Shown: piece after piece, positions 1-43,323 of the stretch
Numbering within the stretch: position 1 is the first letter of the stretch
How the letters are laid out: each line of letters opens with the position of its first letter
Source: Candidatus Moraniibacteriota bacterium
Lineage (GTDB): Bacteria; Patescibacteriota; Minisyncoccia; Moranbacterales; UBA2206
DNA: 43,323 nt
Assembly: GCA_030679995.1 (NCBI GenBank)
Contig: JAUXSK010000025.1
Location: 1 to 43,323 of the forward strand
Direction of reading: 5' to 3'
Translations under genes and position numbers: made by a program
The notes under the pieces: model-generated
The model's database searches: none
Told to the model about the DNA's origin: nothing
Seen by the model: the letters and a program-made list of their open reading frames with translations, nothing else

Positions 1-131
1 AATCACAAATAAATTCAAAATTGCAATTTTCAAAATTATAAACTTTTTGAATTTTGATTATTGTAATTTATTTGGAATTTGATGCTTTGAATTTTGGATT
101 TTAAAAATTTTGATAACTCACCCGCCATCTA
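1..131. repeat. AT-rich interspersed intergenic repeat, downstream of gap
   Basis: This stretch is built from short words such as AAATTCAAAATT, CAAAATT and GAATTTTG on both strands. The same kind of sequence recurs at 8849-8948, 14380-14445, 26940-26987 and 28830-28865, and inside the hypF-like gene at 5179-5235. I see no gene and no clear terminator in it. Such degenerate AT repeats are typical intergenic filler in this group; a function is not evident. Confidence 0.5.
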
Positions 132-1136
132 CTATAATTTACTGCCCACCAACTCCGCCATTTCCACCAACCGGTTGGAATATCCCCATTCATTATCATA
201 CCAGCCGACCACTTTGATCAGATTGCCATTTGCCATAGTCAAAGGCAAATCTACGATCGCAGAATTCGGATTACCCTTGAAATCCATAGAAACCAGTTGC
301 CCGTCTTCGGCCGCCAGGATATTTTTCAATCCGCCTTGCGCCGCCATCCTGAACGCGTTATTGATCTGTTCGACACTGGTTTCCTGCTTGACGATGCAGA
401 TGAAATCCACGATGGAAACGACTGGGGTCGGCACGCGCAATGATATGCCGTCCAATTTCCCTTCCAAATGCTTCATTACCAACCCGACCGTCTTGGCCGC
501 ACCGGTCGTAGTCGGAATGATGTTTAGAGCAGCCGCTCTGGCCCGGCGCAAATCACGATGAGGCAAATCTTGCAGACGCTGGTCGTTCGTATACGAATGG
601 GTAGTCGTCATAAAACCCTTTTCCAGTCCGAAATTCTCATCAAGCACTTTGATTATCGGTGCCAAGCAATTAGTCGTGCAGGAGCCGTTGGAAATTATAT
701 TATCTTTTTCCGGGTCGTATTCATTTTCATTGATACCGAGGATATAGACTGGGATATCCCCCTTGGGCGGCGCCGACAGGACGACTTTGCGCGCTCCGGC
801 CAACAGATGTTTTTGCGCTTTTTCACGATCCTCGAAGATTCCCGTGCATTCCAAAACGACGTCCACACCCAGGTCATGCCACGGCAATTTTTCCGGCGCC
901 GGCTCGCTTAGATATTTTATCCGCTTGCCATCCACGATCAGGAATGACTCCTGCTCGTCGATTTCCACCGCGCGATGGTATTTGCCATAATTCGAATCAT
1001 ATTGCAAAAGATGCGCCGCCGTCTTCAAGTCGGTCAGGTCATTGATAGCCACGACTTCCAAATCTTCTTTTTCAAAAGCGATTTTGAAACTTGGCCGTCC
1101 GATCCGGCCGAAACCGTTGATTGCGATTTTTGTCAT
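132..1136 (-). CDS. gap: glyceraldehyde-3-phosphate dehydrogenase (type I, 334 aa)
   Basis: Cytosolic glycolytic enzyme that oxidises glyceraldehyde 3-phosphate to 1,3-bisphosphoglycerate with NAD(P)+. The N-terminus carries the Rossmann motif INGFGRIGR. The active site SNGSCTTNC, with the catalytic Cys, lies near residue 150, and the C-terminus has the expected WYDNEWGYSNR. The length is normal for the family. It is the last gene of the minus-strand block that starts with the hydrogenase small and large subunits, 21 nt downstream of the hypA-like gene. The NADH-producing step of glycolysis is therefore probably co-expressed with the enzyme that can re-oxidise NADH by making H2. That coupling is inferred from gene order; the enzyme identity is secure. 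Confidence 0.97.
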   Translation of the reverse strand: MTKIAINGFGRIGRPSFKIAFEKEDLEVVAINDLTDLKTAAHLLQYDSNYGKYHRAVEIDEQESFLIVDGKRIKYLSEPAPEKLPWHDLGVDVVLECTGIFEDREKAQKHLLAGARKVVLSAPPKGDIPVYILGINENEYDPEKDNIISNGSCTTNCLAPIIKVLDENFGLEKGFMTTTHSYTNDQRLQDLPHRDLRRARAAALNIIPTTTGAAKTVGLVMKHLEGKLDGISLRVPTPVVSIVDFICIVKQETSVEQINNAFRMAAQGGLKNILAAEDGQLVSMDFKGNPNSAIVDLPLTMANGNLIKVVGWYDNEWGYSNRLVEMAELVGSKL

Positions 1137-1157
1137 AAGATGGAATTTATAAATTTA

Positions 1158-1445
1158 TTATATTTCGATATTCGTGATTTTCCAATTTCCGCCCGCCACT
1201 TTTTCAATCTTAAACCGCGTATTTTTCAGAATCGTATCTTTGGCGATGCTTTCGATTCCGAACCGCACGTTTTCCAGATCCAGCTCATCGAAATGCTCGT
1301 CATGCGCGTGGTCGTGATGGTGGTTATGCGGTATGCTGGCGCCGCCGATTTCCAAGGAAACCGATTTGATATTTCCGATCTTTTTTTCCTGGCTGATCCG
1401 CAAGACGGCATCGACGATTTCTTTGGCTAATAAAAAATCATGCAT
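1158..1445 (-). CDS. hypA: HypA-like nickel metallochaperone, truncated, with His-rich loop (95 aa)
   Basis: HypA delivers Ni to the large subunit of NiFe hydrogenases. The protein starts MHD, matching the family's N-terminal Ni-binding MHE with Asp for Glu, and continues with typical HypA core segments (SVSLEIGG, LENVRFGIESIAKDT). Two things are odd. Between residues 40 and 51 there are seven histidines within twelve residues, resembling the Ni-storage stretches of HypB proteins. The C-terminal zinc domain with its two CxxC motifs is absent: the protein ends about ten residues after the core. Only 21 nt separate the stop from gap, so no lost zinc domain is hidden downstream. No hypB was found in the window, so the His-rich loop may take over Ni handling (inference). 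Confidence 0.8.
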   Translation of the reverse strand: MHDFLLAKEIVDAVLRISQEKKIGNIKSVSLEIGGASIPHNHHHDHAHDEHFDELDLENVRFGIESIAKDTILKNTRFKIEKVAGGNWKITNIEI

Positions 1446-1511
1446 AGAGGTTTCATGAGACGCGGCTCGCGAACATAGGCGTTGCGCGCTTCACATCATA
1501 TGTTACGCGAT

Positions 1512-1886
1512 TTACGATTTCCACAATCCGTGGACATTGCAATAGGCCCGCACTTCGATGTGCTCGGCTTCCAAACAGAACTCCGCTTCCGGTTCCATAC
1601 CTGGCTCCAGATGCTTCCGGTAGACGCGATGCTCGGTTATGACTTCGATCCATTCGATATAGTGCTCGCTTTCCATCGGATGCGGCACGCTGCCCACCCG
1701 TACGATCACGCCTTCACTGAACCTTTCCACGACCGGCCTGTGTTTTTCATATTTTTCTTCTTCCTTTTGTTCAACTTGCAAATTCATCGGCTGGCCGCAA
1801 CACACCAACTCACCTACCCCGTTATGCACCACTTCGGTGATATTGCCGCAGATGTCGCATTTATAAACCTGTTTTAATTCCGTCAT
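1512..1886 (-). CDS. dfx: desulfoferrodoxin (2Fe superoxide reductase, 124 aa)
   Basis: Superoxide reductase of anaerobes: it reduces superoxide to peroxide without releasing O2. The N-terminal desulforedoxin-like domain has CDIC near residue 10 and CC (GELVCCGQPM) near residue 28, the rubredoxin-type Fe ligands. The C-terminal neelaredoxin domain carries the catalytic-centre histidines and cysteine in VPHPMESEHYIEWIE and AYCNVHGLW. It lies 18 nt downstream of the hydrogenase large subunit on the same strand, so it is probably in the same transcript and protects an oxygen-sensitive enzyme. The length and both metal sites look complete. Confidence 0.95.
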   Translation of the reverse strand: MTELKQVYKCDICGNITEVVHNGVGELVCCGQPMNLQVEQKEEEKYEKHRPVVERFSEGVIVRVGSVPHPMESEHYIEWIEVITEHRVYRKHLEPGMEPEAEFCLEAEHIEVRAYCNVHGLWKS

Positions 1887-1904
1887 AATTTTGTATTTAA
1901 AAAA

Positions 1905-3164
1905 TTAGTGCACCGCGCAGGAAATACACGGATCATAGGCTCGGATGAAACCGCGCAATTTCTTTTGTTTATCTTGATCCTTAAGGTTGATTATTTCTTT
2001 GATATACTCCGCCACATCATCTTCCAGATTGGCCAGGAATTGGGCGGTCGGCGTAATGATATTCACGTTTTTCACATAACCCTTATCATCCACATCGACA
2101 TGGTAGTAGAGCGTCCCGCGCGGAGCTTCGACCGCCGCCACGCCGACTCCCCCGGCGATTTCATACGGCCGAGTGATGACCTTCTCCAAATCGGAATTCA
2201 GAAGTTCCTTTATGAGCCTGGTAGATTCTTCGACGCAATGGATGAGCTCGACCATCTGGCACAGGATATTGTGGAACGGATTATAGTCCGGAAAAGTGAA
2301 ATTCAAGCTTTCCAAATATCTGCTCGCCTGCGGATTGAGCTTGCTGCGGTTGATATTGATCCGGGCGATCGCGCCGACCATATAACTTATCCCATTATGC
2401 TCGACTTTCTTGATCACTTCGTCCTGTTTCTGTAATTCTTGGAAATCCTGTTCGAATTTTTCCACCGGGATATGCAAGCCGTACGAGGAAACTATGTCGC
2501 CATCATAAACCGCATATTGCCCTTTTTTAGTCAGGCACACATATTCGGTTTCCCGCCGGAAATTGGGAATCTTGATTTTTTTAAAAAATTCCCCTAGCGC
2601 GACGGCGTCTTGCAATGCCCGCTCGCTGTCCACGACGATCTTCCGCAAGGCTTCCGCCTCCGGAGCTTTTTTAAAACCACCCACTTCGTTGGTCAGCGGG
2701 TGGATGACCCGTCCGCCGATGACCCGCACGATATCCATACCGAATTCCCGCAGACGCACCGCGATTTTCGTCTCTTCCGGATAAGTACTGATTAATTGGA
2801 TGTCATTATCCATATCCAAAAAATCCGCCAGTGACAGGAAAAAAAGATGCAAAGCATGCGAATGGATGATTTGCGCCAATTCCATCACCGCGCGCAACTT
2901 CTCGGTTTCCGGCGTGACCTTCACGCCCATCGCGTTCTCCAAAGCCTTGATCGAGGTCAGGTTGTGCACCACCGGACAGATTCCGCAGATCCGTTGGGCG
3001 ATGATTGGCATATCTGTATAATAGCGTCCGATCAAGACGCCCTCGATCAGACGGATGCCCTCCTGCACTTCCAACTTGGCGCTTTTGACATCCCCGTCCA
3101 ACACGCTCGCCATAAACCCGGCATGTCCCTCCATTTTTGCGATATGGTTTATTTTTATGTCCAT
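1905..3164 (-). CDS. hydL: [NiFe] hydrogenase large subunit, group 3-like, without C-terminal extension
   Basis: Catalytic subunit holding the NiFe(CN)2CO site. From the chosen Met at 3164 it is 419 aa. The conserved Glu is in MEGH (residue 13), the first metal motif RICGIC has C60 and C63, and the second is DPCISCAVH with C413 and C416. The protein stops directly after that His. Most large subunits carry a further peptide that a HyaD/HycI-type protease removes after Ni insertion; here it is encoded already in the mature form. The start at 3164 is preferred because an upstream Met at 3206 would overlap the small-subunit gene and adds a non-conserved leader. It follows hydS by 13 nt. Group 3 assignment is by motif style and diaphorase partners; a phylogeny was not possible. 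Confidence 0.95.
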   Translation of the reverse strand: MDIKINHIAKMEGHAGFMASVLDGDVKSAKLEVQEGIRLIEGVLIGRYYTDMPIIAQRICGICPVVHNLTSIKALENAMGVKVTPETEKLRAVMELAQIIHSHALHLFFLSLADFLDMDNDIQLISTYPEETKIAVRLREFGMDIVRVIGGRVIHPLTNEVGGFKKAPEAEALRKIVVDSERALQDAVALGEFFKKIKIPNFRRETEYVCLTKKGQYAVYDGDIVSSYGLHIPVEKFEQDFQELQKQDEVIKKVEHNGISYMVGAIARININRSKLNPQASRYLESLNFTFPDYNPFHNILCQMVELIHCVEESTRLIKELLNSDLEKVITRPYEIAGGVGVAAVEAPRGTLYYHVDVDDKGYVKNVNIITPTAQFLANLEDDVAEYIKEIINLKDQDKQKKLRGFIRAYDPCISCAVH

Positions 3165-3177
3165 AATTTTTGTATTT

Positions 3178-4293
3178 TTATGATTTTTCCCGCTCCTCGA
3201 TGTCATCCCTCAGTCCGAAAATTTCAGCGATGTTTTCAAATTCATGGTCGCTCACCATATTCCTGAGAGCCGCGCGCATCGCTTTCACGTTGCCCGTCGG
3301 CCGAAGACCGCGACAACCCTGGCAAGTCATCCGGGAGGTCGGACAGACCGCGCCGCACCCACCCTGGATCATCGGTCCGAAACACGGTTTCTTATCAAGC
3401 AACAAACAGCGGTTGCCGGCCGCTTTGCATTCGACGCAAACCGGCTGATCAGGGATGACCGGAATCCGGCCCGCCAGCAATTCCGGAATGTAACGCAAAA
3501 ATTCCTCGCCGGAAATCGGGCAGCCCGGAAAAACGAAATCGACTTTTACGAAATTATCAATCTCCCTGATTTCCGGATTATTGATGCCGTGGATATATTT
3601 ATAGACATGCTTGATCGTATTGGCGCCTTCCTGGTAATTTTTGATTTCCGGGATACCGCCCATCGCCGCGCAATTGCCCAGCGCCACCAATAGCTTGCTT
3701 CTTTTACGCAAGGCTTCCAAAGTTTTCACGTTTTCTTCCGTTACCGGATTGCCTTCCACCAGAACCAAATCTAACTCGCCACCACCGTCTTCCTCGTCCT
3801 CGATCAAGCGGAAATCCACCATTTCAATCTTTCCTACGAAATCCAAAAATTTCTCTCCTAGATCAAGCAAAGCGAACTGGCAACCCTCGCAGGAAGTCAG
3901 ACTGGCGATAGCCACCCGCGGTTTTCTCACCGCGGCCTTCGCCCGCTTTGGGGCTATATTTTTTATCCTTACAGCCTTGCCGGTTTTTTTCACATCCGCA
4001 GTTACCGGAGATATCTTGACCTTTTTTTTAACAGCGGATTTTATGGCCGGTTTTTTCTTCCGGTCTGGCGTTTTTTTCCCAACCGCGGATTTGCTTAGCG
4101 ACGTTTTCTTCACACCCGCAGCCTTGCTCTTGGCCGGGACTTTTTTCTTCACTGCCGGTTTTGCCGCCGATTTTTTCGTTTCCGGTTTTTTATCAACCTT
4201 CTTGACCGCTTTGGCTGATGGTTTTTTCCGCACAGCTACGGCAGACAGTTTGCTGAGAAAATTGGAAATTTTTGATTTTTTATTTTCCGCCAT
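3178..4293 (-). CDS. hydS: [NiFe] hydrogenase small subunit with long Lys/Ala/Pro-rich N-terminal tail (371 aa)
   Basis: Electron-transfer subunit of the hydrogenase. Residues 126-371 are the conserved part: CEGC (C135, C138), GNC (C208) and PGCP (C258) bind the proximal 4Fe-4S cluster. Eight more cysteines (C286, 289, 296, 304, 313, 317, 324, 327) would hold two further clusters, as in MvhG-like group 3 small subunits. Residues 1-125 are very basic and low-complexity, with many KKP, AVKK and KSA repeats like histone H1 or HU tails, and contain no Met after the first. A GTG at residue 122, just before the conserved start, is an alternative start, but the tail is a clean reading frame of protein-like composition. 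It is the first gene of the hydS-hydL-dfx-hypA-gap block. Confidence 0.93.
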   Translation of the reverse strand: MAENKKSKISNFLSKLSAVAVRKKPSAKAVKKVDKKPETKKSAAKPAVKKKVPAKSKAAGVKKTSLSKSAVGKKTPDRKKKPAIKSAVKKKVKISPVTADVKKTGKAVRIKNIAPKRAKAAVRKPRVAIASLTSCEGCQFALLDLGEKFLDFVGKIEMVDFRLIEDEEDGGGELDLVLVEGNPVTEENVKTLEALRKRSKLLVALGNCAAMGGIPEIKNYQEGANTIKHVYKYIHGINNPEIREIDNFVKVDFVFPGCPISGEEFLRYIPELLAGRIPVIPDQPVCVECKAAGNRCLLLDKKPCFGPMIQGGCGAVCPTSRMTCQGCRGLRPTGNVKAMRAALRNMVSDHEFENIAEIFGLRDDIEEREKS

Positions 4294-4314
4294 ATCGTTT
4301 TTATTTTATGATTT

Positions 4315-4323
4315 ATTTTACCA
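4315..4323 (-). promoter_or_regulatory. extended -10 promoter of the hydS-hydL-dfx-hypA-gap block
   Basis: On the minus strand the sequence TGGTAAAAT forms an extended -10 about 20 nt upstream of the hydS ATG, with only a weak -35 at the right distance. A second TAAAAT lies closer, 9 nt before the ATG. The site faces the hypF-like promoter within a 78-nt divergent spacer, so both transcription units could be coordinated. Confidence 0.4.
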
Positions 4324-4356
4324 CATTCCGGCTGAATTTAAAAACTGCCGATAACT

Positions 4357-4365
4357 TGCTATACT
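4357..4365 (+). promoter_or_regulatory. extended -10 promoter of the hypF-like gene (leaderless)
   Basis: TGCTATACT is an extended -10 (TGnTATACT). Six bases (4366-4371) separate it from the ATG at 4372, so transcription would begin at or next to the start codon. No Shine-Dalgarno sequence is present. hydB and hydC show the same -10, six bases, ATG arrangement. Confidence 0.5.
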
Positions 4366-4371
4366 GGACAG

Positions 4372-5532
4372 ATGGAGACATTCGCATATGAAAACAAGAA
4401 CGCCCGGCGGATTCTAGCCCTCGGCCCGGAATCGAACGGCAATTTTTCCGTCTTCCAATCCGGTAAAATTTATTTTTCCGAAGATTTCGGGGATTTGATG
4501 GAAGACGCGAATTATCTCAAGTTCAAAAAAAAGATAAGCATATTTTTAAAAGAGAAAAAGATCAAACCGGACATCATCCTGACCGATTCGCATCCTTCCT
4601 ATAGGACGACTGCGCTTGGCCGGGATTTAGCTAAAAAGTACGCGGCTGGACACATCCTAATCCAACACCATCTCGCCCACATCTTTTCCGCCATCGGCGA
4701 CAAGCGGATTTCAGATGACGGATACGCGTTGCCTAAAGATTTTTTCGGCATCGCTATCGACGGCACCGGTTACGGATCGGACGGCAGGATTTGGGGCGGA
4801 GAAATATTCAAATTTGAAAATCAAAAGTTAAAAGTCAAAAATATTAAACGAATCGGGCATTTGGAAAATCAAATCATGCTTGGCGGCGAGTTAGCGATCC
4901 AAGAACCGGCGCGGATGTTGATTGCAATTTTGGCCAAGTTTTTATCCAAAGAAGAAATTTATGCACACATAAAAAAATATTATTCCGCCCAAGAATTCGA
5001 GGTTTTATATAACCAATCGCAACAAAATTTCAATTGCATCGAAACCTCCAGCACGGGCCGGATTTTAGACGCCGTATCCTTGCTTTTGGGTTTTTGCGGA
5101 AACGGAAGGAATTACAAACACGAGCCGGTTTATTTACTGGAAAAAAATTCAACGAAGCCTTACGCTGATTTACATCCGAAATTACAAATCACAAATTACA
5201 AATCACAAACAAACTCAAAATTAGAAATCCAAAACCTGAAACATTATGTATTGCCGACTACGCCATTATTTGAATATCTAATCGAAAATTTACACAAAGA
5301 CAGCTCCAGGCTCGCCGCCACCGCCCAACTCTACATCGCTGAAGGTTTATATGAAATACTTTGCCATTCCGGCCTTGGGCTGGAATCCGGTTTTTTCGCC
5401 GGCGGCCTCGCCAACAACGAAGCGATTTCCAAATACCTGGTCTCCAAGGGTGTTTATGCGAATAAAAAAATCCCCCGCGGCGACGCCGGGCTTTCGTTCG
5501 GACAAATCATTTTCTACTTATCCGGCCATTAA
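4372..5532 (+). CDS. hypF: HypF-like carbamoyltransferase, C-terminal Kae1-like domain only (386 aa)
   Basis: HypF makes the carbamoyl group that HypE turns into the CN ligands of the NiFe site. Full HypF is about 750 aa with acylphosphatase, zinc-finger, YrdC-like and Kae1-like domains. This protein has only the last one. The metal/nucleotide motif HHLAH is at residues 99-103, DGTGYGSDGRIWGGE at 130-144, SSTGRILDAV near 226-235, and a C-terminal GGLANNEA motif matches the Kae1 fold. The YrdC step (carbamoyl-AMP formation) must come from elsewhere, for example a separate protein. Two segments, about residues 148-158 and 270-290, are Asn/Lys/Gln-rich and encoded by the AT-rich repeat found between genes. 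It is transcribed away from hydS and is one of only two convincing plus-strand protein genes. Confidence 0.85.
   Translation: METFAYENKNARRILALGPESNGNFSVFQSGKIYFSEDFGDLMEDANYLKFKKKISIFLKEKKIKPDIILTDSHPSYRTTALGRDLAKKYAAGHILIQHHLAHIFSAIGDKRISDDGYALPKDFFGIAIDGTGYGSDGRIWGGEIFKFENQKLKVKNIKRIGHLENQIMLGGELAIQEPARMLIAILAKFLSKEEIYAHIKKYYSAQEFEVLYNQSQQNFNCIETSSTGRILDAVSLLLGFCGNGRNYKHEPVYLLEKNSTKPYADLHPKLQITNYKSQTNSKLEIQNLKHYVLPTTPLFEYLIENLHKDSSRLAATAQLYIAEGLYEILCHSGLGLESGFFAGGLANNEAISKYLVSKGVYANKKIPRGDAGLSFGQIIFYLSGH
5179..5235 (+). repeat. AT-rich interspersed repeat inside the hypF-like coding sequence
   Basis: The words AATTACAAATCACAAA are repeated in tandem and followed by CAAACTCAAAATTAG. This closely resembles the intergenic sequence at positions 1-30 of the window. 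It is in frame and encodes about 20 residues rich in Asn, Gln, Thr, Lys and Ser that lie between conserved HypF blocks, so it looks like a tolerated insertion. Confidence 0.55.
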
Positions 5533-5582
5533 AAAAGACGGGAGGCTGGTTGTTTTTTGCAACAACTGCCTACCCGTCTTTT
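5533..5582. terminator. long hairpin terminator between convergent hypF-like gene and the 172-aa gene
   Basis: The arms GACGGG-A-GGC and GCC-TA-CCCGTC, with an inner GTTGTT/AACAAC stem, form a strong hairpin right after the hypF-like stop. Poly-A precedes it and TTTTG follows, so it can act on both strands between the two converging genes. Confidence 0.7.
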
Positions 5583-5613
5583 GCGGCGACGCGCCTCCGA
5601 TCGAAGCGCGTCA

Positions 5614-6132
5614 TCAATGCACCCAGAGGAAAGGCTTTATCGTCAATATAGACTCCCCCTCCAAATATTTTTCAGGTTTTTCGCACTCGTACTCCTCGAA
5701 TATTTCGCAGGTCAATTCCTGCGTTTCTTCGTTTACGGTCTGTGCGAACTTCTGCTCGCAGTCCTGGGTGGCGACAAGAACGCTGATTGTTTTATTTTCC
5801 AGATTGCCGATCAAAGCATCCGTCCTATTTATAATTCCATCAGGACTCATCATGACCAAATTGGCGCTGCCAAAGTTGTTCTTCGTCAACTCCTCCACTT
5901 TTTGCCGGTAAAAAAATTTTATCTGCTTATACTTTGCCTCTTTTCCCGAGCAATCCCAGGATTTTTCTTCGACAACTCGGATGATAGCCGGATCATCCAG
6001 GCTATCGGGAATTACGAAAGAATATTCCTTCGTGACTCCTCCAAGAAAAGATATTATGACAGCCCAACAAAAAATAATTATTGCTATTACAACCATCACA
6101 TATACTACCATCGCCACTGTTTCCTTCCTCAT
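5614..6132 (-). CDS. uncharacterised membrane-anchored protein (172 aa)
   Basis: I do not recognise the family. Residues about 7-32 are a strongly hydrophobic segment (VAMVVYVMVVIAIIIFCWAVIISFL) after a short MRKE start, so the protein is probably a type II anchored or signal-anchored protein with an extracytoplasmic domain of about 140 aa. That domain contains Cys at about 61, 125, 142 and 150, which could form disulfides. The start is well supported: AGGAGGA lies just upstream of the ATG, a strong Shine-Dalgarno sequence that almost all other genes here lack. It has its own promoter overlapping the hypE stop. Neighbouring hyp genes do not by themselves indicate a hydrogenase role. Confidence 0.7.
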   Translation of the reverse strand: MRKETVAMVVYVMVVIAIIIFCWAVIISFLGGVTKEYSFVIPDSLDDPAIIRVVEEKSWDCSGKEAKYKQIKFFYRQKVEELTKNNFGSANLVMMSPDGIINRTDALIGNLENKTISVLVATQDCEQKFAQTVNEETQELTCEIFEEYECEKPEKYLEGESILTIKPFLWVH

Positions 6133-6244
6133 AGCACTTCCTCCTGAAAATTATTCTGTTCGAACCGGCGGAGCACCCACAGGTTCTTTTTTATGATGTA
6201 ACCGTAAGATCGCCCTTATTCAAATTTTAAAAGACCAATGTGCA

Positions 6245-6273
6245 AACATAGCACATTCCGGCCTTTTTGTCAA
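6245..6273 (-). promoter_or_regulatory. sigma70-type promoter of the 172-aa gene
   Basis: TTGACA (6273-6268 on the minus strand), a 17-nt spacer ending in TGC, and TATGTT (6250-6245) form a near-consensus promoter with an extended -10. The -35 overlaps the hypE stop codon. The leader is about 105 nt and ends in AGGAGGA. The spacer/-10 area also forms the hairpin AATGTGC/GCACATT, which could end hypE transcription. Confidence 0.65.
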
Positions 6274-7250
6274 CAGATCCGGGGAATCAATTTTCCACGC
6301 GGGATATCGATTTTTTTGACACCCCCCAGCGAAGTTTTCAAATACAGTCCGCGCCCGCGCGTGACAGCGCCGATGATTTTCGCCTCCTTGTTGAATTTTC
6401 GCAGTATTTGAATGGCTTTTTTGGCATATTTTTGCGGAACCGTCGCCACGAACCGGCCTTCCGACGGAAAAGAAAATTTGTCGATACCCAGAAGCTCCGA
6501 TAACGCGACCGTTTCCTTGGCAAACGGCAAAGCATCCTCTTCTAAAATTATTTTCACTTTGGATTTTTCCGCCATCTCATTGAGCACGGCCGCCGCTCCG
6601 CCCCGGGTCGGATCTTTGCACGAAGTCATATATTTGGCCACGCTTTGGATTTCCAGTGTCAAAGGCCGGCAATCGCTTCGGATTTTAGTCTTGTAATTGA
6701 AACGGCTAGCCAGAAGAGCCACGGCATGCTCGCCCAAATTGCCGGAAGCGATGACTGCGTCCCCTGCTTGCGCCCCGCTATTGTTGATTATTTTTTTGGC
6801 CAACCCCACTCCGGAAGTCGTGATCTCAAGTTTGTCGATCTTACCCCGTTCCGTAACTTTAGTGTCCCCTGTCACGATCGGTACGCCCGTAATTTTCGAA
6901 ATTTTTCCGATCGATTCCATTATTTTTTGCAAATCTTCTTCCGGAAAACCTTCTTCGATCACCAAACTCAAACCGATACCGATCGGGCGGGCGCCCATCA
7001 CCGACAGATCGTTGATGGTGCCGCACATCGCGATCTTGCCGATATCGCCGCCTGGGAAAAAAATCGGATCCACGATGAAAGCGTCCGTCGTAAAAACCAA
7101 TTGCTCCTTGCCGATCCGGAACGAAGCTCCGTCATCCTGCGTGTTTTTCCACCGGCGACTTGCGCTGAAATTCCGGCGGATCTGCGCGATCAACCGATTG
7201 GATTTTTCTCCGCCTGCTCCAGCTTCCAATTCGATCATTTCTTTTTCCAT
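6270..7250 (-). CDS. hypE: hydrogenase maturation protein HypE (carbamoyl dehydratase)
   Basis: HypE accepts the carbamoyl group from HypF on its C-terminal Cys and dehydrates it with ATP to a thiocyanate, the source of the CN ligands. The protein ends IPRIC, with the required terminal Cys. The N-terminal part has the family's GAGG and the PurM/ThiL-type ATP-binding segments (DDGASF, TTDAF, GTINDLSVMGA, VTGDTKV, SCKDPTRGG). Met at 7250 or 7238 can be the start; the latter gives an ATGA overlap with the VanZ-like gene and begins MIELEAGAGG, close to the usual N-terminus. It is translationally coupled to the genes upstream (hypC-hypD-vanZ-like-hypE). Confidence 0.95.
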   Translation of the reverse strand: MEKEMIELEAGAGGEKSNRLIAQIRRNFSASRRWKNTQDDGASFRIGKEQLVFTTDAFIVDPIFFPGGDIGKIAMCGTINDLSVMGARPIGIGLSLVIEEGFPEEDLQKIMESIGKISKITGVPIVTGDTKVTERGKIDKLEITTSGVGLAKKIINNSGAQAGDAVIASGNLGEHAVALLASRFNYKTKIRSDCRPLTLEIQSVAKYMTSCKDPTRGGAAAVLNEMAEKSKVKIILEEDALPFAKETVALSELLGIDKFSFPSEGRFVATVPQKYAKKAIQILRKFNKEAKIIGAVTRGRGLYLKTSLGGVKKIDIPRGKLIPRIC

Positions 7251-7633
7251 TGGTTGAATTTTAAAATTAAAATTGCGGCCAAAACGATGCCGATCAGATC
7301 GATCGCCACATCCCTCGGCGTACCCGTCCGGCCGAAAACGAAAGTCTGGTGCCATTCATCGGAAGAGGCATATAACAAAGCTAAAACGGAAGAAAACAGC
7401 AAAGCTCGCTTTTGGGAAATATTTCGCGAAAACGCCCAATATAATAAAAAATTTAAAATAAAATATTCGATGATATGGAAAGCTTTCCTCTCAATGAAAT
7501 AGAACAAATTGAAAGGCCGGATGTCGTGCCCTTCCATAGCCGAAAGACCGAAAATCACTGCTAGCCAGACCAGCACCGCCAGCCACGGCAATATTTTTTC
7601 TAATTTATCACTTCCCATATCTATATTCCACAT
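7235..7633 (-). CDS. VanZ-like family membrane protein (132 aa)
   Basis: A small protein with about four hydrophobic segments (near residues 15-32, 52-68, 77-90, 108-126) and the VanZ-like signature SSDEWHQTFVFGRTGTPRDVAIDLIG near residues 89-114. VanZ-like proteins are integral membrane proteins of mostly unknown activity, some linked to glycopeptide resistance. The start at 7633 has GGAGGGG upstream, inside hypD; a second Met lies at 7618. It overlaps hypD at its start and hypE at its stop, so it is locked into the hyp operon. No known role in hydrogenase maturation explains this. Confidence 0.85.
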   Translation of the reverse strand: MWNIDMGSDKLEKILPWLAVLVWLAVIFGLSAMEGHDIRPFNLFYFIERKAFHIIEYFILNFLLYWAFSRNISQKRALLFSSVLALLYASSDEWHQTFVFGRTGTPRDVAIDLIGIVLAAILILKFNQWKKK

Positions 7634-8648
7634 TACAACTCCCCTCCACCGAAACCATACAGGCGCCTTGCGGTTTGTCCGGCGTACAGACCCGTCCGAA
7701 AAGCGGACAGCCTTGCGGCTCGATCAATCCCTGCAATACCAAACCGCATTTGCAAGCTGACGGTTTGGGCTTTATCTCTTTTTTTATTTTTCCAATCAAA
7801 TCCCGATACATAAATTCCGCGTCTTGCTTTTGATATTTTTTCCGGATTTTCAAACCGGAACCCTTGATTTCCCCCAACCCCCGCCACCTCGCATCACTCG
7901 TTTCAAAAACTTCCGCGATCAACTTGCGCGCTTTCAGATTACCTTCTTTTCTGACCAAGCGCGGATAAGCGTTTTCCACCTCTTTCCTGCCTTCCAGGAT
8001 TTGCGTCAAAAGCATCTCGATCGCCCGCAAAACATCTTCACCGGAAAAGCCAGCCACGACTTGCGGGATCTTGAATTGCCGATAGGCTTCCGTGCCGATG
8101 ATCGCGCTGACATGCCCCGGATCGATGAAGCCGTCGACTTTGATTTTCTTGTCAGCCAACAGCGCCGCCATCGCCGGCGGAAAAAGCTTATGGGCGCAAT
8201 AGACTATCAACCCTGCTTTGATCGCCCAAGCCGTCATACCCGTGGTCGTTTCAAAACCCAAACCAAAAAACACCAAACCGGGTTTTCCTTTGGCCATCGC
8301 CACCGCTTCCGCGATATCATACACGACCGACACATCCGCGCCTTTCCGCCGGGCCCCTTCCAAGCTCATCAGATTGCCCGGTACATTAAGCGTGTCGCCG
8401 TAAGCCGCCACCGGTACGCCTGAGAGCGCCAGGCCGGCCATCACGTCGATATCCGATTGGTCGGTCACGCACACCGGACAGCCCGGGCCGGAAACTAATT
8501 TTACATTCTTAGGCATCAAGCTCTTGATTCCATTCTGCGCGATCGTTTGCGAATGCGTCCCGCACAATTCCATCAGACGCAAAGGCCGGCCGATTTTGCT
8601 AGCCTTATTATGGATACTTTGTAGAATTTTTTTATTTCCTGATTTCAT
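7608..8648 (-). CDS. hypD: hydrogenase maturation protein HypD (346 aa)
   Basis: HypD, with HypC, is the scaffold on which Fe(CN)2CO is assembled. Visible hallmarks are LCGTH (C29), GPGCPVC (C57, C60), GFETTTG, and FIDPGHVS in the middle. A C-terminal 4Fe-4S cysteine set lies in CKCGLVLQGLIEPQGCP and GRVCTPDKPQGACMVSVEGSC. The length is normal. Its ATG overlaps the hypC stop (ATGA), indicating tight coupling with its partner protein. Confidence 0.97.
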   Translation of the reverse strand: MKSGNKKILQSIHNKASKIGRPLRLMELCGTHSQTIAQNGIKSLMPKNVKLVSGPGCPVCVTDQSDIDVMAGLALSGVPVAAYGDTLNVPGNLMSLEGARRKGADVSVVYDIAEAVAMAKGKPGLVFFGLGFETTTGMTAWAIKAGLIVYCAHKLFPPAMAALLADKKIKVDGFIDPGHVSAIIGTEAYRQFKIPQVVAGFSGEDVLRAIEMLLTQILEGRKEVENAYPRLVRKEGNLKARKLIAEVFETSDARWRGLGEIKGSGLKIRKKYQKQDAEFMYRDLIGKIKKEIKPKPSACKCGLVLQGLIEPQGCPLFGRVCTPDKPQGACMVSVEGSCNVEYRYGK

Positions 8649-8848
8649 TTATTACCCAAATAACCCTGGATATCCGCCACCACTTCCGGTTCCATCTTTT
8701 CGATGGCGAAGCCGGCATGCACCATCACGAAATCGCCGGCTTCCACGTCGACCATCACGATGTTGATATCTTTGCGGATGCCGTTGAAATCAACTTCAGC
8801 GATTTGCCCTTTGATTTTCAAAATTTTACCCGGTATAGCCAAACACAT
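8645..8848 (-). CDS. hypC: hydrogenase maturation chaperone HypC (67 aa)
   Basis: HypC binds the iron-cyanide precursor with HypD and passes it to the large subunit. The N-terminus MCLAIPGKI has the essential Cys2, and VHAGFAIEKM is the second family hallmark. The protein is short but complete. It is the first of the overlapping chain hypC-hypD-vanZ-like-hypE and follows hydA after about 100 nt of AT-rich repeat. Confidence 0.96.
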   Translation of the reverse strand: MCLAIPGKILKIKGQIAEVDFNGIRKDINIVMVDVEAGDFVMVHAGFAIEKMEPEVVADIQGYLGNK

Positions 8849-8948
8849 ATGATCAGTAATTTTAAATTTTAAATTACAAATTTTAAATCAATTCAATAAT
8901 GGATAAATTTAAAAATCTGACATTCATTTAAAATTTAAAACTTATAAT
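8849..8948. repeat. AT-rich interspersed repeat between hydA-like and hypC genes
   Basis: Repeated AAATTTTAAATT, TAAAATTTAAAAC and TACAAATTTTAAATC words occur here, the same family as at positions 1-131. No promoter or terminator stands out. Confidence 0.45.
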
Positions 8949-10355
8949 TTAAAATTTCCGCGATTGACCTCCCCCATTCACGCATCCGCCCGGACAGACC
9001 ATGCATTCGATGATTTTCGTCCTGATCCGGCCCTTGTCCAGGTCGCGCAGGATATTTTTTATCTGCGGCACCCCGTCCGCCGCGATATATTCCCCTCCGG
9101 TCTTCTTGGCGAGCATTTCCGCCGCTCCGCCCGCATGCGCCATATTTTTGACGCTTTCATTTTTCACAGCGAAATCCTTGCCAAAACCAGTGCTTTTTAT
9201 TTCCGCCAATTTAAGATTTTTTTGTCTGATCAGCCGGCCCAGCTCCCTGACAGTCAGGACATAGCCGAGATTGCCACTCCTGTCTTTTTTCTTGGCCACG
9301 CACGAGGAAATGGAAATGACCACGATATCTTGCGGATTGATCTTATGCTGTTTGGCATAACCGTTTTTGATGGCCTGCGCCATCAATTCATCCGGATTGG
9401 CGACATCCAGGATATTGTCCTTGAACTGCGGATAATATTTATCCACCAATAAATTAAAGGACGGGCAATGGCTGAGCATCAAATTGCCCTTGCCACTTTT
9501 TTTGATGGCCTGCGCCATTTTTTCCAGCGCCGATTCCATTCCGAACCCTAAATCAAAAACTTTTTCAAAACCCAGCGCTTCCAGCACGCCGATCAATTTT
9601 CCGACCGAATCGATTTCCGGCTGTTCCAAAGCGACCGATTCCAAAACAGCTGGATCAACCAAAGCGATAGCCATCTTTTTCAAATCATCCAGTTCGCCTA
9701 TGATCTTATCCAAATCATTTTTGTCCGTCAGTGCTCCCGTCGGGCAATTTTTCACGCACTGCCCGCAAAAGATGCAGTCCAGCGGTTTTTCATAGGGCGT
9801 GCCCACCACTACGTCGCCCGCCCGGTTATTGAAAGAAAATTCTTTGATCGGACAGATATTGACGCATCTCCGACACTCCACGCACAATTCAGTCGTCCGG
9901 GAAACACAAGAATTACCCTCATCCACCACCACCCGCGAACGGTTGTCTTTCAGTAAATCAAGATTTTCATGATCTGTCATCTCTTCTTTGCGAGGAATGA
10001 AATGGAAATTTTCGATTTTCTGTTCCGTCGCCAAATTCTGCAGTTCGCAACGCTGGTTTTTTTTACAAGTGACGCATTTGCCGGCATGGTCCGCCCACAA
10101 CAATTCCAGGTTGATCCGCCGAGCCTGGGAAATTTTTTCACTTTCCGTCACGATTTCCATCCCTTCGGAAACTTTTGTATTGCAAGAAGTCATCAGGCGC
10201 CCGCCGCATTCCACCACGCAAATCCGGCACACGCCTTCATGAATCCCTTTCATCCCGCAAAGTGTCGGGATTTTTATGCCGCTTCTCAAACAAACCTGAA
10301 AAATCGTTTCCCCGGGCTTTGTTGCAATATCTTGATCGTTGATTTTTATTTTCAT
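8949..10355 (-). CDS. hydA: HydA-type Fe-S subunit with remnant [FeFe]-hydrogenase H-domain (468 aa)
   Basis: An electron-transfer subunit. The order is: N-terminal 2Fe-2S ferredoxin/NuoG-like domain (C33, C43, C46, C58); a His-Cys 4Fe-4S motif (H90, C94, C97, C103); two ferredoxin-type 4Fe-4S motifs (C158/161/164/168 and C194/197/200/204); then a region related to the [FeFe]-hydrogenase H-domain. That region keeps the four cysteines that bind the H-cluster cubane: C297 in LSHCPSF, C352 in SSCVAKK, C454 and C458 in CMVCPGGCVNGGGQ. However, the proton-relay Cys position before C297 is His, the MPC motif is SSC, about 40 residues are missing between the second and third motifs, and the protein stops right after GGGQ. 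It is therefore probably a Fe-S relay rather than an active hydrogenase, as expected for the HydA of a HydABCSL complex. Confidence 0.88.
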   Translation of the reverse strand: MKIKINDQDIATKPGETIFQVCLRSGIKIPTLCGMKGIHEGVCRICVVECGGRLMTSCNTKVSEGMEIVTESEKISQARRINLELLWADHAGKCVTCKKNQRCELQNLATEQKIENFHFIPRKEEMTDHENLDLLKDNRSRVVVDEGNSCVSRTTELCVECRRCVNICPIKEFSFNNRAGDVVVGTPYEKPLDCIFCGQCVKNCPTGALTDKNDLDKIIGELDDLKKMAIALVDPAVLESVALEQPEIDSVGKLIGVLEALGFEKVFDLGFGMESALEKMAQAIKKSGKGNLMLSHCPSFNLLVDKYYPQFKDNILDVANPDELMAQAIKNGYAKQHKINPQDIVVISISSCVAKKKDRSGNLGYVLTVRELGRLIRQKNLKLAEIKSTGFGKDFAVKNESVKNMAHAGGAAEMLAKKTGGEYIAADGVPQIKNILRDLDKGRIRTKIIECMVCPGGCVNGGGQSRKF

Positions 10356-10420
10356 AATATGTTAATTGCAAAATAATTTTAATTTTTGATGGATTTCCGT
10401 TTGAAAGTCCGGATTTTATC

Positions 10421-10461
10421 TGAAATTTTTCTCCGGGCGCGTTGAATGAGGAAAAATTTCA
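10421..10461. repeat. 11-bp perfect inverted repeat between hydB and hydA
   Basis: TGAAATTTTTC (10421-10431) and GAAAAATTTCA (10451-10461) are perfect complements separated by 19 nt, in the 150-nt spacer upstream of hydA. It could be a hairpin or a protein-binding site; nothing shows which. The rest of the spacer is AT-rich without another clear signal. Confidence 0.4.
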
Positions 10462-10505
10462 ACTATGAAATACGCGATTTGAGTTAAATTCAGAGAAAAT
10501 TAAAA

Positions 10506-11750
10506 TTATTTGGAAATCTTATAAATTTCATCGCGAAAATTGTCCAGCGCATCCGAGAAAGCGGTAGCCGCGAATTTGCCCAGCGGACAAAAAGTCGTAT
10601 TATTCAAAGTCCACAAGATATCTTGGATAGCCGCCACATCCCGCTCCGACACTTCCCCGTCTTGCAACCGCTTGGCAATTTCCCATAAACGGAAAGTCCC
10701 CTCGCGGCACGGCACGCATTTGCCACAGGATTCCCGACGGAAAAACCCGGTCCAAGACAGCAACAATTCATGGATATCAGCCGTCTTATCCACCACCAGC
10801 ACCGCTCCGGATCCCAGTGGGATCTTCGCTTCGCAATCATATTCCAATTTCAATTTCAAATCCTTTTCCATAGCCAGCCGGCCCGATGACCCGCCTATTT
10901 GCGCGAACCAAAAATCCTTGCCCGCTTGGATGCCGCCAGCATACTTCCCGATCAAATCGACCAATTTTATGCCCAACGGCGCCTCAAAAACATCCGGATT
11001 TTCGACTGCTCCGTTCACGATGAACAATTTGGTGCCAGGGGATTTTTTGGAACCGATTTTCGCGTACGCCTTCCCGCCGTTTTCAATTATCCATGGGATG
11101 TTAGTGATGGTTTCCGCGTTATTTATCGCTGTCGGCTGGCCGAACAGCCCGCACTGGGTCGGATAGGGCGGCCGCGCTTTCGGCTCGCCGCGATTGCCCT
11201 CGATGGAATTGATAAGCGCCGTTTCTTCCCCGCAAATATACGCCCCGGCACCCGCGAAAAGTTCCATTTCCAAACCATATTTAGAGCCTAAAATATTTTC
11301 GCCAATAAAGTCTTTTTCCTGGGCCTGTTCCACTGCCCGCTCCAAAATTTCGATTTCTTTCTGATAATTGCCGTTGATATAAATAAAAGCCTTCCGTGCG
11401 CCTACAGCCAGAGCTCCAATAATAATGCCCTCCAATAGCATATGAGGATCGTTATCCACGATCGACCGGTCCTTGTAGGTCCCCGGCTCGGATTCGTCCA
11501 GGTTGCAAATGAAATACTTCTCCTTGCTTTTTTCCGAAGCCACGCATTCAAGCTTCCGACCGGTCGGAAAACCGGCTCCGCCCCGTCCACACAATCCAGA
11601 AGTTTTAATTTCCTCCAAAACCGATTGCGGGGACATCTCCGCCACGAATTTGCGCAAAGCCCGATAACCGCCAGCCGCGATATATTCCTCTATCTGATTA
11701 GGATTTATGCGCCCCCAATTTTTGGTTATTATTTTTATTTCCTTCTTCAT
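10506..11750 (-). CDS. hydB: NuoF/HydB-type NADH- and FMN-binding subunit
   Basis: Diaphorase subunit that exchanges electrons with NAD(H) through FMN. It contains the NADH-binding GRGGAGFPTGRK, the FMN-binding GAGAYICGEETALINSIEG and the 4Fe-4S motif ESCGKCVPCREGT with a distal Cys in NNTTFCPLG. About 414 aa from the chosen start, it is the NuoF core only: the thioredoxin-like N-terminal and ferredoxin-like C-terminal domains of long HydB proteins are absent. The Met at 11750 (MKKEIKI) is chosen because TATAAT ends exactly six bases before it; a Met two codons upstream (11756) would abut the -10. Its partners are HydA downstream and HydC, which is separated by a plus-strand gene and an RNA. 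Confidence 0.94.
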   Translation of the reverse strand: MKKEIKIITKNWGRINPNQIEEYIAAGGYRALRKFVAEMSPQSVLEEIKTSGLCGRGGAGFPTGRKLECVASEKSKEKYFICNLDESEPGTYKDRSIVDNDPHMLLEGIIIGALAVGARKAFIYINGNYQKEIEILERAVEQAQEKDFIGENILGSKYGLEMELFAGAGAYICGEETALINSIEGNRGEPKARPPYPTQCGLFGQPTAINNAETITNIPWIIENGGKAYAKIGSKKSPGTKLFIVNGAVENPDVFEAPLGIKLVDLIGKYAGGIQAGKDFWFAQIGGSSGRLAMEKDLKLKLEYDCEAKIPLGSGAVLVVDKTADIHELLLSWTGFFRRESCGKCVPCREGTFRLWEIAKRLQDGEVSERDVAAIQDILWTLNNTTFCPLGKFAATAFSDALDNFRDEIYKISK

Positions 11751-11756
11751 TTCCAT

Positions 11757-11762
11757 ATTATA
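11757..11762 (-). promoter_or_regulatory. -10 element (TATAAT) of hydB, leaderless-type start
   Basis: On the minus strand TATAAT is followed by six bases and the ATG at 11750. The -35 region is weak. The geometry predicts an mRNA that begins at the start codon, as for hydC and the hypF-like gene. The remaining stretch 11790-12012 shows no gene or other signal. Confidence 0.5.
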
Positions 11763-12012
11763 TCGCAACAACCATATTTTGCATATCAAACCGATAAATC
11801 GCCTGTCACTATCTTAGCTTGCCGCTTGGCCTGGAGCGTTCCCAAAACTAAGTTTTTGAGAGCGCCATTCCCATCCATAAAGCTTAATTTTGCTGGATTA
11901 TGAAAAAGTCCCGATCTGATAAAAATAACCGCGCGCACTCATTATGCCACGATTTATCAGTAAAATATCCTCTGTTATTCTTGCTTTGTTTGCGCCCCAA
12001 ACAGCCTCAGTC

Positions 12013-12041
12013 TTTACAAAACGATGTTTTTGGTGTATAAT
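12013..12041 (+). promoter_or_regulatory. sigma70-type promoter of the orphan plus-strand gene
   Basis: TTTACA (12013-12018), a 17-nt spacer and TATAAT (12036-12041) make a near-consensus promoter. Transcription would start near 12048, giving a leader of about 105 nt before the ATG at 12153. Confidence 0.7.
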
Positions 12042-12152
12042 TAAAAATCGTGCTTAATTTTAATCGCCGCCAGTTTGACTTTTAGATTAAACCCGGTATC
12101 ATTTAAAGAATACTGGCACATTCCAATACATTCAAACAATTCGGGGGTCACA

Positions 12153-12689
12153 ATGCAAAAAGAAATTTCTACGGACGAAATTATCGAAGCGTTAGGCACT
12201 ATAATTTCAGGCGAGGATTCCAAAGCCGCAAAAGAAATCCTAAAGGGACTCAAAAAATCCCATTCTGAAATAATCCAGGACATGCTGGAATTAATGACAC
12301 AGAAGGCTTTGAAGGCAGGGATATTTTTCCACCCTGATTCCAAGGTGACCGTGCTTGATCCGGCCCACAATCCGAATTACTCAATACTTATGTGTCCCGT
12401 ATTATCGGATTATCATCCAGGTGTAATGTTCCGATGGGCGTTTACAGAAGTTGAAAACGGTAAACATTACCTGCCTGATGATACTCTTGTATCATATGGC
12501 TATTCAGATTACATCATCCTGCTGATAGACGTAGCTGCCGAATGTGACAGCCACGTAGTCAGAAGGATAACCGAAATGGCCCGACAAATTTCACCGAAGA
12601 CAGTCGTCATTGTGATGGCCGTCATAAGCCGCGGTTTTACGGCCGAGAGCTTGGGAGTGGATGAATTCTATCCCCTCTTGGAGTTATAG
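12153..12689 (+). CDS. uncharacterised protein, monocistronic orphan gene between hydB and hydC (178 aa)
   Basis: I do not recognise this protein. The start MQKEISTDEI is chosen because GGGGGT lies about five bases upstream; the frame is open further upstream but without a better signal. The N-terminal 60 residues look helical (EALGTII, AAKEILKGLKK, QDMLELMTQKA). The rest alternates strands and helices. The segment YIILLIDVAAECDSHVVRRITEMARQ followed by TVVIVMAVIS faintly recalls the core of a phosphoribosyltransferase-type fold, but the usual acidic PRPP loop is not there. It has its own promoter and its own terminator and runs against all neighbouring genes, so it is a self-contained unit inserted between two subunit genes of one enzyme. 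Confidence 0.75.
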   Translation: MQKEISTDEIIEALGTIISGEDSKAAKEILKGLKKSHSEIIQDMLELMTQKALKAGIFFHPDSKVTVLDPAHNPNYSILMCPVLSDYHPGVMFRWAFTEVENGKHYLPDDTLVSYGYSDYIILLIDVAAECDSHVVRRITEMARQISPKTVVIVMAVISRGFTAESLGVDEFYPLLEL

Positions 12690-12717
12690 ACGACTCCCGC
12701 CGTATCCGCCACTAACA

Positions 12718-12751
12718 AGAGGTTGCCAATCCTGGCGACCTCTATTTTTTT
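12718..12751 (+). terminator. intrinsic terminator of the orphan gene
   Basis: AGAGGTTGCC and GGCGACCTCT form a 10-bp stem (one G-U pair) with a six-base loop, followed by ATTTTTTT. It lies 29 nt after the stop. Confidence 0.88.
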
Positions 12752-12797
12752 AGAAAAATCCGATTACTACCGGACTGGCGTAATTTTACGGATAGCT

Positions 12798-12803
12798 TAT
12801 AAT
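12798..12803 (+). promoter_or_regulatory. -10 element (TATAAT) of the small RNA gene
   Basis: A perfect TATAAT; the -35 at 12775-12780 (CTGGCG) is weak. The predicted start, seven bases downstream at 12811, coincides with the first base of the closing stem of the RNA. Confidence 0.6.
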
Positions 12804-12810
12804 ATGATAA

Positions 12811-12990
12811 AGCCTTCAGAATGGAGAGGTGAAAAATTGAGACCCACCTGGTTTTTCAGGGAAAAAATTATTTTTTTCCGTTAAATTTTTCAAGGGACTC
12901 ACACGCCTAGGAATCCGTCCACGGACGGGCTCCCGCGCTCCTGCATTGAGGGCTTTACTGAAAAATCGAGGCTATGCCTCGATTTTTTTT
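12811..12990 (+). ncRNA. candidate structured small RNA, about 180 nt (6S-like shape, family not identified)
   Basis: No open frame explains this stretch, but it has RNA-gene architecture. A TATAAT stands seven bases before 12811. The 5' end AGCCTTCA (12811-12818) pairs completely with TGAGGGCT (12947-12954, one G-U pair). The helix continues with AT/AT and GGAG (12823-12826) pairing with CTCC (12938-12941). Inside, GAGACCC can pair with GGGACTC, and small hairpins form at CCTG/CAGG, at the GGAAAAAA/TTTTTTCC type arms and at CCGTC/GACGG near 12916-12929. The 3' end is a strong terminator, AATCGAGGC-TAT-GCCTCGATT plus a T run (12964-12990). A long closing stem around an unstable centre recalls 6S RNA, but I could not match a family signature. 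Confidence 0.6.
12964..12990. terminator. bidirectional terminator of the small RNA and of hydC
   Basis: A nine-base-pair stem AATCGAGGC/GCCTCGATT with a three-base loop, T-run on the plus strand and TTTTT on the minus strand. It ends the RNA on the plus strand and lies seven nt past the hydC stop on the minus strand, so hydC is probably a separate transcript from hydB. Confidence 0.85.
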
Positions 12991-12996
12991 GTCAGA

Positions 12997-13440
12997 TCAA
13001 ATATAGTTGCGCAATATATCATCCACACTGCTGGGCGTCACCTTGGTGAAGACATTGCCATTGACGACCATTACCGGTCCTTGGCCGCATTGTCCCAAAC
13101 AACTGATGATTTCGAGTTTCACTTTAGGATTGAAATCATCGCCAGCCTTAATGCGCAACTGGCTTTCGATTTCACGGATGACTTTAAAACCGCTTTTCAC
13201 CGCGCAGTTGGCGCCGGAACAGACCTGGATGACCAGATCCGGCTGTTTTTTGGTTTTGACCAAGTCATAGAAGCTGGCAGTTTCATAAACCTTGGAAAAC
13301 GGTATGGAAAAATAATCCGCCGTTTTTTGTGCTTCCTCCTCGCCGACATAACCGAAACCGGCGTTGATTTTTTTCAGCGCCGACAATAGGTTTTTTTGCT
13401 CCGGATCGAATTCCAAAAGGATTTTTTCAACTGTTATCAT
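12997..13440 (-). CDS. hydC: NuoE/HydC-type 2Fe-2S thioredoxin-like subunit (147 aa)
   Basis: Small diaphorase subunit that binds one 2Fe-2S cluster next to the NuoF/HydB subunit. The cluster cysteines are in CSGANC and CLGQC (C-x4-C and C-x3-C), with the N-terminal helical part and thioredoxin-like C-terminal part of normal length. The start has TATAAT six bases upstream. It is needed to complete the HydABC-type electron-transfer module, yet it is cut off from hydB by the orphan gene and the small RNA. Confidence 0.93.
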   Translation of the reverse strand: MITVEKILLEFDPEQKNLLSALKKINAGFGYVGEEEAQKTADYFSIPFSKVYETASFYDLVKTKKQPDLVIQVCSGANCAVKSGFKVIREIESQLRIKAGDDFNPKVKLEIISCLGQCGQGPVMVVNGNVFTKVTPSSVDDILRNYI

Positions 13441-13446
13441 ATTCGG

Positions 13447-13452
13447 ATTATA
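13447..13452 (-). promoter_or_regulatory. -10 element (TATAAT) of hydC, leaderless-type start
   Basis: TATAAT, then six bases (13446-13441), then ATG at 13440 on the minus strand, with no Shine-Dalgarno sequence. This is the same spacing as at hydB and the hypF-like gene. Confidence 0.55.
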
Positions 13453-13456
13453 TCAT

Positions 13457-13489
13457 AAAAAACATAAAAGCGAAGCATCGCTGCTTCGC
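13457..13489 (-). terminator. intrinsic terminator of fba
   Basis: On the minus strand GCGAAGC-AGCGAT-GCTTCGC is followed by TTTTATGTTTTTT, 27 nt past the fba stop. It separates the aldolase transcript from hydC. Confidence 0.8.
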
Positions 13490-13515
13490 CAATTATTTTT
13501 AAAAAATCGCGTTTA

Positions 13516-14379
13516 TTATGCTTTCCCATCGCTACCGAACAATCGCATCTTGTGCTTGACACTCTCCTTGACGGCCTTGCGCGCGTCACCCAGGATCGTA
13601 CGCACGTCGAAGCCCGGATCCTTGTCGCTTTTGAAAGTCGTACTCAAGCTGTTCACGAACGCCATCCGCGTGTCCGTGTCCACGTTGAAACAATTGACGC
13701 CCATTTTGATGGCTTGCTCGGCCTTGCCGTCTTCCCAATCTGACGCGCCATGCAAAATGATCGGGATATCGATCAAGCTCCGGATTTTCTCCAACCGCTC
13801 GAAATCGGGAATCTCCCTCTCCACGAAAAACCCGTGCGCGTTGCCAATAGCCACCGCCAACGTATCCACGCCGGTCCTTTCCACAAAATCCTTGGCTTGT
13901 TCCGGATCGGTCATATATTTGTCCCAATCGACCGCGCCCATCTTATGCTCGCTCAGATATGGCACATTGCCCAACTCCCCCTGCACCGCCACGCCCTTTT
14001 CATGGCAAAAACCGACTACTTTCTTGGTCATCTCCACATTATCCACATATTCCTTCCTGGATCCGTCATACATCACCGACGGCCAACCGATTTCCACCGC
14101 CCGTTGCACGATTTCAAAACTGCCGCCATGATCCAAATGGATGGCCACCGGGATTTCCGGCGCGTAAAATTCCACGTCGTTCTTGATAATATTGAAAATC
14201 ATCCGCCCGCCGGCATATTCCATCGTTTTTTCGGTGACCTGGATGATGACCGGTGATTTCAATTCTTGGGCGGCCTCCACGATCGCCCGGGTCGTTTCCA
14301 GATTGATCGTATTGAACGCTCCGACGGCATAACCGCCTTCTCTGGCTTTTGCTAAAATTTCCCTGATATCGACTATCAT
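13516..14379 (-). CDS. fba: class II fructose-bisphosphate aldolase (287 aa)
   Basis: Zinc-dependent aldolase that splits fructose 1,6-bisphosphate to dihydroxyacetone phosphate and glyceraldehyde 3-phosphate. It shows AVGAFNTINLE near the N-terminus, the metal motif AIHLDHGGS (HLDH) near residues 80-85, MYDGSRKEY, GNAHGFF with a Zn-binding His, and ILHGASD with another. NVDTDTR near the C-terminus is the substrate loop. The length is typical. It is followed by a terminator and preceded by tpiA, whose product interconverts its two products. A tagatose-bisphosphate aldolase role cannot be excluded from sequence alone. Confidence 0.95.
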   Translation of the reverse strand: MIVDIREILAKAREGGYAVGAFNTINLETTRAIVEAAQELKSPVIIQVTEKTMEYAGGRMIFNIIKNDVEFYAPEIPVAIHLDHGGSFEIVQRAVEIGWPSVMYDGSRKEYVDNVEMTKKVVGFCHEKGVAVQGELGNVPYLSEHKMGAVDWDKYMTDPEQAKDFVERTGVDTLAVAIGNAHGFFVEREIPDFERLEKIRSLIDIPIILHGASDWEDGKAEQAIKMGVNCFNVDTDTRMAFVNSLSTTFKSDKDPGFDVRTILGDARKAVKESVKHKMRLFGSDGKA

Positions 14380-14445
14380 ACGCTTTAAATTTTAAATTCT
14401 AACTTCAAAATCAATGGCTTAGAATTTAATATTAATTTTTAAAAA
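14380..14445. repeat. AT-rich interspersed repeat between tpiA and fba
   Basis: TTTAAATTTTAAATTCTAAC and related words, the same family as at positions 1-131. No regulatory signal is evident. Confidence 0.4.
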
Positions 14446-15222
14446 TTATGTTTTAGGCTTGCCGTCTATTATTTCCACTATTTTCACAAGGCTGCTCGGC
14501 GTCAAACTTTCCTTGCCCACCAAGGCGCCATCCATCCCGGAATCGACGCAAATAGTTCCCGCATTATCCGGAGCGACCGAACCGCCATAGATGATTTTCA
14601 CTTTTTCCGTAATTTTCGCCCCATATTCCGCCACTAGGAATTTTTTTATAAGCAATCTGGCGCTCATCACTTCATTCGTAGTCGGCAAGTGGTCCGGATT
14701 ATTGGAACTGATCGCCCAGACCGGTTCATAGCAAATTATGACATTTTCAATCTTCCCTTTGCTGACCCCGTTCAGGCAGTCCTGCAATTGCTCCACGACG
14801 ATATCCGTCCCATCTCTTTTTTGATCAGCATCCTCTCCGACGCACAAAATCGGCTTGATTCCGTTTTTCAGGGCAGAAATAACTTTCAGGTTCACGTCTT
14901 GATTACTTTCCTGGATATATTTTCTCCTTTCGCTATGGCCCAAAATCACATATTCGCAATCGAAGTTCTTGAGCATCACCGGGGATATCTCGCCGGTAAA
15001 AGAACCTTTATCCTCAAAAAACATATTCTGCGCTCCCCGCTTCACCTTTTTATTTTTCCATTTCTTAAAACCCTCTAAGTGCACGAACGGCGCGCATAAA
15101 ACGATTTCGGTATCGGTGAATTTTTTGCCGGCCAACAGCGCGCCCAGCCGCTTTAAATACGCTTCTCTTTCATTGATGGAAAGAAGGTTCATTTTGAGAT
15201 TACTGGCAACTATGTTTTTCAT
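14446..15222 (-). CDS. tpiA: triose-phosphate isomerase (258 aa)
   Basis: Interconverts dihydroxyacetone phosphate and glyceraldehyde 3-phosphate. The catalytic Lys is in SNLKMNL, the catalytic His in VILGHSERRKY, and the catalytic Glu in YEPVWAISS. IYGGSVAPDNA and DGALVGKESL form the phosphate-binding end. In the flexible loop 6 region, the usual AIGTG is AISSN, a small deviation. It lies between a DedA gene and fba on the same strand and provides the GAPDH substrate, so most of lower glycolysis is within 15 kb. Confidence 0.95.
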   Translation of the reverse strand: MKNIVASNLKMNLLSINEREAYLKRLGALLAGKKFTDTEIVLCAPFVHLEGFKKWKNKKVKRGAQNMFFEDKGSFTGEISPVMLKNFDCEYVILGHSERRKYIQESNQDVNLKVISALKNGIKPILCVGEDADQKRDGTDIVVEQLQDCLNGVSKGKIENVIICYEPVWAISSNNPDHLPTTNEVMSARLLIKKFLVAEYGAKITEKVKIIYGGSVAPDNAGTICVDSGMDGALVGKESLTPSSLVKIVEIIDGKPKT

Positions 15223-15242
15223 ATTTTTGATTTTAGCTTGAA

Positions 15243-15902
15243 TTATTCGCCAGCCTGCCCGAGCAATCCGTCCGGAATCCGCGACTGGGAACGCCTGATG
15301 CCCATATGCCTGCGCACGAACCAGATCAACCCGGCCAGAATCAAGGCGCCGATCACTATATCGAATTTATGGAAATATACTCCCAGCGTGTTCCAATTAT
15401 CCCCCAGCTCTTTGCCGATATAGGCCAAAAGATAACAGAATGGGAAAGATCCCAAGAACGTATAGGCTACGAATTTGGGAAAATCCATCCGGGCGATTCC
15501 CGCCGGCAAAGAAATGAAAGTCCGGACCACCGGAAGCATCCGCGAAAAAAAGACCGCGGCATTGCCATATTTTTTGAAAAAATTATCGGCGATATCCAAG
15601 TCATGATGGGTCACCAAAATATATTTGCCATATTTTTCCGCAGCCGGCCGGCCGCCATAATAGCCCACCCAATAAGCCACGACACTGCCCAACACGCACC
15701 CGACCGCGCCGGCCAAGGAAACGCTCCATAAGGAAAATCTTCCGGCTGAAACCAAATAGCCCGAAAAAGGCATGATGATCTCGGATGGCAACGGGATACA
15801 AGCCGACTCGATCGCCATCATCAACGCTACTCCCGCGTAGCCCAACGAATCTATGCCCCAAATTATAAACTGCGCCAAAACGGAAATTATTTCTGCGATC
15901 AT
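15243..15902 (-). CDS. DedA-family inner-membrane protein (219 aa)
   Basis: Multi-pass membrane protein of the DedA (SNARE-associated) family, members of which act as lipid scramblases/flippases and in membrane homeostasis. The family motif is near residues 31-45, ESACIPLPSEIIMPFSG, with the conserved acidic residues and PLPSE. A second block, SRMLPVVRTFISLPAGIARM near residues 120-140, contains the conserved Arg and the G-x-x-x-M/R pattern. Five or so hydrophobic segments are visible. It follows tpiA by 20 nt; a functional link is not evident. Confidence 0.92.
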   Translation of the reverse strand: MIAEIISVLAQFIIWGIDSLGYAGVALMMAIESACIPLPSEIIMPFSGYLVSAGRFSLWSVSLAGAVGCVLGSVVAYWVGYYGGRPAAEKYGKYILVTHHDLDIADNFFKKYGNAAVFFSRMLPVVRTFISLPAGIARMDFPKFVAYTFLGSFPFCYLLAYIGKELGDNWNTLGVYFHKFDIVIGALILAGLIWFVRRHMGIRRSQSRIPDGLLGQAGE

Positions 15903-15928
15903 ATTATTTTTCTAATTTTAATCCTTTT

Positions 15929-16975
15929 CTAGATATTCCTCAAATACTCAGCCGCTACTTCCGGTTGGATGGTAGAAATCTCGATGCCGGTAGAAAGTTC
16001 GAAGCCGGCCCAATTGCTCGTGTGCGGCAAAATTTCAATATGCCAATGGAAATGCGGATAGTCCTTGCCGTCGCACGGCGCCGTGTGGATATAGAAATTA
16101 TAGGCCGGATCTTCCAGGGCTTTATAAATCTTATTGATGGCCGTCTGCAAAGCCTCGGCCGCGCCCAATTTGTCCTTATCCGATGTCCGTTCGAAATATG
16201 GCTTATGTTTTTTCGGCATCACCCAAATCTCAAAAGCCGCCCGCGACGAGAAAGGACAAAAAGCCAGAAAATCATCATTTTCAAAGACGACTCTTTTTTT
16301 ATTTTCAATTTCCCATTCGACCATCGAACAGTAGGCGCATTTTTTGTTGGCTTTATAATAACTTTCCGCGCCATCCAATTCCGACTGGACATACGGCGAA
16401 ACCACCGGAATCGCCATAAGCTGCGAATGCGGGTGGGCGAGCGAAGCGCCGGCTTCCTTGCCGTGATTATGGAAAATTTCGATATAATTCACGCTCTTCT
16501 TGTTCATCAGATCGATATAGCGCTCCTGATAGGCATCAATAACTTCAGCCACTTCCAAAACGTTCAGTTGGGCGATCTGTTTATGATGGTCGCGCGTTAT
16601 GATCAATTCATGATATCCCGTACCATCCATAGAAAAATATGGGCCTTCTTCATAATGTTTCGGCACCCGTCCCCGCGTGAAAGCCGGATATTTATTCGGG
16701 AAAACCCGCAGGCTCCATTCGCCGTTGGCCCGTTCATATAACAAAACGTCTTTCTCCTGTCCGGTTTCTTCCGGATAGCAGAAAAAACACGGCTTGCCGG
16801 AATCTTCCTCGATTGCCGCCCGCCGGTTGGAAGCGAATTCTTCCGGTCGCTTGGCGCGGCCAGTCGCGATCACCACCCAATCGCCCGTCACCAAATCCTG
16901 CCGCAATTCGGTCGATTGCGTTTTTCCTTTTTTAGAAAAATCTTTTTTAAACTGGCTATCGTTTTTATTTTCCAC
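15929..16975 (-). CDS. galT: galactose-1-phosphate uridylyltransferase (GalT-like, 348 aa)
   Basis: Enzyme of the HIT superfamily that transfers UMP between UDP-glucose and galactose 1-phosphate. It has RQDLVTGDWVVIATGRAKRP at the start, the zinc CFFC pair near residues 58-61, IFHNHGKEAGASLAHPHSQLMAIP with the catalytic HPH and flanking Gln near residue 180, and a C-terminal HFHWHIEILP block. Family members with a few substitutions act on other sugar phosphates or as ADP-sulfurylase-like enzymes, so the exact substrate is not certain. It is preceded by a TGTTAAAAT promoter and probably starts the galT-dedA-tpiA-fba unit. Confidence 0.9.
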   Translation of the reverse strand: MENKNDSQFKKDFSKKGKTQSTELRQDLVTGDWVVIATGRAKRPEEFASNRRAAIEEDSGKPCFFCYPEETGQEKDVLLYERANGEWSLRVFPNKYPAFTRGRVPKHYEEGPYFSMDGTGYHELIITRDHHKQIAQLNVLEVAEVIDAYQERYIDLMNKKSVNYIEIFHNHGKEAGASLAHPHSQLMAIPVVSPYVQSELDGAESYYKANKKCAYCSMVEWEIENKKRVVFENDDFLAFCPFSSRAAFEIWVMPKKHKPYFERTSDKDKLGAAEALQTAINKIYKALEDPAYNFYIHTAPCDGKDYPHFHWHIEILPHTSNWAGFELSTGIEISTIQPEVAAEYLRNI

Positions 16976-16981
16976 TTTTTT

Positions 16982-16990
16982 ATTTTAACA
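16982..16990 (-). promoter_or_regulatory. extended -10 promoter of galT
   Basis: TGTTAAAAT on the minus strand lies about six nt from the galT ATG on the upstream side; the -35 is not recognisable. A small GC hairpin CCGGC/GCCGG at 17028-17043 just upstream may end the glycosyltransferase transcript. Confidence 0.4.
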
Positions 16991-17046
16991 CCCGCACGCA
17001 AACCACTTTGGCGGCACTCTCCGTAAACCGGCCTATGCGCCGGAAA

Positions 17047-17811
17047 TTATTTTTTGTATTTATACTGGCCGGTTATCATCCGCCATTTTACTTGCAATAA
17101 TTCTTTGAGAGTCGAGGCATAACCTCCCATACCGGAAGCGCCCACCAATGTCTGTCCAGCATCCAACCAAGTTACCGGAACCTCGACGATCTCATAACCC
17201 ATTTTCTTAGCCAACATCAGCATTTCGAAATCTCCGCCCCAGCGGTCGACTTGCATTTGCGGAACGATATCCGACACAGCCCGCGCGGAAATAACCTTGA
17301 ATCCGCATTGGGTGTCTTCCAATCCGCGCAAACCAAGCATAAATTGGATCAACAAATTTCCAGCGTCACCCATCAGTTCCTTCCATTTAGGCTGGTGCTT
17401 TTTGATATTTGATTCCTTCAAATCGCGCGAACCGATCAACACATCCTCGCCTTTTTCCATCCGGTCAAGAAAATTTTCCAGATTGGTGATGGAAGTCGCC
17501 CCATCAGCGTCCGTCAATAGCCGGTATTTACCCTTGGCCGCCATAAATCCCTCCCGCACGGAAAAAAATTTCCCCCGGTTTTCCTGTCTATCTATCACCT
17601 CCAACTTCGCCACCAAATGCGCCAAACCCTTCACGAATTCAGCCGTATTGTCCTTCGAGCCGTCATTGACCACCACCACTTCATAGGAAATATTTTTTCC
17701 GCCCAGATATTCACCTATTTCACGCAAATTATTTTTCAACTCTTCCCCTTTTCTACCGCCCTCATTATATGCCGGTATTATGACAGACAGATATGGATTA
17801 GTGTCTTGCAT
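17047..17811 (-). CDS. family 2 glycosyltransferase, dolichyl/polyprenyl-phosphate sugar synthase-like (254 aa)
   Basis: GT-A fold glycosyltransferase that likely loads a sugar from a nucleotide donor onto a lipid carrier for surface glycans. The N-terminus LSVIIPAYNEGGRKGEEL, then VVVNDGSKDNT, and TDADGATSITN with the metal-binding DAD-type motif near residue 97-99 are all visible. CGFKVISARAV near 188 is typical of dolichyl-phosphate glucosyltransferase-like members. There is no transmembrane tail. It has its own promoter. Confidence 0.9.
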   Translation of the reverse strand: MQDTNPYLSVIIPAYNEGGRKGEELKNNLREIGEYLGGKNISYEVVVVNDGSKDNTAEFVKGLAHLVAKLEVIDRQENRGKFFSVREGFMAAKGKYRLLTDADGATSITNLENFLDRMEKGEDVLIGSRDLKESNIKKHQPKWKELMGDAGNLLIQFMLGLRGLEDTQCGFKVISARAVSDIVPQMQVDRWGGDFEMLMLAKKMGYEIVEVPVTWLDAGQTLVGASGMGGYASTLKELLQVKWRMITGQYKYKK

Positions 17812-17851
17812 TTTTTTTATTCTTCGCTACTAGTTAATAAAAGTTAAATCC

Positions 17852-17881
17852 ATTATAGCACACCGCGTTAAAAACCCCCAA
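17852..17881 (-). promoter_or_regulatory. promoter of the glycosyltransferase gene
   Basis: TTGGGG (17881-17876), an 18-nt spacer ending in TGC, and TATAAT (17857-17852) on the minus strand. The extended -10 compensates the weak -35. It lies directly downstream of the ruvX stop, so it separates this gene from the ribosomal operon. Confidence 0.6.
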
Positions 17882-17882
17882 T

Positions 17883-18311
17883 TCAAATTCCACCTTTCCG
17901 ATCCAGCCAGCCCTGCAGGATTACGCGGGCCGCTTCCTGGTTATCCAATGACTTGATCTTCCGCATCCCTTTTTCTTTGAGATTGCTTTCCGCCATTTTA
18001 GTAGAAAACATCTCCTCCTGATAAGAAACTGCCAGCTTGAATGCCTTTTCCAACTTTTCCCCGATGTCGGCCACCTCAAAAGACTGCCTATTGCCGCCAG
18101 CCTGGCCTAATTTGCCGATGATTATCCGGTCGATATTTTCTATTTCTATTATTTTTCCCAGCGTGTCCAAAAAATGCCTGTCATTATCGACAGTACCATA
18201 AGCAAAGGCGATGCGGATTTCAGAATCGGCTACTGCCAAACCGATTTTCGCTTTTCCATAATCCAGGCCTAAAAAATGTTCCAATCCAGCCGCATTTTCC
18301 ATAATCATCAA
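17883..18311 (-). CDS. ruvX: RuvX/YqgF-type putative Holliday junction resolvase or pre-16S rRNA nuclease (142 aa)
   Basis: RNase H-fold protein. FLGLDYGKAKIGLAVAD near residues 13-29 contains the first acidic residue. IDRIIIGKLGQAGG in the middle and the C-terminal LDNQEAARVILQGWLD carry the other conserved acids. The family YqgF acts in 16S rRNA 5' processing, which suits its place at the end of a ribosomal-protein operon. Its ATG overlaps the map stop. A second Met three codons in is equally possible. Confidence 0.9.
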   Translation of the reverse strand: MMIMENAAGLEHFLGLDYGKAKIGLAVADSEIRIAFAYGTVDNDRHFLDTLGKIIEIENIDRIIIGKLGQAGGNRQSFEVADIGEKLEKAFKLAVSYQEEMFSTKMAESNLKEKGMRKIKSLDNQEAARVILQGWLDRKGGI

Positions 18312-19072
18312 ATTCTGGTTAAAATTTCCGCTCCATTCTTGGACACTAGGACCGTATCTTCGAAATGGGCGCTTAATTTACCGTCGACTGTCGCGTATGT
18401 CCATCGGTCTTTTCTCAATTCGATCCGGTGCGTACCCGCATTAATCATCGGTTCCAGCGCTAATGTCATCCCTTCCTCCAAGATGATTTCTTTTCCGCCC
18501 GATTTGTAATTAGGGATGTGCGGATCCTCATGCAAAAACCTGCCTACACCATGACCCACCAAATCGCGCACGACCGAAAAGCCCTGACCTTCGACATATT
18601 CCTGCACCGCCGCGGAATAATCCCTGAGATTTGCTCCGGCCTTTATGCTCCCTATGCCAGCCTCCAAACACTCGCGCGTCACATCCATTATTTTTCGGGC
18701 TTCCACAGAAATTTTCCCTACCGCGAAAGTCCGCGCCATATCGGTGACCATCCCTCGGTATCGCATCCCGATGTCGATTTTGAATATATCGCCCTCCCGC
18801 AATATCCGACTCAGACTGGGAATACCATGGACGATCTCCTCATTGATCGAAGCGCAGATGGTGGCCGGAAATGGATTGCCAGATTCTTTGCCATAGCCCT
18901 TGAAGATGGGAATTCCGCCCGCTTCCGAAATAAGCTTCTCCGCCAGCTGGTCGATTTCAAAAGTATTTTTTCCCGGCGCGACTCTGTCTCCCAACGCCTG
19001 CATAACGCCCGCCAGGATTTTCCCGCCTTCCCGCATAGCTTCTATTTCTGCTTGTTTTTTAATAATTATCAT
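18308..19072 (-). CDS. map: type I methionine aminopeptidase (254 aa)
   Basis: Removes the initiator Met from new proteins in the cytosol. Conserved blocks are EIEAMREGGKIL at the start, CASINEEIVHGIP with the substrate His, FKIDIGMRYRGMVTDMART with two metal-binding Asp, GHGVGRFLHEDPHIPN with the metal His, and EPMINAG and HFEDTVLV with the metal Glu residues. The start at 19072 (MIIIKKQAEIEAM) is chosen because the frame upstream only extends into adk. It is four nt from adk, the usual neighbour at the end of the spc operon. Confidence 0.95.
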   Translation of the reverse strand: MIIIKKQAEIEAMREGGKILAGVMQALGDRVAPGKNTFEIDQLAEKLISEAGGIPIFKGYGKESGNPFPATICASINEEIVHGIPSLSRILREGDIFKIDIGMRYRGMVTDMARTFAVGKISVEARKIMDVTRECLEAGIGSIKAGANLRDYSAAVQEYVEGQGFSVVRDLVGHGVGRFLHEDPHIPNYKSGGKEIILEEGMTLALEPMINAGTHRIELRKDRWTYATVDGKLSAHFEDTVLVSKNGAEILTRI

Positions 19073-19076
19073 AGTG

Positions 19077-19727
19077 TCATTGGATTTCAATATTTTTAGC
19101 GACATCGTTTGAAACTTTTTCAATAGTCTGCCCGCCGTCGATTTCAACTAAAATACCCTCTCTTTTATAAGAATTTATCACCGGCATCGTTTCTTCCTCA
19201 AAAACCCGCAGCCTCTTCTTGATTCCTTCGATGGTATCGTCGATCCTGTGCATTATTTCACCGCCGCAATCCAAGCATCTGTCGGTTTCCTTCCGGATAT
19301 CCTTCCCCATAATGAAAACTTTTTTGCAATCCTTGCATACCCGCCGGAAAGAAATCCTGCGGATCGATTCTTCACCGGAAATATTCACAAAAAAAACTTT
19401 GTCGATTTTTCTGCCGAATTCCTTCAAAGTTTCGGAAAAATATCCGGCTTGCTCCGAATTCCTCGGCACCCCATCAAAAACGATACCTTGTTCCCGCGGC
19501 ATATCCGAAAGCCGCAACTGCACGATTTCTTTCAAAATACGGCTAGGTACGAGTTCTTTTTTGACATTGATAATTTCGTGGATTTCCCTCCCAAGATCGC
19601 CATCCATCCTGGCTACCTGCCGCAATAATTTTCCCGTATCAAAATGATCCAAACCGTATCTTTTGGCCAATATTCCGGCCTGAGTCCCCTTGCCGCTGCC
19701 TGCCTGTCCCAAGATGATGATATTCAA
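19077..19727 (-). CDS. adk: adenylate kinase with zinc-type lid (TTG start)
   Basis: Interconverts ATP plus AMP and two ADP. The P-loop GQAGSGKGTQ is at the N-terminus, FDTGKLLR binds AMP, VFDGVPRN is the family motif, and the lid carries CKDC and CLDC, a zinc-binding four-Cys lid as in Gram-positive-type enzymes. The natural start is a TTG giving MNIIILGQAGSG; the frame runs upstream to 19778, but only via another TTG and non-conserved residues. It sits between secY and map as in most spc operons. Confidence 0.94.
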   Translation of the reverse strand: MNIIILGQAGSGKGTQAGILAKRYGLDHFDTGKLLRQVARMDGDLGREIHEIINVKKELVPSRILKEIVQLRLSDMPREQGIVFDGVPRNSEQAGYFSETLKEFGRKIDKVFFVNISGEESIRRISFRRVCKDCKKVFIMGKDIRKETDRCLDCGGEIMHRIDDTIEGIKKRLRVFEEETMPVINSYKREGILVEIDGGQTIEKVSNDVAKNIEIQ

Positions 19728-19824
19728 AAAAATTTTAAAACCCCATAACGCCTTGCTATCCGGAAATTGGAACGTCAAGATCGCTTACAAGATTAAAACT
19801 TAAAAATTAAATTCCACGGAAGAT

Positions 19825-21096
19825 TCAGAATCCTTCATAATCCCGCATCATCAGCTGGCTCTCGATTTGCTTGACCGTCTCAATTACGACCGCCACCACG
19901 ATCAGCAGTCCTGTTCCACCGATGGATATGGATTTCATATCGGTAAATCCCTGGACGATAAACGGCAGAATCGCGATAATTCCCAAAAATAAAGCGCCCG
20001 ACAACGTTATGCGGTTAATGATGCCATATAAATATTCAGCTGTGGTCTTACCTGGCCTGATGCCGGGGATGTAACCTCCCTGTTTCTGCAGGCTCTCGGA
20101 AATCTTATGCGGATCGAAAACCACGGCTGTGTAAAAATAAGTGAAAGCGACCACCAAGACAAAATACATCGAACCATAAAAAACTTGGTTTTGAAAAATA
20201 TTCCCGATGCTCCTGGCCGCGTTCGCTACAGTCGGATTGGAAGCCGACGCCAGGAAGTTCGCAATCATTCCCGGGAAAAGCATAATCGACATCGCGAAGA
20301 TGATCGGGATGACTCCGGCCTGATTGACCCGCAGCGGCAGATGAGTGGAAGACCCCCCGAACATTTTGTTGCCACGGATCCTTTTCGCGTAAGAAACAGG
20401 GATATTTCTTTGCCCCTCAGTCATAATGACCACACCCGCGATAGCGGCGATACCCACCGCTCCTAAAATAAGATAAGTGAAAAGCTGGGAAGAATCGAAG
20501 GTCGCAGATACTCTTGAAAGGCTGGACGGCAATCCGGCTACGATTCCGGCAAAGATAATAAGCGAAACTCCGTTGCCGATTTTTTTCTCCGTAATCAACT
20601 CTCCCAACCACATCAGGAAAATCGTTCCCGCCACCGCTACGGTAATGATGGAAAACATATCGAAACTACTAAGCTGGCCCAGGATATTCTGCGAACGCAA
20701 AAGCGATATCATACCGAAAGTCTGCAAGGCCGCCAAAGGAACAGTCGCCCAGCGCGTCCATTGGTTGAATTTCTGCCGGCCGGCCTCGCCCTCCTCTTTA
20801 TAAATTTGCTCCAATCTCGGAACGATCATAGTTAAAAGTTGCATAATGATCGAACCGGTGATGTACGGCCCGACACCCAGCATCACGATCGATATACTGG
20901 ACAATCCTCCGCCGGAAAACAGGTTCAAGAGGCCGAAAAATTGATTGTCACTGAAGAAACTTTTCAACTGTTCCTGGTTAACACCCGGAACAGGTATGGA
21001 TGCGATCAAGCGGAAAATGATAAAAATTCCCAAAATGAACAGAATCTTATTGCGCAGCTCCTTAACCTTGAAAATTTGAGATATTTTTTCTAGCAT
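19825..21096 (-). CDS. secY: protein translocase subunit SecY
   Basis: Channel subunit of the Sec translocon in the cytoplasmic membrane. About ten hydrophobic segments are visible, with the plug region GGGLSSISIVMLGVGPYITGSIIMQLL, the cytosolic loop GQRNIPVSYAKRIRGNKMFGG and the C-terminal GIRPGKTTAEYL and QLMMRDYEGF. The start MLEKISQIFKVKELRNK at 21096 is preferred over a Met five codons upstream. The gene follows rplO in the spc operon after a hairpin. Confidence 0.97.
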   Translation of the reverse strand: MLEKISQIFKVKELRNKILFILGIFIIFRLIASIPVPGVNQEQLKSFFSDNQFFGLLNLFSGGGLSSISIVMLGVGPYITGSIIMQLLTMIVPRLEQIYKEEGEAGRQKFNQWTRWATVPLAALQTFGMISLLRSQNILGQLSSFDMFSIITVAVAGTIFLMWLGELITEKKIGNGVSLIIFAGIVAGLPSSLSRVSATFDSSQLFTYLILGAVGIAAIAGVVIMTEGQRNIPVSYAKRIRGNKMFGGSSTHLPLRVNQAGVIPIIFAMSIMLFPGMIANFLASASNPTVANAARSIGNIFQNQVFYGSMYFVLVVAFTYFYTAVVFDPHKISESLQKQGGYIPGIRPGKTTAEYLYGIINRITLSGALFLGIIAILPFIVQGFTDMKSISIGGTGLLIVVAVVIETVKQIESQLMMRDYEGF

Positions 21097-21130
21097 ATTT
21101 TTACCGCCCAAAAAGGCGCTTCTTATTATT

Positions 21131-21162
21131 TTAAAAATAAAAGGGAGACTTTCGCCACCCTT
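21131..21162 (-). terminator. GNRA-capped hairpin with U-rich tail between rplO and secY
   Basis: On the minus strand AAGGGTGGC-GAAA-GTCTCCCTT (one T-T mismatch, GNRA tetraloop) is followed by TTTATTTTTAAAAT. It looks like a weak terminator or attenuator. A TATAAT at 21170-21165 just upstream could be an internal promoter; the two overlap, so both assignments are tentative. Confidence 0.45.
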
Positions 21163-21185
21163 CTATTATACATCATTATTCGATA

Positions 21186-21623
21186 TTATTCCACTTTGCC
21201 GCCAGCCGTCTCAATCGCTTTTTTGGCTTGCGCGCTAAGCAGGATTCCTTTTGCAATTGTCAATTTGATCTTGATTTCCGTATTTCCCAAAATCTTTACC
21301 CGCGAAACGGATTGGATCTTGCGTATAAGCCCCGCACTGACCAAATCAGCCAAAGCCACCGTATCCCCCGTCTTGAATTTATCTTCCAAGTCAACCAGAT
21401 TGACAACGGCCGGTTTATCAGCGATGGTAGTAAACCCTCGCTTCTTTTTCATATGGTCGACCAAGGTAGATCGCCCTCCTTCAAAAAGAGGGTTTATCTT
21501 ACAACCGCTGCGCGCCTTCTGGCCCTTATTGCCCTTTCCGGAATAAGTCCCTTTTTTTCCGCCGCGACCGATAGTCCTCCGCTTCTTTCTGGCAGTTTTA
21601 AGTTTTAACGTATTTATCTGCAT
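21186..21623 (-). CDS. rplO: 50S ribosomal protein uL15
   Basis: Begins MQINTLKLKTARKKRRTIGRGGKKGTYSGKG-like, the glycine-rich basic N-terminus typical of L15, followed by the GGRSTLVDHMKKKRG region and a C-terminal KKAIETAGGKVE. Met at 21623 is preferred over one four codons earlier. It directly follows rpsE with a 49-nt spacer: the rpmD (uL30) gene that normally stands here is absent. Confidence 0.96.
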   Translation of the reverse strand: MQINTLKLKTARKKRRTIGRGGKKGTYSGKGNKGQKARSGCKINPLFEGGRSTLVDHMKKKRGFTTIADKPAVVNLVDLEDKFKTGDTVALADLVSAGLIRKIQSVSRVKILGNTEIKIKLTIAKGILLSAQAKKAIETAGGKVE

Positions 21624-21683
21624 ATATTTTAGCAATCCGTAACTAGTGACTCGCGACTAGTATCCGGGACTTATGTTTACTGA

Positions 21684-22190
21684 TTACTGGGTTACCGCAG
21701 CCACTCTTTCTTTCCTGGTTCTGGCTTGGTTCAAGGTCGCTAGCGCCTCGACAGCCGCCCTGGCTACGCTCAACTTATTCGCTGTCCCTAATGATTTGGA
21801 AACGATATCTTTGATTCCGGAAAATTCCACCACTACGCGTACCGCTCCGCCCGCGATGATTCCCCGTCCTTCGACTGCCGGCTTGAGGATTATCTTCGCG
21901 CTGCGTGACTTATAATTGATATCATGCGCGATCGTGTTTTTTGTCATTTTGACGGTAACCAGATTTTTCTTAGCATCATCAAAAGCCTTGCGGATAGCAT
22001 CGGAAACATCAGATCCCTTTCCGACTCCCACGCCCACCTTGCCTTTCCTATTGCCAATTACCAAAGTCGCCCGGAACCGGAAACGCCTTCCGCCCTTGAC
22101 TACGCGGGTTACGCGCGCAAGGTCAAGCAGTTTCTGATCGAACTCAGGCTTTTCTTTTTTCCCTTTGAAATTTTTATTGTCCCTTGCCAT
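21684..22190 (-). CDS. rpsE: 30S ribosomal protein uS5 (168 aa)
   Basis: Carries the S5 N-terminal domain (VTRVVKGGRRFRFRATLVIGNRKGKVGVGVGKG) and C-terminal domain (ILKPAVEGRGIIAGGAVRVVVEFSGIKDIVSKSLGTANKLSVARAAVEAL). The loop around residue 20-28, involved in decoding accuracy, is intact. Lies between rplR and rplO. Confidence 0.97.
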   Translation of the reverse strand: MARDNKNFKGKKEKPEFDQKLLDLARVTRVVKGGRRFRFRATLVIGNRKGKVGVGVGKGSDVSDAIRKAFDDAKKNLVTVKMTKNTIAHDINYKSRSAKIILKPAVEGRGIIAGGAVRVVVEFSGIKDIVSKSLGTANKLSVARAAVEALATLNQARTRKERVAAVTQ

Positions 22191-22257
22191 AATGTTATAA
22201 ATCCCTTATTAACCCTAAATTTATCCGCTAATTATCCTTAATATTTTTTAAATTTTA

Positions 22258-22605
22258 TTAAAATTTAAGTCCGGCCGCGCGCGCACCCTCCGCTAAAGCC
22301 TTTATTTTTCCATGATATTTATAACCTGATCTGTCAAAAACGACTTTTTCAATCTTATTATTCAAACATTTTTCCGCTATCAATTTGCCCAATTCCTTTG
22401 CGCCATCGACGCTATTCTTACCCTTGGCATCAAGCAAACTTGCGGCGGCAAGAGTCTTGCCGGCAGAATCATCGATCACCTGCACACTGACATTCCGCAA
22501 ACTCCTAAAAACGGCGAGTCTTGGCATCTCAGAAGTGCCTGAAAGCTTAGCCCGTATCCTGCGCTTCCGATGTAATCTTATTTGATTTCTGCTTAATTTT
22601 TTCAT
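22258..22605 (-). CDS. rplR: 50S ribosomal protein uL18 (115 aa)
   Basis: Short basic protein that binds 5S rRNA. LHRKRRIRAKLSGTSEMPRLAVFRSLRNVSVQVIDD at the start and FDRSGYKYHGKIKALAEGARAAGLKF at the end are diagnostic. Normal length; order rplF-rplR-rpsE is canonical. Confidence 0.97.
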   Translation of the reverse strand: MKKLSRNQIRLHRKRRIRAKLSGTSEMPRLAVFRSLRNVSVQVIDDSAGKTLAAASLLDAKGKNSVDGAKELGKLIAEKCLNNKIEKVVFDRSGYKYHGKIKALAEGARAAGLKF

Positions 22606-22651
22606 ATATCTTATAAATATGTCTATTTAGCTCTGTTGATCTATTTAAATT

Positions 22652-23194
22652 CTATTTGGACGCGGCCTTCTTTCCGGCTTTCCTCCTTACGTGTTCACCG
22701 ACATAGCGGAAACCTTTGCCTTTGTACGGCTCAACCGGTTTCAATCTTCGGATTTCGGCTGCGAATTGGCCGACCGCCTGTTTGTCAATGCCGGATATAG
22801 CCAAAACACCTTCTTCGATCTTAGCTTCCAAGCCCTCCGGCACATCCACATTCACCGGATGGGAAAATCCCAATGCCATATTTATTTTCCGACCTGCCAC
22901 TGCCATACGGTAGCCGACGCCTTGCAATTCCAATTTCTTTACATAAACTTCTTTCACCCCGTCGATCATATTGCTGATAAGCGCCCGGGTCAACCCCCAG
23001 ATCGCCGGAGCCTTCTTCGTTTTTCCGACATTTTTAACCGAAATCTCCTTCTCAGTCATCTCCAACGCGACCTCCCGATTGAGCACTAATTCAAGAGAAC
23101 CCTTAGGTCCTTTGACCTCGAGCTTATTACCCTGGTTGAGCGTCACAGCGACTCCTTCCGGGATAATTATGATTTTTTTACCTATTCTACTCAT
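22652..23194 (-). CDS. rplF: 50S ribosomal protein uL6 (180 aa)
   Basis: Begins MSRIGKKIIIIPEGV and has the C-terminal KKPEPYKGKGFRY-type block (LKPVEPYKGKGFRYVGEHVRRKAGKKA). Both L6 repeats are present and the length is normal. Confidence 0.97.
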   Translation of the reverse strand: MSRIGKKIIIIPEGVAVTLNQGNKLEVKGPKGSLELVLNREVALEMTEKEISVKNVGKTKKAPAIWGLTRALISNMIDGVKEVYVKKLELQGVGYRMAVAGRKINMALGFSHPVNVDVPEGLEAKIEEGVLAISGIDKQAVGQFAAEIRRLKPVEPYKGKGFRYVGEHVRRKAGKKAASK

Positions 23195-23242
23195 ATGTTT
23201 AAATGCGCCTTAGCGGCTTTATGCGTCCTATATTTTTATTAA

Positions 23243-23647
23243 TTACCAGACTTCACAAACAACCTCTCCGCCCAAGCCCTGTTTCCTCGCTTCAAAGCCG
23301 GTCATAACGCCCTTCGGAGTGGAAATAATGGAAATACCGAAATTATTTTTAACCGACCGTATATCCTTGCTTTTAACATAAATCCGCTGGCCTTCCTTGC
23401 TCACCCGTTTGATTTCTTTGATAGCAGGCAATTTCTTGGTATTGGAAACCCGGTGGTATTTCAATTCGATTTTCATATTTTCAATCGCATCCGCTTTTTC
23501 TTTCGCAACTGCCGCCACAAAACCTTCCTTTTCAAGGATTTTCGCGATAGCCAATTTCAACTTGGATGCGCCGACAACGACATCCTGATGCCCCGCTTGC
23601 TGGGCATTCCTTATTCTGGTTAACATTTCCGCTATAGGATCTAACAT
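23243..23647 (-). CDS. rpsH: 30S ribosomal protein uS8 (134 aa)
   Basis: DPIAEMLTRIRNAQQAGH at the start and GISIISTPKGVMTGFEARKQGLGGEVVCEVW at the end are the S8 hallmarks. The central KRVSKEGQRIYV block is normal. The 120-nt spacer to rpsN contains a hairpin (GACTTGATT/AATCGAGTC near 23685-23707) and no gene. Confidence 0.96.
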   Translation of the reverse strand: MLDPIAEMLTRIRNAQQAGHQDVVVGASKLKLAIAKILEKEGFVAAVAKEKADAIENMKIELKYHRVSNTKKLPAIKEIKRVSKEGQRIYVKSKDIRSVKNNFGISIISTPKGVMTGFEARKQGLGGEVVCEVW

Positions 23648-23767
23648 AATTTTTCGCTTAGTTATTGGTTCACTCGCCTCGATTCGACTTGATTGTCAAA
23701 TCGAGTCAAAACGGGCTGCCAACTATTCAACTAAGATTATTGGCTGATAACGATTAACATTTATAAT

Positions 23768-23953
23768 TTACCAACTCGATTTCTTTACACCTGGAATCTG
23801 ACCTGTACTCGCTAATTCCCTGAAGCAAATCCTGCAGATATCAAATGCCCGCATATATCCATGCTTCCTTCCGCATCTCCAACACCGCTTCACTTCCCGG
23901 GTTGAAAATTTTGGTGTTTTTCGAGCTCTAGCTTCAACAGATTTTTTCGCCAT
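23768..23953 (-). CDS. rpsN: 30S ribosomal protein uS14, zinc-binding type Z (61 aa)
   Basis: Short form with CWRC and CRIC, a four-Cys zinc site, and [20 protein letters not shown]. It ends IPGVKKSSW, as is standard. Lies between rplE and rpsH. Confidence 0.97.
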
Positions 23954-23997
23954 ATCATTTTAAAACTTAATTCTAATTTTCCCCTATTATATTGCTT

Positions 23998-24543
23998 TTA
24001 GTCTTTTTTAAACGGGAACCCCATCAACCTGAACAATTCCAATCCTTCTTTCCGATTCTTGGCGGTCGTAGTGATATTGATCTGGAACCCGACGATATTT
24101 TTTACGTTTTCTGCCATAATTTCCGGAAATATCGTGTGTTCTTTGATACCCAGATTGAAATTTCCACCGGCATCGACTGTCGATTCTTTGATGCCCTGGA
24201 AATCCCGTACGCGAGGGATGGCGGATCTGACCAATTTTTCAATGAAGTCCCATTTTCTTTTTCCCCGCAGAGTGACCTTGATTCCGACTTCCTGTCCTTC
24301 GCGGACCTTGAATCCCGCAATCGACTTCTTTGCCTGGGTCATAACCGGCTTTTGCCCGGTAATCGCCACCATAGTTTTCTTCACATCATCAACCAAACCG
24401 GAGTCTTTGATGAATTTACCGATTCCGACATTGATCACGACTTTTTCAATCCTCGGCACCTGCAAGACGCTCTTGAAACCGAAAAGCTTCTTCATCTCAG
24501 CCGCGACCTCCTTATTATATTTACTCTTAATTGATTCGTACAT
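23998..24543 (-). CDS. rplE: 50S ribosomal protein uL5 (about 181 aa)
   Basis: Binds 5S rRNA and the P-site tRNA elbow. KSVLQVPRIEKVVINVGIG, ITGQKPVMTQAKKSIAGFKVREGQEVGIKVTLRG and the C-terminal FNLGIKEHTIFPEI are diagnostic. The start MYESIKSKYNKEV at 24543 is chosen because the upstream extension to 24609 runs into rplX and is not conserved. Confidence 0.96.
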   Translation of the reverse strand: MYESIKSKYNKEVAAEMKKLFGFKSVLQVPRIEKVVINVGIGKFIKDSGLVDDVKKTMVAITGQKPVMTQAKKSIAGFKVREGQEVGIKVTLRGKRKWDFIEKLVRSAIPRVRDFQGIKESTVDAGGNFNLGIKEHTIFPEIMAENVKNIVGFQINITTTAKNRKEGLELFRLMGFPFKKD

Positions 24544-24550
24544 ATTTTTC

Positions 24551-24856
24551 TTATAATTCCGCTTTACATTGCTTACAAATCCTAAATTTGTTCTTTTCCG
24601 TAACGCCATATCCGACTCGGGTAGGCTTTCCGCATTTAGGGCAAACTAACATGACATTGGAGATATCGGCCTTGCCCGGAATTTCTATCCGCTGTCCGCT
24701 CTCGCCTTCCTTCCTGGGTTTGACATGCTTTTTCACGATATTCACGCCTTCGACGACAATCTTGTTTTCAGCGGAAATAACCCGCAAAACCTTGCCGGTC
24801 TTCCCCCGGTCTTTGCCTGCCAATATCTTGACTTGATCATTTTTCTTAATTTTCAT
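24551..24856 (-). CDS. rplX: 50S ribosomal protein uL24 with zinc-ribbon tail (101 aa)
   Basis: KOW domain at the start (KNDQVKILAGKDRGKTGKVLRV) and ISNVMLVCPKCGKPTRVGYG near residues 66-85. CPKC and CKQC form a C-terminal zinc ribbon found in several bacterial L24 proteins. Lies between rplN and rplE. Confidence 0.96.
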   Translation of the reverse strand: MKIKKNDQVKILAGKDRGKTGKVLRVISAENKIVVEGVNIVKKHVKPRKEGESGQRIEIPGKADISNVMLVCPKCGKPTRVGYGVTEKNKFRICKQCKAEL

Positions 24857-24910
24857 AAATATGTCTTATTTGTCCTATTAGTCCCGTCTGTCCTATGGTT
24901 TTCTAAAAAA

Positions 24911-25276
24911 TTACAATACCTCAGGAGCCAATGAAATTATTTTACTATATCCCTTTTCCCTGATCTCCCTGGCAATCGGACCGAAGATTCTGGTTCCTTT
25001 CGGTTCCTTCCCGTCCAAAATCACGGCTGCATTCTCATCGAATCTGATATAGGTGCCGTCTTTCCTTCTGATCGCTTTGACTTGGCGGACGATGACAGCC
25101 TTCACTTTCTCACCTTTCTTTACCAATCCTCGCGGTTCCGCTGATTTGATGGAGGCGACGACGATGTCACCGATCTGCGCATATCTTTTTTTCGAACCGC
25201 CAAGAACCTTGAAGCATTTCATAATTTTTGCTCCGGAATTATCAGCTGATTTCAATATTGTCTCTGCTTGTATCAT
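24911..25276 (-). CDS. rplN: 50S ribosomal protein uL14 (121 aa)
   Basis: [37 protein letters not shown] and the C-terminal [26 protein letters not shown] are standard L14. The length is normal. The order rpsQ-rplN-rplX is canonical. Confidence 0.97.
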
Positions 25277-25359
25277 ATTTTTTCTTAAAACCTGGAACCT
25301 ATAATCTGCGACCGTTTATGCAAATTTATTTTGCGGGTGCGGATTGCGGGTTGCGGGAT

Positions 25360-25608
25360 CTATACTACTTTATAACGTTTATCTTTGCTCATCGGCCTGC
25401 ATGGGATTATCTCGACAATATCGCCTATCTTATACTTTCCGTCTTCATCATGCGCCTTATATCTCTTGGTTGATTTGTATTTCTTATGGTATTTCGGATG
25501 AGTTTTAAAGCTATCGACAGCCACAACAACCGTTTTTGCCGTCTTATCGCTGACGACGACGCCCTTTTTCTTGATAATTATCTTGCCTTGCTCTAAATTC
25601 TTTTCCAT
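25360..25608 (-). CDS. rpsQ: 30S ribosomal protein uS17 (82 aa)
   Basis: KKGVVVSDKTAKTVVVAVDSFKTHPKYHKKYKSTKRYKAHDE and a C-terminal GDIVEIIPCRPMSKDKRYKVV are the S17 OB-fold hallmarks. The N-terminus is slightly longer than in E. coli. Confidence 0.96.
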   Translation of the reverse strand: MEKNLEQGKIIIKKKGVVVSDKTAKTVVVAVDSFKTHPKYHKKYKSTKRYKAHDEDGKYKIGDIVEIIPCRPMSKDKRYKVV

Positions 25609-25620
25609 TTTTTTTAAAAA

Positions 25621-25806
25621 CTACTTAGTTTCCTTAAGGATAGTTAAAATTTTCGCTATATCCCGCTTGCAATTGCGCATTTCCCGGATATTCTTGACCT
25701 GTTTCGCGGCAATATCAAAACGCAGCTTCCTCACGGCCTCCCGTTTTTCACCTAAGAATTTTTTCAATTCTTCAATGCCTTTTTCCCGTATCTCCTTGAT
25801 TTTCAT
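25621..25806 (-). CDS. rpmC: 50S ribosomal protein uL29 (61 aa)
   Basis: A two-helix protein, MKIKEIREKGIEELKKFLGEKREAVRKLRFDIAAKQVKNIREMRNCKRDIAKILTI. The arrangement L29 followed by S17 and the helical pattern identify it despite low overall conservation. Confidence 0.92.
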   Translation of the reverse strand: MKIKEIREKGIEELKKFLGEKREAVRKLRFDIAAKQVKNIREMRNCKRDIAKILTILKETK

Positions 25807-25832
25807 AATATTGCAAACTTACTTTTTCTTAT

Positions 25833-26243
25833 TTATTCCTGATCTTTAGCGATAAATTTCGACTTGACGCATAATTTATATGCCGCCAATTCCATAGCCT
25901 TCTTGGCGATATCGCCCTTCACGCCGTCCATTTCAAACATAATCCGGCCCGGCCTCACAACCGCCACGAAATGATCAACCGTTCCCTTTCCTTTACCCAT
26001 AGGAACCTCAGAGCCTTTCTTGGTAATTGATTTGTCCGGGAAAATCCTGATCCAGATCTTTCCTCCCCGTTGCACATATCTTGTCATAGCCCTCCGGGCC
26101 GATTCGATTTGGCGAGCGGAAACAAGTCCCGTCTCCAAAGCCTTCAATCCGAAACTTCCGAAACTGACTGAATTTCCCCGGTTTGAATTGCCGCGGATCC
26201 TTCCGCCTCTCTGGACTTTCCTATGCTTTACTTTTTTTGGCAT
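25833..26243 (-). CDS. rplP: 50S ribosomal protein uL16
   Basis: [19 protein letters not shown] at the start, [52 protein letters not shown] in the middle and [20 protein letters not shown] later are diagnostic. The start is set at the second Met (26243), matching the family N-terminus. Confidence 0.96.
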
Positions 26244-26279
26244 TAACATATGCGTGTTCTATTCTATGATCTATGTTTA

Positions 26280-26939
26280 TTATTTCTTTTCCTCGTTATT
26301 GAATACTTCCCCCTTATACAACCAGACCTTCACTCCTAATGTCCCATAGGTCGTATACGCGGTCGCTCTGGCAAAATCAATATTGGCGCGCAAGGTGTGT
26401 AACGGCAACGTACCTTTGCTTGACCATTCCCTTCGGGCCATTTCAGCTCCGCCCAATCGGCCGGACATCTCGATCTTCACTCCCTTGATTGCGGTATTTT
26501 TCGTAACTTGATCAAGCATCGATTTCATCGCCCGCCTGAAAGCGATCCGCTTCTCCAATTGCTCGGCGATATTCTGCGCGATAAGCAAAGCATTTTCTTC
26601 GAAATTCTTAACTTCCTGGATTTCGATTTTCAAGGTAGTCTTTTTATGTTTGAAAAAATTGGTTTTGACATAATTCTGGACATCTTCAACCCCGCTTCCT
26701 CCCCGACCGATCAAAACACCTGGGCGGGCGGTCTTAATGATAACCCGGATCATCGCAGCCGACCTTTCGATTTCCACTTCGGCAATCGCGGCGGCCTTCC
26801 ACTTCTTCATAATCGCGGACCGCAATTCGATATCTTGTCGAAGATTATCCTTATATTCTTTTTTCCCTCCGAACCATTTGGACTTCCACGTATTCGTGAT
26901 GCCTATTCGGAGTCCGACCGGGTTTACTTTGTGTCCCAT
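26280..26939 (-). CDS. rpsC: 30S ribosomal protein uS3 (219 aa)
   Basis: MGHKVNPVGLRIGITNTWKSKWF, the KH-domain GRGG block (ARPGVLIGRGGSGVEDVQNYV) and the C-terminal GRLGGAEMARREWSSKGTLPLHTLRANIDFARATAYTTYGTLGVKVWLYKGEV are standard S3. Confidence 0.97.
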   Translation of the reverse strand: MGHKVNPVGLRIGITNTWKSKWFGGKKEYKDNLRQDIELRSAIMKKWKAAAIAEVEIERSAAMIRVIIKTARPGVLIGRGGSGVEDVQNYVKTNFFKHKKTTLKIEIQEVKNFEENALLIAQNIAEQLEKRIAFRRAMKSMLDQVTKNTAIKGVKIEMSGRLGGAEMARREWSSKGTLPLHTLRANIDFARATAYTTYGTLGVKVWLYKGEVFNNEEKK

Positions 26940-26987
26940 AAATTCAATAATTTAAAATTTGAAATTTGAAATTTAAAACTTCCAACC
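26940..26987. repeat. AT-rich interspersed repeat between rplV and rpsC
   Basis: TTTAAAATTTGAAATTTGAAATTTAAAAC-type words, the same family as at positions 1-131. A similar short piece lies at 28830-28865 between rplW and rplB. Confidence 0.45.
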
Positions 26988-27560
26988 TTACATTCCGGAT
27001 TTCCGCCTGAAAATCTTATTCGCCCATCCGGCATTTGGCGCATCAGCGGACTTCTTGATCTTACTATTTTCTTTCGTCTTCAATTCTTTGCCTGTGCCAT
27101 CAGCTTTAGCGACTTCTTCGGATTCCTTCTTGCTGGCCAGCATTTCTTTTTCCGCCTTTTTCTTAGCATCTAGGCGTGTCTTTTTTTCTTTTTCCAGCTG
27201 TTCTTTGGTTTTCCTATTCTTGCCTTCAACCCGTTCTTCCACGACTATCTCCATCTGTGTCGATCTTTTTCTGATCGGTGTCGCCCGTCCATATGCTTTA
27301 GGCATCCAACGTTTCAAAGTGATACCTTCTTTGACGACCACGTCCGAAACATACATATTGTCCCTATCGATACCGGAATTATTTTCCCCATTGGCGATAG
27401 CGCTTTCCAACAACTTACTGACGAACGGACTGGTCTTCTTGATTGTCGCATCCAATTGATCCAAGGCATCCTTAACATCCATCCCGATAATAAGATCGGC
27501 CACCAATTTGACTTTGCGGTTCGGCATCCTTAGGTTGTTTAATTTTGCTGATACTTTCAT
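26988..27560 (-). CDS. rplV: 50S ribosomal protein uL22 with long charged C-terminal tail (190 aa)
   Basis: Residues 1-112 are a normal L22: VSAKLNNLRMPNRKVKLVADLIIG, LESAIANGENN and LKRWMPKAYGRATPIRKRSTQMEIVVEER. The remaining 75 or so residues are Lys/Glu/Ala-rich (KEQLEKEKKTRLDAKKKAEKEM and similar), probably helical or disordered, and far longer than the usual 110-aa protein. L22 lines the exit tunnel, so the tail would project from the ribosome surface. Confidence 0.95.
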   Translation of the reverse strand: MKVSAKLNNLRMPNRKVKLVADLIIGMDVKDALDQLDATIKKTSPFVSKLLESAIANGENNSGIDRDNMYVSDVVVKEGITLKRWMPKAYGRATPIRKRSTQMEIVVEERVEGKNRKTKEQLEKEKKTRLDAKKKAEKEMLASKKESEEVAKADGTGKELKTKENSKIKKSADAPNAGWANKIFRRKSGM

Positions 27561-27601
27561 AAATATGTCTTATATGCGTCTTATCGATCTATTTTTAAGT
27601 C

Positions 27602-27946
27602 TTATTTTTTCTTAGCATCCCCGCCGGCCTTGACAGCCTTAGCTGCATCAAGTTCCTTCTGTTTGGCGGCTTGTTCGATTTCTTTCTGCATCTTTCCTCC
27701 GTGCTTGGAGAAAGTCCTGGTCGGTGAGAACTCGCCGAACTTATGACCGACCATCTCTTCAGTCACGAAAACCGGGATGTGTTTTCTGCCATTATGAACA
27801 CCGAAAGTCAATCCGATCATTTCAGGAGAAATAGCACTGTAACGCGCCCAGATATTCATCGTCGATTTATCCCCAGCCGGCCTGTTTTGGATTTTTTTGA
27901 TTATCCGGCTATCTACGAATATTCCTTTTTTTAGACTTCTTGTCAT
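27602..27946 (-). CDS. rpsS: 30S ribosomal protein uS19 with Lys/Ala tail (114 aa)
   Basis: [15 protein letters not shown] and [18 protein letters not shown] are S19 hallmarks. About 20 extra C-terminal residues ([20 protein letters not shown]) extend the usual length. Confidence 0.96.
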
Positions 27947-27983
27947 TATTTTATAAATCTCTAATTAACCTTCGACTTATTCC

Positions 27984-28817
27984 CTATTTCCGTTTCTGTC
28001 TTCGTTTGATTATGAACTTGTTGCTATAAAGTTTCTTCTTACGAGTCTTCTTTCCAAGTGCCGGCTTACCCCAAGGAGTTTTCGGATGTTTAAGTCCGAT
28101 TCCCTGTCGGCCTTCGCCTCCTCCATGCGGATGATCAACCGGATTCATAACCGTACCGCGGACAGCCGGCCTCACTCCCATATGCCGCTTGCGTCCCGCC
28201 TTGCCGATATTCACCGCATTATGTTCAAAATTACTCACTTGTCCAACTGTAGCATAACATTCGCTATTGACCAACCGGATTTCACCGGATGGCATTTTCA
28301 CCTGCGCGGTCTTTTCCTCAACCGCCGTCAGGATCGCGCTTGATCCGGCACCTCTTACTATTTGACCTCCTTTACCGGGAAATAATTCCAAATTACAAAT
28401 AGTCGTACCAGTCGGAATATTCTTAACCTGGGTCCGATTGCCCAACTTGATCGGCGCAGTCGGGGAAGTTAAGATTTCCATACCCGTCTTCATTCCTTCG
28501 GAAGCCAAAATATACCGTTTCTCTCCATCTTTGTAATGGATCAGGGCGATAAAAGACGATCTGTTCGGATCCCTCTCGATAGCTGCGATTTTGCCAGGCA
28601 CCTCTAATTTATCCTGCTTGAAATCAACAATCCGATATCTTCTTTTAGCACCCCCACCTTGATGGCGGACAGAAATCTTGCCGTGCGACCGGCCAGCTTT
28701 GCTTTTTATCGGAGACAACAGAGATTTCTCAGGTTTTTTTCCGGAAACATCGGCCGATTTGACAATCGACATATTCCTTCGTCCGGCGTTATTCTTTTTG
28801 TATACTTTAATTGCCAT
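27984..28817 (-). CDS. rplB: 50S ribosomal protein uL2 (277 aa)
   Basis: GRSHGKISVRHQGGGAKRRYRIVDF, LGNRTQVKNIPTGTTICNLELFPGKGGQIVRGAG and VRPAVRGTVMNPVDHPHGGGEGRQGIG with the peptidyl-transferase-near His are diagnostic. The length is normal. Confidence 0.98.
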   Translation of the reverse strand: MAIKVYKKNNAGRRNMSIVKSADVSGKKPEKSLLSPIKSKAGRSHGKISVRHQGGGAKRRYRIVDFKQDKLEVPGKIAAIERDPNRSSFIALIHYKDGEKRYILASEGMKTGMEILTSPTAPIKLGNRTQVKNIPTGTTICNLELFPGKGGQIVRGAGSSAILTAVEEKTAQVKMPSGEIRLVNSECYATVGQVSNFEHNAVNIGKAGRKRHMGVRPAVRGTVMNPVDHPHGGGEGRQGIGLKHPKTPWGKPALGKKTRKKKLYSNKFIIKRRQKRK

Positions 28818-28871
28818 AATATTCGCTTCGCTAAATTTTAAATCTGAAATTCAAAATTTTTAATTATTTTA

Positions 28872-29216
28872 CTATACTCCTTTGAATAATTCTATCGAAT
28901 CGCCCGCTTTCAATGTCACGATCGCTTTTTTACTGCCAGCTTTAAACCCTGGAGTCCGGCCATAACTCACAGCTCGTCGACGATTATTCAGGGTGTTAAC
29001 GGAAATAACTTTCACTTTATATAATTCCTCTATAGCCGATTTGATTTGGACCTTTGTCGCATCAACCGCCACTTTGAACGAATATTTATTAAGTTCGATA
29101 GCGATAGTGGCCGCTTCAGTGATGATCGGCTCAATCAAAACCCGGTATGCGATACTGTTTGCGCCCGCCTTTTCGGTCCGATTGGCCTTATTAGTTCTTT
29201 TGCTTGTCTGTTTCAT
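28872..29216 (-). CDS. rplW: 50S ribosomal protein uL23 (114 aa)
   Basis: YRVLIEPIITEAATIAIELNKYSFKVAVDATKVQIKSAIEELYKVKVISVNTLN is the L23 fold, with a C-terminal GRTPGFKAGSKKAIVTLKAGDSIELFKGV. A basic N-terminal extension of about 20 residues precedes it. Confidence 0.95.
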   Translation of the reverse strand: MKQTSKRTNKANRTEKAGANSIAYRVLIEPIITEAATIAIELNKYSFKVAVDATKVQIKSAIEELYKVKVISVNTLNNRRRAVSYGRTPGFKAGSKKAIVTLKAGDSIELFKGV

Positions 29217-29255
29217 TTCGTTTAATCTCCGTAATAAAATAAATTGTGCGGTTTA

Positions 29256-29891
29256 TTATGCTTTAGATTGGTATTTATCTTCCAAATATTTTATCGAATC
29301 CTGGCTCAATACCAGATTTTTGTTATTCAACATATCCAAAACGTTCAATTTCTCAACCAAGATATTGTTAACTTTTTCGATATTCCGGCTGTATGCGCGC
29401 AAACCCCTTTCTTCCACGGAAAATCCGATCAGCATCCGCCCCTTGATTTCCAAATTTTTCAAAATCCGCGCCATTTCTTTGGTTTTATTCTCATTCAGTG
29501 ACAGCTTGTCTAAGACAACCATTTCTCCATCCCGCAATTTTGCGCTAAGCACGGTCGCGATAGCCTTGGTATTCATCTTTTTATTGATCTTCTTCTTGAA
29601 ATTCCGTTCATTGGTCGGTCCGAAAGCCACTCCTCCACCTCTCCAGGTCGGAGTCCGGCTGGAACCTACCCGGGCGCGTCCGGTACCCTTCTGTTTCCAG
29701 GGCTTGATACCTGATCCTGATCGCTCACCACGGGTCTTAGTATGCGCCAACACCTGTCTTTGGTTAGCTCCCAACGAAACGAATACTTGGTGAACCAAGT
29801 CATCATTCGCCGGCAACCCGAAAACCGCGTCAGATATTTCAATTTCCTTCACTTCCTTGCCTTCGATATTATATAGTTTGACCTTAGCCAT
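29256..29891 (-). CDS. rplD: 50S ribosomal protein uL4 (211 aa)
   Basis: TRGERSGSGIKPWKQKGTGRARVGSSRTPTWRGGGVAFGP is the extended tunnel loop of L4. The order rplC-rplD-rplW is canonical. The C-terminus is of normal type. In many bacteria L4 autoregulates this operon. Confidence 0.96.
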   Translation of the reverse strand: MAKVKLYNIEGKEVKEIEISDAVFGLPANDDLVHQVFVSLGANQRQVLAHTKTRGERSGSGIKPWKQKGTGRARVGSSRTPTWRGGGVAFGPTNERNFKKKINKKMNTKAIATVLSAKLRDGEMVVLDKLSLNENKTKEMARILKNLEIKGRMLIGFSVEERGLRAYSRNIEKVNNILVEKLNVLDMLNNKNLVLSQDSIKYLEDKYQSKA

Positions 29892-29896
29892 TGTTT

Positions 29897-30460
29897 TTAT
29901 TTAACGGTATAAATTTCAATTACAGCACCTGAAACTCCTGGAACAGCACCTTGCAATGCCATCAGATTTTTCTCCTTATCTATCAAAACGATTTTGACAT
30001 TCTTGCTTGTTACGCGCTTGCCGCCCATCCGGCCAGCCATCCGCTTGCCTTTGATGACATGCTCCGGATAACCCGCACCGATCGAACCAGGCGCACGCAA
30101 ATCATGCTTATGTCCATGTGAAGCAGCTGACCCCTTAAATCCGTGCCGTTTGACCACTCCCTGAAAACCTTTGGCCTTTCCAAGTCCGCTCACATTGACT
30201 TTGTCTCCAATCTCGAACGAATCAACACTGATTTCATCCCCAACTTTCACTTCAGCGGAAACGCCTTTGAATTCTTTTTTATAAACCTTATTCTTGGTTT
30301 TCGCCATTTCAACCTGCACCGCCACATATCCATCCGTCTCCTCATTGCGGACCATTGAAACCTTGGAAGAGCATTCTACCAAAGTCACATTCAAAGCCTC
30401 ACGAGCTTCATTGAAGATCGTAGTCATTCCAAGTTTTTTGCCTAATATGAATTTTGCCAT
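29897..30460 (-). CDS. rplC: 50S ribosomal protein uL3 (187 aa)
   Basis: MAKFILGKKLGMTTIF at the start, VSGLGKAKGFQGVVKRHGFKGSAASHGHKHDLRAPGSIGAGYPEHVIKGKRMAGRMGGKRVT in the middle. It is about 20 residues shorter than E. coli L3, mostly in the N-terminal barrel. It follows rpsJ after an unusually long 141-nt spacer. Confidence 0.96.
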   Translation of the reverse strand: MAKFILGKKLGMTTIFNEAREALNVTLVECSSKVSMVRNEETDGYVAVQVEMAKTKNKVYKKEFKGVSAEVKVGDEISVDSFEIGDKVNVSGLGKAKGFQGVVKRHGFKGSAASHGHKHDLRAPGSIGAGYPEHVIKGKRMAGRMGGKRVTSKNVKIVLIDKEKNLMALQGAVPGVSGAVIEIYTVK

Positions 30461-30486
30461 GGTCTTTTTTTACAAATAAAAAATCA

Positions 30487-30580
30487 GGTATCCACAAGCC
30501 AGTTATCTCAGTCATGGGGCTTAGTACCCGATTTAACTTTCTGGTTGAGTATCTCCCGCCTAAGCGGGGACTTTAACTAG
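30487..30580 (-). promoter_or_regulatory. structured leader between rpsJ and rplC, possible r-protein control element
   Basis: On the minus strand a GC hairpin (CCCGC-TTAG-GCGGG near 30555-30568) is followed by a long-range stem CCA..GTTA/TAACTGG (30544-30534 with 30505-30499) enclosing a GGG/CCC hairpin. It is longer and more structured than any other spacer in this operon and has no open frame. It could be a binding site for an autoregulatory protein such as L4 or L3; this is inference. Confidence 0.4.
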
Positions 30581-30601
30581 TATTTTATATATTTTTCCAA
30601 A

Positions 30602-30928
30602 CTACATCTTTATTTCGATATCCACTCCGGCTGGTAAATCCAGATTCGTCAAGCTGTCAATCGTTTTAGGAGTCGGACTCCAGATATCAATAATCCTTTT
30701 GTGCATCCGCATCTCATACTGATCCCTAGCATCCTTATTGACAAAAGTGGATTTGTTGACGGTGAATTTCCTGATTTCAGTCGGCAATGGAACCGGACCG
30801 GTAATCGTCGCGCCTGATCTTTCAGCTGTTTCAACGATTTGTCTGGCTGATCGGTCGATAATCTTATGGTCGTAGGCCTTGATCTTTATCCTGATCCTAG
30901 ATTTTGCTTCTTCTTCCTTTTTTATCAT
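30602..30928 (-). CDS. rpsJ: 30S ribosomal protein uS10 (108 aa)
   Basis: [39 protein letters not shown] and [38 protein letters not shown] are diagnostic. It is the first gene of the S10 operon, downstream of tuf, with its own promoter. Confidence 0.97.
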
Positions 30929-30966
30929 TTTTTTTAATGAAAACCGCCTTAGTTATGTGTTTATAA

Positions 30967-30995
30967 ATTTTACTCTATAAGACCGCTTATGTCAA
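30967..30995 (-). promoter_or_regulatory. near-consensus promoter of the S10 operon
   Basis: TTGACA (30995-30990), exactly 17 nt, then TAAAAT (30972-30967) on the minus strand, with transcription predicted near 30960 and rpsJ starting at 30928. The -35 and upstream spacer lie inside the right part of a perfect inverted repeat (30981-31013), which suggests regulation. Confidence 0.75.
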
Positions 30996-31013
30996 ATATT
31001 TCCATAAGCGGTC
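30981..31013. repeat. 11-bp perfect inverted repeat (hairpin) after tuf, overlapping the rpsJ promoter
   Basis: GACCGCTTATG and CATAAGCGGTC are perfect complements with an 11-nt loop, starting 13 nt after the tuf stop. There is no T-run after the stem on the minus strand, so it is a poor terminator. It may be an mRNA 3' stabiliser, a processing site or an operator. Confidence 0.6.
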
Positions 31014-31025
31014 CGAAGAGTCAAC

Positions 31026-32219
31026 TTATTTGATGATTTTCGTAACAACTCCGGCTCCGACCGTCCGGCCACCTTCGCGGATCGCGAACCTCATTCCGTC
31101 TTCCATCGCCACAGGAGCGCCCAATTTGACGTTGAAGTTGATAGTATCCCCAGGCATAACCATTTCGGTTCCTTCTGGAAGGATCACTTCGCCAGTCACA
31201 TCGGTTGTCCGGACATAGAATTGCGGTTTGTAACCCTTGAAGAATGGGGTATGTCTTCCACCTTCTTCCTTGGTCAAGATATATACTTCGCCTTCAAATT
31301 CAGTGTGCGGAGTGATCGAACCTGGTTTAGCCAAAACTTGGCCGCGCTCGACATCCTCTTTCTTTATTCCACGAAGCAAAAGTCCGGCGTTATCTCCAGC
31401 CCGTCCCTCGGAAAGAGATTTATTGAACATTTCAATTCCAGTCACTACGGTCTTGGCAGTTGGGCGGATTCCGACGATTTCAATTTCCTCATTGATTTTA
31501 ATCGTACCTCTTTCAATCCTTCCAGTTACTACGGTTCCTCGACCCTCGATTGAAAAAATATCTTCGATCGGCAATAGGAAAGGTTTTTCAGTTTCACGCA
31601 CCGGGTCTGGAATTTTCTCATCGACTGCCGCAATCAGATCCCAAATCGGCTTAGCCGCTTCATCATCCGCTGATTTTGATTCCAACGCTTTCAAAGCTGA
31701 ACCTCGGATAACTTTGGCATTATCACCATCAAATTCATATTTTGTCAACAGTTCCCGTACTTCAGCCTCGACCAATTCCACCAATTCCTCATCATCCACC
31801 ATATCAACCTTATTCAAGAAAACCACGATTTCCGGCACACCCACTTGTTTAGCCAAAAGGATGTGTTCGCGGGTCTGCGGCATCGGACCGTCGGTCGCAG
31901 CCACTACCAGGATAGCACCATCCATCTGGGCAGCACCGGTAATCATATTTTTGATATAGTCGGCATGTCCCGGACAGTCGACGTGCGCGTAATGTCTTTT
32001 TTCAGATTCATATTCACAGTGAGCAGTCGCGATGGTAATACCCCGCTCTTTTTCCTCCGGAGCCTTGTCGATTTCATCAATTCCCTTTTCCTTGGCTTGT
32101 CCTTTAAAAGCCAAGACGTGCAGGATAGCTGCGGTCAGGGTTGTTTTGCCATGATCGACATGTCCGATCGTACCGACATTAACGTGGGGCTTGGTTCTTT
32201 CAAATTGTCCTACTGCCAT
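31026..32219 (-). CDS. tuf: translation elongation factor EF-Tu (397 aa)
   Basis: GTPase that brings aminoacyl-tRNA to the ribosome. [14 protein letters not shown] (P-loop), [12 protein letters not shown] (switch II), NKVDMVDD and GSALKAL are visible, with the complete domains 2 and 3 and the C-terminal [15 protein letters not shown]. The length is normal. It is read from two tandem promoters and precedes the S10 operon. Confidence 0.98.
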
Positions 32220-32351
32220 ATTTTTAATTTATACTCGAGTTACTCACGAATTTCCGCCAGAGGCAGTTCAGCCTAGGGCTGAAAATCCGGAATAAAAACC
32301 CGGATTCGCAAATAATTACGAATTAATTTATTATTTTATTTAACAAAATAT

Positions 32352-32380
32352 ATTTTATATCATCTCTCGATTTTTGGCAA
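32352..32380 (-). promoter_or_regulatory. tuf promoter P2 (proximal)
   Basis: TTGCCA (32380-32375), 17 nt, TAAAAT (32357-32352) on the minus strand. The leader of about 125 nt contains two hairpins, AATCCGG/CCGGATT (32276-32310 region) and CAGCC/GGCTG, which may affect tuf expression. The spacer 32220-32552 holds no gene; it holds P1, P2 and a DnaA-box-like site. Confidence 0.7.
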
Positions 32381-32398
32381 GTTTTGTGGATTTTTGCC

Positions 32399-32407
32399 TG
32401 TGGATAA
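32399..32407 (-). promoter_or_regulatory. DnaA-box-like site (TTATCCACA) between tuf promoters P1 and P2
   Basis: A perfect match to the consensus 9-mer, 18 nt upstream of the P2 -35. A second perfect copy stands upstream of the PUR-alpha-like gene promoter (35076-35084). Single boxes do not make an origin; regulation by DnaA is possible but only suggested by position. Confidence 0.35.
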
Positions 32408-32473
32408 CTCAGCTTTTTTTCTTCCAGAACGCCCGCAAATCCACATTTCTCCAGCCGCTTGCATCGTTATCAA

Positions 32474-32502
32474 ATACTATCAAGTAATCTGCGCCTTGTC
32501 AA
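32474..32502 (-). promoter_or_regulatory. tuf promoter P1 (distal)
   Basis: TTGACA (32502-32497), 17 nt, TAGTAT (32479-32474) on the minus strand, about 95 nt upstream of P2. Between them a 34-codon frame (ATG at about 32464) exists, but I see no ribosome binding site or family signature, so I treat it as leader. Confidence 0.65.
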
Positions 32503-32552
32503 GCTTTTTTTAAATATTTTTCCGTCCGGCCGTCCGCCCTCCGACGATCAAG

Positions 32553-32954
32553 TCAAGATTTCATCCCTGAAAAATTCGCGGTTCCGAATTTCGCCAAAGG
32601 ATCTTCCTCCGGAACGCCCTCGACAGACCCATTATCCGTTTCTTGGACCGCTACATCATCAGATAATCTATCTTCTTCAGCCGTCCGTCGGCCTAGCTCA
32701 AAGCAGGCGATTATCCCGCACGCCCTGGCCGCGTCCAATCCGAAAGTTTTTTCCAACTCCGCGGCATCCGTTCCAGCCAAGGAAAATTTCGGATATCTGC
32801 GCAAGATGTTTTTCGCCAACTCGACCACGTCCAAGTTTTTCGCGCCAGTACGCAGGATAACCGCCAACAATTCCGACTTGGTCAGTTTGTCCGCGCCATA
32901 GTGCAGCAACTTCTCTTTCGGCCATTCGATTTTCGCGCCTTTTTTCACTTGCAT
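32553..32954 (-). CDS. RadC/UPF0758 N-terminal helix-hairpin-helix domain protein, JAB domain absent (133 aa)
   Basis: Residues 12-90 match the N-terminal region of RadC-type proteins: KLLHYGADKLTKSELLAVILRTGAKNLDVVELAKNILRRYPKFSLAG, then a helix-hairpin-helix-like FGLDAARACGIIACFELGRR. Normal RadC (about 220 aa) continues with a JAB/MPN metalloprotease-like domain; here a 45-residue acidic tail follows and the protein stops. No remains of the JAB domain are found in the 50 nt before promoter P1. It lies 9 nt downstream of recQ, so it is likely a DNA-binding partner in the same transcript. Confidence 0.8.
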   Translation of the reverse strand: MQVKKGAKIEWPKEKLLHYGADKLTKSELLAVILRTGAKNLDVVELAKNILRRYPKFSLAGTDAAELEKTFGLDAARACGIIACFELGRRTAEEDRLSDDVAVQETDNGSVEGVPEEDPLAKFGTANFSGMKS

Positions 32955-32963
32955 ATTTACATT

Positions 32964-34592
32964 CTAACACACTTTTTCCATTTTCGTTTTCTGCCGCTTG
33001 GCGATTACCAGCCGGATCTGTTCATAACTGATAGCTTCTGGCAATTGCGCCTTGATGGCGCTCAAGAAATGGGCACTGCCAGCGGCCGGCAGGGCGCGCA
33101 AGATTTGCCGTTCTTCTTCAGCCGTCACGAATTTTTCAATCGCGAGTTCCCCGCCGGCCAGATACCACAGCACCAGATGGTTGAAAACCGTACTGACACC
33201 GAGACTGCGGATTTTAGCAATTTGTTCCGGCGCATAATCCTGTCTATAAAAATCCACCGTAGCCAGGATCGTATCGCTCAAACCATCCTTGCCGCGGATG
33301 GCGCGCGCCGCGCCGCGGGCCGTTTTTTTAAGCTCCGTATTTTTCCAATTCAAGCACACATCGCAACCTTTGCAATTTTCCTGATGGGATTCCAAATCCG
33401 GATCTTGGAAATATTCCAAAATTATCCGGCGGCGGCAACTTTTGGCGGTAGCATAGTTCAGGATGCCCTCCAGGCGGTCATATTTGATATCCAACACCTG
33501 GTTGGTTTCCTGCCAGCCTTTGCCCTGCGCGAGCATATTTTGCTTGTCCAAACGGATGAAATATTTATGGGTCGTGACATCCCGCTTGCTGTGCAGAAGC
33601 ACGCAATAGGCCAATTCCCCATCGCGGCCGGCGCGGCCGGCTTCTTGATAATAACCCTCCAGACTTCCCGGCATGCCGGCGTGGATGACAAAACGGATAT
33701 CAGCCTTGTCCACGCCCATCCCGAACGCCACCGTAGCCACGATCACCTTGAAACGGTTTTCCATAAAATCATCCTGGATCGCCTCCCGTTCGCCCGCTTT
33801 CATACCGGCATGGTAGGCGCGCGCGGTAATGCCGTTCTTTTTCAGATATTGCGCGATGGCTTCCGTATCTTTTCTGGAAATCGCATAAACGATGCCGGAA
33901 CCGGCGTTTTTCAAAGACTTCACGATGCGCACGACTTCTTCCAGACGTTGCGTCGGCTTCAGGTCGCATTGCGCGAAAAAACGGATATTAGGCCGATCGA
34001 AACCCCGGATAAAAACTTTCGGCTCCCGCAGATCCAAGCGCGCGATAATGTCATCTTTCACTTCCGGCGTCGCCGTGGCGGTGAACGCCGCCACGCTCGG
34101 ACGTTTTTTCAAAGTCTTGATATATTGGCCGATGGCCAAATAGTCCGGCCGGAAATCATGCCCCCATTGCGACACGCAATGCGCCTCGTCCACCGCGAAC
34201 AAAGCAATATCCAAATCGGAAAAAGCGCTGCGGAATTCGCCACTGGCGAACCTTTCCGGCGCGATATAGAGAATCTTGATTTTGCCCGCCCGCAAATCCG
34301 CCAAACGCCGTCCGATTTCCTGGGCATCCAGCGAGCTGTTGATGAAAGTCGCCGCGATACCGCGCGCCGCCAGGCTGTCCACCTGGTCTTTCATCAGGGC
34401 GATGAGCGGCGAGATGACGATGGTGATCTTCTCGCTCAGGATGGCCGGCAATTGGTAACACAAAGATTTGCCGCCGCCGGTCGGCATCAGCGCCACCACG
34501 TCCTCCCCATTCATAATGCTTTCAATGATTTCCTTTTGTCCCGCGCGGAACTCCGGGAACTTGAAATATTTTTCCAAATTTTTTTCCAACAC
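32964..34592 (-). CDS. recQ: RecQ-type ATP-dependent DNA helicase (542 aa)
   Basis: 3'-5' superfamily 2 helicase for recombination and replication-fork repair. Motifs in order: MPTGGGKS (Walker A, 36-43), DEAH (135-138), TATATPEV (near 171), the C-terminal RecA-like lobe with QEAGRAGRDGE (near 316-326), then the zinc-binding RecQ-Ct cysteines C386, C407, C410, C413 and a winged-helix domain near 430-500. The C-terminal 40 residues are not a clear HRDC domain. The length is near that of short RecQ proteins. Confidence 0.95.
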   Translation of the reverse strand: MLEKNLEKYFKFPEFRAGQKEIIESIMNGEDVVALMPTGGGKSLCYQLPAILSEKITIVISPLIALMKDQVDSLAARGIAATFINSSLDAQEIGRRLADLRAGKIKILYIAPERFASGEFRSAFSDLDIALFAVDEAHCVSQWGHDFRPDYLAIGQYIKTLKKRPSVAAFTATATPEVKDDIIARLDLREPKVFIRGFDRPNIRFFAQCDLKPTQRLEEVVRIVKSLKNAGSGIVYAISRKDTEAIAQYLKKNGITARAYHAGMKAGEREAIQDDFMENRFKVIVATVAFGMGVDKADIRFVIHAGMPGSLEGYYQEAGRAGRDGELAYCVLLHSKRDVTTHKYFIRLDKQNMLAQGKGWQETNQVLDIKYDRLEGILNYATAKSCRRRIILEYFQDPDLESHQENCKGCDVCLNWKNTELKKTARGAARAIRGKDGLSDTILATVDFYRQDYAPEQIAKIRSLGVSTVFNHLVLWYLAGGELAIEKFVTAEEERQILRALPAAGSAHFLSAIKAQLPEAISYEQIRLVIAKRQKTKMEKVC

Positions 34593-34663
34593 TTTGTTTA
34601 GTATCTTTATTTTTTTATATTTTTCCGGATTCCGCTAACCCACAACTTATCTATCTTAACACA

Positions 34664-34696
34664 GATGGACTGCTTGCCTTACGCAAACAGCCCATC
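34664..34696. repeat. imperfect inverted repeat between recQ and the PUR-alpha-like gene
   Basis: GATGGACTG..TGC and GCA..CAG-CCCATC form a stem of about 12 bp with small mismatches, 15 nt downstream of the PUR-alpha-like stop. Without a T-run on the minus strand it is at best a weak terminator. The candidate recQ -10 (TGTTAAGAT) lies just beyond it. Confidence 0.4.
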
Positions 34697-34710
34697 TTCA
34701 ATCTCATCCT

Positions 34711-34992
34711 TTATTGCAAATATTGTTTCACTTCCTCCAGCGCGCCGGCGAATGCCGGAAAATGATCTTTGAAAATCAGCAAACGGTTGACGACTTTTTC
34801 GCCGGTCGGTTTTTTGTATGACTCGGCGATGGTCAGATAATTACTGCCGTTACTGGCCGTCTTCACATCGAAAAAATAGGTTTTGCCTCCCGCCTTCACC
34901 ATCTGCGCGAAGACCTTGTCTTGTGTTTGCGCGCCCTGCGGCGCATTTTGTGGCTGTTGCATTTTGTTTTTTTGTACCGATGCCTCAAGCAT
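34711..34992 (-). CDS. PUR-alpha-like (DUF3276-type) nucleic-acid-binding protein (93 aa)
   Basis: Residues 28-93 match the single PUR repeat of bacterial DUF3276 proteins: QMVKAGGKTYFFDVKTASNGSNYLTIAESYKKPTGEKVVNRLLIFKDHFPAFAGALEEV. The fold binds ssDNA or RNA and dimerises. The first 27 residues are Gln/Ala/Pro-rich and probably disordered; the real start could be Met at 34962. A promoter with consensus -35 lies 40 nt upstream, plus a DnaA-box-like site. Confidence 0.85.
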   Translation of the reverse strand: MLEASVQKNKMQQPQNAPQGAQTQDKVFAQMVKAGGKTYFFDVKTASNGSNYLTIAESYKKPTGEKVVNRLLIFKDHFPAFAGALEEVKQYLQ

Positions 34993-35038
34993 CAGTTATT
35001 AAATATTTAGTCAGAAGGCTGCAGCGCTTCTTGATGAT

Positions 35039-35066
35039 ATTTTATCACTGCCGTTATCACTGTCAA
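35039..35066 (-). promoter_or_regulatory. promoter of the PUR-alpha-like gene
   Basis: TTGACA (35066-35061), 16 nt, TAAAAT (35044-35039), with TGA before it giving an extended -10 on the minus strand. A perfect TTATCCACA (35084-35076) lies 9 nt upstream of the -35. Confidence 0.7.
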
Positions 35067-35138
35067 GTTCCGGGCTGTGGATAACTTTTCCACCTGGAGA
35101 GATTCTCCGTGCCAGCCCCTGGCATAGACCGCCCGATC

Positions 35139-35327
35139 CTACCATTTTATTTGGAATTCCAATTCATTCTGGTCGTCTTTTTCAAATTCGATGGATATCT
35201 CCGCCTCGGCCGGAATCCGGATTTTTTTGCCTCCCACCTGGATGGAAAACGGCCGGCCCTTTTCCAGCGCCGCAATGAAACGTTTCATCTTGGTGATATA
35301 CGTTTTCTTGGAATATTTTTTCTCCAT
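35139..35327 (-). CDS. amphi-Trp domain-containing protein (62 aa)
   Basis: A single small domain: KRFIAALEKGRPFSIQVGGKKIRIPAEAEISIEFEKDDQNELEFQIKW. The pattern and the terminal ELEFQIKW, with a final Trp, are typical of amphi-Trp proteins, whose function is unknown. The protein has no signal peptide and is likely cytosolic. It is a short stand-alone unit. Confidence 0.85.
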   Translation of the reverse strand: MEKKYSKKTYITKMKRFIAALEKGRPFSIQVGGKKIRIPAEAEISIEFEKDDQNELEFQIKW

Positions 35328-35447
35328 ATGTTTATACGAATAATTTGATTATTTTAAATCCGACAGGAGTTCTGAGATATTGCGCGCCGTATTGGGAATT
35401 GCGCGCCGCCACGAATCAAAACAAGGCCTTCCGCGCTAGGCCAATGC

Positions 35448-37352
35448 CTAGGTAATCTTCGCCGAATCCATGCCAATCCCCTTCAAAAAACGGCGGAGCT
35501 TGGGATTTTTTATATTGCCATTTTTTGTATGATAATCCTCGGATTTAAATTTCAATTCCTCGATGATGATACCCTCCATCGTGTCATTTTCAAAAAATCC
35601 CCCGAAACCATCGCCATATCCAGCTTCAAGTTCCGAAAAATCTTTCCGCGAAAAAACATACGCGACATAATTCGCAAACAGTTCATACTTGAAACTTCCG
35701 ACAAATGACTCGCTCAAACCGCAAAAATCATTTATCTTTTCCAAGTGTCTGATAATTTCCATATAAAAGCCGATGCCTTTGTTGGAAAAATCATAATTCC
35801 CGCCTCTGAAGAAATCTTGCTCTGCCATCTCGTACATCCGATCCCCTATGGCGGTTTTTTCCGCGTCATTGGCATTGCCTGACACGACAAAATTCTCGAT
35901 TTTCTTTATGTTTTCCAAATCATCGAACCTGATTCCAAATTCAAGGGAAGCCCTTTGGCTCTTACTATCTTGTTTTCCACCGAATATGAATTCCAGCATC
36001 TGTGCCGCTGGTGAATTGATTGACTCCAGTCCCTTCAAATAATCCATTTCCCCGGTAAAACGCCGCAGGAGAATCGCATCGTCATAGCTCGGATCATAAT
36101 TCCTAAGATGCCTTTCGATTTTCCTAATTCCACTGCCATTCCCGAAAAGGATCGTCAATCCTTTTGCCTCCTCAGCCTTTCCTATCCTGTTGGCAAAATA
36201 AAATGTATTGGACAAGTCAAAAAAATATTTGATAAACTTTTTTTCCATCTCATCAATTTTTTTATCCAGCTTATCCTTCAATTCCGCATCTTTGACACCG
36301 CCGACGAAAGACCTCAATTTTCTTTCGGCTTTTTCATAGTTAATTAAAAAAGTATGCATATCGCCGGTCGGCAGCCTATCTATATCGGCTATTATTTCGG
36401 AATAATTGCATTTGTAATAATCAGCGATATCATTTTGTATTTTATGCTCCGCTTTGTCGCTAATGACAGTCGGCGCATTCAGCTTGTATAGTTTATCAAG
36501 CGATTTGATTTGCTCCTCTAAGCGCCTGACGAAACTGTCGATATAGATGACGCGCGGGACGAAAGATTCCGAGTTATTGTGGTTTTCTTCATGCCGGATA
36601 ATGCCATCCCTATCAGGGCCATCCTTAATGATATTTACCACGCTTCCCTGAAGATGCATGCCGATTGATTTGTTTCCTAGTATTTTTTGATAGTCATCCT
36701 CCGATAAAATTATATTCACACAAAACCCCGAGGATTGGATTTCAAAACCATCTTTTGGCACATACTTATCAAATATGAATTTTGATATGAAAGCGGGATC
36801 TTTTTCTATCTTATTCTTCAAAACCAAAACCTCTTCTTTCTTTTGTATCAGATTTTTTTTAAAGTCCTCCAGCTTTAAAATGAAAGCCACGTCGTCGTCG
36901 TTTTTAAGCTCTTTAAGCTCATCAAAGAGCTCAGAGGATTCAAATTCAAGCTGTTCCACCTCTTGTTCCAATTCCTCGTTCGGAACATATTCAAAATTCA
37001 GGATATCATCATTTTCAGCCATCTCGCCATTTTCATCATCCCCATCTTCCATTTCCGGTTCAACATATAACCGCATGGTGATCTCGTCTTGCTTGCGCAT
37101 CACCTCTTGAAAGCGCTTGTTTTTCTCAAGAAATAATTCATACTTGGCCACTTTTTGCGGATCAATGCCGTTTTTTATCTGGCCAATTTCAACCTCCAAT
37201 TTTGAAATCAAATCTTCCGACGGCAAATCGCGGCTCCCATCGATAAACTTCCTAAGGCTCAAAATAGACTGGACTTTGGATTCCACTTTTTCATATAATC
37301 CGTCCCGCGTCTCGATTCGTTTTTCCCTGACTACGCTTTCTTCAAAATTCAT
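35448..37352 (-). CDS. uncharacterised protein with HEENH zinc-metalloprotease motif (634 aa)
   Basis: I do not recognise a named family. Residues 1-200 are charged and rich in coiled-coil-like helices (for example QEVEQLEFESSELFDELKELK). Residues 200-270 hold a globular segment ending in GIIRHEENHNNSESFV, where H254-E255-x-x-H258 matches the HExxH zinc site of zincins. A likely third ligand is E319 in YSEIIADID; E557 in YELFANYVAYV is another candidate. The rest is mostly helical. No signal peptide or membrane segment is seen, so it is probably cytosolic. It is monocistronic with a TGTTAAGAT -10, between the amphi-Trp gene and the NERD gene. A peptidase role is inferred only from the motif. 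Confidence 0.75.
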   Translation of the reverse strand: MNFEESVVREKRIETRDGLYEKVESKVQSILSLRKFIDGSRDLPSEDLISKLEVEIGQIKNGIDPQKVAKYELFLEKNKRFQEVMRKQDEITMRLYVEPEMEDGDDENGEMAENDDILNFEYVPNEELEQEVEQLEFESSELFDELKELKNDDDVAFILKLEDFKKNLIQKKEEVLVLKNKIEKDPAFISKFIFDKYVPKDGFEIQSSGFCVNIILSEDDYQKILGNKSIGMHLQGSVVNIIKDGPDRDGIIRHEENHNNSESFVPRVIYIDSFVRRLEEQIKSLDKLYKLNAPTVISDKAEHKIQNDIADYYKCNYSEIIADIDRLPTGDMHTFLINYEKAERKLRSFVGGVKDAELKDKLDKKIDEMEKKFIKYFFDLSNTFYFANRIGKAEEAKGLTILFGNGSGIRKIERHLRNYDPSYDDAILLRRFTGEMDYLKGLESINSPAAQMLEFIFGGKQDSKSQRASLEFGIRFDDLENIKKIENFVVSGNANDAEKTAIGDRMYEMAEQDFFRGGNYDFSNKGIGFYMEIIRHLEKINDFCGLSESFVGSFKYELFANYVAYVFSRKDFSELEAGYGDGFGGFFENDTMEGIIIEELKFKSEDYHTKNGNIKNPKLRRFLKGIGMDSAKIT

Positions 37353-37579
37353 CTTAGAAATGCTAGGTTTTTATACTTTTTATCTTAACATATCGCGCGC
37401 CTATTGAAAAAATGGGCGAAAGTAAATAGCTTGGCCGGAAACCGACCCCAGGATTTTTTTATAATATTTATCATTGTTTTCACAGGGAAGGCCGGCCATT
37501 CCGCCGTGGAGGAAAAATTTAGTCATGCATTTTTGTTAGAAAATTTAATATGTACGGAGGTAAGTATTTAATTACGTAA

Positions 37580-38314
37580 TTATTTTTTATCCAATAAGGT
37601 TTTTATTTTCTCGCAAACCTGCGGTGTAAGTTCAGGATCAACTTCTAATTTATTTATATAATTTTCCAACGAATTCTTATCCTTAATAATATAAATACCT
37701 GCTTTTCCATCCCAGGAGACTTTTCCATTGGTGAAAACCAAAATCTTTTTTATTTTTACGAACCCGAGTTCATTTTTTTCCAAGTATTTAATCAAAAAAT
37801 AAATATGCTTTTTAAACTTAAAACGTGGATCATCTTTTGGAGAACGCAATGCCTTATTTCCATTTTTTTCATAAAAATATTCGTCGTCTTCGAAGCAGAC
37901 TGGATTAGAAAGATTTTTTACTTCTATTGCAATTATTCCCTTATCTCCAATTACCATAAGATCAATATCAAATTTTGTATTTTGCAAGGTGATATTTCTT
38001 AAAATATTTTCCTTTTTAACCACTTCTTTCAACCAGGAATAGACTAAATCCTCGCCCTCAAAACCTCTTCGCGCATTTCTCGCGTCAGTGACTTTTTCTA
38101 TTACCTTCGGATTAGTTAAAGAATAAAACAAGTTAACTATTTTTTCATTCAATGGATAAAAAAAGAATCCCAGCATAAAAAAAGAAAGTATTCCATATTT
38201 AGTCGTATCTCGCAAGGATAAATATGTAGAAATTCCAATCGCTAGAAAAAATACGATGACTATGGCAACCAAAAATAATAATGCTTTTGTATATAATTTC
38301 CTTGGATATGACAT
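37580..38314 (-). CDS. membrane-anchored NERD-domain protein, paralogue 1 (244 aa)
   Basis: Two N-terminal hydrophobic segments (about residues 11-30 and 41-55) anchor a cytosolic NERD (nuclease-related) domain: GFEGEDLVYSWL (Glu near 86-88), FDIDLMVIGDKGIIAIEVKN (D116/D118, E131, K133), the D-x-E-x-K pattern of PD-(D/E)XK nucleases. The 60 or so C-terminal residues end TPQVCEKIKTLL. It is the last gene of the unit HAD-nuclease-NERD, 5 nt after the nuclease gene. Base composition is clearly more AT-rich than the ribosomal operon, suggesting different origin. Confidence 0.85.
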   Translation of the reverse strand: MSYPRKLYTKALLFLVAIVIVFFLAIGISTYLSLRDTTKYGILSFFMLGFFFYPLNEKIVNLFYSLTNPKVIEKVTDARNARRGFEGEDLVYSWLKEVVKKENILRNITLQNTKFDIDLMVIGDKGIIAIEVKNLSNPVCFEDDEYFYEKNGNKALRSPKDDPRFKFKKHIYFLIKYLEKNELGFVKIKKILVFTNGKVSWDGKAGIYIIKDKNSLENYINKLEVDPELTPQVCEKIKTLLDKK

Positions 38315-38319
38315 TTAAA

Positions 38320-39537
38320 TTATTTTTTCTTAATTGAAAATCTAACACTTTCTTTCAATGGTGCCAATGCGACAATCTTCTTTCTTATTTTCACCTCTAT
38401 GGCGTCATCCATCAATAGTTGTTCCAACTTGCTGGAGTTGATTGTGGAAATATCCTTCCAATATTTGCTATCTTTCAAGATATCCTCCAAAACTGCGTAA
38501 TTTTTCTCATCGGAAGACTTGGTCGGAAAATCATATCCGATTTTTTTGTTGATGATGACTCTCGCTTCAGATCCTTGCAACGCCTCAAAATCATGCTTTT
38601 CGGCATATTTCAAAATAGCCTCTTCGATTTTTTCCATCTCTTCATCGATCAGTTCCGCTTGCGTGCGAGCCTCTTTGTTGATCTCTGATTTCTTTCCAAC
38701 CAGTTCGATGTATTTATTTGATAGTTTCACACCACTATCGTTGAGATATTTATTCTTTGGCAATTTAGCCACTTTGAACAGATGCTTCTTTTTCGGACAA
38801 TGTTCCCAGAATCCGCACCATTCGCATTTTGTCTCGCGCGCCGGAAAGTTATCCTCTTTTTCCGCCCGATTGATCTCCCCGATCAGTTTGAGCATATCAG
38901 CTTTGAGTTCTTCCAATTGCTGATCCGTCCGTTCAGAAATGACATCCTCGCCAAAATTTACATAATGCCAAATCAATTTCACTCGCTTGGCTTCTTTAAA
39001 TTTCTGTTTAATTGCAATAGAATACAATGCTAATTGCCGATCCTTATCAGCATAGGCTTGCTCCATCATAGAGCCAGTCTTATAGTCATGCACAGCATAG
39101 ACCCCATCCTTCTCGCGCGCCAAGCGATCCACATAACCAATAATTTCAATCTCACCCCATTTCAGATTGATTTTCTTTTCCACGCCCAAAGTCTGGTCCT
39201 GGTCAAATGGCGCATATTTTTCATAATAATTCTGGATACATTTCCGACCGGTTTCAAAATAATGTTCGGCTTTGAATTTTTCATCATTGATCACAATCTC
39301 ATCATTCCACTCCGTTTGCCAATTTTTGTCATATGCCGCCAGCAATTCATCCAACGAATTCAGTTTTGATTTCAACAAATCACCATATAGCAATTCCAAA
39401 ACATTGTGCACCTGACTTCCCATGAAAGCCTCAATCGTCGTCTCACTTTCAGTTTTGATCTTAGTCAAATATTGCAATTTGTATTGCAATGGACAGCGCT
39501 CATAGGTTTGCAGTTTTGAATGGGAAAATTGTTTCAT
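38320..39537 (-). CDS. RecB/Cas4-like PD-(D/E)XK nuclease with putative Fe-S cysteines (405 aa)
   Basis: Nuclease of the family that includes AddB/RecB C-termini and Cas4. The catalytic series is H44 (SQVHNVLE), D137 (GYVDRLA), D151 and K153 (VHDYKTG), and Y172. C15 (ERCPLQYK) with C238, C241 and C247 (KCEWCGFWEHC) would hold a 4Fe-4S cluster as in AddB. The last 150 residues are charged helices. No cas gene or addA is in the window. It lies in a unit with HAD and NERD genes; a role in DNA processing or defence is inference. Confidence 0.88.
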   Translation of the reverse strand: MKQFSHSKLQTYERCPLQYKLQYLTKIKTESETTIEAFMGSQVHNVLELLYGDLLKSKLNSLDELLAAYDKNWQTEWNDEIVINDEKFKAEHYFETGRKCIQNYYEKYAPFDQDQTLGVEKKINLKWGEIEIIGYVDRLAREKDGVYAVHDYKTGSMMEQAYADKDRQLALYSIAIKQKFKEAKRVKLIWHYVNFGEDVISERTDQQLEELKADMLKLIGEINRAEKEDNFPARETKCEWCGFWEHCPKKKHLFKVAKLPKNKYLNDSGVKLSNKYIELVGKKSEINKEARTQAELIDEEMEKIEEAILKYAEKHDFEALQGSEARVIINKKIGYDFPTKSSDEKNYAVLEDILKDSKYWKDISTINSSKLEQLLMDDAIEVKIRKKIVALAPLKESVRFSIKKK

Positions 39538-39609
39538 TTTGCTATTCTTCTCTACTTAAAATCTTCGGCCTTTTATTAATTTTTATTTTACAGTTGACTT
39601 TTTCCAAAA

Positions 39610-40296
39610 TTATTTTATTTCGTAAACCATATCCTTTCTTTCCACCACCACTTTCCATCCGTTTTTCCTGGCTACGGCATAGAGCGCCCTGTTGGGATTG
39701 AAGCAGATGGGATCACTGACAATTTTCAACATCGGAATATCAGCTTCCGTGTCGCCGACCGCAACAGAATTTTTGATGGTCAATTTTTCTTTTTCCACCA
39801 CTCTTTGCAAGACCTTCGCCTTATCGCTTATTATCTCCTCATGCATAGTCCGTCCGGTAAACAAACCTTTTTTATCCACTTCGTATATCCTGCCATACGA
39901 CTTGTCAAATCCAAACTCTTTGGAAAAATCATCCACAAGTACCTGTGGAGAATTTGAGATAGCTACCAGATAATAGTTTTTCTTTTGCAGTTCCTTAACC
40001 AAGTCACGGGTGTATTGATAGGTCCGGTCTTTTTTTGCGGATATGATCTTTCTAGCGATCCTAACAATATCTTTATGCGAAACTCCCTTGATATTGGACT
40101 CAAAAGCCCGGACTACTCCGCCGATATATTTTCCATAATAATCCTTCCTATCCAGCCAGTTTTTATAATGTGACGTGTAATGTCTCCTGATAGACGGCTT
40201 GAATATGCCGCTATCAATCGATGCTTCGACTATCTCAATCAGCAAACTAGATCTAAAAATCGTCCCATCTATATCAAATACAGCAACTTTTTTCAT
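39610..40296 (-). CDS. HAD-superfamily IB phosphatase, SerB-like (228 aa)
   Basis: Phosphomonoesterase. Motif I is FDIDGTIFRSSL (catalytic DxD at residues 8 and 10), motif II is AISNSP near 113, motif III Lys is in SDKAKVLQRV and motif IV is AVGDTEADIPML. The insert of about 90 residues after motif I is the C1 cap of IB enzymes; members act on phosphoserine or sugar/lipid phosphates, and the substrate cannot be read from sequence. First gene of a three-gene unit. Confidence 0.9.
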   Translation of the reverse strand: MKKVAVFDIDGTIFRSSLLIEIVEASIDSGIFKPSIRRHYTSHYKNWLDRKDYYGKYIGGVVRAFESNIKGVSHKDIVRIARKIISAKKDRTYQYTRDLVKELQKKNYYLVAISNSPQVLVDDFSKEFGFDKSYGRIYEVDKKGLFTGRTMHEEIISDKAKVLQRVVEKEKLTIKNSVAVGDTEADIPMLKIVSDPICFNPNRALYAVARKNGWKVVVERKDMVYEIK

Positions 40297-40843
40297 ATTT
40301 TTTTAAAATTTTATGGCTTTTTAGATTTTAATATTCAGAAATAAATATTTATTAAAAAAGGTGCCTGACCCCATTTATCTTTAGCGGTGATTTCTTTTTT
40401 ATGTTAGACATTTTTTATTTTTTAGGTGGGTATTTTAATACGTATTAAGATAAGTATTAAATCCTGCTTCCATTTTACGCCCAAACCAAGCCTTTGGCAA
40501 AAACAAGAAACAGGGCTTATCCTGTTTTTAGATTTTTTTCGCATATATCAGATAAAGGCTCCTGACCCCGTTTCCTTCGGAATTTATCCGCCTCGGGCGG
40601 AGAATGTCAGAATATTGTATTGGTAATGTGTTGGTGGGGTTTTGGATCTTGGTTGGGGCTTGGTTCCGGACCACATTTGCCGGCGTGGGAAGCGTGGGGA
40701 CTGTTTTCAATTTCTTGGTTTCTGTCCAACTGTTTTTTTAATTATTTATCCCGCCCGCCTAGACTCGATCTAGTCGAGGCTGGTCAAATATTATTTGACT
40801 GGGACTAAATTGATTCATGAATTAAAATTGAGAACTTTTCTTT
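40297..40843. other. 547-nt non-coding stretch with repeated motifs and hairpins
   Basis: No convincing gene. It holds two copies of a GGTGCCTGACCCC-like motif (40360-40372 and 40557-40569), a palindromic TTAATACGTATTAA (near 40436-40449), a G-rich plus-strand run (about 40630-40670), and two neighbouring hairpins, CTCGA-TCTAG-TCGAG and GTCAAAT/ATTTGAC (about 40762-40802). The sequence near 40812-40822 (TTCATGAATTA) recurs on the other side of the NERD gene. It looks like a repeat-driven spacer. Confidence 0.5.
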
Positions 40844-41575
40844 CTATTTTCTTAGCAAAGTTTTTATCTTCTCACAAATATCCGGTGTAAGTGCAGAATC
40901 AATTTCAAGATTATTTATATAACTTGCCAACTTCTCTTTGTCTTTGATAATATAGACTCCCGTATTTCCATCCCAAGAAACTTTTCCGTTAGTAAATATG
41001 ATGGCCTTTTTTATCCTCACAAATCCAAAATCATTATCTTCCAAATATTTCCGCAAAAAATATATGTATTTTTTAAATTTAAAGCGCGGATCTTCTTCCG
41101 GTGAAAGAGATATTTTTCTTCTATCCTTTTCATAAAAACATTCATCATCTTCAAAGCGGACTGGATCAGTAAGATTCTTTACCTCTATTGCAACTATTCC
41201 TTTACTGCCTACTAATAAAAAATCTATATCAAAATTTCTATCTGGCAATGTGACATTCTTCATAATATCTTCCTTGTCGACTATTTCTTCCAACCAAGAA
41301 TTCACTGAATCCTCTCCCTCAAATCCTCTTTTACTATTCTTAGCATTCTTGATTTCTCGCTCTATTTTCGGATTAATTAGAGAATAGATCCAATCAACCA
41401 GCTTATTATTCAATGGAAAACAAGCAAAGCCGAGTATGAAGACAAGCAAGACTCCGTATTTAGTCACATCCCTTAGAGAAAAATACATAGAAAGACCTAT
41501 TTCTAAAATTAAGATTATTGCTACAAAAACCAAAAACATTATTGCCTTTATATATATTTTTTTCGGATAGGACAT
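40844..41575 (-). CDS. membrane-anchored NERD-domain protein, paralogue 2 (243 aa)
   Basis: Clear paralogue of the 37580-38314 protein, aligning end to end without large gaps and identical at well over half of the positions by eye: MSYPKKIYIKA start, two N-terminal membrane segments, GFEGEDSVNSWL, FDIDFLLVGSKGIVAIEVKN (conserved D, E and K) and TPDICEKIKTLL end. Unlike paralogue 1 it is monocistronic, with its own TATAAT promoter, and is flanked by GACCC-type motifs and by similar TTCATGAATTA sequences. AT-rich like paralogue 1. Confidence 0.85.
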   Translation of the reverse strand: MSYPKKIYIKAIMFLVFVAIILILEIGLSMYFSLRDVTKYGVLLVFILGFACFPLNNKLVDWIYSLINPKIEREIKNAKNSKRGFEGEDSVNSWLEEIVDKEDIMKNVTLPDRNFDIDFLLVGSKGIVAIEVKNLTDPVRFEDDECFYEKDRRKISLSPEEDPRFKFKKYIYFLRKYLEDNDFGFVRIKKAIIFTNGKVSWDGNTGVYIIKDKEKLASYINNLEIDSALTPDICEKIKTLLRK

Positions 41576-41601
41576 TATTTTTTATTTAAAAAATTTAATT
41601 A

Positions 41602-41632
41602 CTAAATTAATTCATGAATTATAGTCGAGGAC
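41602..41632. repeat. right flank of NERD paralogue 2: repeat matching 40807-40835
   Basis: AAATTAATTCATGAATTATAG here resembles AAATTGATTCATGAATTAAAA on the other side of the gene, followed by GAGGACC/GAGAAC. The core TTCATGAA is a palindrome. It contains the -10 TATAAT of the gene (41618-41623), with TGTACA at an 18-nt spacing as possible -35. Confidence 0.45.
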
Positions 41633-41697
41633 CGTCCCTACTGTACATTGAAACCTTGAAACTATGAATTATTTTATAAAAAGGTACCCGACCCTTT

Positions 41698-42366
41698 TTA
41701 ATCAACTATCTTACTCCTAACAGCCTCTATTAAATTTTTTCGACTCTCACCATTGAAATTATGATTTCCGTCTATACCAATAATCTCCACGCCTTTCACA
41801 TCGGCAAAGCTTCCTGCAGAAAGAATCTCGTCTTGGTTGGCGTTTATAATAACCAACTCAGTTAGTCGCGAGAGCTCAGAATATAATTTGATCGGATCAA
41901 CATCCTTCCGTTCTTCCCAATATTCCGCCGGAATAATAGTCGTGCTTCCGTCTGCTCTGGACAATTTTGACACCCCTTGCATATCGATCACCGTTCCTGG
42001 GCGAGATCGGAATATTTCAACCATCCGATCGGTATTGGAAGTCGCCGGTGGCGCGATCAGAACTATTTTGCGAATCCCAAGCGGTTTTGCCAAGGCAACT
42101 GTGATTGCCCCTTGCGAATGGCAAACAACATCCACGATCGCATCCGGATCGTTTATTCGAGCTTCTTCCAGATTTTTTTCAAATATTTTGGCTTGCTCGC
42201 TAAAGGGTTTGACTGTGACCGAATTATTTTCCTCATCAATATCGTTATAGTCAAACATAACCGATTTTATATTCGGCAATGAATCGGCGATGTCCGTGAA
42301 AAGTCCGCGTCCGTCCTTTTTCACTCCAAACCCGTGGGAAAAAATAATTACATGGTTTCGTGACAT
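41698..42366 (-). CDS. alpha/beta-hydrolase, small serine hydrolase type (222 aa)
   Basis: Cytosolic alpha/beta-hydrolase fold. HVIIFSHGFGVKKDG near residues 5-20 is the oxyanion strand (SHG), VVCHSQGA near 90 holds the nucleophile Ser (CHSQG in place of GxSxG), NANQDEIL near 181 supplies the acid, and DGNHNF near the C-terminus the catalytic His. The start MSRNHVII at 42366 is preferred over one four codons upstream. Substrate unknown. Its promoter is the extended TGGTATAAT that forms the end of a 52-nt repeat (42400-42451). Confidence 0.88.
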   Translation of the reverse strand: MSRNHVIIFSHGFGVKKDGRGLFTDIADSLPNIKSVMFDYNDIDEENNSVTVKPFSEQAKIFEKNLEEARINDPDAIVDVVCHSQGAITVALAKPLGIRKIVLIAPPATSNTDRMVEIFRSRPGTVIDMQGVSKLSRADGSTTIIPAEYWEERKDVDPIKLYSELSRLTELVIINANQDEILSAGSFADVKGVEIIGIDGNHNFNGESRKNLIEAVRSKIVD

Positions 42367-42399
42367 AATTGGATGCACTAATACTTATTTTTTGTTTTT

Positions 42400-42451
42400 A
42401 TTATACCACGATGACATTCTGTCTTTCTGCAGAATGTGGGAATGTTGTTTT
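42400..42451 (-). repeat. 52-nt hairpin-plus-promoter module, copy 1
   Basis: On the minus strand it begins AAAACAACATTC, contains the inverted repeat CATTCTG..CAGAATG (loop CAGAAAGA) and ends GTGGTATAAT, an extended -10. Copy 2 at 43019-43070 matches at 45 of 52 positions without gaps. It lies between the kinase stop and the hydrolase start. Confidence 0.7.
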
Positions 42452-42456
42452 TTTAT

Positions 42457-42990
42457 CTATTCCCTTCCGATCTTGTCCAGCAATCGATCAAAGGGGAAAT
42501 TTTCAGTATAGATAATCGGGTTTTCAGCTTCAGTCGGACGTTCGAAATTAATGGCATCTTCTGTCAGCCAGCCCGAGGGAACATCATGCCTGTCGCGAGT
42601 TATTTTGTTGCGCGCTTTCCTTTCCCTCAACACTTCAACGGGAATATCCAGATACACCAAAGAAAAATCGACACCTATATCTTTCGCTACGGCACGCAAA
42701 TCTTCACGCTGGCGGAAAAGCAAGCAGTTGTCATCAAAAACTACCGAATTGCCGATGAGCATTTGATTCTTGGCTCCTTGCACAGCAACCGGCCAGAGAT
42801 TGTTCCACAGCGAATCGTCATCTTCGTCCGGCGTGCTTTCAAGGGCTAATATTTTTTCAATGGTAAAATAGATGCGATCGCGCCCGACTATTTCCGCTCC
42901 AAAAGACTCGAACAATTTCTTGGAAAGTGTCGTCTTTCCGGAGAAAGCTTCCCCGCAAAGAATAATGAGACGCTGTTTTTCCTTTTTCAT
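42457..42990 (-). CDS. P-loop kinase of AAA/zeta-toxin-like type (177 aa)
   Basis: Walker A GEAFSGKTTLSKKL at residues 13-26, then FDDNCLLFRQREDLR near 88 (a Walker-B-like acid), and LREREARNK-type basic stretch VLRERKARNKITRDR near 124, which fits the lid of small kinases. The family includes gluconate kinase, zeta toxins and polynucleotide kinases; the substrate is unknown. There is no antitoxin-like small gene next to it. It sits between the two 52-nt repeats. Confidence 0.8.
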   Translation of the reverse strand: MKKEKQRLIILCGEAFSGKTTLSKKLFESFGAEIVGRDRIYFTIEKILALESTPDEDDDSLWNNLWPVAVQGAKNQMLIGNSVVFDDNCLLFRQREDLRAVAKDIGVDFSLVYLDIPVEVLRERKARNKITRDRHDVPSGWLTEDAINFERPTEAENPIIYTENFPFDRLLDKIGRE

Positions 42991-43018
42991 ATCATTTTTA
43001 ATGCTAAATTTATTGTGG

Positions 43019-43070
43019 ATTATCCCACACTGGCATTCTGGCTTTCTGCAGAATGTGAGAATGTCGTTTT
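43019..43070 (-). repeat. 52-nt hairpin-plus-promoter module, copy 2
   Basis: Same layout as copy 1: AAAACGACATTC, the CATTCTG/CAGAATG hairpin, then GTGGGATAAT as extended -10. It begins right after the stop of the ArsR-like gene and ends 29 nt upstream of the kinase ATG, so each copy sits upstream of a different gene. Confidence 0.7.
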
Positions 43071-43071
43071 A

Positions 43072-43320
43072 CTAGAATGTTCTTATGAATTTCAGGAATC
43101 GCTTGCCGTAGGGAGACAGAGAGTGTGCGATCCCCCGGCCTTGGCGGGACTTGTTGATCAATCCTGATTGCTCCAATTTTTTGACATGTTCCGAAACGGT
43201 TTTGACGTTGCCGCCAAGCGATCCGCAGATTCCGTCCAGCGTAATTCCGTCATTGTCAGCCACGATGAAAAGGATCGCGATCCGCCGATGATTGGCCACA
43301 CCTTTCAAATGGCGCTCCAT
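43072..43320 (-). CDS. ArsR-type winged-helix regulator (82 aa, possibly cut by the window edge)
   Basis: LKGVANHRRIAILFIVADNDGITLDGICGSLGGNVKTVSEHVKKLEQSGLINKSRQGRGIAHSLSPYGKRFLKFI is a small winged helix-turn-helix of the ArsR type, with the recognition helix around NVKTVSEHVKKLE. No metal-binding cysteine motif is seen. The Met at 43320 is three bases from the window end, and the first residues already fit the domain, so a longer start outside cannot be excluded. Confidence 0.75.
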   Translation of the reverse strand: MERHLKGVANHRRIAILFIVADNDGITLDGICGSLGGNVKTVSEHVKKLEQSGLINKSRQGRGIAHSLSPYGKRFLKFIRTF

Positions 43321-43323
43321 CTG

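Follow-up and report, generated by a model that had tools for sequence, protein, structure and literature searches.

Hybrid hydrogenases of archaea, described by Greening et al. in Cell in 2024, are said to be complexes in which [FeFe] and [NiFe] hydrogenases have become fused. Three further described systems serve as comparison. The NiFe-HydABCSL complex of Acetomicrobium mobile (NiFe-Bfu, or Bfu type 3; PDB 7t2r) is, like the present system, encoded by hydABC and a [NiFe] SL pair in one locus (PMC8880783, PMC9304861); its HydA has no H-cluster motifs and holds a [4Fe-4S] cluster in its C-terminal domain, its HydB contains the B2-B5 clusters and is bifurcating, and a single cluster is present in its HydS. 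Group A6, the non-bifurcating HydAB(C) type of NADH-dependent [FeFe]-hydrogenase (PMC7311640), combines a HydB without bifurcation clusters, as found here, with a HydA that carries the H-cluster. The group 3b [NiFe] hydrogenase of P. furiosus (sulfhydrogenase I, PDB 9e15/9nez) has a beta/gamma diaphorase, and a survey placed group 3b hydrogenases of Moranbacteria in a Pyrococcus-like gene arrangement (PMC10811913). The combination of HydABC with a [NiFe] pair and an H-cluster-less HydA is already known from A. mobile. New, as far as checked, is a version from the bacterial CPR that is group 3b-like and apparently non-bifurcating, with an H-domain stripped to its cubane and with the states before and after preserved in relatives.

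The window, i.e., the whole stretch of 43,323 nucleotides that was analysed, comes from an uncultured, tiny bacterium of Candidatus Moranbacteria. The minus strand carries, in order, hydC, hydB, hydA, hypD, a VanZ-like gene, hypE, hydS, hydL, a desulfoferrodoxin gene and hypA, with part of hypF on the plus strand. Glycolytic genes lie at both ends of the locus: those for fructose-bisphosphate aldolase and triosephosphate isomerase at one end, and GAPDH (from sequence reading) at the other.

12997 to 13440, minus strand: hydC, NuoE-like [2Fe-2S] subunit, four Cys retained
10506 to 11789, minus strand: hydB, NuoF core (FMN, NADH, B1 cluster), no B2-B5 clusters
8949 to 10355, minus strand: hydA, class II (degenerate H-domain), 468 aa, ATG to stop
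7608 to 8648, minus strand: hypD (Pfam)
6270 to 7355, minus strand: hypE-like, AIRS domains (Pfam)
4372 to 5532, plus strand: C-terminal (Kae1-like) part of hypF (Pfam)
3178 to 4293, minus strand: hydS, [NiFe] small subunit of group 3b-like type, with 12 Cys for three [4Fe-4S] clusters and a Lys/Ala-rich N-terminal tail
1905 to 3206, minus strand: hydL, [NiFe] large subunit, RICGICPVVH and C-terminal DPCISCAVH
1512 to 1886, minus strand: desulfoferrodoxin (superoxide reductase), TIGR00320 above cut-off
1158 to 1445, minus strand: hypA-like, conserved place in the operon (sequence reading and synteny)

Both [NiFe] motifs of HydL are intact and the 12 Cys of HydS are conserved. The best solved matches of HydS and HydL are the delta and alpha subunits of P. 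furiosus sulfhydrogenase I, respectively, and both proteins score below the NCBIfam equivalog cut-offs. HydS differs from that of A. mobile in carrying three clusters rather than one. The gamma subunit of the sulfhydrogenase (PF10418) is absent from the genome of the window, so HydABC is the only diaphorase found nearby and stands in the place of the beta/gamma pair; the gene arrangement of the family differs from the Pyrococcus-like one of the survey. HydL stops at DPCISCAVH (1905-1934, minus strand) with no C-terminal extension, as in all complete relatives read, so the usual cleavage by a maturation peptidase seems unnecessary. The tail of HydS (3923-4293, minus strand; about 120 residues) is Lys/Ala/Pro-rich and histone-H1-like, and its length is very variable among relatives. 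An ORF of 204 aa with no Pfam match (12075-12689, plus strand) lies between hydC and hydB on the opposite strand; it is 64% identical in G001, a genome of the same genus, and was not found in the other loci compared.

The five subunits (A, B, C, S and L) are those of the Acetomicrobium complex, which would suit bifurcation to NAD and ferredoxin. However, HydB lacks the ferredoxin-like B3, B4 and B5 domains, Asp takes the position of the B2 ligand Cys438 of A. mobile HydB, and the stretch with His525, Cys531 and Cys536, the other B2 ligands, is missing. In a related enzyme, the absence of B3 and B4 accompanies an absence of bifurcation (PMC11406978). Electron bifurcation was rejected on the loss of B2-B5, and we consider it very unlikely in this putative complex.

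HydA consists of two parts.

9690 to 10355, minus strand: residues 1-222, NuoG/HoxU-like electron-transfer domain (Pfam)
8952 to 9689, minus strand: residues 223-468, H-domain in shortened form, lacking a 2Fe pocket (AlphaFold and Foldseek)

The front part comprises Fer2_4, NADH-G_4Fe-4S_3 and two-[4Fe-4S] ferredoxin domains (Pfam). Its ligands for A1 (C33, C43, C46, C58), A3 (H90, C94, C97, C103) and A2/A4 (C158, C161, C164, C168, C194, C197, C200, C204) are kept in 60 of 60 homologues. Fe_hyd_lg_C was matched over residues 229-462 with E = 9.6e-43, so the resemblance of the H-domain to [FeFe]-hydrogenases is homology and not chance. The protein nevertheless falls below every NCBIfam [FeFe] cut-off, with 169 vs 406 bits for TIGR02512 and, for its best match NF040763, 308 vs 765; in this, it differs from the H-cluster-bearing HydA of group A6. 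HydA of A. mobile (692 aa) aligns only with residues 14-211 of the window protein, so sequence comparison does not identify its C-terminal domain as an H-domain.

Of 55 near genomes, 37 contained relatives of HydA, placed by named records in Candidatus Moranbacteria/Moraniibacteriota, and these relatives fall into three classes. Class I proteins (about 546-608 aa) have canonical motifs. Class II, to which the window protein belongs (464-482 aa), has the cubane ligands only. Class III proteins (about 338-353 aa) have lost motifs 1 and 3 by deletion, and Lys, Arg, Asn or Glu replaces the motif-2 Cys.

The first-pass annotation had described a shortened H-domain that keeps the four cubane cysteines, and the alignment to CpI bore this description out in each particular. 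C297, C352, C454 and C458 correspond to CpI C300, C355, C499 and C503, with the first two 55 residues apart in both proteins. H296 replaces the proton-relay Cys (CpI C299), and the MPC motif reads SSC. The distance between motifs 2 and 3 is 102 residues vs 144 in CpI, a loss of about 42, and the protein ends in GGGQSRKF, lacking the PF02256 tail of canonical relatives.

9654 to 9656, minus strand: D234 codon, in the place of CpI Ala230 beside the 2Fe site, Asp in all 11 sequences of class II
9465 to 9470, minus strand: H296-C297 codons, His for the proton-relay Cys and the first cubane ligand retained (CpI alignment)
9300 to 9308, minus strand: S350-S351-C352 codons, SSC for MPC and the second cubane ligand retained (CpI alignment)
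8982 to 8996, minus strand: C454-PGG-C458 codons, cubane ligands three and four (CpI alignment)

The roles of the pocket residues in CpI are established. Four of them, Ala230, Cys299, Met353 and Phe417, are kept in 34 of 34 canonical HydA proteins (Phe417 as Phe or Tyr), and all four are changed in every one of the 11 class II sequences, where Ala230 is replaced by Asp, Cys299 by His, Phe, Asn, Ser or Tyr, Met353 by Ser, and Phe417 by an aliphatic residue. Only the equivalents of Lys358 and Met497 persist in the pocket (10/11 each), which is more than a simple loss requires and counts against one. The four cubane cysteines are invariant in all 11 sequences at a mean H-domain identity of 49%, while C451, the sole other Cys of the domain, varies; the rough chance of four given columns all falling among the 30 invariant ones of 233 is 2e-4. 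Purified apo-HydABC without the 2Fe subcluster retains the H-domain cubane (PMC9499530), and a lone [4Fe-4S] cluster in the window HydA would thus be chemically ordinary. Judged from these residues, loss of the 2Fe subcluster site with retention of a putative four-Cys cubane site is well supported for class II.

The same substitutions bear on whether HydA might still work as an [FeFe]-hydrogenase whose 2Fe pocket is unusual and whose maturation depends on other factors. The intact fold and the retained Lys358 equivalent would fit such an enzyme, as would the lack of HydG among canonical relatives, since another maturation route may then exist in the class. Nevertheless, with the changes at Ala230, Cys299 and Met353 in all class II sequences, the loss of proton-path positions, and scores far below the family cut-offs, we regard an active enzyme as extremely unlikely.

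It had been proposed that absence of hydE, hydF and hydG would support loss of the 2Fe subcluster. The genome of the window indeed lacks HydE and HydG, and HydF is below cut-off, but the absence is not diagnostic. HydG was found in 0 of 30 Paceibacteria genomes with a full-length canonical-type HydA, whose H-cluster motifs are intact wherever read, and neither HydE nor HydF was above cut-off in the eight class I genomes also searched. Class I loci with canonical HydA include L048, L049, L050, L051 and L099-L118. No conserved maturase was found beside class I HydA, where the neighbours are HydBC, a small membrane protein and otherwise housekeeping genes. The absence of hydEFG is thus uninformative and was rejected as proof that the 2Fe subcluster is lost; the case rests on the pocket residues.

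In G016, a genome of the same family, a HypC-HydE fusion and HydG replace hydCBA-hypDE in the [NiFe] HydSL operon (L058:7037-9776). The fusion scores above cut-off for both TIGR00074 and TIGR03956, and HydG matches TIGR03955 with 564 bits. A search of this genome gave no HydA match and no HypD. This arrangement points to a possible use of [FeFe] maturases for a [NiFe] site.

The whole-protein model of HydA had a pLDDT of 73 with a poor N-terminal domain, and the H-domain was therefore modelled alone (AlphaFold, 24 relatives), giving a pLDDT of 89.2 and a pTM of 0.87. Compared with T. kivui HydA and CpI, the model has a TM-score of 0.85-0.86 (Foldseek) and a complete hydrogenase fold, so the shortening took away a loop and a tail and spared the core. 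The A. mobile chain 7t2r_A was not among the best 50 Foldseek matches of the model, which is not proof that its C-terminal domain is other than an H-domain.

A decaying, functionless relic would be expected neither to keep four Cys invariant while C451 varies nor to show an H-domain dN/dS of 0.08-0.20 (where dS is unsaturated), a range that indicates purifying selection. The ratio of H-domain to electron-transfer-domain identity is 0.73 in class II vs 1.01 in class I (14 near sequences), so the H-domain evolves faster in class II, and in class III it is truncated; both observations would suit decay. The selection and the invariant cysteines led us to reject a pure relic, and we consider that reading improbable.

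In a tree of the electron-transfer domain, classes II and III form one clade (100/100) nested among class I, and class III lies inside class II with modest support (82/95). This nesting favours the order I, II, III. Sampling of the class (384 genomes) and of the phylum (380 genomes) gave matches of class II/III length and similarity in the family of the window only, a count that leaves aside one further short match (G468, 427 aa, from a bin 68% complete). A canonical HydA is also present in G001, of the same genus as the window; it was not taken as a sign of coexistence of both forms, as the contig groups with another family and the bin is listed with 5% contamination, and this HydA is probably a contaminant. 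Another genome, G005, encodes a second, distant H-domain-like protein (L057:8760-9446; 283 aa, 25% identity) with SPCPT and SPCHAK motifs and no NuoG-like front.

The [NiFe] large subunit (PF00374) was found in 10 of 11 class II genomes and 15 of 16 class III genomes (25/27 together), and the two without it are 70% and 79% complete. Six of the eight class I genomes have no [NiFe] large subunit, and the other two have only a divergent one. The association between pocket loss and a [NiFe] partner represents one change on the tree rather than many independent tests, and is supported by the synteny of the hydABC and hydSL locus, which is conserved in relatives. Counting against HydABC and HydSL as one unit, HydSL lies about 4.7 kb from hydA with an opposite-strand gene in between.

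Taken together, the pocket substitutions in 11 of 11 sequences, the [NiFe] partner and the phylogeny lend good support to loss of the 2Fe site and conversion of HydA to electron transfer. It is likely that HydA is a former [FeFe]-hydrogenase that neither makes nor oxidises H2 and serves as the electron-transfer subunit in a [NiFe] enzyme that is soluble and NAD(H)-linked, HydABC plus HydSL. Most likely, it links the NADH:FMN module (HydBC) electronically to the [NiFe] site. Electrons from NADH would enter at FMN/B1 of HydB, pass through A1, A2 and A3 or A4 of HydA, and continue through the three [4Fe-4S] clusters of HydS to the [NiFe] site of HydL; the reverse direction is possible. With HydB lacking B2-B5, no ferredoxin bifurcation is expected. 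In a glycolytic fermenter, such a complex could dispose of NADH as H2, or operate in reverse.

The H-domain keeps its fold and probably holds a single [4Fe-4S] cluster on its four Cys, as the apo-hydrogenase does with its cubane. The initial reading of HydA as a pure electron-transfer subunit holds for the A1-A4 clusters; that the H-domain cubane carries current is doubtful, because sister genomes drop its ligands and keep HydSL. Class III proteins have no cubane ligand, yet their genomes keep HydSL with the same 12 HydS Cys, and the cubane is thus probably no obligatory relay. Its loss in class III suggests a place off the main path, probably at the end of a branch, where it could be structural or an electron store. 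Alternatively, HydS might dock on the H-domain, with electrons passing from A4 through the cubane to HydS and class III later rewired to A4 or A3. The invariance of the four ligands beside a variable C451, and the dN/dS values, which place the cluster under selection, would agree with such a path. Class III speaks against it, as does A. mobile, where the S subunit passes electrons to A3 and the cluster in the C-terminal domain is an end point (PMC8880783, PMC9304861). We consider an on-path cubane unlikely and favour the off-path position.

The series of canonical, cubane-only and cubane-less HydA suggests an order of events by which an [FeFe] module can become the wiring of a [NiFe] enzyme. 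The latter two forms both occur within one family of ultrasmall bacteria, and these natural intermediates make hydrogenase replacement testable by comparison. It is conceivable, if rather doubtful, that the Moranbacteria series preserves, in living forms, the replacement of one hydrogenase active site by another on one scaffold, in which the class II cubane gained a new job, either as an on-path relay or with the invariant Asp234 (and His296 in the clade of the window) refilling the 2Fe pocket with another ligand or metal. For annotation, a Fe_hyd_lg_C match may place such a HydA among the [FeFe]-hydrogenases, even though H2 production by the protein itself is very improbable.

Two additional genes were noted near hydS in relatives. 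In several of them, hydS and hydL are separated by the gene of a membrane-anchored, matrixin-like metalloprotease (HELGHxxGxxH), with PF00413 above cut-off for L042. Furthermore, a protein of 211-239 aa with no Pfam match is encoded between hydA and hydS in the HypD-less class II/III genomes G010, G005, G019 and G002.

L037:2253-3206, L042:12306-13235, L046:12107-13030, L034:3086-4045 and L058:10577-11521: matrixin-like metalloprotease
L037:4348-5025, L040:10470-11189, L042:10506-11141 and L046:10034-10699: 211-239 aa protein
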